DNA of 64,000 bases from Alkalicella caledoniensis (GTDB lineage: Bacteria; Bacillota; Proteinivoracia; Proteinivoracales; Proteinivoracaceae), in assembly GCF_014467015.1 (NCBI RefSeq), contig NZ_CP058559.1, positions 2,170,001 to 2,234,000 of the forward strand. Reading direction: 5' to 3'. The translations under genes and the position numbers were made by a program. The notes below the pieces were generated by a model. That model did not search any database, was not told where the DNA came from, and was given only the letters and a program-made list of their open reading frames with translations. Shown piece by piece: positions 1-64,000 of this stretch. How positions within the stretch are numbered: the first letter of the stretch is position 1; every line of letters begins with the position of its first letter.

Positions 1-395
1 TAGTTGAAACCTTAGGTGTTGATGGCGTAATAATCTCTGAGGAAGGCTTTGGAAACCCAGACACAGATTTAATTATGAACTGCACAAAGATTGAGCAAAA
101 AGGAATTAAGACAGTTCTTGTAACAGATGAGTATGCAGGAAGAGATGGAGCAAGTCAATCATTGGCAGATGCTAATAAACTAGCTAATGCCGTAGTAACA
201 GGCGGTAACGCTAATGAGGTAATAACCCTACCACCCATGGACAAAATCATCGGTTTTGCGGAAGTTGCAGATGTAATAGCCGGCGGTTTTGATGGAAGTT
301 TGTCCAAAGATGGTTCAATAACCGTTGAGATTCAAGCCATAACAGGAGCCACTAATGAACTAGGCTTCAATAAGTTATCAGCTAAAAATTTATAA
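1..395 (+). CDS. grdE: Glycine reductase component B proprotein GrdE, C-terminal part
   Basis: The reading frame is open from base 3 and ends in TAA at 393-395; the N-terminal two thirds lie outside the window. The remaining 130 residues contain the conserved stretches DEYAGRDG and GGFDGSL and the tail ITGATNELGF, which match my memory of the C-terminal part of GrdE. In the family GrdE is a proprotein that is cleaved to give two subunits of the substrate-binding protein B of glycine (or sarcosine/betaine) reductase, one with an internal pyruvoyl group that binds the substrate amine. The cleavage site is not in view. Fifteen bases separate it from grdA, the usual operon order. Confidence 0.85.
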   Translation, partial: VETLGVDGVIISEEGFGNPDTDLIMNCTKIEQKGIKTVLVTDEYAGRDGASQSLADANKLANAVVTGGNANEVITLPPMDKIIGFAEVADVIAGGFDGSLSKDGSITVEIQAITGATNELGFNKLSAKNL

Positions 396-409
396 AGGAG
401 GAAGATAAT

Positions 410-877
410 ATGTTTGAGGGTAAAAAGTTTATTATCCTTGGTGACAGAGATGGTATACCAGGCCCCGCCATTGAAGAATGCGTAATTTCTGGCGGCGGAG
501 AATCAATCTTTACAACCACAGAATGTTTCGTCTGAACGGCTGCAGGAGCCATGGACCTTGAAAACCAAACCCGTATTAAGGATTTGGTTGAAAAACACGG
601 TGGAGAGAACATTGTTGTTGTACTAGGGGGAGCTGAAGCAGAAGCATCTGGTTTAGCCGCTGAAACAGTGACAAATGGAGATCCAACCTACGCAGGTCCA
701 TTGGCAGGAGTCCAGTTGGGACTTCTAGTTTATCATATCTTTGAAGAAGAGATTAAAGGATTTGTTGATGACGGGGTATATGACGAACAAGTTAGTATGA
801 TGGAGATGGTTTTAGAAGTTGACGAGATAGTAAATGAAGTAAAAACCTATAGAGATCAGTTTTGTAAATACCTGTAG
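410..877 (+). CDS. grdA: Glycine reductase selenoprotein A (GrdA), in-frame UGA = Sec
   Basis: ATG at 410 follows a strong ribosome binding site (AAAGGAGGA, 394-402). The frame runs 155 residues to TAG at 875-877 if the TGA at 533-535 (codon 42) is read as selenocysteine. The local protein sequence is [17 protein letters not shown], the known CxxU redox site of GrdA. GrdA is the small acidic selenoprotein that carries the carboxymethyl group as a Se-carboxymethyl-selenoether from protein B to protein C during reductive deamination of glycine to acetyl phosphate. A plain gene finder will split it at the UGA and report only the part from 551. A short hairpin directly after the UGA can serve as SECIS. 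The Sec cluster at 11.3-16.6 kb would supply the decoding machinery. Confidence 0.95.
533..550 (+). promoter_or_regulatory. Candidate bacterial SECIS of grdA
   Basis: The UGA (533-535) is followed by a small stem GGCT (538-541) / AGCC (547-550) with a 5-base loop GCAGG. Bacterial SECIS hairpins lie immediately 3' of the UGA inside the coding region and are bound by SelB. The stem is only 4 bp, so this assignment is a candidate; the protein context, not the hairpin, is the main evidence for Sec. Confidence 0.5.
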
Positions 878-897
878 AAGTGAAGGAGGGGAGAAAT

Positions 898-2205
898 TTG
901 AGCAAAATTCGTGTGGTACACTATCTAAACCAATTTTTTGGACAGATAGGTGGAGAAGACAAGGCACACATTGCCCCATTGGTCAAAGAAGAGGTTGTGG
1001 GCCCTGGTATGGCTTTAAAAGCTCAGTTAGGGGAAAGTAGCGAAATTGTAGCTACTGTAATTTGCGGAGACTCATACTTCAATGAAAATATAGATGAAGT
1101 ATCAGCTGAAATAGTTGAGATTATAGCTCAGTACAAGCCAGATATTGTAGTCTGTGGACCAGCTTTTAATGCAGGAAGATATGGAGTGGCATGTGGGGCA
1201 GTAGCAAAGGCCGTTTTTGAAAAGCTTGATATACCAGCTGTAAGTGCCATGTATCAGGAAAACCCCGGTGTTGAAATGTACTCGAAGTACTCATATGTTG
1301 TAAAAGCAAGCGATTCTGCTAGGGGGATGGCCCCTGCCATTGCATCTATGGTAAACATAATTAAAAAACTAGTAGACGGTGAAGAACTACAACCTGTGGT
1401 TGATAACTATTATGAGCGTGGTATAAGGAAAAACTATTTTGCCCAAGATAGAGGTTCAAAAAGGGCTGTTGATATGCTTTTAGCTAAACTTAAAGGTGAA
1501 GAGTTCGTCACCGAGTACCCTATGCCAGAGTTTGATAGAGTGGCACCTAATCAACCAATTACAGACTTAAGTAACGCAAAAATAGCACTGGTTACCTCTG
1601 GTGGAATAGTGCCTAAAGGGAACCCAGATAGGATAGAATCATCTAGTGCTTCTAAGTTTGGCAAATATGATATATCAGGTTTTAACAATTTGACAGATGA
1701 AACCCATGAGACTGCTCACGGTGGTTATGACCCAGTATACGCAAATATAGACAGTGACAGGGTATTGCCAGTGGATGTATTGCGTGAACTTGAGGCGCAA
1801 GGAGAAATAGGTCAGTTACATCAATACTTCTATACAACGGTGGGAAATGGTACATCAGTTGCTAACTCAAAAGCATTTGCAAAATCCATAAGTGAAGAAT
1901 TGGTTAGAGATGGAGTTCAAGCTGTTATCTTAACATCCACCTGAGGCACCTGTACTCGTTGCGGTGCAACGATGGTTAAAGAAATAGAAAGAGCTGGGAT
2001 ACCAGTAGTACACGTATGTACAGTTGTCCCAATCTCATTGACAGTTGGGGCTAACAGGATAGTACCAGCTATAGCAATACCCCATCCCCTTGGTAATCCT
2101 CAATTAACACAAGATCAAGAAAAAGAATTAAGGATGGGTATAGTGAAAAAAGCCCTAAACTCTTTGACTGTAGAAGTACACGGTCAAACGGTATTTGAAG
2201 ACTAA
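898..2205 (+). CDS. grdB: Glycine reductase component B selenoprotein subunit GrdB, in-frame UGA = Sec
   Basis: I chose the TTG at 898 because AAGGAGGGG lies 7 bases upstream; an in-frame GTG at 880 overlaps that ribosome binding site. The protein has 435 residues if TGA at 1942-1944 (codon 349) is Sec, giving STUGTCTRCGAT, the family's UxxCxxC redox motif near the C terminus. GrdB is the selenoprotein subunit of the substrate-specific protein B, which attacks the substrate bound to the GrdE pyruvoyl and passes the carboxymethyl group to GrdA. Whether the substrate is glycine, sarcosine or betaine is not proven by sequence I can see, but linkage to grdA, grdC and grdD in the order E-A-B-C-D is that of glycine reductase operons. 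Gene finders will report two pieces (to 1944, and from 1972). Confidence 0.93.
1942..1971 (+). promoter_or_regulatory. Candidate SECIS of grdB
   Basis: After the UGA (1942-1944) comes a strong 6-bp hairpin CGTTGC (1957-1962), loop GGT, GCAACG (1966-1971). Its apex lies about 20 bases 3' of the UGA, in the range used by SelB-bound hairpins. Confidence 0.55.
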
Positions 2206-2214
2206 AGTAAAAAT

Positions 2215-2243
2215 GGGGTCAGTAAAATCTGACCCCGTTTTTT
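2215..2243 (+). terminator. Intrinsic terminator/attenuator between grdB and grdC
   Basis: A perfect 8-bp stem GGGGTCAG (2215-2222) / CTGACCCC (2229-2236) with a 6-base loop is followed by G and seven T. It begins only 9 bases after the grdB stop although grdC and grdD follow on the same strand. It would reduce, not abolish, transcription into grdCD, or mark a separate transcript for protein C. Confidence 0.8.
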
Positions 2244-2276
2244 AAAAAAACTTTGACTGCACTTTTAACTGTTGTA

Positions 2277-2296
2277 TCCAAGGCTTTAGCCTTGGA
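2277..2296 (+). repeat. Hairpin in grdB-grdC spacer
   Basis: Perfect 8-bp inverted repeat TCCAAGGC (2277-2284) / GCCTTGGA (2289-2296), loop TTTA, no T tract. It lies between the terminator and the grdC ribosome binding site; it could be an mRNA-end stabiliser or processing site. Function unknown. Confidence 0.5.
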
Positions 2297-2350
2297 AAAC
2301 CCACAAAAAATTACAATCAATCAGTAACTTTTAAATGGAGGTGTGAAAAG

Positions 2351-3892
2351 ATGGTGTATCCAGTTATTAAATCCACCGCATATAGCTTGATTCACAGCCC
2401 GAACTTACTAGTGTCTCAAGGGACCACTCAAACCCAGGACAGGGATAAGGACCCGAACAGCCCGTATCTTACAAAACTATCACAACATCTGAGATCATTT
2501 GATGAAGCGGTAAAGTATCCCCCTAATCAAGCGTATATAGGTGGAATAAACCCTAAAGAGCTATATGAGATCCCAAAGCCATGGTATGAAAATGCCATTG
2601 CTACAGCTAACCGCTTTGCGTCTATGGGAGAAATCATGCCAGAAGATGAGTTTTTTGGCCTAATAAAAATTTGTGACTCATTCGATTTAGTACTACTAGA
2701 CGAGGGATTCTCTGTTTCTATAAAAGAAAAGTTAAGTAAACACCCAGTAATATCAAAACTAAACTTATCAAAACTAGATAAGTTCTCTACCAATGAAGAT
2801 ATTCAAAAAGTAATCAACAATGGGGGAGAGACTTTAAAAATAGACAATGAGATTATTGGATGTGTTAAAAAGGCCCATGATACGGACAAAAACTTAAATG
2901 CCCATATAATTCTAGAAAACCTTACTGCAAAAGCATCGGCTGTTCTAGCCCTACTTCACTTAGAGAAGATCGCCAATATTTCTTTAGATGAGATTGATTA
3001 TATTATTGAAACATCGGAAGAAGCATGTGGAGATATGAATCAACGGGGGGGCGGTAACTTCGCAAAAGCCATAGGGGAGATTGCAGGATGTAAAAATGCC
3101 ACAGGATCAGATATCAGGGCATTTTGTGCAGCGCCTGCCCATGGAATTTTAAATGCAGCAGCTTTAGTTAAAGCTGGTATTTTTAAAAACGTTGTGGTTG
3201 TGGCTGGAGGGGCAACAGCTAAGCTAGGTATGAATGGCAAAGACCATGTAAACAAAGGTATGCCTGTCCTTGAAGATATGCTTGGTGCCTTTGCTGTACT
3301 GGTATCGGAAAATGACGGAGTAAGTCCAGTTGTTAGAACAGATATAGTTGGTAGACATACAATTGGGGCAGGTTCATCACCACAGGCGGTAATCAAGGGT
3401 ATTGTCACTGATCCCCTTGACAGAAGTGATCTCAAAATAAATCAAATAGATAGCTATTCAGTGGAAATGCAAAACCCTGAGCTTACAGAACCAGCAGGGG
3501 CAGGAGATGTTCCTAAAGCTAACTATAAAATGATTGCAGCACTGGGTGTTAAAAGGGGGGATATTCAAAGGAATGAAATTGAATCCTTTGTTAAAGACCA
3601 CGGCATGCCTGGCTTTGCGCCTACTCAAGGACATATCCCATCTGGAGTGCCATATATAGGGCACTGTGCCCATGAAATCATGCAAGGAAAAATACAACGT
3701 GCAATGATTATTGGAAAAGGGAGTCTTTTCTTGGCTAGGATGACAAATCAATTTGACGGAATTTCTTTTGTTATAGAAAAAAACATAGGGCAAGGTATGA
3801 AACAAGATGGAGCAGGAAAGCTAAACCAGCTATTAGCCCAAGCATTAAGAGAAGTGGCAGAAAAGTTTGACCAAGATCAAGAGCAACAGTAA
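2351..3892 (+). CDS. grdC: Glycine reductase complex protein C, beta subunit GrdC
   Basis: 513 residues from ATG 2351, with GGAGG about 10 bases upstream. In the family GrdC and GrdD form protein C, which takes the carboxymethyl group from selenoprotein A as an acetyl-enzyme thioester and releases acetyl phosphate. GrdC resembles ketoacyl-synthase/thiolase-like condensing enzymes, and the central part (FCAAPAHGILNAAALVKAG, then VVVAGG) fits this. The length is close to the family norm as I recall it. It is nine bases from grdD and follows a 145-base spacer with a terminator and a hairpin, so its transcription may be partly uncoupled from grdEAB. Confidence 0.92.
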   Translation: MVYPVIKSTAYSLIHSPNLLVSQGTTQTQDRDKDPNSPYLTKLSQHLRSFDEAVKYPPNQAYIGGINPKELYEIPKPWYENAIATANRFASMGEIMPEDEFFGLIKICDSFDLVLLDEGFSVSIKEKLSKHPVISKLNLSKLDKFSTNEDIQKVINNGGETLKIDNEIIGCVKKAHDTDKNLNAHIILENLTAKASAVLALLHLEKIANISLDEIDYIIETSEEACGDMNQRGGGNFAKAIGEIAGCKNATGSDIRAFCAAPAHGILNAAALVKAGIFKNVVVVAGGATAKLGMNGKDHVNKGMPVLEDMLGAFAVLVSENDGVSPVVRTDIVGRHTIGAGSSPQAVIKGIVTDPLDRSDLKINQIDSYSVEMQNPELTEPAGAGDVPKANYKMIAALGVKRGDIQRNEIESFVKDHGMPGFAPTQGHIPSGVPYIGHCAHEIMQGKIQRAMIIGKGSLFLARMTNQFDGISFVIEKNIGQGMKQDGAGKLNQLLAQALREVAEKFDQDQEQQ

Positions 3893-3901
3893 AGGGGTGA
3901 A

Positions 3902-5053
3902 ATGATGACTGATAAAACTCAAGTAGTAAACACCCTAAATAGTATAGCTGATTTCCTTGAAGGTAAAGAAACAGCTAAAAAGACAAAGGTAGCTCTAACT
4001 ACTATTGGTAGCGAATTAGGAACAGATGAACTGGTTCAAGGGGCCATGATGGCTGTAAAAGATAATCCCTTACTAGATGTTGTTTTAATCGGGGCCAAGC
4101 CCAATGTAGATTGTCCCCTAGAACAGCATATTACGGAGTGTGAAAAAGAAGCCCATAAGATTTTAGAGGAATTGTTAGTAAAAAAAGAGGTTTCAGGGGC
4201 AGTAACCCTTCACTACAATTTTCCTTTGGGGATATCAACTGTTGGTAGAGTAATCACTCCCGCTAGGGGTAAATCCATGTTTATTGCTACAACAACAGGT
4301 ACAACATCTGCCAATAGAGTTGAGGCAATGGTGCTAAACGGGATACTAGGTATAATCGCTGCTAAAGGTGCAGGGATAAACAACCCTAAACTAGGGGTGT
4401 TAAACGTTGAAGGTTCCCGTCAAGTAGAAAGAATACTCACTACCCTTAAGGAGAAGGGGATGGAGTTTTCTTTAGCTGAAAGTATAAGGTCTGATGGTGG
4501 TTCGGTGATGAGGGGGAACGATTTACTCAGCGGAAGCTGTGATGTCATGGTTTGTGACACTTTAACAGGTAATATATTGATGAAGATATTCTCAAGTTTT
4601 ACAACAGGGGGCAACTATGAGACCCTAGGTTGGGGATATGGACCGGGGATAGGCAAAGACATGAAGAACATCATATCAATAATTTCAAGGGCATCTGGAG
4701 CACCTGTGGTAAAGGGGGCTTTGCAATACACCTTTGAATTAGTGCAAAATGATTTGGTTAAGGTAGCTAAAGAGGAATTCTCAAAAGCGGAAAAAGCTGG
4801 CCTTAGCACAGAGTTAGAGATGATAAAAGCTCCAATACAAAAAGAAGAAAAGGTGGAAGTTCCACCTAAAAAGCCTGTGACTGCAGAGATAACAGGAATT
4901 GACATACTTCAGTTAGATGATGGTGTAGGCGTACTTTGGGAAAACAAAATCTATGCCGAATCAGGCATGGGATGTGCAGGCCCAGTGATAATGGTAGCCC
5001 CAGAAGATAAAGAACAGGCAAGTGGGATATTAAAAGAGAATAAATATTTATAG
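3902..5053 (+). CDS. grdD: Glycine reductase complex protein C, alpha subunit GrdD
   Basis: 383 residues; two consecutive ATGs (3902, 3905) after AAAGGGGTG make either start possible. The N-terminal two thirds resemble phosphotransacetylase/PlsX-like folds, consistent with acetyl phosphate formation. The C-terminal SGMGCAGP places a cysteine at residue 358 (counting from 3902), matching the published active-site Cys359 of Eubacterium acidaminophilum GrdD, which makes the acetyl thioester. A charged linker rich in K/E/P (about residues 305-335) separates the domains. It ends the operon; its stop overlaps the 5' arm of the terminator that is now split by an IS. Confidence 0.92.
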   Translation: MMTDKTQVVNTLNSIADFLEGKETAKKTKVALTTIGSELGTDELVQGAMMAVKDNPLLDVVLIGAKPNVDCPLEQHITECEKEAHKILEELLVKKEVSGAVTLHYNFPLGISTVGRVITPARGKSMFIATTTGTTSANRVEAMVLNGILGIIAAKGAGINNPKLGVLNVEGSRQVERILTTLKEKGMEFSLAESIRSDGGSVMRGNDLLSGSCDVMVCDTLTGNILMKIFSSFTTGGNYETLGWGYGPGIGKDMKNIISIISRASGAPVVKGALQYTFELVQNDLVKVAKEEFSKAEKAGLSTELEMIKAPIQKEEKVEVPPKKPVTAEITGIDILQLDDGVGVLWENKIYAESGMGCAGPVIMVAPEDKEQASGILKENKYL

Positions 5054-5068
5054 AACCTAAAAAGCGAC
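5051..5068 (+). terminator. 5' half of grd operon terminator, split by an IS
   Basis: TAGAACCTAAAAAGCGAC (5051-5068) is the exact reverse complement of 6982-6999, which is followed by TTTTT. The two arms are separated by the IS3-family element at 5073-6977. Removing the IS and one GGG restores an 18-bp stem with a small G-rich loop directly after grdD. The present grd transcript must therefore end in or beyond the IS. Confidence 0.85.
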
Positions 5069-5141
5069 TGGGTGATATGCTCCCCTTGTGGTAGACAGTT
5101 AAAATAATAAAAACTGTTTACAACAAGGAGGAGTATTTTTT

Positions 5142-5825
5142 ATGGGTCGGAAAAGTAAATTCTCACCAGAAGAAAAGTTAGAGTATGTTCTTATGTGTAT
5201 AGAAGGAAAAAATTCAGTTAGCCATGCAGCTAAGTTAATCGGTGTCAGTAAAGATACCATGAGGAGATGGGTCAGTAATTATATGTCGTTGGGTGTTGAT
5301 GGGTTGACTACTAGTGCAAAGAATACTAGCCATTCTTCAAATGCAAAGGAATTAGCGATAAAGGAATACCTTTCTGGTAAGGGTTCTTTGCATGATATAT
5401 GTTTTCAATATGGAATACGCTCTACAGGGATACTTCATACATGGGTTATGAAGTATAATAGTCATGAGAAATTAAAATCTTCTGGTACTGGAGGAGTATC
5501 TATCATGACTAAAGGAAGAAAGACCCATTTTGATGAAAGAGTAGAAATAGTAAAGTACTGTATTGAGAATAAATGCAACTATGTTGAAACAGCACAGAAG
5601 TTTAATGTATCTTACCAGCAGGTTAATTCATGGACTAATAAATACCTAAAAAAAGGTATAGAAGCCCTTCAAGACAAGCGAGGCAAAAGAAAGTCAGAAG
5701 ATGACATGTCTGAAATGGACAAACTTAAAGCCCAAAACAAACTACTTGAAGCTGAAATTCGCCAGAAGCAAATGGAGATAGATTTTTTAAAAAAGTTGAA
5801 AGAAATAGAAAGGGGGCGGTTTTAA
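5142..5825 (+). CDS. IS3-family transposase OrfA, copy A
   Basis: 227 residues from ATG 5142 after AAGGAGGAG. Two helix-turn-helix units are visible, near residues 10-55 (AAKLIGVSKDTMRRW) and 125-170 (TAQKFNVSYQQVNSW), followed by a coiled-coil segment rich in K/E (residues about 185-220), as in IS150-type OrfA proteins that bind the IS ends. An A AAA AAG heptamer at 5789-5795, in the correct phase, allows a -1 frameshift into orfB; termination without shifting gives OrfA alone, which usually acts as a regulator or inhibitor. Confidence 0.9.
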   Translation: MGRKSKFSPEEKLEYVLMCIEGKNSVSHAAKLIGVSKDTMRRWVSNYMSLGVDGLTTSAKNTSHSSNAKELAIKEYLSGKGSLHDICFQYGIRSTGILHTWVMKYNSHEKLKSSGTGGVSIMTKGRKTHFDERVEIVKYCIENKCNYVETAQKFNVSYQQVNSWTNKYLKKGIEALQDKRGKRKSEDDMSEMDKLKAQNKLLEAEIRQKQMEIDFLKKLKEIERGRF

Positions 5826-6715
5826 GCCAAGTAAGATATGAGACGATCTATCTTACGATACAGGAACTTAAAAAGACTAAAGGTTATTCAATCACAAAAC
5901 TCTGTGTTTTTGCGAAGGTTCAACGTTCCTCATATTACAAATGGTTAAACAGAGAAGCAAGTACTAATGAACAATTTAACAAAACTTTAATACCATTAAT
6001 CAGAGATGCATATGAAGAGAGAGGCGGTATACTTGGGTATCGTCAGATGACAATCAAGTTAAACAGAGAGCAAGAATTCCATGTAAACCATAAGAGAATC
6101 TACAGACTGATGAAAATACTAGGTTTAAAATCTGTATGCCGTAGAAAGAGAAAGAACTACATCAAATCCACACCAGAAATAACTGCAAAAAACGTACTAA
6201 GCAGGAACTTTAATGCAAATGGATTTGGGGAGAAATGGCTTACTGATGTAACAGAGATGAAATATGGAATCAGTGGAAAAGCCTATCTAAGTGCCATACT
6301 TGACCTCGGAGATAAGAGCATAGTGTCCTTTGTCTTGGGTCATTCAAATAACAATGCACTGGTATTTAGAACGTTTGACATTGCCCATGAGCAGCACCCT
6401 GATGCAAAGCCAATTTTCCACAGTGATAGGGGATTTCAATACACCTCAAAAATGTTCAAAAACAAGTTGGATAATGCGGGTATGACACAGAGTATGTCTA
6501 GAATCTCCCGTTGTATAGATAACGGCCCTATGGAGGCATTTTTTGGTACCCTTAAGTCAGAAATGTACTATCTCAACAAATTCAGCTCATATCAGGAATT
6601 GGAATCTGCTGTCATTGAATACATAGAGTATTACAATAATCATCGTTATCAGAAGAGGCTTGAATGTATGACTCCAATGGAGTATAGGCAACACCTTTTA
6701 AGTAAGGTAGCATAA
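5789..6715 (+). CDS. IS3-family transposase OrfB (made as OrfAB by -1 frameshift), copy A
   Basis: The frame is open from the slippery heptamer at 5789-5795 to TAA at 6713-6715. A -1 shift gives an OrfAB fusion of about 524 residues. The integrase core has the DDE triad in WLTDVTEM, HSDRGFQYTS and DNGPMEAFFGTLKSE. No well-placed start codon with its own ribosome binding site occurs near the overlap; the first in-frame ATG is only at 6047, inside the HTH_21-like region (ERGGILGYR), so frameshift expression is the better reading. Confidence 0.88.
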   Translation, partial: KKVERNRKGAVLSQVRYETIYLTIQELKKTKGYSITKLCVFAKVQRSSYYKWLNREASTNEQFNKTLIPLIRDAYEERGGILGYRQMTIKLNREQEFHVNHKRIYRLMKILGLKSVCRRKRKNYIKSTPEITAKNVLSRNFNANGFGEKWLTDVTEMKYGISGKAYLSAILDLGDKSIVSFVLGHSNNNALVFRTFDIAHEQHPDAKPIFHSDRGFQYTSKMFKNKLDNAGMTQSMSRISRCIDNGPMEAFFGTLKSEMYYLNKFSSYQELESAVIEYIEYYNNHRYQKRLECMTPMEYRQHLLSKVA

Positions 6716-6732
6716 GCTTTTATGCCGCGAAA

Positions 6733-6854
6733 GCCTGTTTATATGGGGTGTACCCTCTGGTAAAATGTGTGTGGCGGAAGCCAAATATTTGTCAAGTATC
6801 AACTTCCGCCCAAGAATGGGAGTCCAGAGGGTACAGGGGCCCCCATGTCAACAG
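6733..6854 (+). repeat. Long structured hairpin inside the IS3 element, copy A
   Basis: Between orfB and the right end the IS holds a nested, interrupted palindrome: CCTGTT/AACAGG at the base, then ATGGGG (6744-6749) / CCCCAT (6841-6846), GTACCCTCTGG (6750-6760) / CCAGAGGGTAC (6824-6834), and GGCGGAAG (6773-6780) / CTTCCGCC (6803-6810) at the top. The same pairing is kept in copy B (about 31870-31995), with changes in loops. It may shield the element from read-through transcription or act in transposition. Confidence 0.7.
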
Positions 6855-6981
6855 GACCGTGGAATAAATGCGGGTAAAATAAATAAAACCTTCAAAAAAA
6901 TAACGCCAATCAAATTAATGATTGACGGCATAGTATTTTTTGTTTTTTCTACTGTCTACTTGACAGGGGCATGTTCAGGGG

Positions 6982-7004
6982 GTCGCTTTTTAGGTTCTAT
7001 TTTT
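6982..7004 (+). terminator. 3' half of grd operon terminator
   Basis: GTCGCTTTTTAGGTTCTA (6982-6999) plus TTTTT pairs exactly with 5051-5068 upstream of the IS. Between here and the fprA promoter (7005-7111) I see no gene. Confidence 0.85.
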
Positions 7005-7111
7005 ATGTGGCTCAATATTTCATTTTATGGTCTTTTAGGTATCAGTGTGGTGGCTAAATTTTTTCAGTCCACATATAATAATGTATTATCGTAAATTCTA
7101 TTAAAGAATAA

Positions 7112-7141
7112 TTGGTATTTTTTATGAAGATGTGCTATAAT
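7112..7141 (+). promoter_or_regulatory. Promoter of the flavodiiron protein gene
   Basis: TTGGTA (7112-7117), 18 bases, TATAAT (7136-7141). An AT-rich imperfect dyad (around 7143-7163, GAACAATTATCAATAA) follows at the start of transcription; it faintly resembles a Fur-like site, but I would not assign a regulator. Confidence 0.6.
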
Positions 7142-7177
7142 ATTATTAAGAACAATTATCAATAAGAGGTGATGAAT

Positions 7178-8368
7178 GTGAAAGAAGTATTTGAAATTAG
7201 AAACAACATATATTGGACTGGAGTGTTGGATCCAGAACTTAGAACATTTGATATAATTATGAAGACCCCCCACGGAAGTACTTATAATAGCTACTTTATA
7301 GATGATGAAAAGAAGGTTCTTATTGATACAGTAAAACCTAATTTTAAAGGGGAATTCATGGAAAAACTTCAGGGGCTTGTTGACATAAAAGATCTTGATA
7401 TTGTGATAATAAATCACACTGAGCCAGACCATGCAGGATGCTTGAGGTATATCTTAGATATAAACCCCGATGTTGAAGTATACTCCACTAAGGCAGCTAA
7501 TATATTCCTAAAAGAACAGGTTAATAGGGAATTTAAAGGGCATATAATTAAAGATGGAGAAACATTAAACATAGGAAGCAGAACCCTTAGGTTTATAACT
7601 GCGCCATTTTTACATTGGTCAGATACTATGTTTGTCTATAGTGAGGAAGACCAGTTTCTTTTTACATGTGACGGATTTGGTTCTCACTATTGTGCCGTGG
7701 AGCCAGATGCTTCTCACAGAAGTGATTATAAAGAAGCATTCGAACACTATTATGATTGTATCATGCACCCCTTCGCCCCACATATTTTAAGCGCTTTAGA
7801 GAAAGTGAAGGACTTAAAAATACAAAAAACTTTGCCATCCCATGGACCAATTTTAGAAGATGGGTCATATCAGAGGGAGAAATATTACCAATGGGCAAAA
7901 AGGGATAATGATAAACGAAATAAAAATCAGGTGGCAGTTATTTATCTAAGTGCCTATACAAACACCGAGAAAATGGCTTTGGGAATAATGGAAGGACTTC
8001 AAAAGGTAGATGGGGTAACTATTCGAATGATTGATGCTGAAAAAGAGCCTTTAAGTGAGATAGCAGAAGCCATAGCAACTTCAAAGGGAGTATTACTAGG
8101 GTCACCTACAATAAATAAGACAATGGTTAAACCTATGTGGGATATTTTCTCAATCATAGACCCCATGGCTAATATGGGTAAGATAGCAGGAGTATTTGGT
8201 TCTTACGGTTGGAGTGGTGAGGGCATAAAGATGGCTCAATCACTATTAAAACAAATGGGATTCAAGGTTCCGTTTGACCCACTAGAAAAGAAGTTTTCCC
8301 CATCAGAAGAAACCATAGAACAATGTGTGCACATGGGTAAGGAGTTTGGGGAAAAAATTATAGGATAG
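7178..8368 (+). CDS. Flavodiiron protein (FprA family A-type flavoprotein)
   Basis: The most plausible start is GTG 7178, five bases after GAGGTGAT; ATG 7172 and GTG 7169 overlap that site. About 396 residues. The N-terminal half is a metallo-beta-lactamase-like diiron domain with NHTEPDHAG (HxExDH ligands) and later GxxxHxxDTMF-type ligand segments (PFLHWSDTMF, LPSHGP). The C-terminal half, from about residue 250 (VIYLSAYTNTEKMA), is a flavodoxin-like FMN domain with GSPTINKTM and FGSYGWSGEG. These cytoplasmic enzymes reduce O2 to water (or NO to N2O) in anaerobes. It is monocistronic between its own promoter and a very strong terminator. Confidence 0.93.
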   Translation: MKEVFEIRNNIYWTGVLDPELRTFDIIMKTPHGSTYNSYFIDDEKKVLIDTVKPNFKGEFMEKLQGLVDIKDLDIVIINHTEPDHAGCLRYILDINPDVEVYSTKAANIFLKEQVNREFKGHIIKDGETLNIGSRTLRFITAPFLHWSDTMFVYSEEDQFLFTCDGFGSHYCAVEPDASHRSDYKEAFEHYYDCIMHPFAPHILSALEKVKDLKIQKTLPSHGPILEDGSYQREKYYQWAKRDNDKRNKNQVAVIYLSAYTNTEKMALGIMEGLQKVDGVTIRMIDAEKEPLSEIAEAIATSKGVLLGSPTINKTMVKPMWDIFSIIDPMANMGKIAGVFGSYGWSGEGIKMAQSLLKQMGFKVPFDPLEKKFSPSEETIEQCVHMGKEFGEKIIG

Positions 8369-8380
8369 CACCTTACAAAA

Positions 8381-8427
8381 GCTCAGCACCCGTGCGTATT
8401 TAATATACGCGCGGGTGCTGAGCTTTT
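8381..8427. terminator. Bidirectional intrinsic terminator
   Basis: Stem GCTCAGCACCCG-T-GCGTAT (8381-8399) / ATACGC-G-CGGGTGCTGAGC (8405-8423), 19 pairs including one U-G wobble, followed by TTTT on the plus strand and preceded by AAAA, so it can end both the flavodiiron gene and the convergent deacetylase gene. Confidence 0.93.
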
Positions 8428-8523
8428 ATCCGTCAAATCAAGACATTTTTGAGTAGTTTTAGTAGTAAGGTTTACTTTTGCACAGCAACCAGTCAGTGAA
8501 GCTGTACCTGTGTCGAAGGCAAC

Positions 8524-9585
8524 TTAATATGTTCTTATTGTTTTGCCTTGGAAGGCTTCGGTGTCGATTTTATCTAATTGGTCTTCTGGTACAGTTATAT
8601 AATTTGGGTTGCCATCACTTATATAGCGAAGGTGGGGGTTTCTTTCAAAGTATTCCATCCAGTAGTAAATGTAACCGTACTCCATGGGATCTTCCCCTCT
8701 TATACGGGGGATCTTATGTGGGTCAAAATCCTTACTGAAGGGTGAGTGACTGGGGTGTGAACCAACAAGGAGTATACCTAGATTGTGGTAAGGGGTACCT
8801 TCATGCTCTCCCTCAACTGCATAAGGGAACAACTCTTTTGGTGGAACACCACCAAAGGGTAAAGCCAGTGAATCTAATTCATAATCTGGCAAATAACTTT
8901 GAATCTCTTTAACCAACATACCTAGCTGTCTTTGCATTTCTTCCTTTGACTTCACATCCCTTGCTAAGTTTGGATGAGTATACGTATGATTCCCAATATC
9001 CATACCAAACTCAATTAACTCCTCAAGTTTTCTCTGGGTAAACTCAGGTTGTCTAAAGGGATTTGTGTTAACATAAAATGTTGCAGCAGTGCCAAAACCT
9101 GGATTTTTATCATTCATTTCTAAAAGAATTCCCACTGCTGAATCAGGATCAATAATCCACTGGCCATTTTCTTTAATATATCGGAACTGACCTTCAGTGC
9201 CATCATCAAAGGTAATAACAACAGGGGTATACCCTGCTTCAACGCTGATATTGCCCTTTAGGACATCTTTAAGGGAAACAAGCCTGTAACCGTTGTCATA
9301 AAGTACTTGTAGGTCTTTTCTAAAATTATCGGGAGTTCTTATCCATTCTTTTTCTTCAGGACCTATTTGATGGTACATAAGAACCATTATTTGACCAGCT
9401 TCGTTGGGTCGTATTGCTTCGAAGTCTATTTTTTCATCTTCTATCTCGTCCCCTGGTTCTTCTTCAATGGGGTTTTCTAGTTCACTTCCATTGTCAACAT
9501 CACGGGGCTCAGTAGATACATTGCCGGTGCAACCTGTAATAAGTAATAATGCTAATACGAATAATACTAAGATTCTTTTCCGCAT
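8524..9585 (-). CDS. Lipoprotein polysaccharide deacetylase
   Basis: 353 residues. The N terminus MRKRILVLFVLALLLITGC is a lipoprotein signal with lipobox LITGC (Cys19), then an acidic, Pro/Glu-rich linker (to about residue 55) and a NodB-type carbohydrate esterase 4 domain. Visible motifs are MYHQIG, VITFDDGTEG (catalytic and metal-binding Asp pair) and GNHTYTHP (metal-binding histidines). It probably deacetylates a cell-wall or surface N-acetyl glycan outside the membrane. The start ATG has GAGAGGGGA upstream on the minus strand. It has no operon partner. Confidence 0.9.
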   Translation of the reverse strand: MRKRILVLFVLALLLITGCTGNVSTEPRDVDNGSELENPIEEEPGDEIEDEKIDFEAIRPNEAGQIMVLMYHQIGPEEKEWIRTPDNFRKDLQVLYDNGYRLVSLKDVLKGNISVEAGYTPVVITFDDGTEGQFRYIKENGQWIIDPDSAVGILLEMNDKNPGFGTAATFYVNTNPFRQPEFTQRKLEELIEFGMDIGNHTYTHPNLARDVKSKEEMQRQLGMLVKEIQSYLPDYELDSLALPFGGVPPKELFPYAVEGEHEGTPYHNLGILLVGSHPSHSPFSKDFDPHKIPRIRGEDPMEYGYIYYWMEYFERNPHLRYISDGNPNYITVPEDQLDKIDTEAFQGKTIRTY

Positions 9586-9977
9586 AAAATCCCCTCTCCC
9601 TTAGTTAATATAGGTTAATTATAAACCCTTGAGAACTAACTTGAAAGGGGGAGGTGTGAATAAAATTATGTAAATATTTCAAGAGACCAAGAGATTTTTA
9701 ACCACTACTTTTCACTAAAAAGCTCCACACTACAAAAAGCAAGCTTTAACAGCCATATGTTTAGCCTTTATTCTCGTACGCTTTGTAAGTTTTGATAGTG
9801 CAGAGTAGTGGTTAAAATTCTATTAAGTTATTCTCCCGGAGGGACTCTGTCACGGAGTCTGAAACTTTTGCCTTAGGCTAACGCCTTCCTGCGGTAAAAT
9901 CATCACAATATCTTCCATAATATATAAGTATAAGTTATAATAGGATTAGCATAATACTAAGTTGGGAGAGGTCATAA
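9586..9977. other. Intergenic region with an imperfect inverted repeat, no gene seen
   Basis: 392 bases without a credible coding frame. It holds the 125-bp inverted repeat described at 9695-9819 and a small hairpin GACTC/GAGTC near 9843-9860. A TATAAT box at 9936-9941 is a possible -10 element for the following gene, without a convincing -35. Confidence 0.6.
9695..9819. repeat. MITE-like imperfect palindrome, related to repeats at 47.3 kb
   Basis: TTTTTAACCACTACTTTTCACTA at the left (9695-9717) is mirrored by TAGTGCAGAGTAGTGGTTAAAAT at the right (9796-9818), with nested ACTACAAA..AGC / GCTTTGTA inside. The reverse complement of 9700-9732 (TAGTGTGGAGCTTTTTAGTG..) reappears twice at 47325-47355 and 47444-47475. 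This is a dispersed short repeat family of unknown nature. Confidence 0.6.
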
Positions 9978-11207
9978 TTGGGAATATTAGGTGTCGCATT
10001 AAGCTTATTTTTAATTATCTATCTAGTTAGGAAAAATATCAATGTGGGATGGGCTATGGTCTTAGGAGCCATAGTTGTAAGTATCTTTAGTCAAATGGGT
10101 TTATCAGGCACGTTTGAAGCATTTAAAACAGCAACTCTTTCTAATAATTTTATTAATCTTGCCTTGGTAGTTTTCCTAATATCACTACTAGGTTATATTA
10201 TGAAGATGACCAAAGCCCTAGACTTAATGATATCTTCTTTGTTTGGCCTTTTGGGTGGTGGCAAGCTTTTGCTGATGGCAATCCCTAGCTTAATAGGACT
10301 TTTGACAGTGCCTGGGGGAGCTATACTATCAGCGCCCATGGTTGGAGAAAGTGGAGAGAAAATGGGTCTACTAAACTATCAAAAAGCAGCTATAAACATT
10401 TTCTTTAGACACATTTGGTATCCAATCTATCCCCTTTACCCAGCACTTTTACTGGCAACTAGTTTAACAGGTACCAGTGAAACCACCATAATGCTCATGT
10501 CATTTCCAGTTGTTTTTGCTGCGGTAATAACAGCTATGAACACAATGTTTGTGGGGAGCCAGGTGGTTAAAAAAGAAAAAAACATAAATAAATCAGAAGC
10601 CCTACTAAAACTGGTACAGAGTATGCTACCCCTAATTGCAACACTGGTTCTTGCCCTTGTGGTAAAGGTTCCATTCCCTCTCAGTGTATTTGTGGGAATA
10701 GTGCTAGCTTTATTCAATTTAATCGACGAGGGTAGCAATATCTTAGATGTGTTAATTCATAGGATTAAGACAATGATTTTACCAGGAGTAAATTTTAAAA
10801 TGGTTATATCCGTGTATGGTATAATTGTCTTTGGAGAGGTTCTAAACGTCAGTGGAGTATTATCTGATTTTATGAATTCAATGGTAAGCTTAGGATTGCC
10901 TATAGGTTTACTAGGAGTAATATCCGCACTTTTAACAGGACTTATCACAGGATCAAACACTGCATCTTTAGGAATCAGCGTACCAGTGTTTTTACCCCTT
11001 ATAGAGCATAACCCACTACCTTATATACTACTAATTTTCATGGCATCCTTACTTGGGTATATATTATCACCAATGCATTTATGCCTAATACTGACCAAGG
11101 ATCACTTTAAGTGTCAATACAAAGAGATGTATAAATACTTCATGCCCCCAGTTTTAGCCATGGCCATTGTCACTACAGTTATAGCATTGATACTCATGTA
11201 TATCTAA
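9978..11207 (+). CDS. DUF401-family integral membrane protein (putative permease)
   Basis: TTG start at 9978 after GGGAGAGG. 409 residues, strongly hydrophobic, with about ten membrane segments; it has the repeated hairpin-and-helix look of ion-transporter-superfamily permeases, with the motif PGGAILSAPMV near residue 112 and TGSNTASLGIS near residue 320, in equivalent halves. It resembles DUF401/TIGR00529 proteins from memory. The substrate is unknown. It is followed at once by a terminator that overlaps its stop codon, so it is the last gene of its transcript. Confidence 0.75.
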   Translation: MGILGVALSLFLIIYLVRKNINVGWAMVLGAIVVSIFSQMGLSGTFEAFKTATLSNNFINLALVVFLISLLGYIMKMTKALDLMISSLFGLLGGGKLLLMAIPSLIGLLTVPGGAILSAPMVGESGEKMGLLNYQKAAINIFFRHIWYPIYPLYPALLLATSLTGTSETTIMLMSFPVVFAAVITAMNTMFVGSQVVKKEKNINKSEALLKLVQSMLPLIATLVLALVVKVPFPLSVFVGIVLALFNLIDEGSNILDVLIHRIKTMILPGVNFKMVISVYGIIVFGEVLNVSGVLSDFMNSMVSLGLPIGLLGVISALLTGLITGSNTASLGISVPVFLPLIEHNPLPYILLIFMASLLGYILSPMHLCLILTKDHFKCQYKEMYKYFMPPVLAMAIVTTVIALILMYI

Positions 11208-11230
11208 AAGGTGGGCAAAACCCACCTTTT
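11206..11230 (+). terminator. Intrinsic terminator after the DUF401 gene
   Basis: AAAAGGTGGG (11206-11215) / CCCACCTTTT (11221-11230), loop CAAAA; the stop codon is part of the 5' arm. Confidence 0.85.
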
Positions 11231-11279
11231 CACATAAAAGTATTTGTTAAAAAAATCACTTTTCTAGGAGGGATTTTTC

Positions 11280-12656
11280 ATGGGTGAGAAAATAAATCGT
11301 AGGGAAATACCCAGTGTGACAAAACTAGTTGGGCACAGGGTGGGTAAGGAATTAATACAAGAATTTGGCCGACAAGAATTTTTGTTGGAGTGCCGTAAAA
11401 CCCTAGAGTCTATTAGAAATAACTCGGAGGATTATTGGGGTGTTTTAATTCCCGAAAATATTTTAGAAAAAATAAAACGAAATCTTAACCGTAAATCCAC
11501 AAAGAAACTAAAGCCTGTTATCAACTGTACAGGAACTATACTACATACAAACCTCGGCAGGGCACCTTTATCAATGGAAGTTGGTGAGGTCTTAAAGAAC
11601 ATAAGTGTAGGGTATAGTAACCTAGAATTTGACTTAGAGACAGGTCAAAGGGGTACTAGGACAGCAGGCATAGAGGAGCAACTGAACACCCTACTTGGAG
11701 TGGAAGACTGTGCCATTGTAAATAACAATGCAGCTGCAGTACTACTGGTTCTTATGACAATGGCTAAGGGAAAAGAAGTTATTATATCTAGGGGACAGCT
11801 AGTGGAAATTGGTGGATCCTTCAGAATACCTGAGATTATGGAACAAAGCGGAAGTATCCTAAGGGAAGTGGGTGCAACCAATAAAGTCCATTTGAAAGAT
11901 TATGAAAATGCTATTACAGAAAACACCTGTGCAATCATGAGGGTCCATCCAAGTAACTATAGAGTTACGGGGTTCACCAAGGAGGTTAGCTTGGCAGAAT
12001 TAAGGGAGCTATCTATAAAATACAAGATTCCTCTAATTGACGATTTAGGTAGCGGTACTATTGTAGAGTTAGACAAATGGGGAGTTTATGATGAGCCAAC
12101 AGTGAATCAATCTGTAAAGATTGGTGGAGATATAGTAACCTTTAGTGGTGATAAACTCCTAGGTGGCCCACAATGTGGAATTATAGTTGGCAAAAGAGAG
12201 TACATCCAAAAAATAAAAAAGCATCCACTTATGAGAGCCTTAAGGTGCGATAAACTTGTATTAACTGCTCTGCAATACACCTTAGAGATGTATAAACAAG
12301 ATAGGTTTACAAAAATACCCCTATATAAGTTCTTAGAGCGTAATACAGTAGAGCTACATAGATTGGCTAAAGACATAACCAAGGAGATTCCTCAAGGAAC
12401 CTATGAGATACAAGAAGATTATGCATATGTTGGAGGAGGGGCACTGCCCACCCAAGAAATACCCACAGTTATCATAAAGTTTAAAGGTGACTATTCTGCA
12501 AAGAAGCTATCCCAAGCCTTTAGAGAACAAGAAAAACCAATAATAGGTCGAATAAACCAAGATCAATTTATTTTAGATTTGAAAGCTGTTTTTGAAGAAG
12601 ATGTCCCTTATATCCAAAGGATAACTACAAAAATCTGGGGTGATATAAATGGTTAA
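11280..12656 (+). CDS. selA: L-seryl-tRNA(Sec) selenium transferase SelA
   Basis: 458 residues from ATG 11280 (TAGGAGGGA upstream). Conserved SelA segments are INCTGTILHTNLGRAPLS near residue 80, the NNNAAAVLL glycine-free turn, and SGDKLLGGPQCG, whose lysine binds pyridoxal phosphate. SelA is a cytoplasmic PLP enzyme that converts Ser-tRNA(Sec) to Sec-tRNA(Sec) with selenophosphate from SelD. It overlaps selB by 8 bases and opens the cluster selA-selB-lysR-selD-tRNA-Sec. Full length for the family. Confidence 0.97.
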   Translation: MGEKINRREIPSVTKLVGHRVGKELIQEFGRQEFLLECRKTLESIRNNSEDYWGVLIPENILEKIKRNLNRKSTKKLKPVINCTGTILHTNLGRAPLSMEVGEVLKNISVGYSNLEFDLETGQRGTRTAGIEEQLNTLLGVEDCAIVNNNAAAVLLVLMTMAKGKEVIISRGQLVEIGGSFRIPEIMEQSGSILREVGATNKVHLKDYENAITENTCAIMRVHPSNYRVTGFTKEVSLAELRELSIKYKIPLIDDLGSGTIVELDKWGVYDEPTVNQSVKIGGDIVTFSGDKLLGGPQCGIIVGKREYIQKIKKHPLMRALRCDKLVLTALQYTLEMYKQDRFTKIPLYKFLERNTVELHRLAKDITKEIPQGTYEIQEDYAYVGGGALPTQEIPTVIIKFKGDYSAKKLSQAFREQEKPIIGRINQDQFILDLKAVFEEDVPYIQRITTKIWGDING

Positions 12657-14556
12657 TATCATTATTGGCACTTCAGGACATGTGGATCACGGAAAAACAA
12701 GTTTGATTAAAGCACTTACGGGAGTGGATACAGACAAGCTTAAAGAGGAAAAAGAGCGGGGTATAACCATCCAGCTAGGGTTTACATATTTCCAATTAAA
12801 TGAAGAAACAAGAGCAGGTATAGTAGATGTGCCAGGTCATGAAAAATTCGTCCGCAATATGCTTGCGGGGGTTGGCGGTATGGACCTTGTACTGATGGTG
12901 GTTGCTGCCGATGAAGGAGTAATGCCTCAGACAAAAGAACATTTGAATATACTTCAACTACTTAATGTAAAAAAAGGTATTGTTGTGGTAACTAAAAAAG
13001 ACATAGTTGATGATGAATTGCTGGAATTAGTCGTTGAGGATATAAAAGATGCCATAAAGGGTACATTTTTAGAAAAGTCCCCTTTTATTCCTGTATCTTC
13101 AGTCACCAATGAAGGGATTGAAGAACTAAAAGCTGAGATTAACAAATATATCAGTAATGCCCAAATCCAATCAAAATCAGCTAAAGACTTTTTTAGATTA
13201 CCCATAGATAGGGTGTTTAGTCTGAAAGGTATTGGCACGGTTGTTACAGGCACCTTGAAAGATGGGACCATATCTGTAGGAGATACCTGTGTAGTATATC
13301 CTGGTGAGAGACAGGTAAGAGTAAGACAAATCCAAGTTCATGGTGAACAGGTTGACACAGCTTTTCCTGGACAAAGGTCTGCCGTTAACTTAACGGGAAT
13401 TGAAAAGGAAGAGTTGTCCATGGGAGATCTTCTGACAACATTTGCCTACTTAAAGCCACAGAACAAAGTGAACTGTATCTTGAGAATTTTGGACCATGCA
13501 CCGGAATTAGATAGCGGAACTATAGTTAGGTTTCACTGGGGCACAGAAGAAACCTACGGAAGAGCTGTACTCCTTGATAGGGATACATTGCTACCTGGCG
13601 AAAGTTGTTATTGTCAGTTGAGACTAGAAAAAGAAGTTGTTGTTGCTAGAGGAGATAGTTTTGTTATTCGATCAATGTCACCTGTTGATACAATAGGTGG
13701 GGGTACGGTTTTTAATAGTACTAGTAAAAGGATCCCTAGGTATAATATGCGAGTTATAAAAAACATGGAGATAAACGAAATAGGTGAGACACAAGAGATA
13801 ATTTTAGAAGGAATCAAGCAATATGGTATAAGGGGAATAACCTTTGGGGAGTTAGCTCAAGATCTGCAAATCAACCGTAGGGAGATAGAAGAGGTTATTC
13901 CTAAACTAAAAATAGAAGACAAAATAGTGGATATAAAAGACGATAATATTGTTCTTATGGAAAAATCCCACTACAACAACTTGACTTCTAAAATACTAGC
14001 TATCCTTTCAGAATATCACGTAAAATATCCCCTAAGAATAGGAATGGACAAAGAAGAGCTTCGAAGTAAGCTCGGAAGTAAATATTCAGTAAAGCTTATG
14101 GTATCTATATTAAAGAAAATGCAATTAGAGAATCTAGTTGAGATGGAAGGACTTTATGTAAGTTTAAAGGGATTTCAAATTTCACTATCTGGCAAGGAAC
14201 TGGCGCTTGTAAACCAAGCTCTAAGCCTACTAAAGGAGAGTCAGTTCAAACCACCTAATAGGGAAGATATTAACATACCTGTTAACCTATTGGAGTATCT
14301 AGTGAGAAAAGGAGATGTGTTAATTATTGGCGACATACCTTTCCATAAGGATGTAGTTAACGAAGGGATTAGTGAGGTAATAGCATATCTAAAAGAAAAT
14401 CCCCAAGGTATGGAGTTATCGCAAATTAAAGACCTATTGGGTACAAGCAGAAAATATATTGTACCCATATTAGAATACTACGATGGCTTGGGTATAACAA
14501 AACGCAGTGGCGATGTTAGGATATTAGGAGTTAAGGGGAGGGAATTATCAAAATGA
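12649..14556 (+). CDS. selB: Selenocysteine-specific elongation factor SelB
   Basis: 635 residues. The N-terminal EF-Tu-like GTPase shows G1 GHVDHGKTS, the DVPGHEKFVRNM segment and TKKD, followed by beta-barrel domains 2 and 3 and, from about residue 370, winged-helix repeats that in the family bind the SECIS hairpin. It delivers Sec-tRNA(Sec) to the ribosome at UGA codons, here needed for grdA, grdB and selD. The start overlaps the selA end and its stop overlaps the lysR start (ATGA-type), indicating translational coupling. Confidence 0.97.
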   Translation: MVNIIIGTSGHVDHGKTSLIKALTGVDTDKLKEEKERGITIQLGFTYFQLNEETRAGIVDVPGHEKFVRNMLAGVGGMDLVLMVVAADEGVMPQTKEHLNILQLLNVKKGIVVVTKKDIVDDELLELVVEDIKDAIKGTFLEKSPFIPVSSVTNEGIEELKAEINKYISNAQIQSKSAKDFFRLPIDRVFSLKGIGTVVTGTLKDGTISVGDTCVVYPGERQVRVRQIQVHGEQVDTAFPGQRSAVNLTGIEKEELSMGDLLTTFAYLKPQNKVNCILRILDHAPELDSGTIVRFHWGTEETYGRAVLLDRDTLLPGESCYCQLRLEKEVVVARGDSFVIRSMSPVDTIGGGTVFNSTSKRIPRYNMRVIKNMEINEIGETQEIILEGIKQYGIRGITFGELAQDLQINRREIEEVIPKLKIEDKIVDIKDDNIVLMEKSHYNNLTSKILAILSEYHVKYPLRIGMDKEELRSKLGSKYSVKLMVSILKKMQLENLVEMEGLYVSLKGFQISLSGKELALVNQALSLLKESQFKPPNREDINIPVNLLEYLVRKGDVLIIGDIPFHKDVVNEGISEVIAYLKENPQGMELSQIKDLLGTSRKYIVPILEYYDGLGITKRSGDVRILGVKGRELSK

Positions 14557-15449
14557 ACTTAAACCTCTTAAACACATTTATAACTATAGTTGAAGAAGGT
14601 AACTTCTCAAAGGCCGCAGCTAAGTTGCATTTATCTCAGCCAGCAGTTAGCATGCAGATGCAAACCCTTTCAACAGAACTAGGGATGAACCTATTTCTTA
14701 GGGTAGGCAAGAAAGTACAACTGACTGAAGGGGGTAACCTACTATATAATCAAGGGAAGTTGATTCTAAACAACTGGAGCGATGTACTGGCTCAACTTGA
14801 TGCCTATAAGACACATATATCTGGTAAACTTAGAATTGGTGCAAGTACCATCCCTGGCCAATATTTTTTACCTAAGACCTTAAAGTCCTATAAAGAAAAC
14901 TACCCCAATACGGATTTGTCAATAATCATCAAAGATTCCCAAGAGATAATACAAGAACTTACAGAAGGTAGCTTAGATATTGCCTTTATAGGTAAAAGAA
15001 TAAATAAATCTGGTATTAGTTGTTGTAGGTGGTTACTGGATAAACTGGTTTTGATAAAAGCTAAGGACTTAGAAGTGTCTGTGGAACCCAATTCTAAAAA
15101 AGACTTTCTAAAAATCCCTTTTGTTGTACGAAAAGATGGTTCTGGAACTAGAAAATCAATGGAGGAAAGACTTAAAAATTTGGGAATAAAGATGGAGGAT
15201 ATGAACATCGTTTTAGAATTAGAAAGCACTGAGAACATCATAGCAGCTGTGGAAACTGGTATGGGAGTTTCCCTGGTTTCCGAAGTGGCCGCCCAAAGGG
15301 GTGTAAAACTAGGGACTTTGGACATCATTAGCTCTTCATTAGAAATAGAAAGAGAAATATACTATGCCTTTAGGCATGACCAATTAAAGAGTAATACTTT
15401 AGAGAGTTTTCTAGGTTACCTAGGAAATGGAGGAGGTGAAGCAGGGTGA
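14553..15449 (+). CDS. LysR-family regulator of the selenium cluster
   Basis: 298 residues with an N-terminal winged helix (FSKAAAKLHLSQPAVSMQMQ, residues 18-37) and a C-terminal periplasmic-binding-like effector domain (from about residue 90, KLRIGASTIPGQYFLP). It overlaps selB by 4 bases and its TGA is overlapped by the GTG start of selD, so it is embedded in the sel operon. NCBI has a family for selenium-metabolism-associated LysR regulators; position and sequence fit, though the effector and target sites are unknown. It probably tunes sel genes to selenium supply (inference). Confidence 0.85.
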   Translation: MNLNLLNTFITIVEEGNFSKAAAKLHLSQPAVSMQMQTLSTELGMNLFLRVGKKVQLTEGGNLLYNQGKLILNNWSDVLAQLDAYKTHISGKLRIGASTIPGQYFLPKTLKSYKENYPNTDLSIIIKDSQEIIQELTEGSLDIAFIGKRINKSGISCCRWLLDKLVLIKAKDLEVSVEPNSKKDFLKIPFVVRKDGSGTRKSMEERLKNLGIKMEDMNIVLELESTENIIAAVETGMGVSLVSEVAAQRGVKLGTLDIISSSLEIEREIYYAFRHDQLKSNTLESFLGYLGNGGGEAG

Positions 15450-16477
15450 AGATTAAATTAACAAGTTTTAGTACAGCAGCTGGTTGAGGCGCTAAAATAG
15501 GTCCGGGTGACCTCCAAGAAATTTTAGAGGATATTAAAACACCAAGGAATGGGGGACTTTTACTAGGATATGAAAAAGGGGATGATGGAGCTGTTTTCAC
15601 CGTTCCAAGGGGTAAGGCCGTTGTGCAAACCTTAGATTTTTTTACTCCTATGGTGGATGATCCTTATATATTTGGTCAAATAACCGCAGCAAACGCATTA
15701 AGTGATATATACGCCATGGGGGGAGACCCTGTTTATGCACTAAACATAGTTGCTTTTCCTATCTGCACATTGCCAAAAGAAGTTCTTAAAAATATACTGT
15801 TAGGGTCTGCAGACAAACTTACAGAAGCAGGAGTAACAGTTATTGGAGGGCATAGCATAGATGATCCCCAGCCTAAATATGGATTAAGTGTATCGGGTTT
15901 TATAAATCCACACTCCATATGGCAAAACGATAGATGCGCTGAAGATCAAGATATAATCATAACTAAGCCTCTCGGGTCTGGAATAATAACCACTGCAATA
16001 AAAGGAGATATGGCAGAAGAATCTGCTATTCAAAGGGTAGTGGAAACAATGACTACCCTAAATAAAGGGGCAAAGGATATAATCAAAGAATTTAACATAA
16101 CATGTTGTACGGACATAACAGGCTTTGGCTTAGTTGGTCACACTTTAGAAATAGCAAAAGCATCGAATTTGAACATAGTATATGACCACAATCTAATCCC
16201 ATTTATTGAAGAGTCAAAAGAGTATGCTTCAATGGGGCTGATTCCAGCAGGGGCATATAGGAATAGGGAATATTTCAAAAAAGCAACTAAAATAAGCGAA
16301 ATAGTTCCTCAATATTTAGATGACATACTACATGACCCTCAAACATCTGGAGGGCTATTGTTTAGCTGTAATCCTTCAGAAACAGAAGAAATACTTCGCA
16401 AATTAAATGAAGCTAATATACCTGGCACCAAAATAGGTAGTACAGAAAAAGGCACAGGCAATTTGCTGGTTTTTTAA
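15446..16477 (+). CDS. selD: Selenide, water dikinase SelD, itself a selenoprotein
   Basis: GTG 15446 overlaps the lysR stop. The frame continues through TGA at 15485-15487 (codon 14) as selenocysteine in AAGUGAKIGPGD, the position of the catalytic Cys/Sec of SelD, giving 343 residues. GDDGAV and GGHSIDDPQPKYGL are ATP/phosphate-binding segments. SelD makes selenophosphate from selenide and ATP. A gene finder will start it too late, at 15623. The use of Sec in the enzyme that supplies selenium makes the cluster self-dependent. Confidence 0.95.
15485..15513 (+). promoter_or_regulatory. Candidate SECIS of selD
   Basis: UGA at 15485-15487 is followed by stem AGGTC (15499-15503), loop CGGGT, GACCT (15509-15513). 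Distance and G-containing loop are typical of bacterial SECIS hairpins. Confidence 0.6.
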
Positions 16478-16516
16478 TCTATAATTTTTGCAAAAGTATT
16501 AAATTTGTAAAAACCA

Positions 16517-16545
16517 TTGCATTAAGAATATAGATGGCATATAAT
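16517..16545 (+). promoter_or_regulatory. Promoter of tRNA-Sec
   Basis: TTGCAT (16517-16522), exactly 17 bases, TATAAT (16540-16545); the mature tRNA would begin at 16552, about where transcription should start. Confidence 0.75.
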
Positions 16546-16551
16546 AATATT

Positions 16552-16648
16552 GGGAATGGATGAGTTCTGGTGTGCTCTCTGGACTTCAAATCCAGTAGTG
16601 GGTATGAACAATATCCATGGTGGGTTCGATTCCCATGCATTCCCGCCA
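16552..16648 (+). tRNA. selC: tRNA-Sec (anticodon TCA)
   Basis: 97 bases ending in encoded CCA. Acceptor GGGAATG pairs with CATTCCC; the eighth position would be G-G, a mismatch in the long Sec acceptor stem. The anticodon arm CTGGA-CTTCAAA-TCCAG places TCA at 16586-16588. There is a long variable arm TGGGTAT/ATATCCA, and a T arm GTGGG-TTCGATT-CCCAT. The UGA anticodon partner, the extra arm and the location just after selD identify it as tRNA-Sec. It has its own promoter. Confidence 0.95.
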
Positions 16649-16731
16649 TTTTTTTGACAACGAGAGTGAAAGATTTCACATTCACAATATATTGGAAAAT
16701 TCTATAAAATCTGACACTTGGGGAGGACAGT

Positions 16732-17517
16732 ATGTCTAAAAAAAATCTAATAATTACTCAGTATGTTAACAATAACCCTAATGAGGTTCAAGATGTTGTA
16801 ATAGAAGAAGTACCTCTTACAATTTTTCTAAATGGTGAACAGTTTATTACATTATTATCAACACCTTTTCATCAAAAAGAACTGGCTATAGGCTTTATAT
16901 TTTCAGAAGGCTTGATAGCAGGGACTGATGACATAAAGGAAATAGAAGTTCAAAATGAGCAAAATCTAGTTTATATTACCTTAACTAATAAAAGTCAGTT
17001 GACTAAAAAGCTATATGGTAAAAGGACTATAACTTCTGGTTGTGGTAAAGGTTCCATTTTTTACAATATTTTGGATTCACTACATACCACTAAGATAATC
17101 AATAAAGATACTTTTGAAGTTGAAAACATAGCCGCCTTAATGTCTGAGATGCAAAACAGCTCTACTCTTTTTAAAGAAACTGGAGGTGTTCATTCAGCAA
17201 GTTTGGCAGATAATAATAAAATATACTATACCTATGAAGATATAGGCAGACATAACGCAGTTGATAAAGTACTAGGGCGTGCCTTATTAGATGGTGTGAA
17301 AATAGAAGATAAAATGCTTATTACCAGTGGACGTTTGTCCTCTGAGATAGTACTAAAGGTTTTAAAGGCTAAGATGCCAATTTTAGTATCTAGATCAGCT
17401 CCAAGCTCATTGGCAGTTGAGCTAGCTAGAAAAAATGGTCTTACACTGTGTGGGTTTGTCAGAGGGAGAAAAATCAACTGCTACTCACACCCAGAAAGAC
17501 TAACAAAAGGGGGATAA
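16732..17517 (+). CDS. fdhD: Formate dehydrogenase accessory sulfurtransferase FdhD
   Basis: 261 residues from ATG 16732 (GGGAGGAC upstream). Family features are the N-terminal VPLTIFLNG, FHQKELAIGFIFSEG, and the TSGCGKGS loop carrying the catalytic cysteine, then DIGRHNAVDKV and VSRSAPSSLAVELA. FdhD transfers sulfur to the bis-MGD molybdenum/tungsten cofactor before insertion into formate dehydrogenase. E. coli FdhD has CxxC; here only one Cys is present in the loop, common in Firmicutes. Position between tRNA-Sec and moeA suggests a Sec-containing formate dehydrogenase in this genome, but none is in the window. Confidence 0.93.
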   Translation: MSKKNLIITQYVNNNPNEVQDVVIEEVPLTIFLNGEQFITLLSTPFHQKELAIGFIFSEGLIAGTDDIKEIEVQNEQNLVYITLTNKSQLTKKLYGKRTITSGCGKGSIFYNILDSLHTTKIINKDTFEVENIAALMSEMQNSSTLFKETGGVHSASLADNNKIYYTYEDIGRHNAVDKVLGRALLDGVKIEDKMLITSGRLSSEIVLKVLKAKMPILVSRSAPSSLAVELARKNGLTLCGFVRGRKINCYSHPERLTKGG

Positions 17518-17520
17518 AAA

Positions 17521-17688
17521 ATGATTCGCAACATAGTTTCTTTTATCTTGTTAGTGGGCACGGGAGGATTACTGTTAACTGAGACACTTTTTAGGTTAGA
17601 CAATCCTGCTTTATCAGTCCCCATAGGTATATCGGGAATATTTTTTATTTCGGGAATCTATTATCATATAAGAGGGTTAAAAGGGTAA
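17521..17688 (+). CDS. Small two-helix membrane protein, unknown
   Basis: 55 residues from ATG 17521, three bases after the fdhD stop, ending at TAA 17686-17688. Two hydrophobic segments (IVSFILLVGTGGLLL and VPIGISGIFFISGIYY) and a basic C-terminal tail (HIRGLKG). I do not recognise a family. Its spacing shows it is co-transcribed with fdhD and the two following membrane proteins. It is short enough to be missed by annotation. Confidence 0.65.
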   Translation: MIRNIVSFILLVGTGGLLLTETLFRLDNPALSVPIGISGIFFISGIYYHIRGLKG

Positions 17689-17710
17689 TAAATAGTATGG
17701 GGGTGGTAGT

Positions 17711-18064
17711 ATGATGAAAAATAAAAATCTAAGACTAATTTTAACGGCTGTTTTAGGAACAGTGCTCACATATTTTTTAAGTGTAACATTAGAATTAGGG
17801 CCCATGGTTGCATCGGGCTTAGTAGGCCTTTTGGCATCACTTTTTTTACCAACGGACCTAGCTATAGTTGCATATACCGCAGCCTTTGCTGGAATGTCCG
17901 CAGGTTTTGTATTATTAAACTATTACATGGTATCCCTAACGGGTCTGTTAGTAGGGGTTATCTTTATAATCACTCAGCCAATTTATCAAGGTTTTGGTGG
18001 TAAGCTTGGAACTATTGCAGCCTGCTCGGTCATATTAACTGTTATTATTTCTTCTGTTTTATAA
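17711..18064 (+). CDS. Small integral membrane protein, first of a paralogous pair
   Basis: 117 residues; start ATG 17711 (or 17714) after GGGGGTGG. About four membrane helices. It shares with the next protein the pattern LTYxxxxxLxxGPxxxSxxVxL near the N terminus and the end motif GGKLGTIAA, so the two look like diverged copies. I know no function. The location between fdhD and moeA and the four-helix, glycine-rich build would suit a small transporter subunit or membrane anchor; this is inference only. Confidence 0.7.
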   Translation: MMKNKNLRLILTAVLGTVLTYFLSVTLELGPMVASGLVGLLASLFLPTDLAIVAYTAAFAGMSAGFVLLNYYMVSLTGLLVGVIFIITQPIYQGFGGKLGTIAACSVILTVIISSVL

Positions 18065-18078
18065 AGGGGGGAAGGGAA

Positions 18079-18489
18079 ATGGAACTTTTGTTGATTATTA
18101 CTGTGAGTGTTTTAGCTGGTCTGTTGACATATTATATTAATCATTATTTGGGTAAAGGGCCTGTTTTCGGTTCAGCCATTGTAGTTTTAACAGTAGGACT
18201 TATACTACCTAAAGTGTTCTCAGATGGCTATACCTTAGCTCTTGTGGCAACATGTGCATCCTATGCTGGTATGTCTGCTAAAAATAGGATTACTAATCCC
18301 TTAGAGGTATGTATAAGCTGTGTTTTAGTAGCTCTGATTTTTGTGGGTTCCAGTGAAGCTCTAGTGGGATATGGAGGAAGATTAGGAACCATTGCGGCAA
18401 TTTCAGTAATAACTGTATGGGGAGCAAAAAGCCTTTTTCTTCAGCTTAGGGAAAACAAAAAAAATCAACTAAAAACTAAGAATAGTTAG
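18079..18489 (+). CDS. Small integral membrane protein, second of a paralogous pair
   Basis: 136 residues from ATG 18079 (GGGGGGAAGGG upstream), 14 bases after the first. Four to five hydrophobic segments; matching elements are LLTYYINHYLGKGPVFGSAIV, SYAGMSA (AGMSAG in the partner) and GGRLGTIAA. The C terminus is lysine/asparagine rich and probably cytoplasmic. No family recognised. Two half-size paralogues in tandem suggest an obligate heteromer. Confidence 0.7.
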   Translation: MELLLIITVSVLAGLLTYYINHYLGKGPVFGSAIVVLTVGLILPKVFSDGYTLALVATCASYAGMSAKNRITNPLEVCISCVLVALIFVGSSEALVGYGGRLGTIAAISVITVWGAKSLFLQLRENKKNQLKTKNS

Positions 18490-18499
18490 ACATATCTAA

Positions 18500-18528
18500 T
18501 TGAAAAAAATGTAAAAAAGTAGTATAAT
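18500..18528 (+). promoter_or_regulatory. Promoter of the moeA genes
   Basis: TTGAAA (18500-18505), 17 bases, TATAAT (18523-18528). Confidence 0.7.
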
Positions 18529-18536
18529 TTTAAAAA

Positions 18537-18560
18537 AAGGACTAACTCCAGTTAGTCCTT
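18537..18560 (+). terminator. Hairpin at the start of the moeA transcript (or terminator of the upstream operon)
   Basis: Perfect 11-bp stem AAGGACTAACT (18537-18547) / AGTTAGTCCTT (18550-18560) with only a 2-base formal gap, followed by AATTTG. It lies 8 bases 3' of the -10 box, so it would be the 5' end of the moeA mRNA; the weak T tract makes termination of the fdhD transcript possible but not certain. Confidence 0.6.
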
Positions 18561-18591
18561 AATTTGTATCTAATAAGGAGGGATAATTACG

Positions 18592-19836
18592 GTGGCTTTT
18601 TTATCTGTAAAGTCTGTGGAAGAAGTTGAAAGTCTTGTGGATAGTTTTAACTTAAATCCGGATATTGAAGAAATAGATATTGTAGATTCTGTTAATCTAA
18701 CTTTGGCAGAAGATGTTTATGCGTCAATATCCTTACCACCATATAACAGATCCGCTGTAGACGGATACTGTGTTAAGTGGGAAGATGTTTCTGGAGCTAG
18801 CGAAGCATTACCCATATTCCTAAAAATAACTGAAGACGTGCAAATGGGACAGGCTCCCCTAAACGCCTTAGAGACAGACTGCTGCATGGCTGTTGCCACT
18901 GGTAGTATGTTGCCACCTGAAGCCACAAGTGTAGTCATGGTTGAGCACAGTGAAAGAATCAGTGAAGATGAGGTGGCAATCTATAATAGTGTAGCCAGTT
19001 ACGAAAATATTTTAAAGGAAGGGGAAGATGTTAAAAAAGGGGACTTGTTGATGAAAAAAGATCAGCAAATAACATCTTTTAATATAAATTTGTTAGCAGC
19101 ATTAGGTATAAATAAAATAAAGGTCTATAAAAAGATAGTGGTTGGAATCCTGTCAACAGGAGATGAACTTATTGAGTATAACACTGATAATGAGCTTAAT
19201 TTTGGAAAAATATTCAACAGCAACGGGCCTGGATTGATAGCAGCTGTCAAATCAACGGGAGCCATCCCACGCTACTATGGAATAATAGAAGATGAATTTA
19301 GCATATTAAAAGAGGCATTAGACAAAGCCGTGAAAGAATGTGACATAGTTATCCTTACAGGAGGTACATCTGTAGGAGTTAAAGATTTTGTAACAGCTGC
19401 CATTGAGAGTTTAGGTAAACCAGGTGTTTTGGTCCACGGCATAGCTATTAAACCTGGAAAACCAACTATCATTGGTAAAGTGGATGATGTCCCCATATTT
19501 GGTCTATCTGGTAACCCAGTATCTGCAATGATATGCTTTGACTTATTTGTAAATAGACTACTAACTAAAGTAAAACCAGAAACCATTGTCTGTGCAGTTA
19601 GTAGGAACATACCTTCATCTGGAGGAAGGCAGGATTATATACCAGTAACCCTTACCAAGGTTCAGGATAAAATAATTGCAAGTCCTATCTTTGCAAAATC
19701 TAATTCCATAGGCTCCTTGACTAAAATGGACGGGTTATTAGTTATACCAAAGGATAGTGAGGGTTTAGAAGAAGGAAATCATGGAAAAGTCATTTTATAT
19801 AAAGGTAAGGGGTGGGAAGATGATTTACTTAAGTAA
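18592..19836 (+). CDS. moeA: Molybdopterin molybdenumtransferase MoeA
   Basis: 414 residues from GTG 18592, 7 bases after AAGGAGGGA. MoeA order of motifs is present: LPPYNRSAVDGYCV near residue 45, GDxxxxx in the central domain, LSTGDEL, ILTGGTSVGVKD and KPGKPTIIG, then the C-terminal beta-barrel. MoeA inserts molybdate (or tungstate) into adenylylated molybdopterin. It overlaps the next gene, a second MoeA, by 17 bases. Two MoeA proteins in one operon often mean separate Mo and W insertion (family knowledge; which does which cannot be seen). Confidence 0.93.
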   Translation: MAFLSVKSVEEVESLVDSFNLNPDIEEIDIVDSVNLTLAEDVYASISLPPYNRSAVDGYCVKWEDVSGASEALPIFLKITEDVQMGQAPLNALETDCCMAVATGSMLPPEATSVVMVEHSERISEDEVAIYNSVASYENILKEGEDVKKGDLLMKKDQQITSFNINLLAALGINKIKVYKKIVVGILSTGDELIEYNTDNELNFGKIFNSNGPGLIAAVKSTGAIPRYYGIIEDEFSILKEALDKAVKECDIVILTGGTSVGVKDFVTAAIESLGKPGVLVHGIAIKPGKPTIIGKVDDVPIFGLSGNPVSAMICFDLFVNRLLTKVKPETIVCAVSRNIPSSGGRQDYIPVTLTKVQDKIIASPIFAKSNSIGSLTKMDGLLVIPKDSEGLEEGNHGKVILYKGKGWEDDLLK

Positions 19837-21718
19837 TACTTCCATAGACATGGCTTTAAAAAACTTAAAAGATTCTTTAGATAATTACCGCTTTGGTGCA
19901 AAGGAGACCATTGCTGTCGACACTGCTTTGGGTAGAGTACTTGCTGAGAATGTATTTGCCAATCGCTCCGTACCCCACTACCATAGTTCTGCCATGGATG
20001 GGTATCAGGTTAGGGCTGAAGATACAGTGGACGCAAATGTTGACAATCCGGTGTCCTTAAGCTGGAGTAAAGTGAAGTACGTAGATACAGGTGACCCCAT
20101 ACTACCTGAATATGACTCGGTAATAAAAATAGAAGATATACATAAAAAAGAAGAGGGAATTGAGATCTTGTCTGCAGCTACTAAATGGCAGCACATACGC
20201 CCAATTGGTGAAGATGTAACAGCCCATGATTTATTGTTAACCATTGGAAGGAAGCTAAAACCCATGGATATAGCTGCCCTTATCGCCAGTGGAATTAGAC
20301 ACATTGACGTTTTCAAAATACCAAAGGTGGCTATCCTACCTACAGGGGATGAAATAGTTCCCTATGATAAAGAACCTCAAGTAGGAGAAATTGTAGATAG
20401 CAATTCACACCTTTTTTATGGAATGGTGAAAGAATGGGGTGGAGAACCAGAAGTTTATCCCATTACTCCTGATAATTTTGACAAAATTAAAGAAGTGGTA
20501 AGTAAAGCTGTGGCAAATAGCGATATGGTTTTGATAAATGCAGGGTCATCTGCAGGCAGTGAAGACTTTACCTCGCAGGTTGTGGAAAATTTAGGGGAAG
20601 TAATTCATCACGGTATAGCTGTTAGGCCTGGGAAACCAACTATACTTGGGAATATAGGTGGTAAACCAGTAATAGGTGTTCCAGGGTACCCTGTCTCAGG
20701 CTACGTAGTCATGGATGTCATAGTAAAGGATGTCTTTTACCATCTAAATGGTCAAGTAACACCAAGTAGAAAGAAAATTGAAGCTAAACTTACTAAGCCT
20801 GTTGTCTCTGACTTGAAGTACCAGGAGTATGTTAGGGTAAAGGTTGGTAAAATAAATGGGCAATTCATTGTAAGCCCAATGTCTAGGGGTTCAGCCCTGA
20901 TGTCTACTGTAGTTCAAGGTGACGGATTTTTAGTAATACCCCAAAGTTCCGAGGGGTATAAAGCTGGAGAAACAGTCCAAGTGGAGGTTTTTGAAGAGAA
21001 AAATTATGATAATACATTAGTTAGCATCGGAAGCCATGATATGGCATTGGATATCCTAGCAACTTATCTAGCACCACAATTAGGGATAAGCTCTGCCCAT
21101 GTGGGGAGCCTCGGTGGTATAATGGCCCTTAAAAAAGGCGAGGCTCACTTTGCAGGAATTCATCTTTTAGACCCACAATCAGGTACTTACAACATACCAT
21201 ATATAAAAAAGTACCTAAAAGGAACAAAGATAGTGCTTATGAACTTGGTAAAAAGAACCCAAGGGCTTATGGTTCAAAAGGGTAATCCTAAAAATATAAA
21301 AGCTATTGGTGACTTACCTGGTTTGTCCTTGGCAAATAGGCAAAAAGGGGCAGGAACAAGGGTGCTCTTAGACTATCTATTAGAACAAGCAGGTGTTTCA
21401 CCTGCTTCCATCCAAGGCTATAACAAAGAATATTTCACACATCTTGCAGTAGCTGCGGAAGTGAAAAGCAAAAGGGCAGATGCAGGCGTGGGCATTTATG
21501 CAGCAGCAAAAGCAATGGATTTAGATTTCATTCCCCTTTACGAAGAAAACTATGACTTACTTTTAAGTGAAGAATTTTACTTATCACCTAAATTTAAAGA
21601 ATTACAGAATGTACTTACAAAAACTGATTTTAAGACGGAAGTTGAGGCATTAGGTGGTTATAATTTAGAAGAATGTGGGAATATTATATCCCTAGAGGAA
21701 AATAATTCTAAAATATAA
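19820..21718 (+). CDS. MoeA fused to a periplasmic-binding-protein-like domain
   Basis: Start ATG 19820 (GGGGTGGGAAG upstream) fits better than the in-frame codon at 19781 inside moeA. 632 residues. Residues 1 to about 400 form a MoeA unit (VPHYHSSAMDGYQV, LPTGDEI, NAGSSAGSEDF, VRPGKPTILG). From about residue 410 (IGSHDMALDIL) a PBP-like domain of the molybdate-sensor type follows, with GSLGGIMAL, HFAGIHLLDPQSG and ANRQKGAGTR. Such fusions are known in Clostridia and archaea and may sense or hold the oxyanion during insertion. Role inferred. Confidence 0.88.
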   Translation: MIYLSNTSIDMALKNLKDSLDNYRFGAKETIAVDTALGRVLAENVFANRSVPHYHSSAMDGYQVRAEDTVDANVDNPVSLSWSKVKYVDTGDPILPEYDSVIKIEDIHKKEEGIEILSAATKWQHIRPIGEDVTAHDLLLTIGRKLKPMDIAALIASGIRHIDVFKIPKVAILPTGDEIVPYDKEPQVGEIVDSNSHLFYGMVKEWGGEPEVYPITPDNFDKIKEVVSKAVANSDMVLINAGSSAGSEDFTSQVVENLGEVIHHGIAVRPGKPTILGNIGGKPVIGVPGYPVSGYVVMDVIVKDVFYHLNGQVTPSRKKIEAKLTKPVVSDLKYQEYVRVKVGKINGQFIVSPMSRGSALMSTVVQGDGFLVIPQSSEGYKAGETVQVEVFEEKNYDNTLVSIGSHDMALDILATYLAPQLGISSAHVGSLGGIMALKKGEAHFAGIHLLDPQSGTYNIPYIKKYLKGTKIVLMNLVKRTQGLMVQKGNPKNIKAIGDLPGLSLANRQKGAGTRVLLDYLLEQAGVSPASIQGYNKEYFTHLAVAAEVKSKRADAGVGIYAAAKAMDLDFIPLYEENYDLLLSEEFYLSPKFKELQNVLTKTDFKTEVEALGGYNLEECGNIISLEENNSKI

Positions 21719-21750
21719 GTACAATTTTGGAAAAAAAATTACTAAAATCC

Positions 21751-21779
21751 TTGATTTTTAGTGAAAAATTCGCTAAAAT
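21751..21779 (+). promoter_or_regulatory. groESL promoter
   Basis: TTGATT (21751-21756), 17 bases, TAAAAT (21774-21779), directly upstream of CIRCE. Confidence 0.7.
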
Positions 21780-21790
21780 ATGGATTAGAA

Positions 21791-21817
21791 TTAGCACTCA
21801 TTAAACACGAGTGCTAA
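21791..21817. promoter_or_regulatory. CIRCE operator (HrcA binding site)
   Basis: TTAGCACTC (21791-21799), 9-base spacer, GAGTGCTAA (21809-21817): a perfect match to the consensus. It covers the expected transcription start, so HrcA would repress groESL without heat stress. hrcA is not in the window. Confidence 0.98.
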
Positions 21818-21850
21818 CAAAAACAAAAATTTTTAAGGAGGGGTACATAA

Positions 21851-23781
<1,931 letters not shown>

Positions 23782-23796
23782 TAGCTTCAAAATTCG

Positions 23797-23824
23797 AGAG
23801 CTGTCCTTAGGGGCAGCTCTTTTG
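23797..23824 (+). terminator. groESL terminator
   Basis: AGAGCTGTCC (23797-23806) / GGGCAGCTCT (23811-23820), loop TTAG, then TTTTG. Confidence 0.9.
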
Positions 23825-23861
23825 TTGTAAAAAATTGATTCTAAAATTAATAAAAAACTTT

Positions 23862-23887
23862 TGTAACTTTTTTGCTTTTGTATCGTC
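23862..23887 (+). promoter_or_regulatory. Possible ECF-sigma-type promoter
   Basis: TGTAAC (23862-23867), 16 bases, CGTC (23884-23887) resembles promoters of SigX/SigV-like extracytoplasmic-function sigma factors. It lies about 240 bases ahead of the moxR-like operon. The rest of the 344-base gap (23782-24125) shows no gene. Confidence 0.4.
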
Positions 23888-24125
23888 TATATGTGTAGGC
23901 AGTGAGAATACTTTACATCCAGTGATGATTTTTGAGATCCCCTCACATAATATTCCTTTGTACAAAACGCTCTTTCACTACATATAAACATAAGGGAAGC
24001 AGACGGTAAATGATGAGGTTGTGACAAAAAGAATGTTGGGTAGAGTGAAAATTTAGTTTATGGTGAATTGTTAGAACTTGTGATATTATGATTTTAACTA
24101 TACATAAAATTGGAGGGTTATTTTA

Positions 24126-25073
24126 ATGGGGAATTTGACAAATGAGAATATAAGCAGTCTTAGAAAAGGACTTAGTAATGTATTACTAGATAAAGGTGAA
24201 ACAGTTGATGATGTTTTAGTTGCCCTATTGGCTAAAGGACATGTACTTCTAGAAGATGTACCAGGTGTGGGTAAGACAGTTCTTGTAAAAGGTTTAGCAA
24301 AACTATTGGGAATTAAATTCAAGAGAATCCAGTTTACTCCAGATCTTTTACCCTCTGATGTTACGGGGATATCTATCTATAATCAAAAAATAGGGGACTT
24401 TGAGTATAAACCAGGTCCTATCATGGCCAACATTATTCTTGCGGATGAAATAAATAGAACATCTCCTAAAACACAGTCCAGCCTTTTAGAGGCCATGGAG
24501 GAAAGTCAGGTAACCATAGATGGCGAAACATATAGCTTGCCAGAACCATTTTTAGTATTTGCAACACAAAACCCTATAGAATACGAAGGGACATATTCTC
24601 TTCCCGAAGCACAACTAGATAGGTTTCTTATGAAATGTAATATAGGTTACCCAAGCTTTGATGGTGAGAGGGATATAGTTCTATCGCAAATTGATGGTGT
24701 TCATCCCTTGGAGAAACTTGAACCCTCTGTAAATATGGAAGGATTAAAAGAACTGCAACAAGAGGTAACGAAGGTAAGAGTTAGTCAACCACTATTGGAT
24801 TATATTATAGAAATAATAAGAGCAACCAGAATACACCCCGCTGTCCAACTTGGAAGTAGTCCCAGGGGAGCTCTTGCTTTAACTAAAGCAGCAAAGGCTA
24901 AGGCCTTTTTAGAAGGTAGAGATTACATAATACCCGATGACGTAAAGGACATTGGTCTTAAAGTATTAAGTCATAGAATAATTATCAAACCAGAAGAAGT
25001 AATTCAAGGAATCACCAATGAAGATGTTATAAAAGAGGTATTTGGTCAAGTAGAAGTCCCAGTTGGGAAGTAA
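24126..25073 (+). CDS. MoxR-family AAA+ ATPase
   Basis: 315 residues from ATG 24126 (TTGGAGGG upstream). Walker A VPGVGKTVL, Walker B ILADEINRTSPKTQ, sensor ATQNPIEYEGTYSLPEAQLDRF and a C-terminal lid with SSPRGALAL are typical of the MoxR branch. These ATPases act as chaperones for partner proteins and are nearly always followed by DUF58 and transglutaminase-like genes, as here. The partner or substrate in this organism is not known. Confidence 0.93.
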   Translation: MGNLTNENISSLRKGLSNVLLDKGETVDDVLVALLAKGHVLLEDVPGVGKTVLVKGLAKLLGIKFKRIQFTPDLLPSDVTGISIYNQKIGDFEYKPGPIMANIILADEINRTSPKTQSSLLEAMEESQVTIDGETYSLPEPFLVFATQNPIEYEGTYSLPEAQLDRFLMKCNIGYPSFDGERDIVLSQIDGVHPLEKLEPSVNMEGLKELQQEVTKVRVSQPLLDYIIEIIRATRIHPAVQLGSSPRGALALTKAAKAKAFLEGRDYIIPDDVKDIGLKVLSHRIIIKPEEVIQGITNEDVIKEVFGQVEVPVGK

Positions 25074-25082
25074 GGTGAAATT

Positions 25083-26276
25083 ATGGGTATAAAATTTAGA
25101 AAAGAGATATATGTCCTATTAGCTCTGGTGATAGCTACATTTGTGTGGAGAGGCTTTATGGATGATCAGAGAATTTCTGGTCTTATTTGGCTTGGAATCA
25201 CCATGACCTTACTACCTACCATAACGGTCATTAGGGGGTGGAAGGGCATATCCATAAATAGACAGCTCCCCCGGGAGAGAATTTTTGCGGGAGAGGATGT
25301 AAAGATCCTAGTAAATCTTGAGAACTTTTTTTATGTACCTTTTTTCTGGGTAAGATTTAGTGATAAGTTACCAATATCTTATATTTATAAGCAAAAGCAA
25401 GAGAATCAAGTTCATGGCAATGTACATTTTCTAACCCAAAAAGGTAAAAATCATAGCTATACCCTTTATGATGTGCCAAGGGGGAATCTAAGCTGGAATT
25501 ACTTTAGTTTATTTCGTACAGACTTGTTTGGATTTGTTGAAGTGTCCAAAGACGTAGATTGTAGAAGTCAACTATTGATATATCCCCGCTATGTAGATGT
25601 TTCTTCTAGCCACCTTTATAACCAGTATGATGAGAACAATGGTGTTAGTAAGTTGTATAAAGGAAATGACTATTCTCAAATAAGTGGGGTAAGAGAATAT
25701 CAAAGGGGTGACAAATTAAGCCTTATTCACTGGAAAGTAAGTGCTAGAAAAAATAACCTTATGTCAAAGGAATTTTACCCACTTTTGAACCAAGAAACCC
25801 ATATAGTGTTGGACTGCCACAAGAGTAACTACCCTGATGAGTACAATGACAACTTTGAACTGGCTGTTTCGGTAGCTGCTAGCTTAGTGAATAGCTTGGG
25901 AAAAGTGCACAAAGGTATAGCACTACTGTTTAATAATAAAAACAAAGATGCAGTTATCTTTAAAAGTAAAGAGTACTTTATAAACGATGCAATGAAGAGA
26001 TTAGCCTTGGTTCAGCCCAGTGGTGATATGCCCCTGGAAAGATTTATAAGCCAAAACTATTTAAATCAAAACAGCGGTGTGAGTTTGCTAATTGTTACAA
26101 ATAAGTTAAGTGATTCTTTAATAAGAAGGATGTTACTGGGATCTAGGAATATTAAGTACACTGTTTATTACGTAGGTGAGGATCTAAACTCTAACAATAA
26201 ATACAGTTTTATTAAACCAATTAAGGAACTAGATGACTTGAAAAATCCAAAGGTTAGGAGTGTGGCCAATGGATAA
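25083..26276 (+). CDS. DUF58 domain membrane protein
   Basis: 397 residues. Two N-terminal membrane helices (residues about 9-25 and 35-55) and the DUF58 core GVREYQRGDKLSLIHWKVSARKN near residue 200, followed by a von Willebrand A-like fold (HIVLDCHKSNY). In MoxR operons this protein is the usual ATPase partner; the domain may bind metals through its MIDAS-like site. It starts nine bases after moxR and overlaps the next gene. Confidence 0.88.
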   Translation: MGIKFRKEIYVLLALVIATFVWRGFMDDQRISGLIWLGITMTLLPTITVIRGWKGISINRQLPRERIFAGEDVKILVNLENFFYVPFFWVRFSDKLPISYIYKQKQENQVHGNVHFLTQKGKNHSYTLYDVPRGNLSWNYFSLFRTDLFGFVEVSKDVDCRSQLLIYPRYVDVSSSHLYNQYDENNGVSKLYKGNDYSQISGVREYQRGDKLSLIHWKVSARKNNLMSKEFYPLLNQETHIVLDCHKSNYPDEYNDNFELAVSVAASLVNSLGKVHKGIALLFNNKNKDAVIFKSKEYFINDAMKRLALVQPSGDMPLERFISQNYLNQNSGVSLLIVTNKLSDSLIRRMLLGSRNIKYTVYYVGEDLNSNNKYSFIKPIKELDDLKNPKVRSVANG

Positions 26277-28404
26277 AAAAGCTAGATTGAGCATGGGCCT
26301 TTTGAATTGGCTATGGTACCTTGTTTTTCTTCTGGGTATAAATGGTTATGTAAATTCAAGGGGAGGAATTGTTGTTGTTGTAATTGTTGGTATTGTATTT
26401 AAAAGCATTGAATATTTCTTCAGTGATTCCAAACTGAGCGTATTTGTAAAGGTAGTCACTATTTTAGCCATCATTTTTAGGGCGGGAAACTATATAAACT
26501 TTTTTAGCCCCATGTGGGTATACGACATTGGCCTTACAATAGGCAATGAAATTAACTATATGTATTTTGGAAGGCTTGAAATGATCCAAGTGGTTCCTGT
26601 TGTTTTTAACATACTGTTCTTTATAATATTTAAAGAAATCGTTATTGCTAAAAGGGCATCCAGTAGTTTTATTTTGTTAATTACCTTTTTAGGAGGAGCT
26701 CTTTTGCTCTTTTTGGCCATTTGGGCCGAAGCTGTATTTTCCCTGACAGCATTCTTGTTTGTGCTAGGGGGAATAATTAAGTTATTTTTTAATAACATGA
26801 ATATAAGCAGACTAAAACCAACATCTAACACCTTTACCACATCGGTTTTAGCATCACTAGTTATAGGCCTTCTTATAATTTGGAATTTAAATTTGCCAGT
26901 GGTTTTTGCTGAGGAATTTGAATGGCTTAAAACCCAAATCGAAGGGGGGTATACTTCTATTGAAACTGGCAGCTCTAATAATAAAGGCATAAGACAAACA
27001 GGATATAGCTCCAACGATAATAGACTGGGGGGATCAGTGGAGTATAGTAGGAGACCTGTTCTTACAGTAAAAACAGAACAACCAATTTATCTGCGTGGAG
27101 AAACAAAGTATATATATACAGGACTTGGCTGGACTGATGATATTATTTCTAAGGATAATGTCTCTGTAGGTGAAATCCCTTTTGTAGAATTTCCACAAGT
27201 TGAATATCAGACAATCCAATTGAGTGTAGAAATCCTAAATGGAACATATCCCGTTATTTTTTCAGGATTAAATACAACGGAATTGAAGATTTCTAGGGGG
27301 ACATCTGAAATTACTAGTATTCAATTAGTAAACGGTAATGACTTATACACTGATTTTCGGATGCGCCCTAATGATAGTTATCAGGTTACTATTCAAAGGC
27401 CATCTTACTCCCAAGATGTTTTACTTTCCAGTGGAAGTTACCCCGAGGAATTTCCCTTTGATCTATACACTGATTTGCCTGAAGACCTTCCCTTTAGTGT
27501 AAGGGAAATAGCTATGGATTTAACAGACGGCATGGGAAGTAATTATGAAAAAGCAGTTGCAATAAGGGATTACTTGAGGGGTAGCCAATTTACTTATAGT
27601 TTAGATGTGGATTATCCCCCTGGCGGTATGGACTTTGTTGAACACTTTTTAGCAACAAAGGAAGGGTACTGTGTACACTATTCCACTGCATTTGTGGTGA
27701 TGGCTAGAGCTGTGGACATACCTGCAAGATGGGTAAAAGGCTTTACTCAAGGAGATATTAGTGAAACAGGTGTATACACAGTCTATGACAAAGATGCCCA
27801 TGCATGGGCAGAGATATATATACCAAATGCAGGCTGGGTGGCTTTTGAGCCCACTAAAGGCTTTAGAGCTCCACAGGCTAGCCAAGGAACTAACCAAAGC
27901 CCAATAGACCCAGATGGGGATGTAGAAGACCCAGCCACTCCAATCCAGGAAACACCAAATGAAAATGTACCTGGAGACACTGCAACAGAATCTAAAACCT
28001 TTGACTTAAAAACATTGATGGTGGTTTTTGCGGGTTCTATATTATTACTTTTTGTTTCAGTTATATGGAAAGTCCAAAAAAATACAAAAAGTAGGTTGAC
28101 AGCTAACGATAAAGTGATAATATTATATAATAAAGTTATAGGAAAACTTAAAATATTAGGAGCTCCTAAAAAAAACAGTGAAACACCTAGAGAATTTATT
28201 ACAAGATCTGGGGAACTTGGTTGGATTCCAAAAGAGTTACTAAATAAAACCACACAACTTTTAGAACGAGCCTTTTATGGAGAAAATATTGTAAAATCAG
28301 AAGAAGTAGAAATAGTGGATAAGGAAAATAGAAAAACAAACACCATCTACCTAGGTGTAAAGAAGACCCTTAACCATTTGAAATTAGGGAGGTTGAGTAA
28401 ATGA
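26269..28404 (+). CDS. Multi-pass membrane protein with transglutaminase-like domain
   Basis: I take ATG 26269, 8 bases after AGGAG; an in-frame GTG at 26260 is too close to that site. About 711 residues. Five or six N-terminal membrane helices (to about residue 215), an extracellular part with the transglutaminase triad Cys in KEGYCVHYSTAF, His in DAHAWAEIY and Asp/Glu-type third residue near WVAFEPT, then a Pro/Thr/Glu-rich linker, one more membrane helix (LMVVFAGSILLLFVSVIW) and a cytoplasmic DUF4129-like tail. Probably a wall-facing cysteine protease or cross-linking enzyme working with the MoxR/DUF58 pair; substrate unknown. Confidence 0.88.
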   Translation: MDKKARLSMGLLNWLWYLVFLLGINGYVNSRGGIVVVVIVGIVFKSIEYFFSDSKLSVFVKVVTILAIIFRAGNYINFFSPMWVYDIGLTIGNEINYMYFGRLEMIQVVPVVFNILFFIIFKEIVIAKRASSSFILLITFLGGALLLFLAIWAEAVFSLTAFLFVLGGIIKLFFNNMNISRLKPTSNTFTTSVLASLVIGLLIIWNLNLPVVFAEEFEWLKTQIEGGYTSIETGSSNNKGIRQTGYSSNDNRLGGSVEYSRRPVLTVKTEQPIYLRGETKYIYTGLGWTDDIISKDNVSVGEIPFVEFPQVEYQTIQLSVEILNGTYPVIFSGLNTTELKISRGTSEITSIQLVNGNDLYTDFRMRPNDSYQVTIQRPSYSQDVLLSSGSYPEEFPFDLYTDLPEDLPFSVREIAMDLTDGMGSNYEKAVAIRDYLRGSQFTYSLDVDYPPGGMDFVEHFLATKEGYCVHYSTAFVVMARAVDIPARWVKGFTQGDISETGVYTVYDKDAHAWAEIYIPNAGWVAFEPTKGFRAPQASQGTNQSPIDPDGDVEDPATPIQETPNENVPGDTATESKTFDLKTLMVVFAGSILLLFVSVIWKVQKNTKSRLTANDKVIILYNKVIGKLKILGAPKKNSETPREFITRSGELGWIPKELLNKTTQLLERAFYGENIVKSEEVEIVDKENRKTNTIYLGVKKTLNHLKLGRLSK

Positions 28405-28652
28405 ATTTGAGCTTTTTAAAGAGCGTGAGTACTTTAATAAAGACATCAAAGGCTGCAATAGTGTTAACACTAATTTTGGTTTTGAGCTTCGTAAGTACTA
28501 GCATTTACATTCTCTTCAAAACCCACCCATTATTAGAAACACCTACTTCAGGGGCAAAAAACCTCGCAATTGGGATGTTAGTTTTAGCATTCTTAGTTAT
28601 GGTAGCATATGAAACTTATAGTAGATTCAGAAAAAAAACTAAAGCGGAGTAG
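28401..28652 (+). CDS. Small two-helix membrane protein of the moxR operon
   Basis: 83 residues; ATGA overlap with the preceding gene proves coupling. Helices at about residues 18-37 and 52-70 and a basic C terminus (RFRKKTKAE). I do not recognise a family. Last gene before a terminator 32 bases on. Confidence 0.7.
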   Translation: MNLSFLKSVSTLIKTSKAAIVLTLILVLSFVSTSIYILFKTHPLLETPTSGAKNLAIGMLVLAFLVMVAYETYSRFRKKTKAE

Positions 28653-28684
28653 TAAAAAGATAGGCTAAAGAAAATACTGTAATT

Positions 28685-28714
28685 AAAAGTCCAAAGTTTA
28701 GGCTTTGGACTTTT
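28685..28714 (+). terminator. Terminator of the moxR operon
   Basis: AAAAGTCCAAAG (28685-28696) / CTTTGGACTTTT (28703-28714), loop TTTAGG; a 12-bp perfect stem. Confidence 0.88.
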
Positions 28715-28746
28715 ATATAACCTTAAAAAGAGAAGGAGTTGTTGTA

Positions 28747-30279
28747 ATGACACAAAGTAAAGTTCTAATACTAGATTTCGGAGGGCAGTATAATCAGCTT
28801 ATTGCTAGAAGAGTTAGGGAAAGTAAAGTTTATTGCGAAATAAAACCATATAATATCTCAATTGAGGATATAGAGGAATTTAACCCGTCTGCAATAATTC
28901 TTTCTGGTGGGCCAGCAAGTGTTTATAATGAAGGGGCACCAAGATGCTCAGAAGAAATTTTTAGTGGCAGATGGCCAGTTTTAGGGATTTGTTACGGCAT
29001 GCAACTAATGGTACACTACCTAGGTGGAGAAGTTAAACGAGCCTCCCATAGGGAATACGGTACTATTTCAATGACTGTTACCAATCACGAGGGCTTATTT
29101 AAAGATATATCAGCAGAGACAGAGGTGTTGATGAGCCATAGTGACTTTATACCTCAAGTACCTGCTGACTTTCAGATAACAGCTTATAGCGATAATACAC
29201 CAACAGCAGCCATTGAAAATCACTCTAAAAAACTTTATGGTATCCAGTTTCACCCCGAAGTTATACTTACAGTAGAAGGTAAAGAAATAATAAATAACTT
29301 TTTATTCACAATCTGTAACCTAACAGCAGATTGGACCATGGACTCTTTTATAGAGACCACTGTCGCCCAAATCAAGGCCCAAATAGGAGATAGGAAAGCT
29401 GTTTGTGGGCTAAGTGGTGGGGTTGACTCTGCAGTTGCTGCACTCCTTGTTCATAAGGCAATTGGTCCTAACCTAACCTGTATATTCGTTGATCACGGCT
29501 TGCTAAGGAAAAATGAAGCTCAAGAAGTTATGGAAGCTTTTGAGGGTAAACTGGGGTTAAATGTTATAAAGATAGACGCTCAAGAACAATTTTTGTCTAA
29601 ACTAAAGGGTATTACTGAGCCAGAGGAAAAAAGAAAAATCATAGGAAATGAGTTTGTCCGTATTTTTGAACAAGGGGCAGCTAAATATGGTCAAGGTGAG
29701 TACCTAGTACAAGGTACCCTATACCCAGACGTTGTAGAGTCAGGAACTGATACTGCAACAACCATCAAAACCCATCATAACGTAGGTGGACTTCCAGAGG
29801 ATATGACATTTGAACTTTGTGAGCCCCTAAGAAATCTATTTAAAGACGAAGTAAGAATAGTAGGAAGCAAACTAGGTCTTCCCCAACACCTTGTGTCCAG
29901 GCAACCTTTCCCAGGACCTGGCCTTGCAATCAGAATTATGGGAGAGATAACAGAGGAAAAACTCGAGATACTTCGCGACGCAGATGCAATCGTAAGGGAA
30001 GAAATAATTAACTACGATAAGGATAAAAAAGTATGGCAATTCTTTGCAGTCCTTCCCGGAGCTTACAGCGTAGGAGTAATGGGAGACGACCGTACCTACC
30101 AGCAAGTTGTAGCGGTAAGGGCAGTAGGCTCAGAAGACGGAATGACAGCAACATGGTCACGCTTACCATACGAGCTATTAGACAAAATATCCAAAAGATT
30201 AGTAAACGAAGTAGACGGTGTTAACCGTGTGGTATACGATATCACATCAAAACCCCCGGGAACTATTGAGTGGGAGTAG
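28747..30279 (+). CDS. guaA: GMP synthase (glutamine-hydrolysing) GuaA
   Basis: ATG 28747 follows AGAAGGAG; an upstream in-frame codon (28705) lies inside the terminator arm. 510 residues. Class I glutamine amidotransferase domain with [10 protein letters not shown] (nucleophile Cys) and QFHPEV, then the ATP pyrophosphatase loop [11 protein letters not shown] and the dimerisation domain ending KPPGTIEWE. It converts XMP to GMP. The last 12 bases (30268-30279) are repeated at 40261-40272, and the 3' end is a known integration site for genomic islands; the present 3' end was probably rebuilt by the island. Confidence 0.97.
30268..30279 (+). other. attL-like core at the guaA 3' end
   Basis: GAGTGGGAGTAG, the last four codons of guaA including the stop, is repeated exactly at 40261-40272. 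The interval (9993 bp from repeat to repeat) contains mobile-element genes. Between 30280 and 30410 I see no gene; an integrase would normally start near here. Confidence 0.8.
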
Positions 30280-30341
30280 GTATCAAATGGATTAAAAGTG
30301 GCTTAAACACTGGGTTTGTGGCACTTTGAAACAGGCTGTGA

Positions 30342-30364
30342 TACTGCTATGATACTAAAAATTA
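30342..30364 (+). repeat. Island end repeat, left copy
   Basis: TACTGCTATGATACTAAAAATTA matches 40142-40164 at 20 of 23 positions, same orientation. Each copy lies inside the island, 62 and 96 bases from the respective att core. Could be integrase arm sites or the scar of an integrase gene end. Confidence 0.5.
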
Positions 30365-30412
30365 TTTTGACCAATAATTTAAGGTGTCCCTACAATTAAG
30401 ATAACAAGAGGA

Positions 30413-30468
30413 AAACCCTCTCGTTTAGCTAAGTTTTATGACTTAGTTTAAGTGAGAGGGTTTTTGTT
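30413..30468. terminator. Strong hairpin terminator at the left edge of the island
   Basis: AAACCCTCTC (30413-30422) / GAGAGGGTTT (30454-30463) with an inner CTAAG/CTTAG pairing, then TTTTG. It probably now ends guaA transcription. The start codon of the next small gene must lie after it. Confidence 0.85.
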
Positions 30469-30487
30469 TTGTAAAAATCAACTAATT

Positions 30488-30721
30488 ATGATGAACGATT
30501 ATTTAAGTTATGACCTATTTCTAATTTTAGTGAAGTATCATCTAGGCGGTGATGATATCTGGCAAAAAGAAATCGCAGAAGAACTTAACAAAAAAGTAGA
30601 TGCCATTATCGCCCGAAACACATACACAAAATATAAAACCTCACCCACAAAAGAAGAACAGGAAAAAGCAAGAATTGAGTACCTAGATTTGAAGGGATAC
30701 CATAAAGATCGGCCGTGGTGA
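30488..30721 (+). CDS. Small conserved mobile-element protein, unknown
   Basis: 77 residues from ATG 30488 (or 30491); an in-frame GTG at 30452 lies in the terminator and is not used. The protein is charged, with YLSYDLFLILVKYHLGGDD at the N terminus and a run of A/E/K; from memory similar small proteins sit next to Mob relaxases in Tn916/Tn1549-like clostridial elements. Function unknown. It precedes the relaxase by 68 bases. Confidence 0.55.
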   Translation: MMNDYLSYDLFLILVKYHLGGDDIWQKEIAEELNKKVDAIIARNTYTKYKTSPTKEEQEKARIEYLDLKGYHKDRPW

Positions 30722-30789
30722 TTTTCTCTTTATCGGCAGTATACAGGAGCGTGGCACACTCCTGTAATAATAGTTAAGAAAGGAGTACC

Positions 30790-31718
30790 TTGCATGTGAA
30801 ACGATCAATTAGTATTGCAAAAGGCAAAGGCTCTATCGGGCATAACTCAAGAAATTTTAAAGCAGAAAATGTTGATCCAGAACGCACTCAATTTAACACT
30901 TGTTATGTTAATGAAGATATTCACCAAGTCTATCATAAGCTATTCGATACTGCCCTTGAAAATTACAATGCCAAACAGAAACGCAATGATAGAAAAATTC
31001 CAGATTATTATGAGAAAATACACACTTCAAAACAAGAGAAGTTATTCTATGAAATCGTTGTACAAATTGGTAACTTTGAAGATATGAGTGCTACTGATGA
31101 AAACGGAAAGCTAGCGGAGAAAATCCTCCATCAATATATGGCTGAATTTCAAGATAGAGGCCCTACACTATATGCGTTTTCTGCTCATCTCCATATGAAT
31201 GAAGCTACACCACATTTACATATTGATTTTGTGCCATATACAGATGGCAACAAACGTGGTTTGGAAACGAAAAATCGCTAAAAGGTGCGTTAGAAAAGTT
31301 AGGATTCAAGGGTAGTACTCGTGGCTGTACAGAACTTACCCAATGGCAAGATTCAGAGAAAGAAAAATTAGCAGAAATTATGCTTGAACATGGTATCGAG
31401 TGGGAGAAAAAAGGCTCCAATAAAGAGCATTTATCTGTACTTGATTACAAAAAAGAAAAGCGTGCCGAAGAAATATTGCAGCTAGAAGAACAAATTGATA
31501 GTTTAGAAGACAACTCCAAAAAACTTGATACCATAATTGAACAAAAAACTGATAACTCCAAACGTATTGAAGCTAAGTTAGATAATATTATGAAACAACA
31601 CAAAGATATTCAGACGAATATTCATGCCTATTATGAAGAAACAAAGTGGCAGCTCCCTGAAGTGACAGGACTTGCTACTGCAAAATCATATAAAGAAAAA
31701 AAGGCGCAGCCTCTGAAC
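30790..31718 (+). pseudogene. MobV-type (Pre/Mob) relaxase, frameshifted and cut by an IS
   Basis: Start TTG 30790 or GTG 30796 after AAAGGAG. Residues 1-160 contain the relaxase motifs: NxRxxKAENVD-like start, and HLHMNEATPHLHIDFVPYT, with the HxHxDE-type metal histidines. At 31281 the frame stops (GLETKNR*), but the +/- one-base neighbour frame continues as LKGALEKLGFKGSTRGCTE to 31718, where the IS3 copy B begins; one base is missing in the AAAAATCG stretch. A C-terminal coiled coil follows. Such relaxases nick oriT to mobilise plasmids or transposons. The remaining C terminus is at 33660-33758. The element can no longer mobilise itself. Confidence 0.85.
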
Positions 31719-31869
31719 TGAACATGCCCCTGTCAAGTAGACAGTAGAAAAAACAAAAAATGCTTTGACGTCAATCATCTAATTTGATTGGCGTTATTTT
31801 TTTGTAGGTTTGTTTTATCAAGTGAAAATATCACCTTTATACATAAGAATTTAATTACCCGCATTTATT

Positions 31870-31995
31870 CCACGGTCCTGTTGACATGGGGTCCCCTGTA
31901 CCCTCTGGACTCCCATTCTTGGGCGGAAGTTGATACTAAACAAATATTTGGCTTCCGCCACACACATTTTACCAGAGGGTACACCCCATATAAAC
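31870..31995 (-). repeat. Long structured hairpin inside IS3 copy B
   Basis: Counterpart of 6733-6854 in copy A: GTACCCTCTGG/CCAGAGGGTAC and GGCGGAAG/CTTCCGCC are kept on the minus strand with small loop changes. Confidence 0.65.
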
Positions 31996-32016
31996 AGGCT
32001 TTCGCGGCATAAAAGC

Positions 32017-32943
32017 TTATGCTACCTTACTTAAAAGGTGCTGCCTATACTCCATTGGTGTCATGCACTCAAGCCTCTTCTGGTAACGACGGTTATTGTA
32101 ATACTCTATGTATTCAATGACCGCGGCTTCCAACTCCTCATATGAATTGAATTTACTTAGGTAGTACATTTCTGACTTAAGAGTACCAAAAAATGCCTCC
32201 ATAGGGCCGTTATCTATGCAACGGGATACTCTAGACATACTTTGTGTCATACCCGCATTATCCAACTTGTTTTTGAACATTTTTGAGGTGTATTGAAATC
32301 CCCTATCACTGTGGAAGATCGGCTTTGCATCAGGGTGCTGCTCATGGGCAATGTCAAACGTTCTAAATACCAGTGCATTGTTATTTGAATGACCCAAGAC
32401 AAAGGACACTATGCTCTTATCTCCGAGGTCAAGTATGGCACTTAGATAGGCTTTTCCACTGATTCCATATTTCATCTCTGTTACATCAGTAAGCCATTTC
32501 TCCCCAAATCCATTTGCATTAAAGTTCCTGCTTAGTACGTTTTTTGCAGTTATTTCTGGTGTGGATTTGATGTAGTTCTTTCTCTTTCTACGGCATACAG
32601 ATTTTAAACCTAGTATTTTCATCAGTCTGTAGATTCTCTTATGGTTTACATGGAATTCTTGCTCTCTGTTTAACTTGATTGTCATCTGACGATACCCAAG
32701 TATACCGCCTCTCTCTTCATAAGCATCTCGGATCAACGGTATTAAAGTCTTGTTAAACTGCTCATTGCCACTTGCTTCTCTGTTTAACCATTTGTAATAT
32801 GAAGATCGTTCAATTCCAGCAAAATTACATAGTTTTGTGAGTGCATAACCTTTAGTATCATGAAGTTCATGTATTGTCAGATAGATGGTTTCATACCTTA
32901 CCTGGCTTAAGACCGCCTCCTTTGTATTTCTTCCAACTTTTTT
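32017..32943 (-). CDS. IS3-family transposase OrfB (by -1 frameshift), copy B
   Basis: Open on the minus strand from the A AAA AAG heptamer (plus-strand CTTTTTT, 32937-32943) to its stop at 32017. DDE core residues are intact (WLTDVTEM, HSDRGFQYTS, MEAFFGTLKSE). Differences from copy A include SKFNSYEELEAAV near the C terminus. Expected to be made only as OrfAB. Confidence 0.88.
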   Translation of the reverse strand, partial: KKVGRNTKEAVLSQVRYETIYLTIHELHDTKGYALTKLCNFAGIERSSYYKWLNREASGNEQFNKTLIPLIRDAYEERGGILGYRQMTIKLNREQEFHVNHKRIYRLMKILGLKSVCRRKRKNYIKSTPEITAKNVLSRNFNANGFGEKWLTDVTEMKYGISGKAYLSAILDLGDKSIVSFVLGHSNNNALVFRTFDIAHEQHPDAKPIFHSDRGFQYTSKMFKNKLDNAGMTQSMSRVSRCIDNGPMEAFFGTLKSEMYYLSKFNSYEELEAAVIEYIEYYNNRRYQKRLECMTPMEYRQHLLSKVA

Positions 32944-33590
32944 AGAAAATCTATCTCCATTTGCTTTTCGAGAATCTCAGCTTCAAGCAGTTTGTTTTGG
33001 GCTTTGAGTTTGTCCATCTCAGACATCTCATCTTCTGTTTTTCTTTTACCACGCTTGTCTTGAAGGGCATCTATACCTTGTTTTAAGTATTTATTAGTCC
33101 ATGAATTGACCTGTTGGTAAGATACCTTAAACTTCTGCGCTGTTTCGGCATAGTTGTGTTTATTTTCAATGCAGTACTTTACTATTTCTACTCTTTCATC
33201 AAAATCAGTTTTTCTTCCTTTAGTCATGATAGATACTCCTCCAGTACCAGAAGATTTTAGTTTCTCATGACTATTATACTTCATAACCCACGTATGAAGC
33301 ATCCCTGTAGAGCGTATTCCATATTCAAAACATATATCGTGCAAGGAACCCTTACCAGAAAGGTATTCGCTTACTGCCATTTCCTTTACATGTGAAGAGT
33401 GACTGAAATTCTTAGAACTAGTATTCAATCCTTTAATACCCAACGACTTATAATTGCTAACCCATCTCCTCATGGTATCTTTGCCAACACCAATTAACTT
33501 AGCTGCATGGCTAAAGGAATCTTTCCCTTCTATACACCTAAGAACATATTCTAATTTTTCTTCTGGTGAGAATTTACTTTTCCGTCCCAT
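32907..33590 (-). CDS. IS3-family transposase OrfA, copy B
   Basis: 227 residues with the same two helix-turn-helix units and coiled coil as copy A, about 10% different in sequence by eye. ATG has AAGGAGGAG upstream on the minus strand. The frameshift heptamer is conserved in phase. Confidence 0.9.
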   Translation of the reverse strand: MGRKSKFSPEEKLEYVLRCIEGKDSFSHAAKLIGVGKDTMRRWVSNYKSLGIKGLNTSSKNFSHSSHVKEMAVSEYLSGKGSLHDICFEYGIRSTGMLHTWVMKYNSHEKLKSSGTGGVSIMTKGRKTDFDERVEIVKYCIENKHNYAETAQKFKVSYQQVNSWTNKYLKQGIDALQDKRGKRKTEDEMSEMDKLKAQNKLLEAEILEKQMEIDFLKKLEEIQRRRS

Positions 33591-33659
33591 AAAAAATACT
33601 CCTCCTTGTAGTAAACAGTTTTTATTATTTAAACTGTTTACTACAAGGGGAGCATATCA

Positions 33660-33758
33660 GTAAATTCCCTAAAGGAAGTCATTAAAGGCTTAGTGGTCAG
33701 ACTAGTCAATCTAAAACAGAAATATAATACTTTATTAAATGAGAAAAACTATTGGTAA
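33660..33758 (+). pseudogene. C-terminal remnant of the MobV relaxase
   Basis: Directly after the IS the frame reads VNSLKEVIKGLVVRLVNLKQKYNTLL to TAA, like the coiled-coil tail of MobV relaxases. It is the separated end of the gene at 30790-31718. Confidence 0.6.
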
Positions 33759-33994
33759 AGTTTTTTCAAGCACTACCCAATACCGAGCAGGAACAACACT
33801 TACTGTCTCAGATGATGAATGCCCAGAGTGAAATCAATCTCTTTGAGGGTCGTGAGAAGTTTATAGAAGGATTTCGATTAGGTGCAAGGTTTATGTTAGA
33901 TACGTTTGTGGTTGAAAACAAGAAAGTGCCATTCGCAATATTAAGTAATATCTTATACATAATAGAACTCCTTGCAAGCTGTGAGGAGTTCTGA
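33752..33994 (+). CDS. Small protein resembling DUF6809 (mobile-element associated)
   Basis: 80 residues from TTG 33752; the start is uncertain and the N terminus may be truncated. The segment EINLFEGREKFIEGFRLGARFMLDTF is like the conserved C-terminal helix of small proteins common in clostridial conjugative elements. Function unknown. It follows the relaxase remnant, as in such elements. Confidence 0.45.
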   Translation: MVKFFQALPNTEQEQHLLSQMMNAQSEINLFEGREKFIEGFRLGARFMLDTFVVENKKVPFAILSNILYIIELLASCEEF

Positions 33995-34027
33995 TTTAAA
34001 ATCGGAATGGAATAATTGTAGTATTAT

Positions 34028-34059
34028 AATAAATACATGTATAAAACCTTGTATTTATT
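34028..34059. promoter_or_regulatory. Inverted repeat upstream of fic, candidate operator
   Basis: AATAAATACA (34028-34037) / TGTATTTATT (34050-34059), 12-base spacer. The right arm overlaps the -35 box of the fic promoter, so a repressor bound here would block it; the Fic protein's own DNA-binding domain is the obvious candidate. Confidence 0.55.
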
Positions 34060-34078
34060 CCTATTATTATGATATACT
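34049..34078 (+). promoter_or_regulatory. Promoter of the fic gene
   Basis: TTGTAT (34049-34054), 18 bases, TATACT (34073-34078). Confidence 0.55.
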
Positions 34079-34113
34079 ATTCCTATGCAAATATTTTCCA
34101 TGAGGTGAGTAAG

Positions 34114-35028
34114 ATGGATTACATGAAAGTATCAGAAGCAGCAGAAAAATGGGGTCTGTCTACCCGTCGAGTGCGTATTCTTTGCCAAGAAAATAGAATT
34201 GAGGGTGTCATTCGCAAAGGCAACCTTTATATGATACCAACCGAAGCAAAAAAGCCAGAGGACGGTCGTAGCAAGGGACAGAATCGCACTGTCCTAAAAA
34301 AGCTACTTGATAATATTGATAAAAACTTAGAAAAACTCTCTAATATGCGTCCACTGACCAAAGGCGAGGTCGAACGTTTGAGAGATGAGTTTTTGATTGA
34401 ATTTACCTACAACTCCAATGCCATTGAGGGTAATACTCTCACCTTGCAAGAGACAGCAATGGTTTTAGAAGGTGTCACAATTGACCAAAAACCATTAAAA
34501 GAGCATTTAGAGATTATTGGGCATCGTGATGCGTTTCAATATGTAGAAAGCCTTGTTAGCGATAAGGTGGAGTTTTCAGAATATGTGATCAAAAATATAC
34601 ACTCACTTGTTTTAATGGATAGACCTGAAGACAAAGGTATTTTTCGACGTATTCCTGTACGCATTATGGGTGCTTTCCACGAGCCTCCACAGCCTTATAT
34701 GGTTGAACCAATGATGAATGAATTATTAGTAAATCACAGACAAAGAAAGGATAAAATGCATCTTGTAGAAGCAGTTGCATTGTTTCACTTAGATTTTGAG
34801 GGTATCCACCCTTTTATTGATGGTAATGGACGTACAGGAAGATTGCTTATCAACTTAGAACTAATGCAGAATGGCTATCCTGCTATAGATGTGAAGTTTT
34901 CTGATAGAAGAAAATATTATCAGGCTTTTGATGAGTATTATCGCAATCACAATGAATTACCAATGGTGGAGATGGTTGCAGGGTATGTGAATGAGAGACT
35001 GGAGAAGTATGTGGAGATTTTAGCTTAG
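34114..35028 (+). CDS. Fic-family AMP-transferase with N-terminal DNA-binding domain
   Basis: ATG 34114 has GAGGTGAG 5 bases upstream; an earlier in-frame ATG (34069) overlaps the promoter. 304 residues. Residues 1-45 are a MerR/excisionase-like helix-turn-helix (MKVSEAAEKWGLSTRRVRILCQ). An inhibitory helix NSNAIEGN (about residue 105) precedes the Fic core HPFIDGNGRTGR (about residue 230), with the catalytic His, so this is a self-inhibited Fic enzyme. Fic proteins modify target proteins with AMP or similar; targets are unknown. It stands alone between its promoter and a large terminator, possibly a selfish or defence-type cargo of the island. Confidence 0.9.
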   Translation: MDYMKVSEAAEKWGLSTRRVRILCQENRIEGVIRKGNLYMIPTEAKKPEDGRSKGQNRTVLKKLLDNIDKNLEKLSNMRPLTKGEVERLRDEFLIEFTYNSNAIEGNTLTLQETAMVLEGVTIDQKPLKEHLEIIGHRDAFQYVESLVSDKVEFSEYVIKNIHSLVLMDRPEDKGIFRRIPVRIMGAFHEPPQPYMVEPMMNELLVNHRQRKDKMHLVEAVALFHLDFEGIHPFIDGNGRTGRLLINLELMQNGYPAIDVKFSDRRKYYQAFDEYYRNHNELPMVEMVAGYVNERLEKYVEILA

Positions 35029-35047
35029 GTTTAATAAACAAATAATT

Positions 35048-35104
35048 AATAGTTAAAAAGGATGTTACAACCTATGATAGGTTATAACATCCTTTTTAAC
35101 TATT
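35048..35104. terminator. Bidirectional terminator between fic and the XRE-type gene
   Basis: AATAGTTAAAAAGGATGTTA (35048-35067) pairs with 35085-35104, and AACCTA/TAGGTT closes the top: a 26-bp stem with A and T tracts on both sides. Confidence 0.9.
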
Positions 35105-35130
35105 TCATTGTTTTACAGACAAATTTAATT

Positions 35131-36174
35131 TTAATCAAAAATTTCTATTTGATCCGAATTGTTTTCTTTAGTTTCTTCTATAAGTTTATCAATACGATTT
35201 AAAAACTCCTTTTTAGCGGTTATTGACAAATCACTCAATTTTGATACTTCTGTAGCCATAAACCGGAGAGTAAAGCTTGGATCAACGTCAATATTTGTTG
35301 CTATTTTTTCAAGTAATTTATTGGCATATTTAATATCATAATCAGAAATGAATTTTATGGCAGATAAAATTTTGGAAACATAGATCATATTGTTTTTATC
35401 AAAGTCATTTAAAAGATTGTCGTATTCTTCCTTTGATTTTGATTGTTTAGCAAACTTAGATTTATCTGTTAGTGAATAGAACTTGTGCTTTACAAGTATA
35501 TCATTTGCTTCTATTTGGAGCGCTGCGATATCCACTAATTGATCTTTATGTTCAAGTTTAAGTAAATGATACATGACTGAACAAAGTGTAATCCAATTCG
35601 ATTTTGTAGTGTTTTTAGATAATAAACTCTCTAGTTTTGTAATATCTAAATTTATGACAATAAATGATTTAACATTGGTTTCTTTGTTTGTAAAATCTTT
35701 GGGACTGTACCAACAATTAGGTTTTATCTCTTTGTCATCTAAATTAAATTCCTCGGTAAATAGATCATTTAGATCTTCGTTTTGATTAATATACTCAACT
35801 AAATCATTACTAGTTATATGCAAATCAACAATTCTGTTATTTATATCGTCAATTAAGCTATCCGGAACAGGTATATTTCTTTCAACACTATCAAAATTCA
35901 TAAATGCTATATTTTCTTTTAAATCTTCATCTGAAAGGTTTTCGGATATACTTTCCATAAAAGTAGGATAACCCGTATCTGTATTGGTAATAAAGTTTAA
36001 CACTTTCACAAAAGTTGAGTATTCAACTGTTTTTATAGCGGCATTTTCTAATTTAGAATAGTACGCGGCTGTTTTATTTATATGGTCAGCAACATCTTTA
36101 GCTTTTATGTTGTAATTTATGCGAAATTCTTTTAATTTCTGAGCCATTTCTCCCGTTATTACTATCTTAGGCAT
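35131..36174 (-). CDS. XRE-type helix-turn-helix protein, large
   Basis: 347 residues. Residues 8-65 form a Cro/CI-type HTH (LKEFRINYNIKAKDVADHINKTAAYYSKLE). The remaining 280 residues are helical, charged and unrecognised, much larger than a simple repressor. The ATG is divergent from the zinc-ribbon gene; palindromes in between are probable operators. It could be the island's master regulator; with a large C-terminal effector domain it may also sense a signal. Function inferred from the HTH only. Confidence 0.65.
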   Translation of the reverse strand: MPKIVITGEMAQKLKEFRINYNIKAKDVADHINKTAAYYSKLENAAIKTVEYSTFVKVLNFITNTDTGYPTFMESISENLSDEDLKENIAFMNFDSVERNIPVPDSLIDDINNRIVDLHITSNDLVEYINQNEDLNDLFTEEFNLDDKEIKPNCWYSPKDFTNKETNVKSFIVINLDITKLESLLSKNTTKSNWITLCSVMYHLLKLEHKDQLVDIAALQIEANDILVKHKFYSLTDKSKFAKQSKSKEEYDNLLNDFDKNNMIYVSKILSAIKFISDYDIKYANKLLEKIATNIDVDPSFTLRFMATEVSKLSDLSITAKKEFLNRIDKLIEETKENNSDQIEIFD

Positions 36175-36248
36175 AAGACACCTCCTATTAAGATTAAATT
36201 ATATCACTTAAATTATAAAACGTCAATAGATTAACCTAAACAAATACT

Positions 36249-36266
36249 CGGTTAATTAATTAACCG
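36249..36266. promoter_or_regulatory. 18-bp perfect palindrome, candidate operator
   Basis: CGGTTAATTAATTAACCG lies 8 bases upstream of the -35 box of the divergent gene; a further half-site ATTAACC occurs at about 36230-36236. Likely binding site of the adjacent HTH protein. Confidence 0.6.
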
Positions 36267-36273
36267 AAAGTAC

Positions 36274-36301
36274 TTGACACTTTAAGTGTTTGTGTTAAAA
36301 T
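36274..36301 (+). promoter_or_regulatory. Promoter of the zinc-ribbon gene
   Basis: TTGACA (36274-36279), 16 bases, TAAAAT (36296-36301). A 12-bp palindrome GGTTGGCCAACC (36311-36322) lies at about +5 to +15 and may be a second operator. Confidence 0.7.
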
Positions 36302-36347
36302 ATGGATAGAGGTTGGCCAACCGGACTAAAGAAAGGAGGGTACAATT

Positions 36348-36485
36348 ATGTATAAAACTGGCGAAAGACCTGGGAAAGGTACATACATTTGCACAACTTG
36401 CGGTCAAATTGTGCGATTAGATGACAGTACCGACACTTTGCCACCATGCCCTAAATGTACAGAAACAACTTATCGCAAAGGGTAA
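36348..36485 (+). CDS. Small zinc-ribbon protein
   Basis: 45 residues, ATG 36348 after AAAGGAGGG, too short for common gene-finding limits. It begins MYKTGERPGKGTY and has two CxxC pairs (ICTTCG and PCPKC), forming one zinc ribbon of rubredoxin-like size. Similar short proteins are widespread in Firmicutes but their role is not established. The strong promoter with palindromes shows it is a regulated, expressed gene, divergent from the XRE-type gene. A weak hairpin (36490-36527, CCCTAAA..TTTAGGG) follows. Confidence 0.75.
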   Translation: MYKTGERPGKGTYICTTCGQIVRLDDSTDTLPPCPKCTETTYRKG

Positions 36486-36669
36486 AAAAATACCCTAAAC
36501 TACTTCGCCAAAAGTAATTTAGGGAGCAATATCTAGTCAAAAATTAGAAATTTCTAACATCAGTGATATTATTTTATTGACTTTAAAATTATACATAGAA
36601 ATTCCTGATTCGTCAACTATAGCAGTCGTTATTTGATGTGTAACGACTGAATAATTAAAGGAATTTGAT

Positions 36670-36887
36670 ATGAATAAAAAAGTACTTAGAGTTAAAGAAG
36701 AGTCAGATTCTGGTTTTAATGCAAGCTTTATAAATGAGCAAACAGAAGAACTATCGGAATAGAACAAGTTATCGATCGGATGAATAAGGGTAACCCTTCC
36801 TATGGTGATTCTCATGTAGTTAAAGGTGCAACAGGTGATTATGTAAGGTCTAATCCTGATAGCTCACCAAAAAATAATATTGAGTAA
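36670..36887 (+). pseudogene. Frameshifted DUF3892-like small gene
   Basis: ATG 36670 gives MNKKVLRVKEESDSGFN to a stop at 36760-36762, and the -1 frame continues as EQVIDRMNKGNPSYGDSHVV and GDYVRSNPDSS to TAA at 36885-36887. Together the pieces resemble a DUF3892-type protein of about 72 residues, with the conserved YVRSNPD end. One base appears to be lost or gained near 36760. The remaining sequence 36488-36669 shows no gene. Confidence 0.55.
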
Positions 36888-38092
36888 TGGAGGGAAAATT
36901 ATTTGTCAAAGAAAAATAAGCTAACAATATATTTAATAAAACAAGAATTTGAAAATTTCCAAGAAATAATCAAATCTTCTAACGATATTAAAATTATTGA
37001 TGATAATACCTATGTATATTTAGGTTATTCTGAGAATATCAAACCGCATTGGGCTACTAACTTTCTAAAAGATTCAGTTGATACTGAAAATTTATTTGTA
37101 GCTAATGCAAGAGCTGTTGCATTAAAAAGAGTGAATATTGGGAATGTTAAATCTAGAATTTTTGCTATTGTTATGGGATATGGCAAGAATATGCTTAATG
37201 ACGATGTTATTGAAGAACGCTTTGGTCTTAAAGTGTCTCTAAATTCTATTAAGCATGACAGTTTAAGGAGAATTAACAAAACTAATATTGGTGGAAATCA
37301 GAAACTAAGTTATGAACAATTACCCTTAAAATCTAAGATTAACGATTTTGGATTAGATATAAATCGCGATTTAGTAAGTCATATTACTGGAGAGTCAGAT
37401 ACTTTTGTTAAAGGAACTATTTCAGGTAGTGATGCTTTATTTGCTCAGATGAAGTGGACATAACCAAGATTGGCGAATTTTTAATCAAAGTATTTAATCA
37501 ATATAAATCCGACAAGTATAAAGAAAATTTTGCTTGGATAGACCAAATCCAAAATATAAAATCATCTAGTGAAAAAGAAAAATTGAATAGTTTTTTAATA
37601 GAATCCATAAACAATAACTCAAATCAATTTTGGATGGCAGCGCCTGAATTAGTTGACTGGGAGAATATACGTGGATATAAGTATCATGGGAAAGAAATTT
37701 TTGATGATATCGATGTTAATGAGGTTAAAAAGTCATTCTCTAACCCCCTTATTTCTATTGATCAATTAAAATCTAAGCAAATTTCCGTGATCTCTTCATT
37801 AGATGATTCAAAATTGATGTCATGGAACTCATTAAGATGTATTTATGGCGAGTGCATTATAGATGAACAGGCTTATTGTATCAATGCTGGAAAATGGTAT
37901 CGTATTAACAATTCATTTGTAAAAGATATTAATACCGAATATGCCAGTACTATTATTTCACAAATTGACTTTCAAGAAAGAACCTATGTGCACGATAGTG
38001 AAAGTGCATATACTATTGATTTTGCTAGTAAAAATGCTTCTAAATTTCTGGCTATCGGTGTTTGTCAAGTAAGTTGTCGTGTTTAAGTAAAA

Positions 38093-39151
38093 CTATCTTA
38101 CCTGTTCTTCAAATTCTTTCTCCCTAACAGGGTTAAGGGTAACTTGTTTTTGGACAGACCAATCCCTAATTGATCCTGACCATCTTTCAGGATGTTTTCT
38201 TTTAGCTGCTTCATAAGTAGCTATTCGTTTTTCCATAATAGCCTTGTCTAGACCGTTGTGGCGCTGATTTGGTGTCACAAAGTTAATTCCACTATGTAAA
38301 TGATCATAATTATACCAATTGACAAATTTCAGGACCCATTTTCTTGATTCTGATAGTTCTGAAAAGCCTTTAGTTGGGTATTTGTGTCTATACTTTAAGG
38401 TTTTAAACAAGGATTCTGAAAAGGGATTATCATTACATACTCTTGGTCTTGAAAAGGAGCTCTGTACCCCTAGCTTTTCTAGGGTGGCTAAGAAGGTAGC
38501 TGCTTTCATTGGGCTTCCGTTATCAGAATGTAGTACTAATGGCTTTCCAGCAATACCTTCAGCTAAAACAGCTTTTTTGACTAGGTATTCTGCATATTGA
38601 GCATTTTCAGTTTCCCAAACTTCATGGGCCACAATTTTACGGCTATAAATATCTACAATTAGGTATAGCTTAAAGTACTGACCTTTTACGGGGCCTGGTA
38701 GCCAAGTGATATCCCATGTCCATACTTGATTTGGTGCTATTGCAATGTGAGTTGGAATAGGCCTTCTAATTGGTGGTTTACTTCTATTTCTGTGAGTATT
38801 CATTTTTTCTTCTTTAAGTACACGATAAATGGTTGATTCAGACGCAATATACTTACCCTGATCTGCTAGTTTAGGAACAATCTGAGAGGGCACTAAATCA
38901 GCAAATTCAGGCTTGTTTACCACAGCTACAACCTCGTCCCGCTCTTCTTCAGATAGTTTATTTTTTGGAGTAGGTCTTGTAGCTAAAGGACGCTGGTCTT
39001 CCTTAATATCATCACTGATACCTGCTGTCCATCTCTGGTAAGTTCGTTCGCTGATATTTAGTTCTTCACATGCTGGTTTTAATCTGGCGCCAGAAGCCCT
39101 TGCGTCATCTATCAGCTCTACTGCCACTTTGCGATCTGAACTGCTGATCAT
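38093..39151 (-). CDS. IS3-family transposase, DDE subunit (OrfB)
   Basis: 352 residues with N-terminal helix-turn-helix (SGARLKPACEELNISERTYQRW) and a retroviral-integrase core: WTWDITWLPG (Asp), LVLHSDNGSPMKA (Asp), and PFSESLFKTLKYR (Glu). Its ATG overlaps the OrfA TGA (ATGA), so it is translated by coupling rather than obvious frameshifting. Intact. Confidence 0.9.
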   Translation of the reverse strand: MISSSDRKVAVELIDDARASGARLKPACEELNISERTYQRWTAGISDDIKEDQRPLATRPTPKNKLSEEERDEVVAVVNKPEFADLVPSQIVPKLADQGKYIASESTIYRVLKEEKMNTHRNRSKPPIRRPIPTHIAIAPNQVWTWDITWLPGPVKGQYFKLYLIVDIYSRKIVAHEVWETENAQYAEYLVKKAVLAEGIAGKPLVLHSDNGSPMKAATFLATLEKLGVQSSFSRPRVCNDNPFSESLFKTLKYRHKYPTKGFSELSESRKWVLKFVNWYNYDHLHSGINFVTPNQRHNGLDKAIMEKRIATYEAAKRKHPERWSGSIRDWSVQKQVTLNPVREKEFEEQVR

Positions 39152-39654
39152 TCTTCCTCTGGGTCCCCCCAGATCGCTTGGGCCTTTTTTCTAAGCACTA
39201 ATAATGCAGCCGCTTCTGCCAATGCTTTTTCTTTACGTTTTAGATCTTTTTCAAGATCTTTGGCTTTTTTCTTTTCTGCTTTAAGTTCTTCATCTATCTT
39301 TTGAGGGTTTTTAGAAACAGTGGTATTGGCCTTTAGACATTGCTGTTTCCAGCTTTTAACGTCATCTACATAGATACCTTTTCTACGGCAATATGCTGCT
39401 AACTCTACTTCTGAAAGGGAGGCTGTCTCAAGCACAACATGGAATTTATCTTCTGAACTCCACTTAGTTGAGGGTTTATTATCAGGTACATCACCTTGAG
39501 TTTTCTTTTCATTTCTAGCCCATTGATATAGGGTAGATTTAGATATACCTAGTTCTTCTGATAATTTAGGTACCGACTCATTATCTGCTATTCTTTTAAG
39601 TATTGATTCTTTAAACTCTTTTGAGTACTGTTTGTTATTTCTGTCTTTAGCCAT
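39148..39654 (-). CDS. IS3-family transposase OrfA
   Basis: 168 residues. HTH with KRIADNESVPKLSEELGISKSTLYQWAR near residue 20-45, a second possible HTH (VELAAYCRRKGIYVDDVKSW) and a long lysine/glutamate coiled coil before the end. Binds the IS ends with OrfB in the family. Confidence 0.88.
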   Translation of the reverse strand: MAKDRNNKQYSKEFKESILKRIADNESVPKLSEELGISKSTLYQWARNEKKTQGDVPDNKPSTKWSSEDKFHVVLETASLSEVELAAYCRRKGIYVDDVKSWKQQCLKANTTVSKNPQKIDEELKAEKKKAKDLEKDLKRKEKALAEAAALLVLRKKAQAIWGDPEEE

Positions 39655-40141
39655 TTTTGATCTCCTTAGGTAATTGTCGTAATTTCATTATACACTTTTA
39701 ATTCTACACGACAACTATCCTAACATATAGGGCTATGGATCAAAAAAATATAATGCATGGTGGAGGTCGTAGTAGTATAGAGTTATGCGATCTTATTTCC
39801 TCGTCTCAAGAGTTAATACATTTAAAACCCTATTCAGGATCTTCGACACTAAGTCATTTGTTTAATCAAGGTGTTGTGTCAGCAGAATTACTTGTTGCAG
39901 ATAAAAATTTCTTTAAAAAAGCTAATAGTAAAATTAGAGAGCAAGAAAAAGGGGATAAATTTCAAATTTCTGATGCTAGGAAAGTTAAGATTGTATTTGG
40001 AATCATTAGTAAGGATACGGATAGCTTACCTAAAATACCATTTTTCAGCAAAGTCGCATTCAGACATGCTAAATCTAGATTACAGGCATTTGGGCTAGAT
40101 GTTAGTATTAAAAATATACATGATGCAAGATAAATTTATGC

Positions 40142-40164
40142 TACTACTGTGATACTAAAAATTT
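40142..40164 (+). repeat. Island end repeat, right copy
   Basis: TACTACTGTGATACTAAAAATTT, 20 of 23 matches to 30342-30364. A 16-bp perfect palindrome AGATACATATGTATCT (40225-40240) lies between it and the att core. No gene between 40134 and 40260. Confidence 0.5.
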
Positions 40165-40260
40165 GACTTCTCTAAAAAATAGCGAATTAATATAGAGAAA
40201 TGATTATCAAAAGCACAACGAAACAGATACATATGTATCTTATATTAGATAAAACTTAGC

Positions 40261-40272
40261 GAGTGGGAGTAG
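40261..40272 (+). other. attR-like core
   Basis: GAGTGGGAGTAG, identical to the guaA end at 30268-30279. A strong terminator begins 9 bases later, as expected of the original guaA 3' flank, so this looks like the old guaA end displaced 10 kb by the island. Confidence 0.8.
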
Positions 40273-40281
40273 AAAAAAATT

Positions 40282-40313
40282 AGAGATAACAGATTCTACT
40301 GTTATCTCTTTTA
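40282..40313 (+). terminator. Probable original guaA terminator
   Basis: AGAGATAACAG (40282-40292) / CTGTTATCTCT (40299-40309), loop ATTCTA, then TTTT. Confidence 0.85.
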
Positions 40314-40377
40314 ATACCAAGAAATTTTTAGTTTTTTACTGAGCACCCTTTGGGAGTTTTCTTAATTAATAGAGTTG

Positions 40378-40578
40378 TTATTTTTTCGACTTATCAACGA
40401 TTATCATTGTACAATATACAACTGCAAAAATTAGTCCTGTCAGTAGTGCGTGGGTTGGAAGATGAACCAGATATTCACCATTACTACCATAAAATCCAAG
40501 GGAATCCCAAAAAATATATGCAGCAAATACAACTGCAAGGCATAACAAAAAGGATGTTAAGACTTTTTTCATAAACAT
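40378..40578 (-). CDS. Small membrane protein, unknown
   Basis: 66 residues on the minus strand with GAGAGG 5 bases before the first ATG. Two membrane helices (LTSFLLCLAVVFAAYIFW and ALLTGLIFAVVYCTMIIV) and a basic tail DKSKK. No family recognised. Its existence rests on hydrophobic pattern and ribosome binding site only. Confidence 0.45.
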   Translation of the reverse strand: MFMKKVLTSFLLCLAVVFAAYIFWDSLGFYGSNGEYLVHLPTHALLTGLIFAVVYCTMIIVDKSKK

Positions 40579-40848
40579 CGCATCCTCTCAATACGAACTC
40601 ATTATTTTTCTATGGCTAGTGTATATCTTGACCTGCGAAAACCAGAACATATAAATAATAATCTCCACAAACAAATGACCACAACTTTTACTATTACTTA
40701 CCATTATTCTAATTATAGCAGATTATAAGCGATAAAAGTATAATATTCAAAACTATTGAAATTTCACGAAGAAACTACAAACTTTATTGCATTGAATTTT
40801 TCCCATGATATAATTATTCTGAGGAATATTTACTAGGGGGTAGAGTTT

Positions 40849-41307
40849 ATGAAAAAGGTATTTTGGGGAGTAGTTATTATCATAGCTGCAGTAATCTTGA
40901 GCATATCTATTTATCTTTCTACTAATCAAAAGGAATTTAGAGACATGGAACTTAGTATAAGAGATAGTTCGGGAATTGTTACTAAAGTAGATAAAGTGGC
41001 CTATAGTCAAAGTGTTAAGTATTCAGGAATGATTAGTATACATGAATACACAGAAATACTAGAGATGATAAATATTGATTTAAGTGATACTGAAGTTCAG
41101 TTAGAATTTACTGAAGGGTTATTTCCAGAAACTTCAGCTATAAGTTGGGCTGTTATTAAAGAGGGGCAAGTGGTTGAGTCTACACTAAATGGAATTCAGA
41201 GTCTTATTTTACCAATGGAGCCGGGGTTATATATAGTTGGCTTACAAGTGACAAACGAAACCAATGAGATAATTCAATATGGCTTTAGGGTAAGGATATC
41301 CGAGTAA
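40849..41307 (+). CDS. Membrane-anchored extracytoplasmic protein, unknown
   Basis: 152 residues, ATG 40849 after TAGGGGGT. An N-terminal membrane helix (KVFWGVVIIIAAVILSISIYL) without a lipobox anchors an outer domain rich in beta-type sequence (VQLEFTEGLFPETS, LEPGLYIVGLQVTNE), like an Ig or Fn3-type fold. No recognised family. It lies between the attR core and the mutated guaA tail. Confidence 0.6.
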   Translation: MKKVFWGVVIIIAAVILSISIYLSTNQKEFRDMELSIRDSSGIVTKVDKVAYSQSVKYSGMISIHEYTEILEMINIDLSDTEVQLEFTEGLFPETSAISWAVIKEGQVVESTLNGIQSLILPMEPGLYIVGLQVTNETNEIIQYGFRVRISE

Positions 41308-41438
41308 AGGATTCAATAACTAAACATCAGATAAGTAATATGGACAATACAACTATCTATTAGTTATAATAATAATGTGGTAATCAAAACTATCAGATAT
41401 ACTGAAATCAAATCAATCTACTTAAAAAAGGCTGATAT

Positions 41439-41510
41439 GAAGTAGACTAGGTAAACCGTGTTGTATACGACATCGCATCAAAACCCCCATGAACCATTGA
41501 GTGGAAGTAG
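41439..41510 (+). pseudogene. Mutated copy of the guaA 3' end (72 bp)
   Basis: Ungapped alignment with 30208-30279 gives 61 of 72 identities by hand count. Read in the guaA frame it has two stops inside ([20 protein letters not shown]), so it is not functional. Best explained as the displaced guaA end of an older island insertion at the same site. No gene in 41308-41551 otherwise. Confidence 0.8.
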
Positions 41511-41551
41511 GTAAAAATTATAGTTTAGTGTTTAGATTAGGAGGGAAATAA

Positions 41552-42043
41552 TTGTTTAATTTATTTAAAAAGAAAAAAGAAGAAGTGGATTACAGAGTTT
41601 TTGCTCCTATTAAAGGTGAGGTTATTGAATTAACAGAGGTGCCAGATCCTGTATTTGCTCAAAAAATGTTAGGAGACGGTGTAGCTATAAATCCTGCTGA
41701 AGGAGTAGTCTACTCACCAGTAAATGGAGAGATTGTTCAAGTTTTCGATACAAAACATGCCATTGGAATCAAAGGTGAAACAGGGATTGAGTTACTTATT
41801 CATGTTGGTTTAGAAACAGTTGCATTAAAGGGAGAAGGTTTTACAACCTTTGTAAAGCCTGGTCAATCTGTAAAAGTTGGGCAAAAGCTACTTGAATTTG
41901 ACCTTGAAACAATAAAAGAGAAGGCAAAGTCCATGATTACTCCAGTTGTTATAACTAACTCAGAACAAGAACAATACAACATAGAAAAAAATTACGGAAC
42001 AGCAAATGATAACCAGTACGTAGTAATGGAAGTAAAAAAATAA
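41552..42043 (+). CDS. PTS glucose-type IIA component
   Basis: 163 residues from TTG 41552, 6 bases after AGGAGGGA. The domain (residues about 15-150) carries LLIHVGLETVALKGEGF, whose His is the phosphorylation site, and the SPVNGEIVQVFDTKHAIGIK and KVGQKLLEFD strands of the IIA-Glc fold. It accepts phosphate from HPr for a IIBC partner, or acts as a regulator. No other PTS gene is in the window, so it is an orphan here. It runs into a terminator now duplicated around an IS. Confidence 0.9.
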   Translation: MFNLFKKKKEEVDYRVFAPIKGEVIELTEVPDPVFAQKMLGDGVAINPAEGVVYSPVNGEIVQVFDTKHAIGIKGETGIELLIHVGLETVALKGEGFTTFVKPGQSVKVGQKLLEFDLETIKEKAKSMITPVVITNSEQEQYNIEKNYGTANDNQYVVMEVKK

Positions 42044-42049
42044 ATTAGG

Positions 42050-42072
42050 CGCCCCGAATATAATCGGGGCGG
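42050..42072 (+). repeat. Terminator hairpin duplicate, left of IS1182-like copy 1
   Basis: CGCCCCGA (42050-42057) / TCGGGGCG (42064-42071). The T tract is replaced by the IS end (TTCAG). Its near twin is at 44012-44032; they differ by one A in the loop. Confidence 0.85.
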
Positions 42073-44010
42073 TTCAGAATGATGACAAAGTCATTTTTTA
42101 GGAATGTCGCATTTTAAACGCTGTACAAAATTTTACGTCGAGACTTAAGGCTTCTATCTAAACTCCAGAAGGGTACCGCTCCAATTCACCGTCCATGGTT
42201 CAGTGGAGCTCTCGAAACGTCAGACTGTGTGGCTAATCTCTAAAAACTCAAGGATTAGCCGTAAATTTCCTGTCTTTTGGTGCAATATGACTTAAACATA
42301 TAAAAATACAATGATAAAGTGGGTCTAAGAGCTACTAATATCCTTAGTAGTTCTTTCACTCCTATAATATTTATTACTCTTTTAAAATTATAGGCTAGCA
42401 AAACTAGGGCTGTCTCTGTAGTTACAGAATCCATCCCTCTTGTTAAAAAATACCCAGCATTCATTGTCCTTTTGATGGTTCCATAAGGATGCTCAACAAT
42501 CATCTGCCTTTGTAGGTATTTGTCCATATTTGCTTCTGTTCTAGCATCTATAGTATCCAAAAAATCTTGGTTAGGTGACCGATTTATTATCCTGCCTTTG
42601 GCTGCAGTGGTGCATTTGCTTTTTGATTCACAGTTTTTACAGGCATCGTAGTTTCTATATTTTATTCTTTTTGGTTCTTTTGATTTGTGGTTTATTCTGC
42701 GTAATTCATGGCCCAAAGGACAAATATATAAGTCTTTTTCAGGCACATAAGTAAATTTATCTCCGTAGAAATCTTTGTCTCCTGTGGCGTTAGAATACGA
42801 CTGTTTTGGCAAATAGACTGTTGTTTCGTTTCTCTCACATTTCATGAGGTCGTCTGCTTGGTAATAGCCTTTATCTGCTGCTACTTCAAGTTTCCTTTTT
42901 CCAAATATATCTTTAGCCTTTTCTGCAAGTGAATTTAGATTACCTTGATCTGCGGGATTGTTTGTAACATCATATGCCACTATAATACTATGCTTAGAGT
43001 CTACAGCTGTTTGTATGTTATATGCTACAGTAACACCATTGTTTTTGTTGTCCATAAGCCTAGCATCTTCGTCAACTGTAGATACTTCATTACATTCGCT
43101 ATCCTGTAGTTTTTTTTCCAACTCTTCAAATTTAATTTTACGCTCCTTGAGTTTTTCAATTTTTTGCTGAATTTCTTCAGGTGTATACTTAAGTTTAGGT
43201 GAATCGTCTTTGTCACTGCTTTCTAACAAATCTAGATAGGAATTAACCTTATCTTCGATATATTGTTTGTGTCTTTGTATTTTTTTCTTTGAGAAATTAT
43301 TCTTCTTTGAATTATTAGCTTGAATTTTAGTCCCATCTATTGCTATGAATTCCTCGCCTAATAGTTTGAGATCCTTACACAACTTAGTAAAATCCTTGAA
43401 AACTTGTTTTAGCTGAGTTTTATTTTCTTTCCTGAAATCAGCTATTGTTTTAAAATCAGGTTTTAGTTTTTGTAATAGCCAAACCACTTCTATATTCCTG
43501 TGAGATTCTGTTTCTAGCTTTCTAGATGATCTTATGCCATTTACATACCCATATAGATATAACTTCAATAAAACAGAGGGATGATATCCTGGTGCACCTC
43601 TGCGGTGTTCCTTTGATTTAGTGAATGCACTCATATTGACCAGTTTTACGTATTCATCAATTACCCTAACGGGATTATCCTCACCTATGTAATCTTCTAT
43701 GCAGTCAGGAAACATTGTTTTTTGCTTTCTATCTGTACCTTGTATAAATGACATTTAAAATCCCCTCTCCGATATTCTATAACTTAATTATACTACAGAA
43801 AAAGGGAAAAGTACTGTATTTACAGTACTTTGGAGGCATTTTAGACATATATTATTGTTTAATTCTCACACAGTCTGACGTCCTGTTTCTCGCCCCTTCT
43901 TCCGTTTAGATATTCAGCTCTTAAGTCTACCTCCTCGAATTAATTGTACTGCTTTTTAATATGCACATCTAGGGTCAATGACTTTGTCTTAGGTTTGTCT
44001 ACAAGCTGAA
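42073..44010 (-). mobile_element. IS1182-like element, copy 1
   Basis: 1938 bp. Outer ends TTCAGAATGATGACAAA (42073) and, reversed, TTCAGCTTGTAGACAAA (44010) are imperfect inverted repeats. A 14-bp perfect inner repeat CGTCAGACTGTGTG lies 130-145 bases inside each end. One transposase gene on the minus strand. Copy 2 is at 59543-61474. Flanked on both sides by the CGCCCCGA hairpin. Confidence 0.85.
42255..43754 (-). CDS. IS1182-family transposase, copy 1
   Basis: 499 residues. N-terminal DUF772-type region (PGYHPSVLLKLYLYGYVNGIRSSRKLE), FIAIDGTKIQANNSK (first Asp), a coiled-coil insert (residues about 155-215), EVAADKGYYQADDL (second Asp), a cysteine cluster CKNCESKSKC that may bind zinc, and RQMIVEHPYGTIKR (Glu) near the end. 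It differs from copy 2 by a single residue (Gln versus Lys in the EEIQ-KIEK coiled coil). Ribosome binding site GGAGAGGGGA. Confidence 0.93.
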   Translation of the reverse strand: MSFIQGTDRKQKTMFPDCIEDYIGEDNPVRVIDEYVKLVNMSAFTKSKEHRRGAPGYHPSVLLKLYLYGYVNGIRSSRKLETESHRNIEVVWLLQKLKPDFKTIADFRKENKTQLKQVFKDFTKLCKDLKLLGEEFIAIDGTKIQANNSKKNNFSKKKIQRHKQYIEDKVNSYLDLLESSDKDDSPKLKYTPEEIQQKIEKLKERKIKFEELEKKLQDSECNEVSTVDEDARLMDNKNNGVTVAYNIQTAVDSKHSIIVAYDVTNNPADQGNLNSLAEKAKDIFGKRKLEVAADKGYYQADDLMKCERNETTVYLPKQSYSNATGDKDFYGDKFTYVPEKDLYICPLGHELRRINHKSKEPKRIKYRNYDACKNCESKSKCTTAAKGRIINRSPNQDFLDTIDARTEANMDKYLQRQMIVEHPYGTIKRTMNAGYFLTRGMDSVTTETALVLLAYNFKRVINIIGVKELLRILVALRPTLSLYFYMFKSYCTKRQEIYG

Positions 44011-44011
44011 A

Positions 44012-44038
44012 CGCCCCGATATAATCGGGGCGTTTTTT
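44012..44038 (+). terminator. Terminator duplicate, right of IS1182-like copy 1
   Basis: CGCCCCGA (44012-44019) / TCGGGGCG (44025-44032), then TTTTTTG: a complete intrinsic terminator and the probable original end of the PTS IIA gene. 44039-44215 holds no gene; a TATACT box at 44175-44180 may be the gapB -10. Confidence 0.85.
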
Positions 44039-44224
44039 GTATTAGAAGGTGGAAAGGGCTTTTTTAATAGTAATACTGGTTTATTTATTCGTTTCTAAGG
44101 TCCAAGTCTACTATAAATATTATGTTAGTCAGAGAAAATATCATAAAAAGTATAGCATTATTTTATAAATATGATATACTAATGATGATTTGAAAAAGCA
44201 ATATAGACATAAGGAGTGGTAGTT

Positions 44225-45229
44225 TTGACGATTAAGGTTGGAATCAATGGATTCGGACGCATTGGCAGAATGGTATTTAGAAGGGCCATTAACGACCCTA
44301 CTATTGATATAGTTGCTATAAATGCTAGCTATACTGGTGATGTATTAGCACACCTTATTAAGTATGACACAATTCAGGGAATTTTTTCTGGTGAGGTATC
44401 TGGCAAGGACAATAGACTAGTTGTAAATGGCAAAACCATAGAAATAGTAAATCATAGGGACCCCATTGAACTGCCATGGAAAAACCTAGGGGTAGAAATA
44501 GTAGTTGAAGCTACAGGTAAATTTAATCAAAGGGAAGGTGCATACAAGCACATAGAAGCAGGAGCAAAAAAAGTAGTTCTTACAGCTCCTGGAAAAGATG
44601 AAGATATAACAATAGTAATGGGAGTAAATGAAAAGGAATATATAAGTACAAAGCACCATATAGTTTCAAATGCTTCTTGTACCACAAACTGTCTAGCACC
44701 CATAGTAAAGGTCATTGACGATGTTTTTGGGATAGAGTCTGGCCTTATGACAACAGTCCACTCTTACACCAATGATCAGAATAACTTAGACAACCCCCAT
44801 AAAGACCTGAGAAGGGCTAGGGCATGTGGTCAATCCATAATTCCAACAACAACGGGAGCAGCTAAAGCTGTATCAAAAGTTTTGCCCCATTTAGAAGGAA
44901 AGCTAAATGGCTTAGCCCTTAGGGTACCCACACCAAATGTTTCCCTAGTTGACCTAGTTGCCAATTTGAGTAAAGAAGTGACTGTGGACAAAATAAACAT
45001 TGCTTTAAAAAAAGCGTCTCTTAATGGGATGGCAGGGGTAGTAGAATACTCAGAAGCACCATTGGTCTCTTCTGATTATATAGGCAATTCAAGTTCTGCA
45101 ATAGTGGACGGGCTTTCCACAATGGTCATGGGTGAAAGGCAATGTAAAATAATGGCCTGGTATGACAATGAATGGGGATATTCTAGTAGAGTTGTTGACC
45201 TTGTTAAATACATTGGTCTTTCTAATTAG
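44225..45229 (+). CDS. Glyceraldehyde-3-phosphate dehydrogenase, GapB-like
   Basis: TTG 44225, 8 bases after AAGGAG, fits better than GTG 44216. 334 residues. NAD-fold GINGFGRIGR, active site SNASCTTNCLAP with the catalytic Cys, and AWYDNEWGYS near the end. After the second strand it reads INASYTGD where NAD-specific GapA enzymes have ND; in Bacillus GapB the same change goes with NADP preference and a gluconeogenic role. That fits an amino-acid fermenter, but coenzyme use is inferred. No other glycolytic gene adjoins. Confidence 0.9.
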   Translation: MTIKVGINGFGRIGRMVFRRAINDPTIDIVAINASYTGDVLAHLIKYDTIQGIFSGEVSGKDNRLVVNGKTIEIVNHRDPIELPWKNLGVEIVVEATGKFNQREGAYKHIEAGAKKVVLTAPGKDEDITIVMGVNEKEYISTKHHIVSNASCTTNCLAPIVKVIDDVFGIESGLMTTVHSYTNDQNNLDNPHKDLRRARACGQSIIPTTTGAAKAVSKVLPHLEGKLNGLALRVPTPNVSLVDLVANLSKEVTVDKINIALKKASLNGMAGVVEYSEAPLVSSDYIGNSSSAIVDGLSTMVMGERQCKIMAWYDNEWGYSSRVVDLVKYIGLSN

Positions 45230-45357
45230 GATAACTAATATGAATAAATGTTAAATCAAAGGCAAAGGATATTAAAAAACAAAAATATCTTTATTGCGAG
45301 TTTGATTTAACAGTAATTTCGAAAAAGAATTTCTGTTAAAAAGGGGTTTTGATAAAA

Positions 45358-45405
45358 AACACGAACAATAATAGAAAATTATTTTATATTGTTCGTGTTT
45401 TTTTA
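45358..45405 (+). terminator. Terminator of the GAPDH gene
   Basis: AACACGAACAATA (45358-45370) / TATTGTTCGTGTT (45387-45399), then TTTTTTA. A further long imperfect hairpin (GTTAAATCAAA 45250-45260 / TTTGATTTAAC 45301-45311) lies between it and the stop codon. Confidence 0.9.
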
Positions 45406-45434
45406 TTGACACATGTCGAATAATCTTTTATTAT
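45406..45434 (+). promoter_or_regulatory. Promoter of the riboswitch-permease transcript
   Basis: TTGACA (45406-45411), 17 bases, TATTAT (45429-45434). It begins where the gapB terminator ends. Confidence 0.85.
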
Positions 45435-45464
45435 AAACATGTAGTCATTAAAAACCGAATACAA

Positions 45465-45533
45465 ACTCGTATAAATGTGGTGATATGGTCCACAAGTCTC
45501 TACCGGTCTGCCGTAAATTGACCGACTACGGGT
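45465..45533 (+). ncRNA. Purine riboswitch aptamer, guanine class
   Basis: P1 ACTCGTA (45465-45471) / TACGGGT (45527-45533). P2 loop carries the conserved TGATATGG, J2/3 is GTCTCTACC, P3 CGGTC/GACCG. The specificity position in J3/1 is C (45526), as in the B. subtilis xpt guanine aptamer, not the U of adenine aptamers. It should bind guanine/hypoxanthine and shut off the downstream permease. Confidence 0.95.
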
Positions 45534-45588
45534 GTTGAAGACAACTTTTTTAGTTGCTTTAGCTAAGCAAATGCTTACTTGGATGTAT

Positions 45589-45640
45589 AACCCAAGACCG
45601 TGGAAAATATTTTTTCTATCGGTTTTGGGTTTTTATTTTT
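45589..45640 (+). terminator. Riboswitch expression platform terminator
   Basis: AACCCAAGACCG (45589-45600) / CGGTTTTGGGTT (45620-45631) with one G-U pair, followed by TTTATTTTT. Ligand binding would favour this hairpin and stop transcription before the permease. Confidence 0.88.
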
Positions 45641-45681
45641 GAACTTATTTTATTATTTTAAATTCTTAGGAGGGTACTCAA

Positions 45682-46986
45682 ATGGAAAAATTCTTTAAAA
45701 TCAAAGAAAGAGGCAGTAACACTTCAACAGAGATCTTAGCAGGTATTACAACTTTTATGACAATGGCTTATATCTTATTTGTAAATCCAGATATGTTATC
45801 TACAACTGGTATGCCTTTTAACTCGTTAGTTACAGCTACAGCTCTAGCCGCGGCACTTTCTACAATACTTATGGGTCTTTTCACTAACTATCCATTTGCT
45901 CTAGCTAGTGGTATGGGGCTAAACGCATTTTTTGCATTTACAATCGCGCCACAATACGGATGGGAGGTAGCACTAGGTGCAGTATTTATCTCAGGAATCG
46001 TTTTCCTAATCCTAGCCTTTGGTGGTATCATTGAAAAAATCGATGAAGCTGTACCTAAATCACTTAAAGCTGCAGTTTCAGTAGGTATTGGTCTTTTTAT
46101 AGCACTTATCGGTTTTAAAAACGCAGGCATCATCATTCCTTATGAAGCAACTCTAGTTTCACTAGGTGACCTAACTTATGCTCCAACAACTTTAGCTATA
46201 ATAGGACTTTTCTTAACAGCAGCATTGATCTCATTTAGAATTAAAGGTGGTTTACTTATAGGTATAGTTGCTACAACAATTATCGGTATTCCTATGGGAG
46301 TAACAAACTTTGAAAATATCAATTCTTTTAAAGACTTTTTCGCAATGCCTACCCTTGAAGGAATTGCTTTCAAACTAGACATTAGAGGTGCTTTCAGTCT
46401 TGGATTTATGACAATCTTCTCATTAGTTTTTATCGACTTGTTTGACACAATGGGTACATTACTTGGAACTGGTGCCCGTGCAGGTTATTTAGATGACAAA
46501 GGTCGTCTTCCTAAAGTTAAAAATGCTATGCTTGTGGATGCAGTAGGTACAATGTTCGGTGCTATGGTAGGTACAAGTACAGTAACAACATATGTGGAAA
46601 GTACAGCAGGTGTTGCTCAAGGCGGTAGAACTGGTCTTGCATCTGTTGTTACAGGTTCACTTTTCGCAGTAGCTTTATTTCTAGCTCCACTTATCGGTAT
46701 AGTTCCAAGTGCTGCTACTGCTCCAGCCCTTATTATTGTAGGTGTACTTATGATGGGTGCAATCAAAGAGATAGACTTCGAGGATTTCACAAATGCATTC
46801 CCAGCATTTATGACCATAGTATTTATGCCATTCACATTCAGTATCGCTGATGGTATCTCCGCAGGCTTCCTAGCTTACCCAATAGTAAAAGTTGCTGCAG
46901 GAAAGCATAAAGAAGTTCACTGGTTTGTTTATATCTTAGCTGCAATCTCACTATTCCACTTTGTGGGTGGCTATATCTTCGGATAA
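45682..46986 (+). CDS. NCS2-family purine permease (guanine/hypoxanthine)
   Basis: 434 residues with about 12-14 membrane segments. AzgA/PbuG-type motifs: EILAGITTFMTMAYILFVNP, ASGMGLNAFFAF, FIDLFDTMGTLLGTG and VGTSTVTTYVESTAGVAQGGRTGL. It imports purine bases by proton symport in the family. The guanine riboswitch upstream supports guanine or hypoxanthine as substrate. ATG follows AGGAGGG. Confidence 0.94.
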   Translation: MEKFFKIKERGSNTSTEILAGITTFMTMAYILFVNPDMLSTTGMPFNSLVTATALAAALSTILMGLFTNYPFALASGMGLNAFFAFTIAPQYGWEVALGAVFISGIVFLILAFGGIIEKIDEAVPKSLKAAVSVGIGLFIALIGFKNAGIIIPYEATLVSLGDLTYAPTTLAIIGLFLTAALISFRIKGGLLIGIVATTIIGIPMGVTNFENINSFKDFFAMPTLEGIAFKLDIRGAFSLGFMTIFSLVFIDLFDTMGTLLGTGARAGYLDDKGRLPKVKNAMLVDAVGTMFGAMVGTSTVTTYVESTAGVAQGGRTGLASVVTGSLFAVALFLAPLIGIVPSAATAPALIIVGVLMMGAIKEIDFEDFTNAFPAFMTIVFMPFTFSIADGISAGFLAYPIVKVAAGKHKEVHWFVYILAAISLFHFVGGYIFG

Positions 46987-47003
46987 TACTCTGAAAAACA
47001 CTA

Positions 47004-47038
47004 AATACCCGAGTTTATTTTTAGCTCGGGTATTCTTT
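47004..47038 (+). terminator. Terminator of the purine permease
   Basis: AATACCCGAG (47004-47013) / CTCGGGTATT (47025-47034), then CTTTT. Confidence 0.88.
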
Positions 47039-47153
47039 TACCCAAATACAGCAAAAAACTACCTAAAGGTAAGAAAATAAGTATTTGTAGGGGGTGCCCT
47101 TGTGGCACCCTGACTTTCAAAAGTTGCTGTTGTTTCCGCCGATGCAGAACCAT

Positions 47154-47193
47154 ATGGACACTGATAACACAGAATGGACACTGATAACACAGA
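47154..47193 (+). repeat. 20-bp tandem duplication
   Basis: ATGGACACTGATAACACAGA occurs twice head to tail (47154-47173, 47174-47193). Confidence 0.9.
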
Positions 47194-47324
47194 TAGCTCT
47201 GGAAAAAAGAGACTAAATACAGGTCACAGATAAAGATAAAGAGATATTTTTCACGGTAGAAATAAGGGTGTTAAACACCTAGGGTAATAAAAAGCTTTTA
47301 TGGCTTAATCACTTAGCGCTCTTA

Positions 47325-47475
47325 TAGTGTAGAGCTTTTTAGTGAAGAGTAGTGGTAAAAAACGCTTTTGAACTATTGGTGCTAGTTGCTGTGATCTTTT
47401 TGGTGTAAGTTGGTGGCTAATGCTCTGACTTTTAATTCATTTTTAGTGTAGAGCATTTTAGTGAAGAGTAGTGGC
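47325..47475 (+). repeat. Degenerate tandem repeats, related to 9.7 kb
   Basis: TAGTGTAGAGC(T/A)TTTTAG TGAAGAGTAGTGG(T/C)TAAA occurs at 47325 and 47444, about 119 bp apart, with a weaker middle copy (GTTGGTGGCTAATGCTCTGACTTT, about 47410-47433). The reverse complement is at 9700-9732. Confidence 0.6.
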
Positions 47476-47599
47476 TAAATGCTTTGACTTTAGTACTTAG
47501 ATTATTACCAGAATTTGAGGGAAAAGCTAAACTAGTATAAAATATAGAGGGTGTAAGAACCTACATAAATTTAGCGAAAAACCCGAGGAGGAATAGAAA

Positions 47600-48892
47600 A
47601 TGATTGAACGTTACACTAGGGAAAAAATGGGCAAGATCTGGACACTGGAGAATAAATTTCAAAAGTGGTTGGATATTGAAATCGTAGCATGTGAGGCATG
47701 GTCTCAGCTAGGCATAATTCCCAAAGAAGCAGTAGAGAAAATAGCAGCTAACGCAACTTTTTCCGTTGATAGAATTTTAGAGATCGAAGAACAAACAAGA
47801 CATGATGTAATAGCTTTTACTCGTTGTGTGGCTGAAAGTTTAGGTGAAGAATCAAAATACGTACACTATGGTTTGACATCATCAGATGTTGTGGATACAG
47901 CCCTGGCTATGCTAATGGTAGAGGCAGGAGATATGATAATTGCCGGTGTTAGAGAATCTTTAGAGATCCTAAGGGAAAAGGCTAATGAGTATAAATACAC
48001 TATTATGATGGGTAGAACCCATGGAGTACACGCTGAGCCTACAACTTTAGGGTTAAAATTCGCCCTTTGGTATCAAGAAATGGAAAGAAACCTACAAAGG
48101 CTAGACGAAGCCATAGAGCAAATGAGAGTAGGTAAGCTTTCAGGTGCTGTGGGTACCTTTGGCAATATAGACCCTAGGGTTGAAGAGTATGTGTGCAAAA
48201 GGCTAGGACTTAAGCCGGCCCCAGTATCAACCCAAGTTTTGCAGCGGGACAGACATGCACACTTTATGACAACCTTAGCCATAGTGGCAGGTACAATAGA
48301 GAAAATTGCCCTTGAGATCAGGGGACTACAAAAAACAGAAACAAGGGAAATTGAAGAGCCATTTTATTCAGGGCAAAAGGGATCATCGGCTATGCCCCAT
48401 AAAAGAAACCCAGTAAATTGCGAACAGCTATGTGGATTAGCGAGGATAGTGAGAACAAATTCCCTTGCAGCAATGGAAAACCAGGCATTATGGCATGAAA
48501 GGGATATTTCTCATTCTTCAGTGGAGCGAGTGATAGTACCTGACAGTACCATCTTAGTTGACTACATGTTAGGAAAGATGAACAGGATTTTAAAAGACAT
48601 CCACGTTTATCCTGAAAAAATGCTAGAAAATATCGAGAAAAGTTACAATTTGACATTCTCAGGGAGGGCACTATTACAGCTTGTACAAGGAGGCCTGAAA
48701 AGGGAAGAGGCATATGATTTAATCCAAAAATATGCCATGAAGGCCTGGGAAGAAAAGATAGATTTCAAAGAATTACTAATGACAGATGAATTGATAAAAG
48801 AGAAGATTCCAAAGGATTTAATAGAGGGAATTTTTGATTTAAACTTCTGTACTAAGGAAGTTGATTTTATCTTTGATAGATTGAACATTTAG
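47600..48892 (+). CDS. purB: Adenylosuccinate lyase PurB
   Basis: 430 residues from ATG 47600 (GAGGAGG upstream). Fumarase-superfamily signature GSSAMPHKRNP near residue 262, plus TRHDVIAF and GRTHGVHAEP. PurB cleaves SAICAR to AICAR and adenylosuccinate to AMP. It is the first gene of the pur operon here; the B. subtilis order begins purE-purK-purB, and purE and purK are absent from this window. Confidence 0.97.
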   Translation: MIERYTREKMGKIWTLENKFQKWLDIEIVACEAWSQLGIIPKEAVEKIAANATFSVDRILEIEEQTRHDVIAFTRCVAESLGEESKYVHYGLTSSDVVDTALAMLMVEAGDMIIAGVRESLEILREKANEYKYTIMMGRTHGVHAEPTTLGLKFALWYQEMERNLQRLDEAIEQMRVGKLSGAVGTFGNIDPRVEEYVCKRLGLKPAPVSTQVLQRDRHAHFMTTLAIVAGTIEKIALEIRGLQKTETREIEEPFYSGQKGSSAMPHKRNPVNCEQLCGLARIVRTNSLAAMENQALWHERDISHSSVERVIVPDSTILVDYMLGKMNRILKDIHVYPEKMLENIEKSYNLTFSGRALLQLVQGGLKREEAYDLIQKYAMKAWEEKIDFKELLMTDELIKEKIPKDLIEGIFDLNFCTKEVDFIFDRLNI

Positions 48893-48906
48893 GGAGGGGA
48901 ATTTCA

Positions 48907-49638
48907 TTGGTCACCAGAGGAAGAGAACTTTATCAGGGGAAAGCGAAGGTTATTTTCGAAACAGAGGAACCAAATACTTACTGGGTCTCTTACAAGGATA
49001 GTTTAACAGCAGGAAATGGGCAAAAAAAAGCCCAGGAGACCGGTAAAGGAAGCCTAAACAACATTATATCAAGCTATATTTTTAAGTATTTAAATGATAT
49101 GGGAATTGGTACCCACTATATTAAGAAGATATCGGATCATGAGATGCTTGTGAAAAAAGTGGACATTATACCTGTTGAAGTTGTGGTTCGCAACATTGCT
49201 GCAGGTAGTATTTGTACTAGGCTAGGTATAAAAGAAAAGAGAGTTTTAAAAAAGCCTTTGCTAGAATTCTTTTATAAAAACGACTCCTTAGGTGACCCCC
49301 TCATTAGTGAGAATCATATAGAACTTATGAAATTGGCAACAAAAGATCAAGTTATGCAAATGGAAGGTATGGCCTTAGCTATAAACAAAATATTGAAGGA
49401 GCTTTTTCTAAACCTAAATCTAAAACTAGTTGACTTTAAGCTAGAGTTTGGCATAGATACAAATGGTACTTTGTTATTGGCAGATGAGGTTTCACCAGAT
49501 ACCTGTAGGTTGTGGGATGTAAACACAGGTAAAAGTTTCGATAAAGATTTGTTTAGAAAAGACATGGGGAGTATATCAGAAGGATATATAGAAGTAATCA
49601 ATAGGTTAAAAGGGAGGCTAGGAGAAAGTGAAATTTAA
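48907..49638 (+). CDS. purC: SAICAR synthetase PurC
   Basis: 243 residues from TTG 48907 after AGGGAGGGG. LYQGKAKVIFETEEPN at the N terminus, SDHEMLVKKVDIIPVEVVVRN and LADEVSPDTCRLWD are PurC signatures. It joins aspartate to CAIR. It overlaps purS by 11 bases. Confidence 0.96.
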   Translation: MVTRGRELYQGKAKVIFETEEPNTYWVSYKDSLTAGNGQKKAQETGKGSLNNIISSYIFKYLNDMGIGTHYIKKISDHEMLVKKVDIIPVEVVVRNIAAGSICTRLGIKEKRVLKKPLLEFFYKNDSLGDPLISENHIELMKLATKDQVMQMEGMALAINKILKELFLNLNLKLVDFKLEFGIDTNGTLLLADEVSPDTCRLWDVNTGKSFDKDLFRKDMGSISEGYIEVINRLKGRLGESEI

Positions 49639-49888
49639 TGTTGAAGTAACTGTAGAATTCAAAAAAGGAATCCTTGATCCACAAAGTCAAGCAATAGCAG
49701 GGGCCATCGTTAGTTTAGGTTACGAAAGTGTTAAGGAAATATCCATGAGTAAAAGGTTTAACCTTGTAATTGTGGGGGATTCCCAAGGGGAAGTGGAAAA
49801 GACCGTTGAAGAACTTTGTAAAAAACTACTAGCCAATACTGTCATTGAAAACTACCAATACGCTGTAGAAAACTCGGAGGGTAAATAA
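49628..49888 (+). CDS. purS: FGAM synthase subunit PurS
   Basis: 86 residues from GTG 49628, inside the end of purC. The small alpha/beta protein [24 protein letters not shown] is typical PurS, which bridges PurQ and the small PurL in the three-part FGAM synthase of Firmicutes. It lies one base before purQ. Confidence 0.95.
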
Positions 49889-49889
49889 A

Positions 49890-50564
49890 ATGAAGTTCGG
49901 TGTAGTGGTTTTTCCAGGGTCGAACTGTGATAAAGATGCAGAATATGCTATTACAACCCTAGGGTATAGCTGTGAAATGCTATGGCATAAAGATACAGAT
50001 TTAAAAGATGTTGACTGTATTATTTTGCCTGGTGGATTTTCTTACGGAGACTACCTAAGGGCAGGTGCCATCTCCCCCTTTGCACCAATCATGGAGAAGG
50101 TAGTGGAATTTGCCCAAAAGGGTGGTTTGGTAATTGGCATATGTAATGGATTTCAGATTTTAACAGAAGTTGGTTTACTTCCAGGTGTGTTAAACAAAAA
50201 TGTAAGCCTTAAATTTCATTGTGATATAGCCCCTATTGAGGTAGTAAATACTAGTCTTCCTTTTACTTGTTCTTTGGAAGAAGGGGAAGTACTGGATATT
50301 CCCATCGCCCATGGGGAAGGGAACTATTATATAGACTCAGAAGGATTAAAAGAACTAAAAGCAAATAATCAGATAGTTTTTAGCTACCATGGTGTAAACC
50401 CTAATGGCTCAGTTGAAAATATAGCTGGTATTGTAAATAAAGAAGGAAATGTACTAGGTATGATGCCCCATCCTGAAAGGGCAGTGGAGAACTTTTTGGG
50501 GTCAGTTGATGGGATCAAAATTTTTAACTCTATAACAAAATGGTGGGGGGATAACAATGCCTGA
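49890..50564 (+). CDS. purQ: FGAM synthase glutaminase subunit PurQ
   Basis: 224 residues. Class I glutamine amidotransferase: [25 protein letters not shown], the nucleophile elbow GICNGFQIL, and the His-Glu pair in [10 protein letters not shown]. It supplies ammonia to PurL. It overlaps purL by 8 bases. Confidence 0.96.
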
Positions 50565-52791
50565 GAAATATGAAATGGTAGGACTTATAGCCAGTGAATA
50601 TGAAAAAATTGTTTCAGACTTAGGAAGAGAACCCAGTGAACTTGAACTGGCCATGTATGGAGTTCTATGGTCAGAGCATTGTAGCTATAAACATTCTAAA
50701 AAATTATTGAGGAATTTTCCCACGCAGGGGGAAAGGGTCGTCCAAGGTCCTGGGGAAAATGCAGGTATTTTAGATGGTGGAGATGGTTTAGGTATAGTTT
50801 TTAAAATCGAAAGTCATAATCATCCTTCTGCTGTTGAACCTTACCAAGGTGCTGCAACAGGAGTAGGTGGGATTGTTAGGGATATATTCAGTATGGGAGC
50901 AAGGCCAATTGCCTTACTTAACTCCCTTAGATTTGGACACCTTGATAAACCCCGTAATAGATTTTTAATGTCGGGGGTAGTAAGTGGAATTGCAGGTTAC
51001 GGTAATTGTTTAGGGATACCTGACATAGGTGGTGAAGTTTACTTTGATGATTGCTATGACGAGAATCCATTAGTAAACGCCATGTGTCTAGGGCTGATAG
51101 ATATAAATAAGATCAAAAAGGGTCTAGCTCAAGGAAAAGGGAATATAGTGATGCTCGTTGGAGCAACCACAGGTAGAGATGGTATTTTAGGTGCATCCTT
51201 TGCATCAGCTAACCTTGATGAGGATAGTGAAGAAAAAAGACCGTCAGTGCAAGTGGGAGATCCATTTATGGAAAAGCTTTTGTTGGAGGCATGTATGGAA
51301 TTAGTAGACCATCCCCACATAGTTGGTGTTCAAGACCTTGGGGCAGCTGGAATAACTTCCTCAGCTTGTGAAATGGCAGCTAGGGCACAATCGGGGCTAG
51401 AGCTACACTTAGATAGAGTACACCTTAGGGAAAGGGGTATGAATGCATTAGAAATTATGCTCTCTGAGTCCCAAGAGAGAATGTTGTATGTTGTAAAACC
51501 AGATGGAGTAAATGATGTAAAGGCCATTTTTGACAAATGGGGCCTTAAAGCAACTGAAATTGGCAAAGTGACAGATAGTAAGCGTATTGAAATTTACCAC
51601 AACGGTGATCTCTACGCCAGTATCCCTTCCTTATCCATTGTTGATGGTGTTCCCCTTAGGGATCCCCAAAGAAAAAAACCAGCCTATTTAGAGGAGCTGG
51701 AACTACAAACCTGGGAAAATAAGAAAGAAAATAACAAAGAAAATAACAAAGAAAATAACTATGAAGAGATAATTAAAAAAATGATCTCCCATGAAAATAT
51801 AGCATCAAGAAAATGGATTTATTCTCAATACGATTATATGGTTCAAAACAATACTGTTCTACGTCCTGGTTCATCGGTGGGGGCAGTTAGAGTAAAGGGT
51901 AGTAAAAAAGCAATAGGTACAACTGTTGACTGTAATCCTGTATATCCCTATCTAAACCCATATCAAGGTGGGCAGATGGTTGTTCTAGAAAGCTACAGAA
52001 ACCTAATTTCTGCGGGGTTTACCCCAATAGGGATTACCAACTGTTTGAACTATCCTAATCCCGAGTACCCTGAAAACTACTATGTATTAGAGCAATCCAT
52101 TAAAGGGATTGCAGATGCCTGTAAGGCCCTAAATACCCCAGTGACCGGAGGAAATGTAAGTCTATATAATCAAGGTATTAACACAAAAATTCACCCAACC
52201 CCTGTTATAGGTATGGTAGGGATTGTAGATAATCATGAAAAAACCATAACCACACCATTTAAGGGTGAAGGTCATGGGCTATATGTAATAGGGAAGCTAG
52301 GGGATAGCTTAGGTGGTAGTGCATATCAGAAAATAATAAACGGACAGGTTTGTGGTAAGTTGCCTTCAGTATCACTGGATATGGAAATTGAGATAGGCGA
52401 AACCATGCTGGAGCTTATTAAAAAGGGGCTATTAGAATCTGCAACTGATATCTCCCAGGGAGGATTAGCAATACATTTGGTTAAGGGCTGCATTTTAGGT
52501 AAAGTAGGAGCAGACATTAACCTTTATGATGATGACATTGAAAAGGCTTTATTTGCCGAAGGAGCAGGATACTTAGTATCTGTTACAAATGATAATGTAG
52601 AAGAATTTGAAAGAATATTAAATAAGGAACAAATAAAATGGAATTTCATAGGGAGCACCGGAGGAGAAACCATCACCTATAAACACCTAAATAATAAGAT
52701 AGCTGAGCTGGGTTTACCTGAAGTAACCAAGGAGTGGGAGTTTGCCTTAGAAAGGATGATAAATGGTGAATCCAGATCAAGACAAGTTTAA
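50557..52791 (+). CDS. purL: FGAM synthase subunit PurL (small type)
   Basis: 744 residues, the usual size for the small PurL that works with PurS and Pur[37 protein letters not shown] and [11 protein letters not shown] are present. It makes FGAM with ATP. Odd: near residue 390 a linker carries a short repeat (KENN three times, coded by a 12-bp repeat at about 51724-51763) that looks like recent replication slippage in a permissive loop. Confidence 0.96.
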
Positions 52792-54151
52792 AGAAGAGTG
52801 TGGGGTGTTTGGGATATTTTCAAAGGAATCAGTGGCCCCAATCATTTATTATGGTCTAGTGTCTTTACAGCATAGAGGTCAAGAAAGTGCAGGGATATCT
52901 GTAAGTAACGGTGATTATATTACTGAAAAAAGAGGACTAGGGCTTGTTGATGAAGCTTTTAAAGACTACGAAATAGGTTCTTTAAAAGGTAGACTAGGCA
53001 TCGGGCATGTTAGATATGCCACCTTTGGTGGAGGAACTTTGATTAACGCACAACCATTGACTTTTAACTGTAGGCTGGGAAACATGTCACTGGCACATAA
53101 CGGAAACCTTGTTAATGCAGTAGAAATAAGAAAACAATTAGAACAACAAGGAACAATTTTTCAGACCACCAATGACAGTGAGGTTATCGCCCACCTAATC
53201 GCTAGGAGCACTACAGATGATTTAGAAGGTGCCATAGTGTCGGCACTTAGCCAAATCCGTGGTGCATATTCTTTGTTGATACTCACCCCTGACAAAATAA
53301 TGGCCATAAGGGACCCCCGTGGTATTAGACCTTTGGTTATAGGTAATCTAGATGGAGACTTTGTGGTGGCCTCTGAAACCTGTGCTTTAGACACAATTGG
53401 AGCAGATCTAGTAAGAGAAGTTGAACCAGGGGAAATGGTAATAATAGATGAAAGTGGGCTGACTTCGAACAAGATTCTCACAGGGAAAAAGAATGCCTTT
53501 TGTTCCTTCGAGTATATATACTTTGCAAGGCCAGACAGCGAATTCCAAGGGAAAAATGTTCATGTGGTTAGAAAAAACCTAGGTAAGATTCTAGCGAAAA
53601 ACTATCCACTTGAAGCAGATATTGTAACAGGTGTACCTGATTCAAGTCTTTCTGCTGCAGCAGGTTTTGCAGAACAACTTAATATCCCCTATGAAATGGG
53701 ATTAGTGAGAAACAGGTATATAGGCAGAACCTTTATTAAACCAAGTCAAGAAAATAGAATTACAGGAGTTAACCTAAAACTAAACCCTGTAAAACAACTA
53801 GTTAAAGGCAAACGAGTGGTTATGGTGGATGACTCCATAGTTAGGGGTACAACTTCAAAGCGTATAGTATCATTACTGAAAAAGGCAGGAGCTAAAGAAG
53901 TTCATGTTCGTATAGCATCACCAACAGTGAAATACCCTTGTCATTTAGGTATAGACACTTCATCAAAGGGTGAGCTTTTGGCTAACAAAAAAAATGTTGA
54001 GGCCATGGCAAAAGCCATTGGGGCAGACTCCCTGGCATTTTTAACTGAAAAAGAGCTTTACTTAGGAATTGGTTGTAAAGAGGGTCTGTGTACAGCATGT
54101 TTCACTGGAGAGTACCCAGTACCTGTGAAGAGTGAAAGTAAAAGTAAATAG
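52763..54151 (+). CDS. purF: Amidophosphoribosyltransferase PurF
   Basis: 462 residues from ATG 52763, overlapping purL by 29 bases. A 12-residue propeptide precedes the nucleophile Cys of CGVFGIF. Glutaminase segments [10 protein letters not shown] and AHNGNL, then the phosphoribosyltransferase loop [13 protein letters not shown]. Cysteines in NAFCSF, KYPCHLG and [11 protein letters not shown] match the iron-sulfur ligands of the Bacillus enzyme, which is oxygen sensitive. It catalyses the committed step of purine synthesis. Confidence 0.97.
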
Positions 54152-54171
54152 GTGAAGGGAGAGGGGATTAA

Positions 54172-55191
54172 GTGAAATTTGACTATAAATCATCTGGCGT
54201 GGATATTGAAAAGGCTAACTCTTTAGTAGACTACTATAAAGAGTGTGGAGAAAAAACAAAAAGGCCTGGGGTTTTAGGGTCCATTGGTGGTTTTGGAGGA
54301 CTCTTTAAGCTTGATGTTGGAGAGATGAAAAACCCAATCCTAGTTTCATCTACAGACGGAGTAGGAACAAAACTAGATCTAGCTATAAAATACAATAAAC
54401 ATGAAGTTGTTGGTCAAGATCTAGTGGGAATGTGTGTTAATGACATAATAACATGTGGAGCACAGCCACTTTTTTTCCTTGACTACCTAGCAACGGGCAA
54501 GCTTGAAGAAGAAACAATAAAAGATCTGTTATTAGGAGTATCTGATGCCTGTGTGGAAGTTGAATGTGCGCTTATGGGCGGAGAGACAGCAGAGATGCCA
54601 GGTTTTTATCCTAAGGGAAAGTATGATGTTGCAGGATTTTGTGTTGGTGTGGTAGATCAAGATAAAATCATAGATGGTTCAAAATGCTCTGAGGGGGATA
54701 TAGTTCTAGGGCTAAAGTCAAATGGTATTCACTCCAACGGTTTCTCCCTTGTAAGAAAACTACTAGAGCACTATCCAGAGCTAAATGAACAAATGAATGA
54801 TATCATGAAGCCTACTAAACTTTACTGGAAGACTGTTAAAGCACTATTAAATACAAACGTAGAAATCTCTGCCATGGCGCACATTACAGGTGGAGGAATT
54901 CTAGAGAATATTCCAAGGGTTATTCCAAAGAACCTGGATTGCATCATTGAAGAAAATAGTTGGGACATACCAAATATTTTTACTCAAATGCAAAGACTAG
55001 GCAACATTGATAGGGAAGAGATGTTTAGAACATTCAACATGGGAATAGGGTATATACTAATCGTTCCAGAACAATACCAGAGAACAGTGGAAACTGTACT
55101 GGTGAAAGAAAACGTAGACTATAATAAGATCGGATACTTGAAGCGTAGTAACAATGAACACCAACAAGAGGCTCAGGTAAAAATCATATGA
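54172..55191 (+). CDS. purM: AIR synthetase PurM
   Basis: 339 residues from GTG 54172 (AGGGAGAGG upstream). GVDIEKANSLVDYYK, the DGVGTKLDLA ATP segment, MCVNDII and MGGETAEMPGFY are PurM signatures. It closes the imidazole ring of FGAM. Stop overlaps purN start. Confidence 0.97.
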   Translation: MKFDYKSSGVDIEKANSLVDYYKECGEKTKRPGVLGSIGGFGGLFKLDVGEMKNPILVSSTDGVGTKLDLAIKYNKHEVVGQDLVGMCVNDIITCGAQPLFFLDYLATGKLEEETIKDLLLGVSDACVEVECALMGGETAEMPGFYPKGKYDVAGFCVGVVDQDKIIDGSKCSEGDIVLGLKSNGIHSNGFSLVRKLLEHYPELNEQMNDIMKPTKLYWKTVKALLNTNVEISAMAHITGGGILENIPRVIPKNLDCIIEENSWDIPNIFTQMQRLGNIDREEMFRTFNMGIGYILIVPEQYQRTVETVLVKENVDYNKIGYLKRSNNEHQQEAQVKII

Positions 55192-55796
55192 AAAAAATAG
55201 TTGTGTTTGCCAGTGGCGAAGGCAGTAACTTTCAGGTCATATTAGATAATATGCACTCCATAAACGGTAAAATTGTGGCATTGATAGTGGATAGGGAATG
55301 TAAGGCTGTAAAAAGAGCTGAATTAAACAACATTCCTGTTGTTAGAATCATAAAGAAACAATGTAATGACAGAAACGAGTTTGATAGACAGATTCTAAAA
55401 GCCATGGCATACAGTGAAGCAGATTACTTTGTTTTAGCAGGATTCATGAGCATTTTAAGTAAAGAAGTGGTTAAAAAATTTCCTAACAGAATAATTAATA
55501 TACACCCATCGTTACTTCCAGCTTTTCCAGGTGTCAACTCAGTTCAGAAGGCTTTAGAGTATGGAGTTAAATATACTGGATGTACAGTGCACTTTGTGGA
55601 CGACGGTGTTGATACAGGACCGATAATAGCTCAAAGAATTGTGCCTATCATAGAGGGGTATACTGTCAGACATTTAACTGAACAGGTCCACGTGGTTGAA
55701 CATGACATATTCCCAATAGTTGTAAAATTACTTTGTTTAGATAGGATTAAAGTGGAAGGTAGAAGAGTTAAATTGTTGCAGGGGGAGGAAATTTAA
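55188..55796 (+). CDS. purN: GAR transformylase PurN
   Basis: 202 residues, ATGA overlap with purM. ASGEGSNFQVI, the catalytic stretch INIHPSLLPAFPG, and HFVDDGVDTGPII identify the folate-dependent GAR formyltransferase. Confidence 0.95.
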   Translation: MKKIVVFASGEGSNFQVILDNMHSINGKIVALIVDRECKAVKRAELNNIPVVRIIKKQCNDRNEFDRQILKAMAYSEADYFVLAGFMSILSKEVVKKFPNRIINIHPSLLPAFPGVNSVQKALEYGVKYTGCTVHFVDDGVDTGPIIAQRIVPIIEGYTVRHLTEQVHVVEHDIFPIVVKLLCLDRIKVEGRRVKLLQGEEI

Positions 55797-55797
55797 C

Positions 55798-57318
55798 ATG
55801 AGGATTAAAAGAGCACTAATTAGTTTATCTGACAAAAGTGGCATTGAGGACCTAGCCAAGGGACTAACAGAATTAGGAGTAGAGTTGATATCCACAGGCA
55901 ACACAAAAAAACACTTAGAGTCTTTGGGACTTGAAGTGACTGCGGTCTCTGAAGTAACTAATTTTCCGGAAATCTTAGGAGGAAGGGTGAAAACCTTAAA
56001 TCCCTATATCCATGGTGGCTTATTAGCTAAAAATAGTGAGGAGCATCAACAAGAACTAGCTAAGTTTTCCATAAAGCCTATTGACATGGTGGTAGTAAAC
56101 CTTTACCCATTCAAAGACACAGTGTCTAAAGAAGATGTTACCCTAGATGAGGCCATAGAAAATATAGATATCGGTGGCCCAACAATGATAAGGGCTGCTG
56201 GGAAAAACTTCAAAAATGTTGTTGTTTTAACAGATAGAAATGACTATTCAGCTGTATTAAAAAGTTTAACAGAAAAAGGTGACGTTGACTTCCACATAAG
56301 AAAAAACCTTAGCTTAAAAGCCTTTACCCATACAGCCCTATACGATAGCGCTATCATTGAATACTTATCGGAAGGTGCAAGTAGAAATATAATTTTAGAA
56401 GGTAAGAGCACCCTTAGATATGGTGAAAATCCCCATCAGAGGGGGTATGTATACAAACTGGCCAAGGGTGAATCTACCTCATTGATAAATGCAGTTCAGC
56501 TTCAAGGAAAAGAGATGTCCTACAACAATTACAATGATGGGAACGGAGCGTTAGAAACTCTTTTAGAATTTGGGACAAATAAGCCAACTGTAGTAGCAGT
56601 AAAGCATTCTACCCCGTGTGGTATCGGGCAAGGTCAAACATTAAAAGAGGCATTTATTAACTGCAAGGAATCTGATCCACTTTCTATTTTCGGTGGGATA
56701 GTAGCATTAAACAAAGAAGTTGATGTATCTTGTGCACTAGAACTTAAAGATATCTTTTTAGAAGTAATAATAGCTCCTAAGTTTTCAAAAGAGGCTAGGG
56801 AAATTCTGGCTTCGAAAAAAAACATTAGGCTAATTGAGATAGAGATGCCTAAAGAACCTTCATTTTCTAGTTCACTAAAAGCTATTCAAGGCGGAGTACT
56901 TATACAAGACTATGATAATAAATCAGTAGATGAAAGAGAACTGAAATTAGTTGCAGGAAAAGATTTAACTCCCGAAGAAAAAAAACAGGCGTTATTTGCA
57001 TTTAGGTGTGTGAAACATGTTAAGTCAAATGCCATAGTTGTGAGCAGTGGATACAAAACCTTAGGTATATCTGGAGGGCAGACGTCCAGAATTGATGCAG
57101 CAAAACAAGCACTTGAGAGGGCCCAAGGAAAAGGAGCTACAATACTTGCCTCAGATGCATTTTTCCCATTTGAAGATGTGGTGGACTTGGCCGCAGAAAA
57201 TGGAATCAAGGTAATTATACAACCAGGGGGTTCAATAAACGATAAGTTATCAATAAAGGCATGTGAAGAACATGGGATTTCTATGCTTTTCACTAAAGTT
57301 CGACACTTTAAACACTAA
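55798..57318 (+). CDS. purH: AICAR formyltransferase / IMP cyclohydrolase PurH
   Basis: 506 residues. N-terminal IMP cyclohydrolase (LISLSDKSGIEDLAKGL, GGRVKTLNPYIHGGLL) and C-terminal formyltransferase (RYGENPHQRG, VAVKHSTPCGIG, SDAFFPFEDVVDLAAE). It performs the last two steps to IMP. Starts one base after the purN stop. Confidence 0.97.
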   Translation: MRIKRALISLSDKSGIEDLAKGLTELGVELISTGNTKKHLESLGLEVTAVSEVTNFPEILGGRVKTLNPYIHGGLLAKNSEEHQQELAKFSIKPIDMVVVNLYPFKDTVSKEDVTLDEAIENIDIGGPTMIRAAGKNFKNVVVLTDRNDYSAVLKSLTEKGDVDFHIRKNLSLKAFTHTALYDSAIIEYLSEGASRNIILEGKSTLRYGENPHQRGYVYKLAKGESTSLINAVQLQGKEMSYNNYNDGNGALETLLEFGTNKPTVVAVKHSTPCGIGQGQTLKEAFINCKESDPLSIFGGIVALNKEVDVSCALELKDIFLEVIIAPKFSKEAREILASKKNIRLIEIEMPKEPSFSSSLKAIQGGVLIQDYDNKSVDERELKLVAGKDLTPEEKKQALFAFRCVKHVKSNAIVVSSGYKTLGISGGQTSRIDAAKQALERAQGKGATILASDAFFPFEDVVDLAAENGIKVIIQPGGSINDKLSIKACEEHGISMLFTKVRHFKH

Positions 57319-57332
57319 AGGGGTGAGTTCCA

Positions 57333-58568
57333 GTGAAGATTATGGTACTTGGAGGCGGAGGTAGGGAACACTCCATCATTACAAAGCTCCTTGAAAGTAG
57401 TTCTGTAGAGAAAATATATTGGGTAGGAACAAAAAACAAAAAGAGCTTAAATAAAGTTGAAGTAGTAATGAACATAGAATTACTAGATTTCCCCAAACTT
57501 GCTTTATTGGCTAAAGATAAGAATATAGCTTATACCATCGTTGGACCGGAGCTCCCTTTAACAGAAGGGATAGTGGATTATTTCCAAAAGGAAGAACTCC
57601 TCATACTTGGCCCTAACAAAAGCGGGGCGAAGATGGAAGGAAGCAAAACCTTTGCTAAAGAAATAATGCTTAAAAATAATGTGCCCACAGCTAAATATGT
57701 GGCAATAAAAAATGTCAACCATGGAAAGGAGATAATCTCCAAATGGGGGACGCCAATTGTCATAAAGGTTGATGGTCTTGCCCAAGGCAAGGGTGTTGTA
57801 ATACCTAAAACCCAGAAGGAAGCCATATTAGAACTAGAAGAGATGTTTAATAAATACCCCAAACAGAAGATATTCGCAGAAGAATTTTTTGTAGGACCTG
57901 AAGTTTCTTTCATGGCACTTGTCAGTAGAAATAAATTCTTATCACTGGTTCCAGCTAGAGACTACAAAAGAATCTATGATGGAAATCAAGGACCAAATAC
58001 AGGGGGTATGGGATCCATAGCTTCTTGGGATTTGCTGACAAAAGAAGACACGGAGTTCATAGAGGAAAATGTCATAAAAAGAACCCTAGAAGGCTTGCAA
58101 AAAGAGGGGATTGAGTTTACGGGTATCCTTTATGCAGGTATGATCATGACTTTAGATGGACCTAAGGTTTTGGAATTCAACACAAGATTCGGAGACCCAG
58201 AAGCTCAATCCATCCTACAACTACTAGATTGTGATTTTGCCCAGTTGCTTTATGGAGCCACCAAAGGGGAACTCCCAGGGAAACTACCCTTCAAGGACAA
58301 AGTAGCGTTAACTATGGTTATGGCTTCAGGTGGATATCCAGGGAAATATGAAAGTGGTTTGGAAATAAAGGGTCTAGAAGAGTTGTCCTGCAAGGTTTTT
58401 GAGGCTGGAACGGATTACGCTAATGGCAAGATAATTACCGCTGGTGGTAGGGTTTTGAACCTGACAACAGTAGGAAAAAATGTTGCTGCATGTCGAGAAA
58501 TCCTTTACAAGGAACAACAAAAAATAACATTTCTCGGGAAATATTTTAGAAACGACATAGGGTTGTAG
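57333..58568 (+). CDS. purD: GAR synthetase PurD
   Basis: 411 residues from GTG 57333 after AAGGGGTGAG. ATP-grasp enzyme: LGGGGREHSI, KVDGLAQGKGVVI, and LEFNTRFGDPEAQ. It joins glycine to phosphoribosylamine; glycine is also the substrate of the reductase at the start of the window. Last gene of the operon; its stop codon is part of the terminator stem. Confidence 0.96.
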   Translation: MKIMVLGGGGREHSIITKLLESSSVEKIYWVGTKNKKSLNKVEVVMNIELLDFPKLALLAKDKNIAYTIVGPELPLTEGIVDYFQKEELLILGPNKSGAKMEGSKTFAKEIMLKNNVPTAKYVAIKNVNHGKEIISKWGTPIVIKVDGLAQGKGVVIPKTQKEAILELEEMFNKYPKQKIFAEEFFVGPEVSFMALVSRNKFLSLVPARDYKRIYDGNQGPNTGGMGSIASWDLLTKEDTEFIEENVIKRTLEGLQKEGIEFTGILYAGMIMTLDGPKVLEFNTRFGDPEAQSILQLLDCDFAQLLYGATKGELPGKLPFKDKVALTMVMASGGYPGKYESGLEIKGLEELSCKVFEAGTDYANGKIITAGGRVLNLTTVGKNVAACREILYKEQQKITFLGKYFRNDIGL

Positions 58569-58602
58569 AAAAAGACCGCATTCGTGGTCTTTTTCTACAA
58601 CC
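58561..58602. terminator. Terminator of the pur operon
   Basis: A 17-bp perfect stem (58561-58577 / 58586-58602) with loop GCATTCGT. The T tract is inside the 3' arm (CTTTTTC), so pausing is less certain, but the stem is very stable. Confidence 0.75.
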
Positions 58603-58783
58603 CAAAGATTAATTCTTTTTTCCCCAACCTCTTATAATTCATTAAATTTTTGTGGTAAAACTAGACTTAGAAACAGTACATATTAAATATTTTTTATAAA
58701 AACCCTCTGGAGAGGTGAAGGAATTCCCCTTAAAAGTCTCGAACTATATACGTAAGATAAGTGCAGGAATAGGGGGCGAAAAA

Positions 58784-59131
58784 ATGATAAAAAGGATTGA
58801 CACTGTATTCTTAGAGGTAGATAATTTAGATGAAGCTGTAAGCTGGTATTGTGAAAATTTGGGTCTTAGGCTTAGATGGAAAAATGAGTTTGGCTATGCT
58901 GCCATAGAAATTTCTGAAACTGTACTTACCCTTGTAGAAAAAACCAAAAGGCCTAAACAATCACATATGCCTTTTAATTTTTACACCAGTGACATTAAAG
59001 CTACGTATAACCAACTTGTTTCAAAGGGAGTAAGGGTGGGTAAACTAAACAGTGACAGTAAGTTTGCGCACTTTGAGTTTGAAGATTTGTCTGGAAACAT
59101 ATTGGGATTTTGCTGGTTTTTAGAAGAATAA
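58784..59131 (+). CDS. VOC-family (glyoxalase-like) protein
   Basis: ATG 58784 with AGGGGGC 6 bases upstream is preferred to an in-frame codon at 58715. 115 residues. One vicinal-oxygen-chelate unit: IDTVFLEVDNLDEAVSWYCENLGLRLRW at the N terminus and FAHFEFEDLSGNILGFCW at the end, with metal-site type Glu. Enzyme or binding protein of unknown substrate. Confidence 0.82.
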   Translation: MIKRIDTVFLEVDNLDEAVSWYCENLGLRLRWKNEFGYAAIEISETVLTLVEKTKRPKQSHMPFNFYTSDIKATYNQLVSKGVRVGKLNSDSKFAHFEFEDLSGNILGFCWFLEE

Positions 59132-59142
59132 GGAGTGAAAAA

Positions 59143-59490
59143 ATGATATTTAACTATGTTATAGGAAATGAAGAATTACTGGAAGATATATATCCAATTG
59201 TTGAACTTGCAGTGTCAAAGGATTTCGTTAAAATTAAAGAAGAGCTTAAGGAAAAGGCTCTGTGGGGAAGTATGCGTATTGTCATGGCACAGAGTCAGCA
59301 AGAAGAAATTATGGGAGTAGGTTTAGCCACTGTTAACAACCAGAACACCGGTCATGTTGATTATTTGTTCATAAAAAACCCTGTGGAGAATAGAAACTTA
59401 AAAGATGAGATTCAAGAAGAATTAGTAAAATGGCTAAAGTGGCTTAAAGTGAAATCAGTTACCATAGACCCCCAAGAGCACTCTTATTAA
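59143..59490 (+). CDS. Small protein, possibly GNAT-like
   Basis: 115 residues from ATG 59143 (AAGGAGTG upstream), 11 bases after the VOC gene. The strand-helix pattern with MRIVMAQSQQEEIMGVGLATVNNQNTGHVDYLF is suggestive of an acetyltransferase core, but the acetyl-CoA loop is not clear. Treat as hypothetical. Confidence 0.6.
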   Translation: MIFNYVIGNEELLEDIYPIVELAVSKDFVKIKEELKEKALWGSMRIVMAQSQQEEIMGVGLATVNNQNTGHVDYLFIKNPVENRNLKDEIQEELVKWLKWLKVKSVTIDPQEHSY

Positions 59491-59515
59491 AACCATTTGT
59501 TAAAAAATAATTTAT

Positions 59516-59544
59516 AAATAAAGAACCCATGGGGTTCTTATTTT
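59516..59544. repeat. Terminator hairpin duplicate, left of IS1182-like copy 2
   Basis: AAGAACCC (59521-59528), loop ATG, GGGTTCTT (59532-59539), then ATTTT and the IS end. Twin at 61475-61505, differing in the loop (ATT) and one T. Confidence 0.88.
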
Positions 59545-61474
59545 CAGCTTGTAGACAAAGCTTAGACAAAGTCATTGACCCGAATGGCATATTAAAAAGC
59601 AACACAATTAATTCGAGGAGATAGACTTAAGAGCTGAATAGCTAAAGGGAAGAAGGGGCGAGGAATAGGACGTCAGACTGTGTGAGAATTAAACAATAAT
59701 ATATGTCTAAAATGCCTACAAAGTACTGTAAATACAGTACTTTTCCCTTTTTCTGTAGTATAATTAAGTTATAGAATATCGGAGAGGGGATTTTAAATGT
59801 CATTTATACAAGGTACAGATAGAAAGCAAAAAACAATGTTTCCTGACTGCATAGAAGATTACATAGGTGAGGATAATCCCGTTAGGGTAATTGATGAATA
59901 CGTAAAACTGGTCAATATGAGTGCATTCACTAAATCAAAGGAACACCGCAGAGGTGCACCAGGATATCATCCCTCTGTTTTATTGAAGTTATATCTATAT
60001 GGGTATGTAAATGGCATAAGATCATCTAGAAAGCTAGAAACAGAATCTCACAGGAATATAGAAGTGGTTTGGCTATTACAAAAACTAAAACCTGATTTTA
60101 AAACAATAGCTGATTTCAGGAAAGAAAATAAAACTCAGCTAAAACAAGTTTTCAAGGATTTTACTAAGTTGTGTAAGGATCTCAAACTATTAGGCGAGGA
60201 ATTCATAGCAATAGATGGGACTAAAATTCAAGCTAATAATTCAAAGAAGAATAATTTCTCAAAGAAAAAAATACAGAGACACAAGCAATATATCGAAGAT
60301 AAGGTTAATTCCTATCTAGATTTGTTAGAAAGCAGTGACAAAGACGATTCACCTAAACTTAAGTATACACCTGAAGAAATTCAGAAAAAAATTGAAAAAC
60401 TCAAGGAGCGTAAAATTAAATTTGAAGAGTTGGAAAAAAAACTACAGGATAGCGAATGTAATGAAGTATCTACAGTTGACGAAGATGCTAGGCTTATGGA
60501 CAACAAAAACAATGGTGTTACTGTAGCATATAACATACAAACAGCTGTAGACTCTAAGCATAGTATTATAGTGGCATATGATGTTACAAACAATCCCGCA
60601 GATCAAGGTAATCTAAATTCACTTGCAGAAAAGGCTAAAGATATATTTGGAAAAAGGAAACTTGAAGTAGCGGCAGATAAAGGCTATTACCAAGCAGACG
60701 ACCTCATGAAATGTGAGAGAAACGAAACAACAGTCTATTTGCCAAAACAGTCGTATTCTAACGCCACAGGAGACAAAGATTTCTACGGAGATAAATTTAC
60801 TTATGTGCCTGAAAAAGACTTATATATTTGTCCTTTGGGCCATGAATTACGCAGAATAAACCACAAATCAAAAGAACCAAAAAGAATAAAATATAGAAAC
60901 TACGATGCCTGTAAAAACTGTGAATCAAAAAGCAAATGCACCACTGCAGCCAAAGGCAGGATAATAAATCGGTCACCTAACCAAGATTTTTTGGATACTA
61001 TAGATGCTAGAACAGAAGCAAATATGGACAAATACCTACAAAGGCAGATGATTGTTGAGCATCCTTATGGAACCATCAAAAGGACAATGAATGCTGGGTA
61101 TTTTTTAACAAGAGGGATGGATTCTGTAACTACAGAGACAGCCCTAGTTTTGCTAGCCTATAATTTTAAAAGAGTAATAAATATTATAGGAGTGAAAGAA
61201 CTACTAAGGATATTAGTAGCTCTTAGACCCACTTTATCATTGTATTTTTATATGTTTAAGTCATATTGCACCAAAAGACAGGAAATTTACGGCTAATCCT
61301 TGAGTTTTTAGAGATTAGCCACACAGTCTGACGTTCCGAGAGCTCCACTGAACCATGGACGGTGAATTGGAGCGGTACCCTTCTGGAGTTTAGATAGAAG
61401 CCTTAAGTCTCGACGCAGAATTCTGTGTAGTGTTTAATATGCGACATTCCTAAAAATGACTTTGTCATCAGTCT
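59543..61474 (+). mobile_element. IS1182-like element, copy 2
   Basis: About 1932 bp; left end TTCAGCTTGTAGACAAA, right end (reversed) AGACTGATGACAAAG. The inner 14-bp repeats are at 59671-59684 and 61320-61333. The core between them differs from copy 1 at only two or three positions that I found, while the outer arms differ at about one in ten. 59491-59796 (306 bases) is the gene-free left end of this element plus the hairpin. Confidence 0.88.
59797..61296 (+). CDS. IS1182-family transposase, copy 2
   Basis: 499 residues, identical to copy 1 except for one Lys in place of Gln in the coiled-coil insert. All three acidic catalytic positions (IDGTKI, ADKGYY, VEHPYGT) are intact. The stop is inside a hairpin GGCTAATC (61291-61298) / GATTAGCC (61313-61320). 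Confidence 0.93.
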   Translation: MSFIQGTDRKQKTMFPDCIEDYIGEDNPVRVIDEYVKLVNMSAFTKSKEHRRGAPGYHPSVLLKLYLYGYVNGIRSSRKLETESHRNIEVVWLLQKLKPDFKTIADFRKENKTQLKQVFKDFTKLCKDLKLLGEEFIAIDGTKIQANNSKKNNFSKKKIQRHKQYIEDKVNSYLDLLESSDKDDSPKLKYTPEEIQKKIEKLKERKIKFEELEKKLQDSECNEVSTVDEDARLMDNKNNGVTVAYNIQTAVDSKHSIIVAYDVTNNPADQGNLNSLAEKAKDIFGKRKLEVAADKGYYQADDLMKCERNETTVYLPKQSYSNATGDKDFYGDKFTYVPEKDLYICPLGHELRRINHKSKEPKRIKYRNYDACKNCESKSKCTTAAKGRIINRSPNQDFLDTIDARTEANMDKYLQRQMIVEHPYGTIKRTMNAGYFLTRGMDSVTTETALVLLAYNFKRVINIIGVKELLRILVALRPTLSLYFYMFKSYCTKRQEIYG

Positions 61475-61505
61475 AAAAATAAAGAACCCATTGGGTTCTT
61501 TATTT
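61475..61505 (-). terminator. Terminator duplicate, right of IS1182-like copy 2 (ends marR)
   Basis: AAGAACCC (61482-61489), loop ATT, GGGTTCTT (61493-61500) with A and T tracts on both sides. On the minus strand it follows the marR stop codon directly; the stop (61500-61502) is part of the hairpin. Confidence 0.88.
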
Positions 61506-61937
61506 TGATATGGTGCTTATGAAAGTTTGAAGAGTGTTAATGGAATCCACTATCACTTGCTTTTCGTTATCAGGAACGGTGAGGATTCTTTCAGCTATCA
61601 CATCAAGCTTTTGATTAACCTCTGCATCAATTAGTTCATTCCCTTTCTGTGTTAAAGAGAAGAAGGTGCTGCGGCGGTCGGTGTTATCGAAAGCACGATG
61701 GACCCAACCATCATCAACTAGCTTATTCAACATAATGCTTAAACTTGAATTTGATACACTTAATTCTTCGCTAAGTTTTTTTAGACTAACCTTCTTAAGT
61801 CTCTTCAAAACAATGAGAGTTTTAAATTGTGTATCCGTTAAAGGAGAGGTAGATGATAGTGTAAAGTGACCCTTGGCGTAATTTTTAGTGTGTATTAAAA
61901 AACTAAAGAACAACCTAGCGATTTCTTTATCCTGCAT
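61500..61937 (-). CDS. MarR-family transcriptional regulator
   Basis: 145 residues. Winged helix with KLSEELSVSNSSLSIMLNKLVDDGWVHRAFDNTDRRS (recognition helix and DxRR wing) in the middle, and helices for dimerisation at both ends. Its start overlaps the end of the MATE gene by 11 bases, so it is co-transcribed with and probably controls that exporter in response to a toxic ligand (typical of the family). Confidence 0.9.
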   Translation of the reverse strand: MQDKEIARLFFSFLIHTKNYAKGHFTLSSTSPLTDTQFKTLIVLKRLKKVSLKKLSEELSVSNSSLSIMLNKLVDDGWVHRAFDNTDRRSTFFSLTQKGNELIDAEVNQKLDVIAERILTVPDNEKQVIVDSINTLQTFISTISK

Positions 61938-63315
61938 TAGGAAGAACCTTTTTATCTAATTTGTCTCCGGTACTATCTTGCTTATAACCAACAACAGCCT
62001 TGCTCTTCCATTTGCCAGTACTATAATAACCTACAGTAAGGATTAAGCCAAGGGTCCATCCACTGGGTATAGACCACCAGATTCCGTCAGAACCTAAACG
62101 AGGGGTAAGCAAGTAAGCAACTGGTACCCTTATAAGCCATAGGGTGATCATGGAGATAAATAAAGGAACCATGGTATCGCCAGCCCCTCGTAAAACTCCT
62201 GTTGTTATGAACATAACTGAAACTACAACGTAGAATAGAGATACGATTTGAATTTTTCTCATTCCGATGGCCACAACCTCTGGATTAGAGTCAAACATCC
62301 TCATAAGTGGCTCTCCAAATACAAATAATGAAATAGTAACAAATAAGGCCATGGCAGAAGACATGATGATAGTAGTTATATAACCTTTTTTAACTCTATG
62401 CATTTTGTTGGCGCCTATGTTTTGACCAACAAAAGTAGAGATGGCCTGACCGAAGTTCATAATAGGCATCAAGGCAAAGGCATCTATTCTTCCAGCAGCA
62501 GTATAAGCAGCCATGGTGTTAGAACCAAAGGAATTAACAAGGCCTTGAAGGGCTATCATACCTAGTGAAAATAGAGTCTGCTGAATACCGCTAGGTATAC
62601 CGATTTTGAGGCATTTAAGGAAAATCAACTTATCAAAGACCATCTCCTTGATATTAACTGAAAGTAGAGACTTAGTCTTACTTAGATGATATAATCCAAA
62701 GAAAAATGAACAACTTTGTGCAATAACAGTAGCCCAAGCTACACCAGCAACACCCCAACCAAATACGCCAACGAACAATAAGTCCAAGGCAATGTTTATC
62801 ACTGAGGCAATAATTAGAAAGGTTAGGGGAGTTTTAGAATCTCCTACACCCCTTAGAATTGCACTAATGGCATTGTAACCGAAAGTAGAAACCATACCTA
62901 TAAACATGATATTTAAGTAAGTTTGAGCCAAAGGTAGAACAGAATCTGGGGTGTTAAGCAAAGCCAGGATATGCTTGCTAAACAATAATCCAATTATGGT
63001 GGTAGCTATAGATGCAAAAAACAAGAATATATATGTTGTACCTACAGTCTTTTTAACCATCTCAAAATCCTTAGCTCCAAAATACTGAGAAATCAATATG
63101 GTAGCACCCATGGTAACTCCCATGAGTAATGATACTAATAAAAATATTATGGGAAAACTAGCACCCACTGCTGCTAAAGCATCGGTCCCCTCGAACCTAC
63201 CGATTATTATACTATCTACCGTATTATACAATTGCTGAAAAACATTTCCTATTAACATGGGAAGTGTAAAGTAAAAAATCTGTTTGGGAATATTCCCTTC
63301 TGTAAGGTCTCTCAT
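61927..63315 (-). CDS. MATE-family multidrug/cation antiporter
   Basis: 462 residues with 12 predicted membrane helices in two similar halves. ETLPMLIGNVFQQLYNTVDSIIIGRF-type N terminus, SAILRGVGDSKTPL near residue 155, the GQNIGANK loop and TGVLRGAGDTMVPL in the second half are MATE marks. It exports organic compounds with Na+ or H+. ATG preceded by CAGGAGGAAAC. First gene of the operon with marR. Confidence 0.93.
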   Translation of the reverse strand: MRDLTEGNIPKQIFYFTLPMLIGNVFQQLYNTVDSIIIGRFEGTDALAAVGASFPIIFLLVSLLMGVTMGATILISQYFGAKDFEMVKKTVGTTYIFLFFASIATTIIGLLFSKHILALLNTPDSVLPLAQTYLNIMFIGMVSTFGYNAISAILRGVGDSKTPLTFLIIASVINIALDLLFVGVFGWGVAGVAWATVIAQSCSFFFGLYHLSKTKSLLSVNIKEMVFDKLIFLKCLKIGIPSGIQQTLFSLGMIALQGLVNSFGSNTMAAYTAAGRIDAFALMPIMNFGQAISTFVGQNIGANKMHRVKKGYITTIIMSSAMALFVTISLFVFGEPLMRMFDSNPEVVAIGMRKIQIVSLFYVVVSVMFITTGVLRGAGDTMVPLFISMITLWLIRVPVAYLLTPRLGSDGIWWSIPSGWTLGLILTVGYYSTGKWKSKAVVGYKQDSTGDKLDKKVLPNAG

Positions 63316-63332
63316 GGTTTCCTCCTGTATGC

Positions 63333-63370
63333 GAAATATTTTAAACTAAAATAATTCTAAACCAAAAATA
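63333..63370. promoter_or_regulatory. AT-rich dyads upstream of the MATE-marR operon, candidate MarR site
   Basis: ATTTTAAACTAAAAT (about 63338-63352) is a near-perfect dyad, and a similar GTTTAGAATTATT (minus strand) lies next to it. Location ahead of a marR operon makes autoregulation plausible; the sequence alone is weak evidence. Confidence 0.3.
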
Positions 63371-63374
63371 ATAA

Positions 63375-63421
63375 AAGGTCAATAAGAAAAGTTCGGTTAT
63401 AGAACTTTTTTTATTGACCTT
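63375..63421. repeat. Long hairpin between divergent genes
   Basis: AAGGTCAATAA (63375-63385) / TTATTGACCTT (63411-63421) outside and AAAAGTTC / GAACTTTT inside, loop GGTTATA. It looks like a bidirectional terminator although the flanking genes diverge. Confidence 0.75.
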
Positions 63422-63525
63422 CAAGGTTCACGGAATAAGCTAACTTTGGAATTCTTTTTCTTGGTATAAAAAATAAGCAGGATTAACATATAAGTTATCG
63501 AAATATTATAACAGGAGGTGTAGCT

Positions 63526-64000
63526 ATGAAAAATAAGAGAATATCCATTAGAGACTATGGAATACATATAGGGACATTACACACTGGTGAACTGAATTCC
63601 ATAACAGATGTAAAAGGGGTAGAAGTTGGGCACGTAACTTTACAAAATGGAGATATGCAAACCGGTGTAACTGCGATAATACCCCATGAAGGCAATATAT
63701 TTAAAGATAAATTAATTGCTCAGAGCCATGTAATAAATGGATTTGGCAAAACAATAGGAACTATACAACTAGATGAGCTAGGAACCTTGGAGACCCCTAT
63801 AATTTTAACTAATACTTTAAGTATAGGGGCCTGTTCTGAAGGACTTGTAGAATATATACTAAGTCAAAACCCACAGATAGGGCGGGATACAGGAACAGTA
63901 AACCCAGTGGTGGCAGAGTGTAATGATATGTATCTTAACGATATTAGGGCAGGTTTTGTTAAGAAGGAGCATGTGAGAATGGCAATTGCCAATTCAACAG
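63526..64000 (+). CDS. P1-family peptidase (DmpA-like), N-terminal part
   Basis: ATG 63526 after ACAGGAGGTG; the frame runs off the window after 158 residues. ISIRDYGIHIGTLHTGELNSITDVKGVEVGHVTL and the repeated VIPHEGN, VINGFGKTIGT and LTNTLSIGACSEG match the first half of DmpA/P1 peptidases, self-cleaving N-terminal nucleophile aminopeptidases. The catalytic Ser lies further on, outside the window. A peptidase suits the proteolytic life style suggested by glycine reductase. Confidence 0.88.
   Translation, partial: MKNKRISIRDYGIHIGTLHTGELNSITDVKGVEVGHVTLQNGDMQTGVTAIIPHEGNIFKDKLIAQSHVINGFGKTIGTIQLDELGTLETPIILTNTLSIGACSEGLVEYILSQNPQIGRDTGTVNPVVAECNDMYLNDIRAGFVKKEHVRMAIANST

Follow-up and report, generated by a model that had tools for sequence, protein, structure and literature searches.

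A three-gene membrane protein set behind fdhD in Alkalicella caledoniensis: a tentative split inverted-repeat channel for a small anion, possibly formate

In the paired Fluc/CrcB or SMR systems, which are dual-topology half-size pairs, two small paralogues of opposite orientation together make up one unit. The pores of Amt/Rh proteins contain conserved histidines. The Amt/Rh proteins and the urea transporters of the UT/SLC14 family (e.g. dvUT, 3k3g) are the described systems closest in predicted build to the proteins presented here, and a resemblance of NqrB and RnfD to transporters of urea and ammonium is described in PMC10643135 and PMC9588780. With regard to the proposed job, the counterpart is the FocA/FNT family of formate channels (PF01226). 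Formate is one of the main electron carriers between anaerobes, and the ability of an organism to exchange it is read from known formate transporter genes. In the case of 'Ca. Syntrophonatronum acetioxidans', an acetate oxidiser of soda lakes whose genome is without formate transporters, exchange of H2 and not of formate was deduced in this way (PMC6295475).

The window analysed here is a stretch of 64,000 nucleotides from the genome of A. caledoniensis (G000). Directly behind the formate dehydrogenase accessory gene fdhD it contains three small genes, denoted X, A and B (together XAB), with the following surroundings (window coordinates; the names selA, selB, selD and moeA in the window were assigned by eye):

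12649-14556, + strand: selB, context
15446-16477, + strand: selD with one in-frame TGA, context
16552-16648, + strand: tRNA-Sec, context
16732-17517, + strand: fdhD, with a PF02634 match at window 16801-17502 (G000:C1:2186801-2187502)
17521-17688, + strand: X, first gene of the set, a two-helix protein of 55 aa
17711-18064, + strand: A, 117 aa, a predicted five-helix half with an invariant GGKxGT (K98)
18079-18489, + strand: B, 136 aa, a predicted five-helix half and paralogue of A, probably of opposite orientation, basic in 20 of 20 proteins at K26 and in GG[KR]xGT (R101)
18537-18560, strand not assigned: 10-bp stem, possible end of the fdhD-X-A-B unit
18592-19836, + strand: moeA-like gene, downstream context
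19781-21718: second moeA-like gene, after the first

The gaps are 3 nt between fdhD and X, 22 nt between X and A and 14 nt between A and B, with all genes on the + strand, in agreement with an earlier note that had described a membrane set following fdhD closely. A purine-rich stretch is present ahead of each of X, A and B. The stem at 18537-18560 could mark the end of the fdhD-X-A-B unit, or may instead be part of the moeA leader, since a promoter-like site (18500-18528) stands just ahead of it; the two terminator-like sites found, versus 1.3 ± 1.2 in shuffled sequences, are a weak signal. The region 18500-18560, upstream of moeA, combines a good sigma-70-like site (11/12) with a directly following 10-bp hairpin, gives no Rfam match, and is a possible leader attenuator of moeA.

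A and B are 41% identical over 108 aa (E 3e-18), are related with 99.3% probability in a profile-to-profile comparison and share the motifs G[KR]LGTIAA and AGMSA; their description in the earlier note as half-size membrane paralogues is borne out, as is that of X as a 55-residue two-helix protein, whose counterpart in a natural X-A-B fusion is modelled as two helices. Fusions of X to A (L023, L028, L029, L031 and L055) and of all three parts into chains of 314-344 aa (L033, L034, L035, L056, L062, L107, where it occurs twice, and L108-L110) occur naturally, from which it follows that X, A and B belong together, and, of the 26 split loci examined, 25 have an X-like ORF ahead of A. There is good support for the view that the three are parts of a single split membrane protein. 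Like the Fluc/CrcB or SMR pairs, the set comprises two small paralogues of probably opposite orientation, but it differs from them in its five predicted helices per half and in its predicted fold.

Homologous A/B pairs are found in 14 of 61 genomes in a sample of relatives (that of the window included), in 26 of 398 Bacillota genomes and in 29 of 148 genomes from the order of Alkaliphilus serpentinus, one of the 29 having one half only; the set is thus not a product of chance. A scan of the genome collection with two patterns of peptide sequence yielded 26 loci, including those of Clostridium ultunense, Alkaliphilus and Anoxynatronum. A plasmid search yielded one single-chain haloarchaeal relative, a fusion in Natrinema zhouii with uninformative neighbours, while no relatives were found on viral contigs and a BFVD search gave no match.

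When the three window proteins were compared with Pfam and NCBIfam, with E values of up to 10 allowed, all matches were sub-threshold scraps, and no member tested scored above the cut-offs of either collection. Matches are equally weak and scattered for two fusions, one distant A and one distant B; for 46 A/B members and 5 fusions, which in three scans hit 2, 4 and 0 stray families, each in one or two members; and for 17 X proteins, where no family recurs in more than 3. The assignment to no known family consequently holds for the window proteins, the 46 members and the five fusions. The UT family is absent from the Pfam matches of these members and fusions, a PDB search with A-B unit profiles, at E values of up to 10, gives no sequence match, and neither UT nor Amt/Rh proteins show a sequence match to XAB. 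PF01226 is likewise absent from the matches of the window proteins, the 46 members and the five fusions, and has no match anywhere in G000, the genome of the window. No Mnh subunit family exceeds its cut-off in the set; a relation of X to MnhG (E 0.008, 16 bits versus a cut-off of 122) was dropped, as the resemblance is seen in one of 17 X proteins. No paper linking the family to formate or Mrp was recognised in the open-licence literature, where it has no name.

To describe the fold, AlphaFold2 models were used of a natural X-A-B fusion (L056) and of an A-B unit (L036) with its intergenic stop read through, the latter being 24-27% identical in alignments; a mixed A/B alignment, in which all A halves had fallen on B columns, was set aside. 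The fusion model, based on 11 aligned rows, has a mean pLDDT of 81.4, a pTM of 0.82 and helices in a 2+5+5 arrangement. The A-B model (pLDDT 76.5, pTM 0.76) shows nine helical elements, with two B helices merged. Among PDB chains realigned by VIA-align, rows 1-25 for the fusion model are all UT or Amt/Rh proteins (Z 5.1-6.1, rmsd 4.4-7.1, 162-191 aligned), followed by NqrB and RnfD at Z 3.5-4.5, amid glutamate transporters and citrate synthases with similar values of up to 4.8. In the A-B model, residues 1-246 of 263 align with the Desulfovibrio urea transporter at Z 7.2, a level also attained by partial matches to MgtE (Z 7.3 over 90 residues) and RnfA (Z 7.0 over 89 residues). Over the full length, the models match urea channels, Amt/Rh and NqrB/RnfD best, at Z 4-7, with maxima of 7.2 (UT) and 6.7 (Amt/Rh) and a UT-like alignment that spans A+B; as all Z values lie below 8, under the level that VIA-align regards as safe for helical proteins, the claim made here is for an architecture of the UT/Amt/NqrB class and not for membership of it.

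Judged from these models, a UT/Amt-like inverted architecture is likely. The predicted 5+5 inverted helix repeat extends over the whole of A+B, as in UT and Amt/Rh proteins, whereas in XAB the halves are encoded by separate genes, a hairpin (X) is added and each half has an invariant basic residue. The predicted architecture is also different from that of FocA/FNT. Foldseek gave no match with E < 0.001 for either model; its first ranks, ClC or VMAT, were rejected at TM-scores of 0.13-0.20 and an rmsd of ~20. The highest probability in the list for the second model, 0.84, belongs to RnfD from A. woodii. RnfD and NqrB are of the same fold class as predicted for XAB, and this match lends some weight to an alternative, on the whole unlikely, in which XAB would be an NqrB/RnfD-like ion-translocating or accessory module of an Mrp-type antiporter within a larger membrane complex of formate dehydrogenase (FDH) and Mrp, and not a solute channel. 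It is opposed by the comparison of profiles, in which hhalign against 14 RnfD sequences gives 2.0% and 8.6%; homology to RnfD was thus not found. In addition, DGxTxATPL, conserved in the consensus of the 14 RnfD sequences and presumably the covalent flavin site, is absent by eye from the A and B alignments.

The distribution of charges was analysed in 21 A, 20 B and 19 X proteins. Lys/Arg residues are located at the N-terminus of A, at both ends of X and, in B, which lacks them at its N-terminus, in loop 1 (20/20), loop 3 and the C-tail. This suggests an orientation N-in/C-in for X, N-in/C-out for A and N-out/C-in for B, with A and B mutually upside down, which is the orientation that the fusions require. 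A Lys/Arg at position 111, near the C-terminus, in 12 of the 21 A proteins runs counter to the orientation of A. One basic residue is invariant in each half, K98 in 21/21 A and K/R101 in 20/20 B proteins, at equivalent places in GG[KR]xGT; in an inverted pair these two would lie near opposite membrane faces, and we infer that they bind an anion. Among the columns conserved in at least 90% of the 21 A and 20 B proteins there is no Asp, Glu or His, so that, unlike Amt/Rh, XAB has no conserved histidine, and no haem, Fe-S or flavin motif was seen by eye in the set. The lack of a visible cofactor site and of a conserved acidic residue argues against an antiporter module as well.

The following arrangement is proposed. 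X, A and B would be subunits of one integral membrane protein, in which A and B, with five helices each, would be inserted upside down relative to each other to give a single 5+5 unit, pseudo-symmetric and built like the urea/Amt channels, and X would contribute a hairpin of two helices whose ends both lie in the cytosol. The two invariant Lys/Arg residues, one per half and situated in GG[KR]xGT, the turn that precedes the last helix, would stand near each membrane face and attract a small anion. Most probably this would be formate, made or used by the formate dehydrogenase of the cell, and XAB would then do the job that is done elsewhere by FocA/FNT. While the gene set, the relation of A to B, the fusions, the neighbourhoods and the counts of co-occurrence are observed and the fold and the orientation are predicted, channel activity, anion selectivity and the substrate are properties that we infer. 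What is put forward tentatively is a channel for a small anion, probably formate, that consists of a split inverted repeat.

The gene neighbourhoods were surveyed, as the earlier note had proposed, in 67 distinct loci for FDH (fdhD or the FDH catalytic half) or Mrp within 6 kb, and reveal a link to formate dehydrogenase. FDH is present in 23 loci and Mrp in 18, three having both; 20 have FDH without Mrp, 15 Mrp alone and 29 neither, 12 of these with short flanks. The FDH genes could indicate that XAB is a membrane anchor, as the earlier note had also considered, or electron-transfer partner of a soluble formate dehydrogenase, but 13 of 64 distinct XAB genomes are without FdhD (7/26 in the phylum sample, 1/16 among further genomes and 5/29 in the order sample, with 7 genomes shared by the last two), and this, with the lack of recognisable haem, Fe-S or flavin motifs, makes such a role improbable. 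The FDH adjoining XAB in C. ultunense appears, on a match by contig name, to be the cytoplasmic enzyme next to an [FeFe] hydrogenase that is described in PMC5924567.

Mrp operons are nearly as frequent neighbours of XAB as FDH. In 15 split loci the distance between mnhE and XAB is 149-379 nt, FDH, XAB and Mrp form one strand-wise cluster in L034 and L035 and are all within 9 kb in L209, and this strong link is the main fact left unexplained by a formate channel and the best support for an Mrp module; the 20 loci with FDH but no Mrp within 6 kb are at variance with such a module. In their full extent, the clusters L034:1-16001 and L035:1-15001 comprise FDH genes, a fused X-A-B, a large MnhD-type protein and Mrp E-F-B-C-D, and look like a bacterial formate dehydrogenase-Mrp operon; they also encode an ECF-S-like protein of 161 aa (PF12822, E 5e-5, below the cut-off). 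In L105:3551-6963, X-A-B is followed by genes for a CPA2-type cation/proton antiporter and a ClC-type transporter, which, on matches below the curated cut-offs in both cases, may represent a second antiporter context besides Mrp.

The location of the window set amid selenium and molybdenum-cofactor genes would agree with an importer of molybdate, tungstate or selenium oxyanions for the Sec- and Mo/W-containing formate dehydrogenase. The set is nevertheless not tied to selenium, since it often resides in Mrp operons and, in L061, L101 and L110, beside an FDH alpha gene that is one uninterrupted frame, and an oxyanion importer would not predict the inverse occurrence of XAB and FNT described below, for which it offers no reason. 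Of the earlier suggestion, a transporter formed by paired half-size proteins is plausible, but a Mo, W or Se oxyanion as its substrate is very improbable.

Split and fused genes differ in their surroundings, 34 of 51 split but 4 of 16 fused loci being linked to FDH or Mrp, which leaves 12 of the 16 fused copies with neither. Fused X-A-B copies of the Alkaliphilus order (L194-L200) are without FDH or Mrp neighbours, some genomes (G407, G408 and G419) have both a split and a fused copy, and the fused copies of this order probably make up a subfamily with a function of its own.

In the phylum sample, FNT is found in 3/26 XAB genomes versus 147/372 others and FdhD in 19/26 versus 182/372; in the order sample the corresponding values are 3/29 versus 87/119 (p 5e-10) for FNT and 24/29 versus 30/119 (p 1.6e-8) for FdhD. 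When only FdhD-positive genomes are considered, the distributions of FNT and XAB are nearly exclusive, FNT being present in 1/19 genomes with XAB versus 81/182 without it in the phylum (p 4.7e-4) and in 1/24 versus 24/30 in the order (p 9e-9). Sixteen further genomes, picked for having XAB, with no matched controls and with seven also in the order sample, contain FNT in 0/16 and FdhD in 15/16 cases. The XAB genomes that do carry FNT are six in number, G162, G244 and G342 (phylum) and G454, G487 and G540 (order). FNT lies within 10 kb of fdhD, by eye from printed coordinates, in G114, G200, G388, G492, G493 and G528.

These genome counts are phylogenetically non-independent. A tree of FdhD was used for 51 of the 54 genomes, the three omitted ones having fdhD matches that were broken or partial. 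In this tree, which has long branches and is a mere proxy for species relations, XAB changes four times, giving three independent contrasts; FNT runs opposite to XAB in 1.4 of these 3 on average and never in the same way, with a median p of 0.5. FNT exclusion was accordingly rejected as independent evidence, the raw counts looking decisive and the tree-aware test not supporting them: the exclusion between XAB and FNT is consistent but not statistically established.

Formate is the sole candidate that explains the link to FDH as well as the pattern of FNT, the latter not being predicted by an Mrp module, and is favoured on these grounds as the best single guess for the substrate, with less than even confidence. 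A channel of the same build for another small solute of this metabolism, such as bicarbonate/CO2, another short monocarboxylate or a neutral solute, is rather unlikely. Urea and ammonia are carried by this fold class, the set has MFS genes of the lactate or oxalate-formate kind nearby in G342 and G035 (that in G035 below the cut-off), and the neighbour of XAB in G238 is an NADH-dependent [FeFe] hydrogenase and not FDH, but the association with FdhD and against FNT points to formate specifically. The most far-reaching form of the formate proposal, that XAB is a second channel for this anion, unrelated to FNT and built from two antiparallel halves and a hairpin, that it replaced FocA in FDH-bearing, often alkaliphilic or syntrophic anaerobes, and that genome-based claims of no formate exchange are wrong, is conceivable but doubtful. 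If a channel class is indeed missing, such metabolic reconstructions would be altered. Likewise, a UT/Amt-like unit split into separate inverted halves, together with its natural fusions, would show how inverted-repeat transporters arise.

The FDH alpha gene of A. caledoniensis itself, with one in-frame TGA, is located far from XAB, at C1:394000-396000, and outside the window, in G000:C1:388752-396000, rnfD (PF03116) lies ~4-5 kb from it. Within the window, a SECIS_4 element at 1945-1982 points to a further selenoprotein gene, and a purine riboswitch aptamer is present at 45447-45548.
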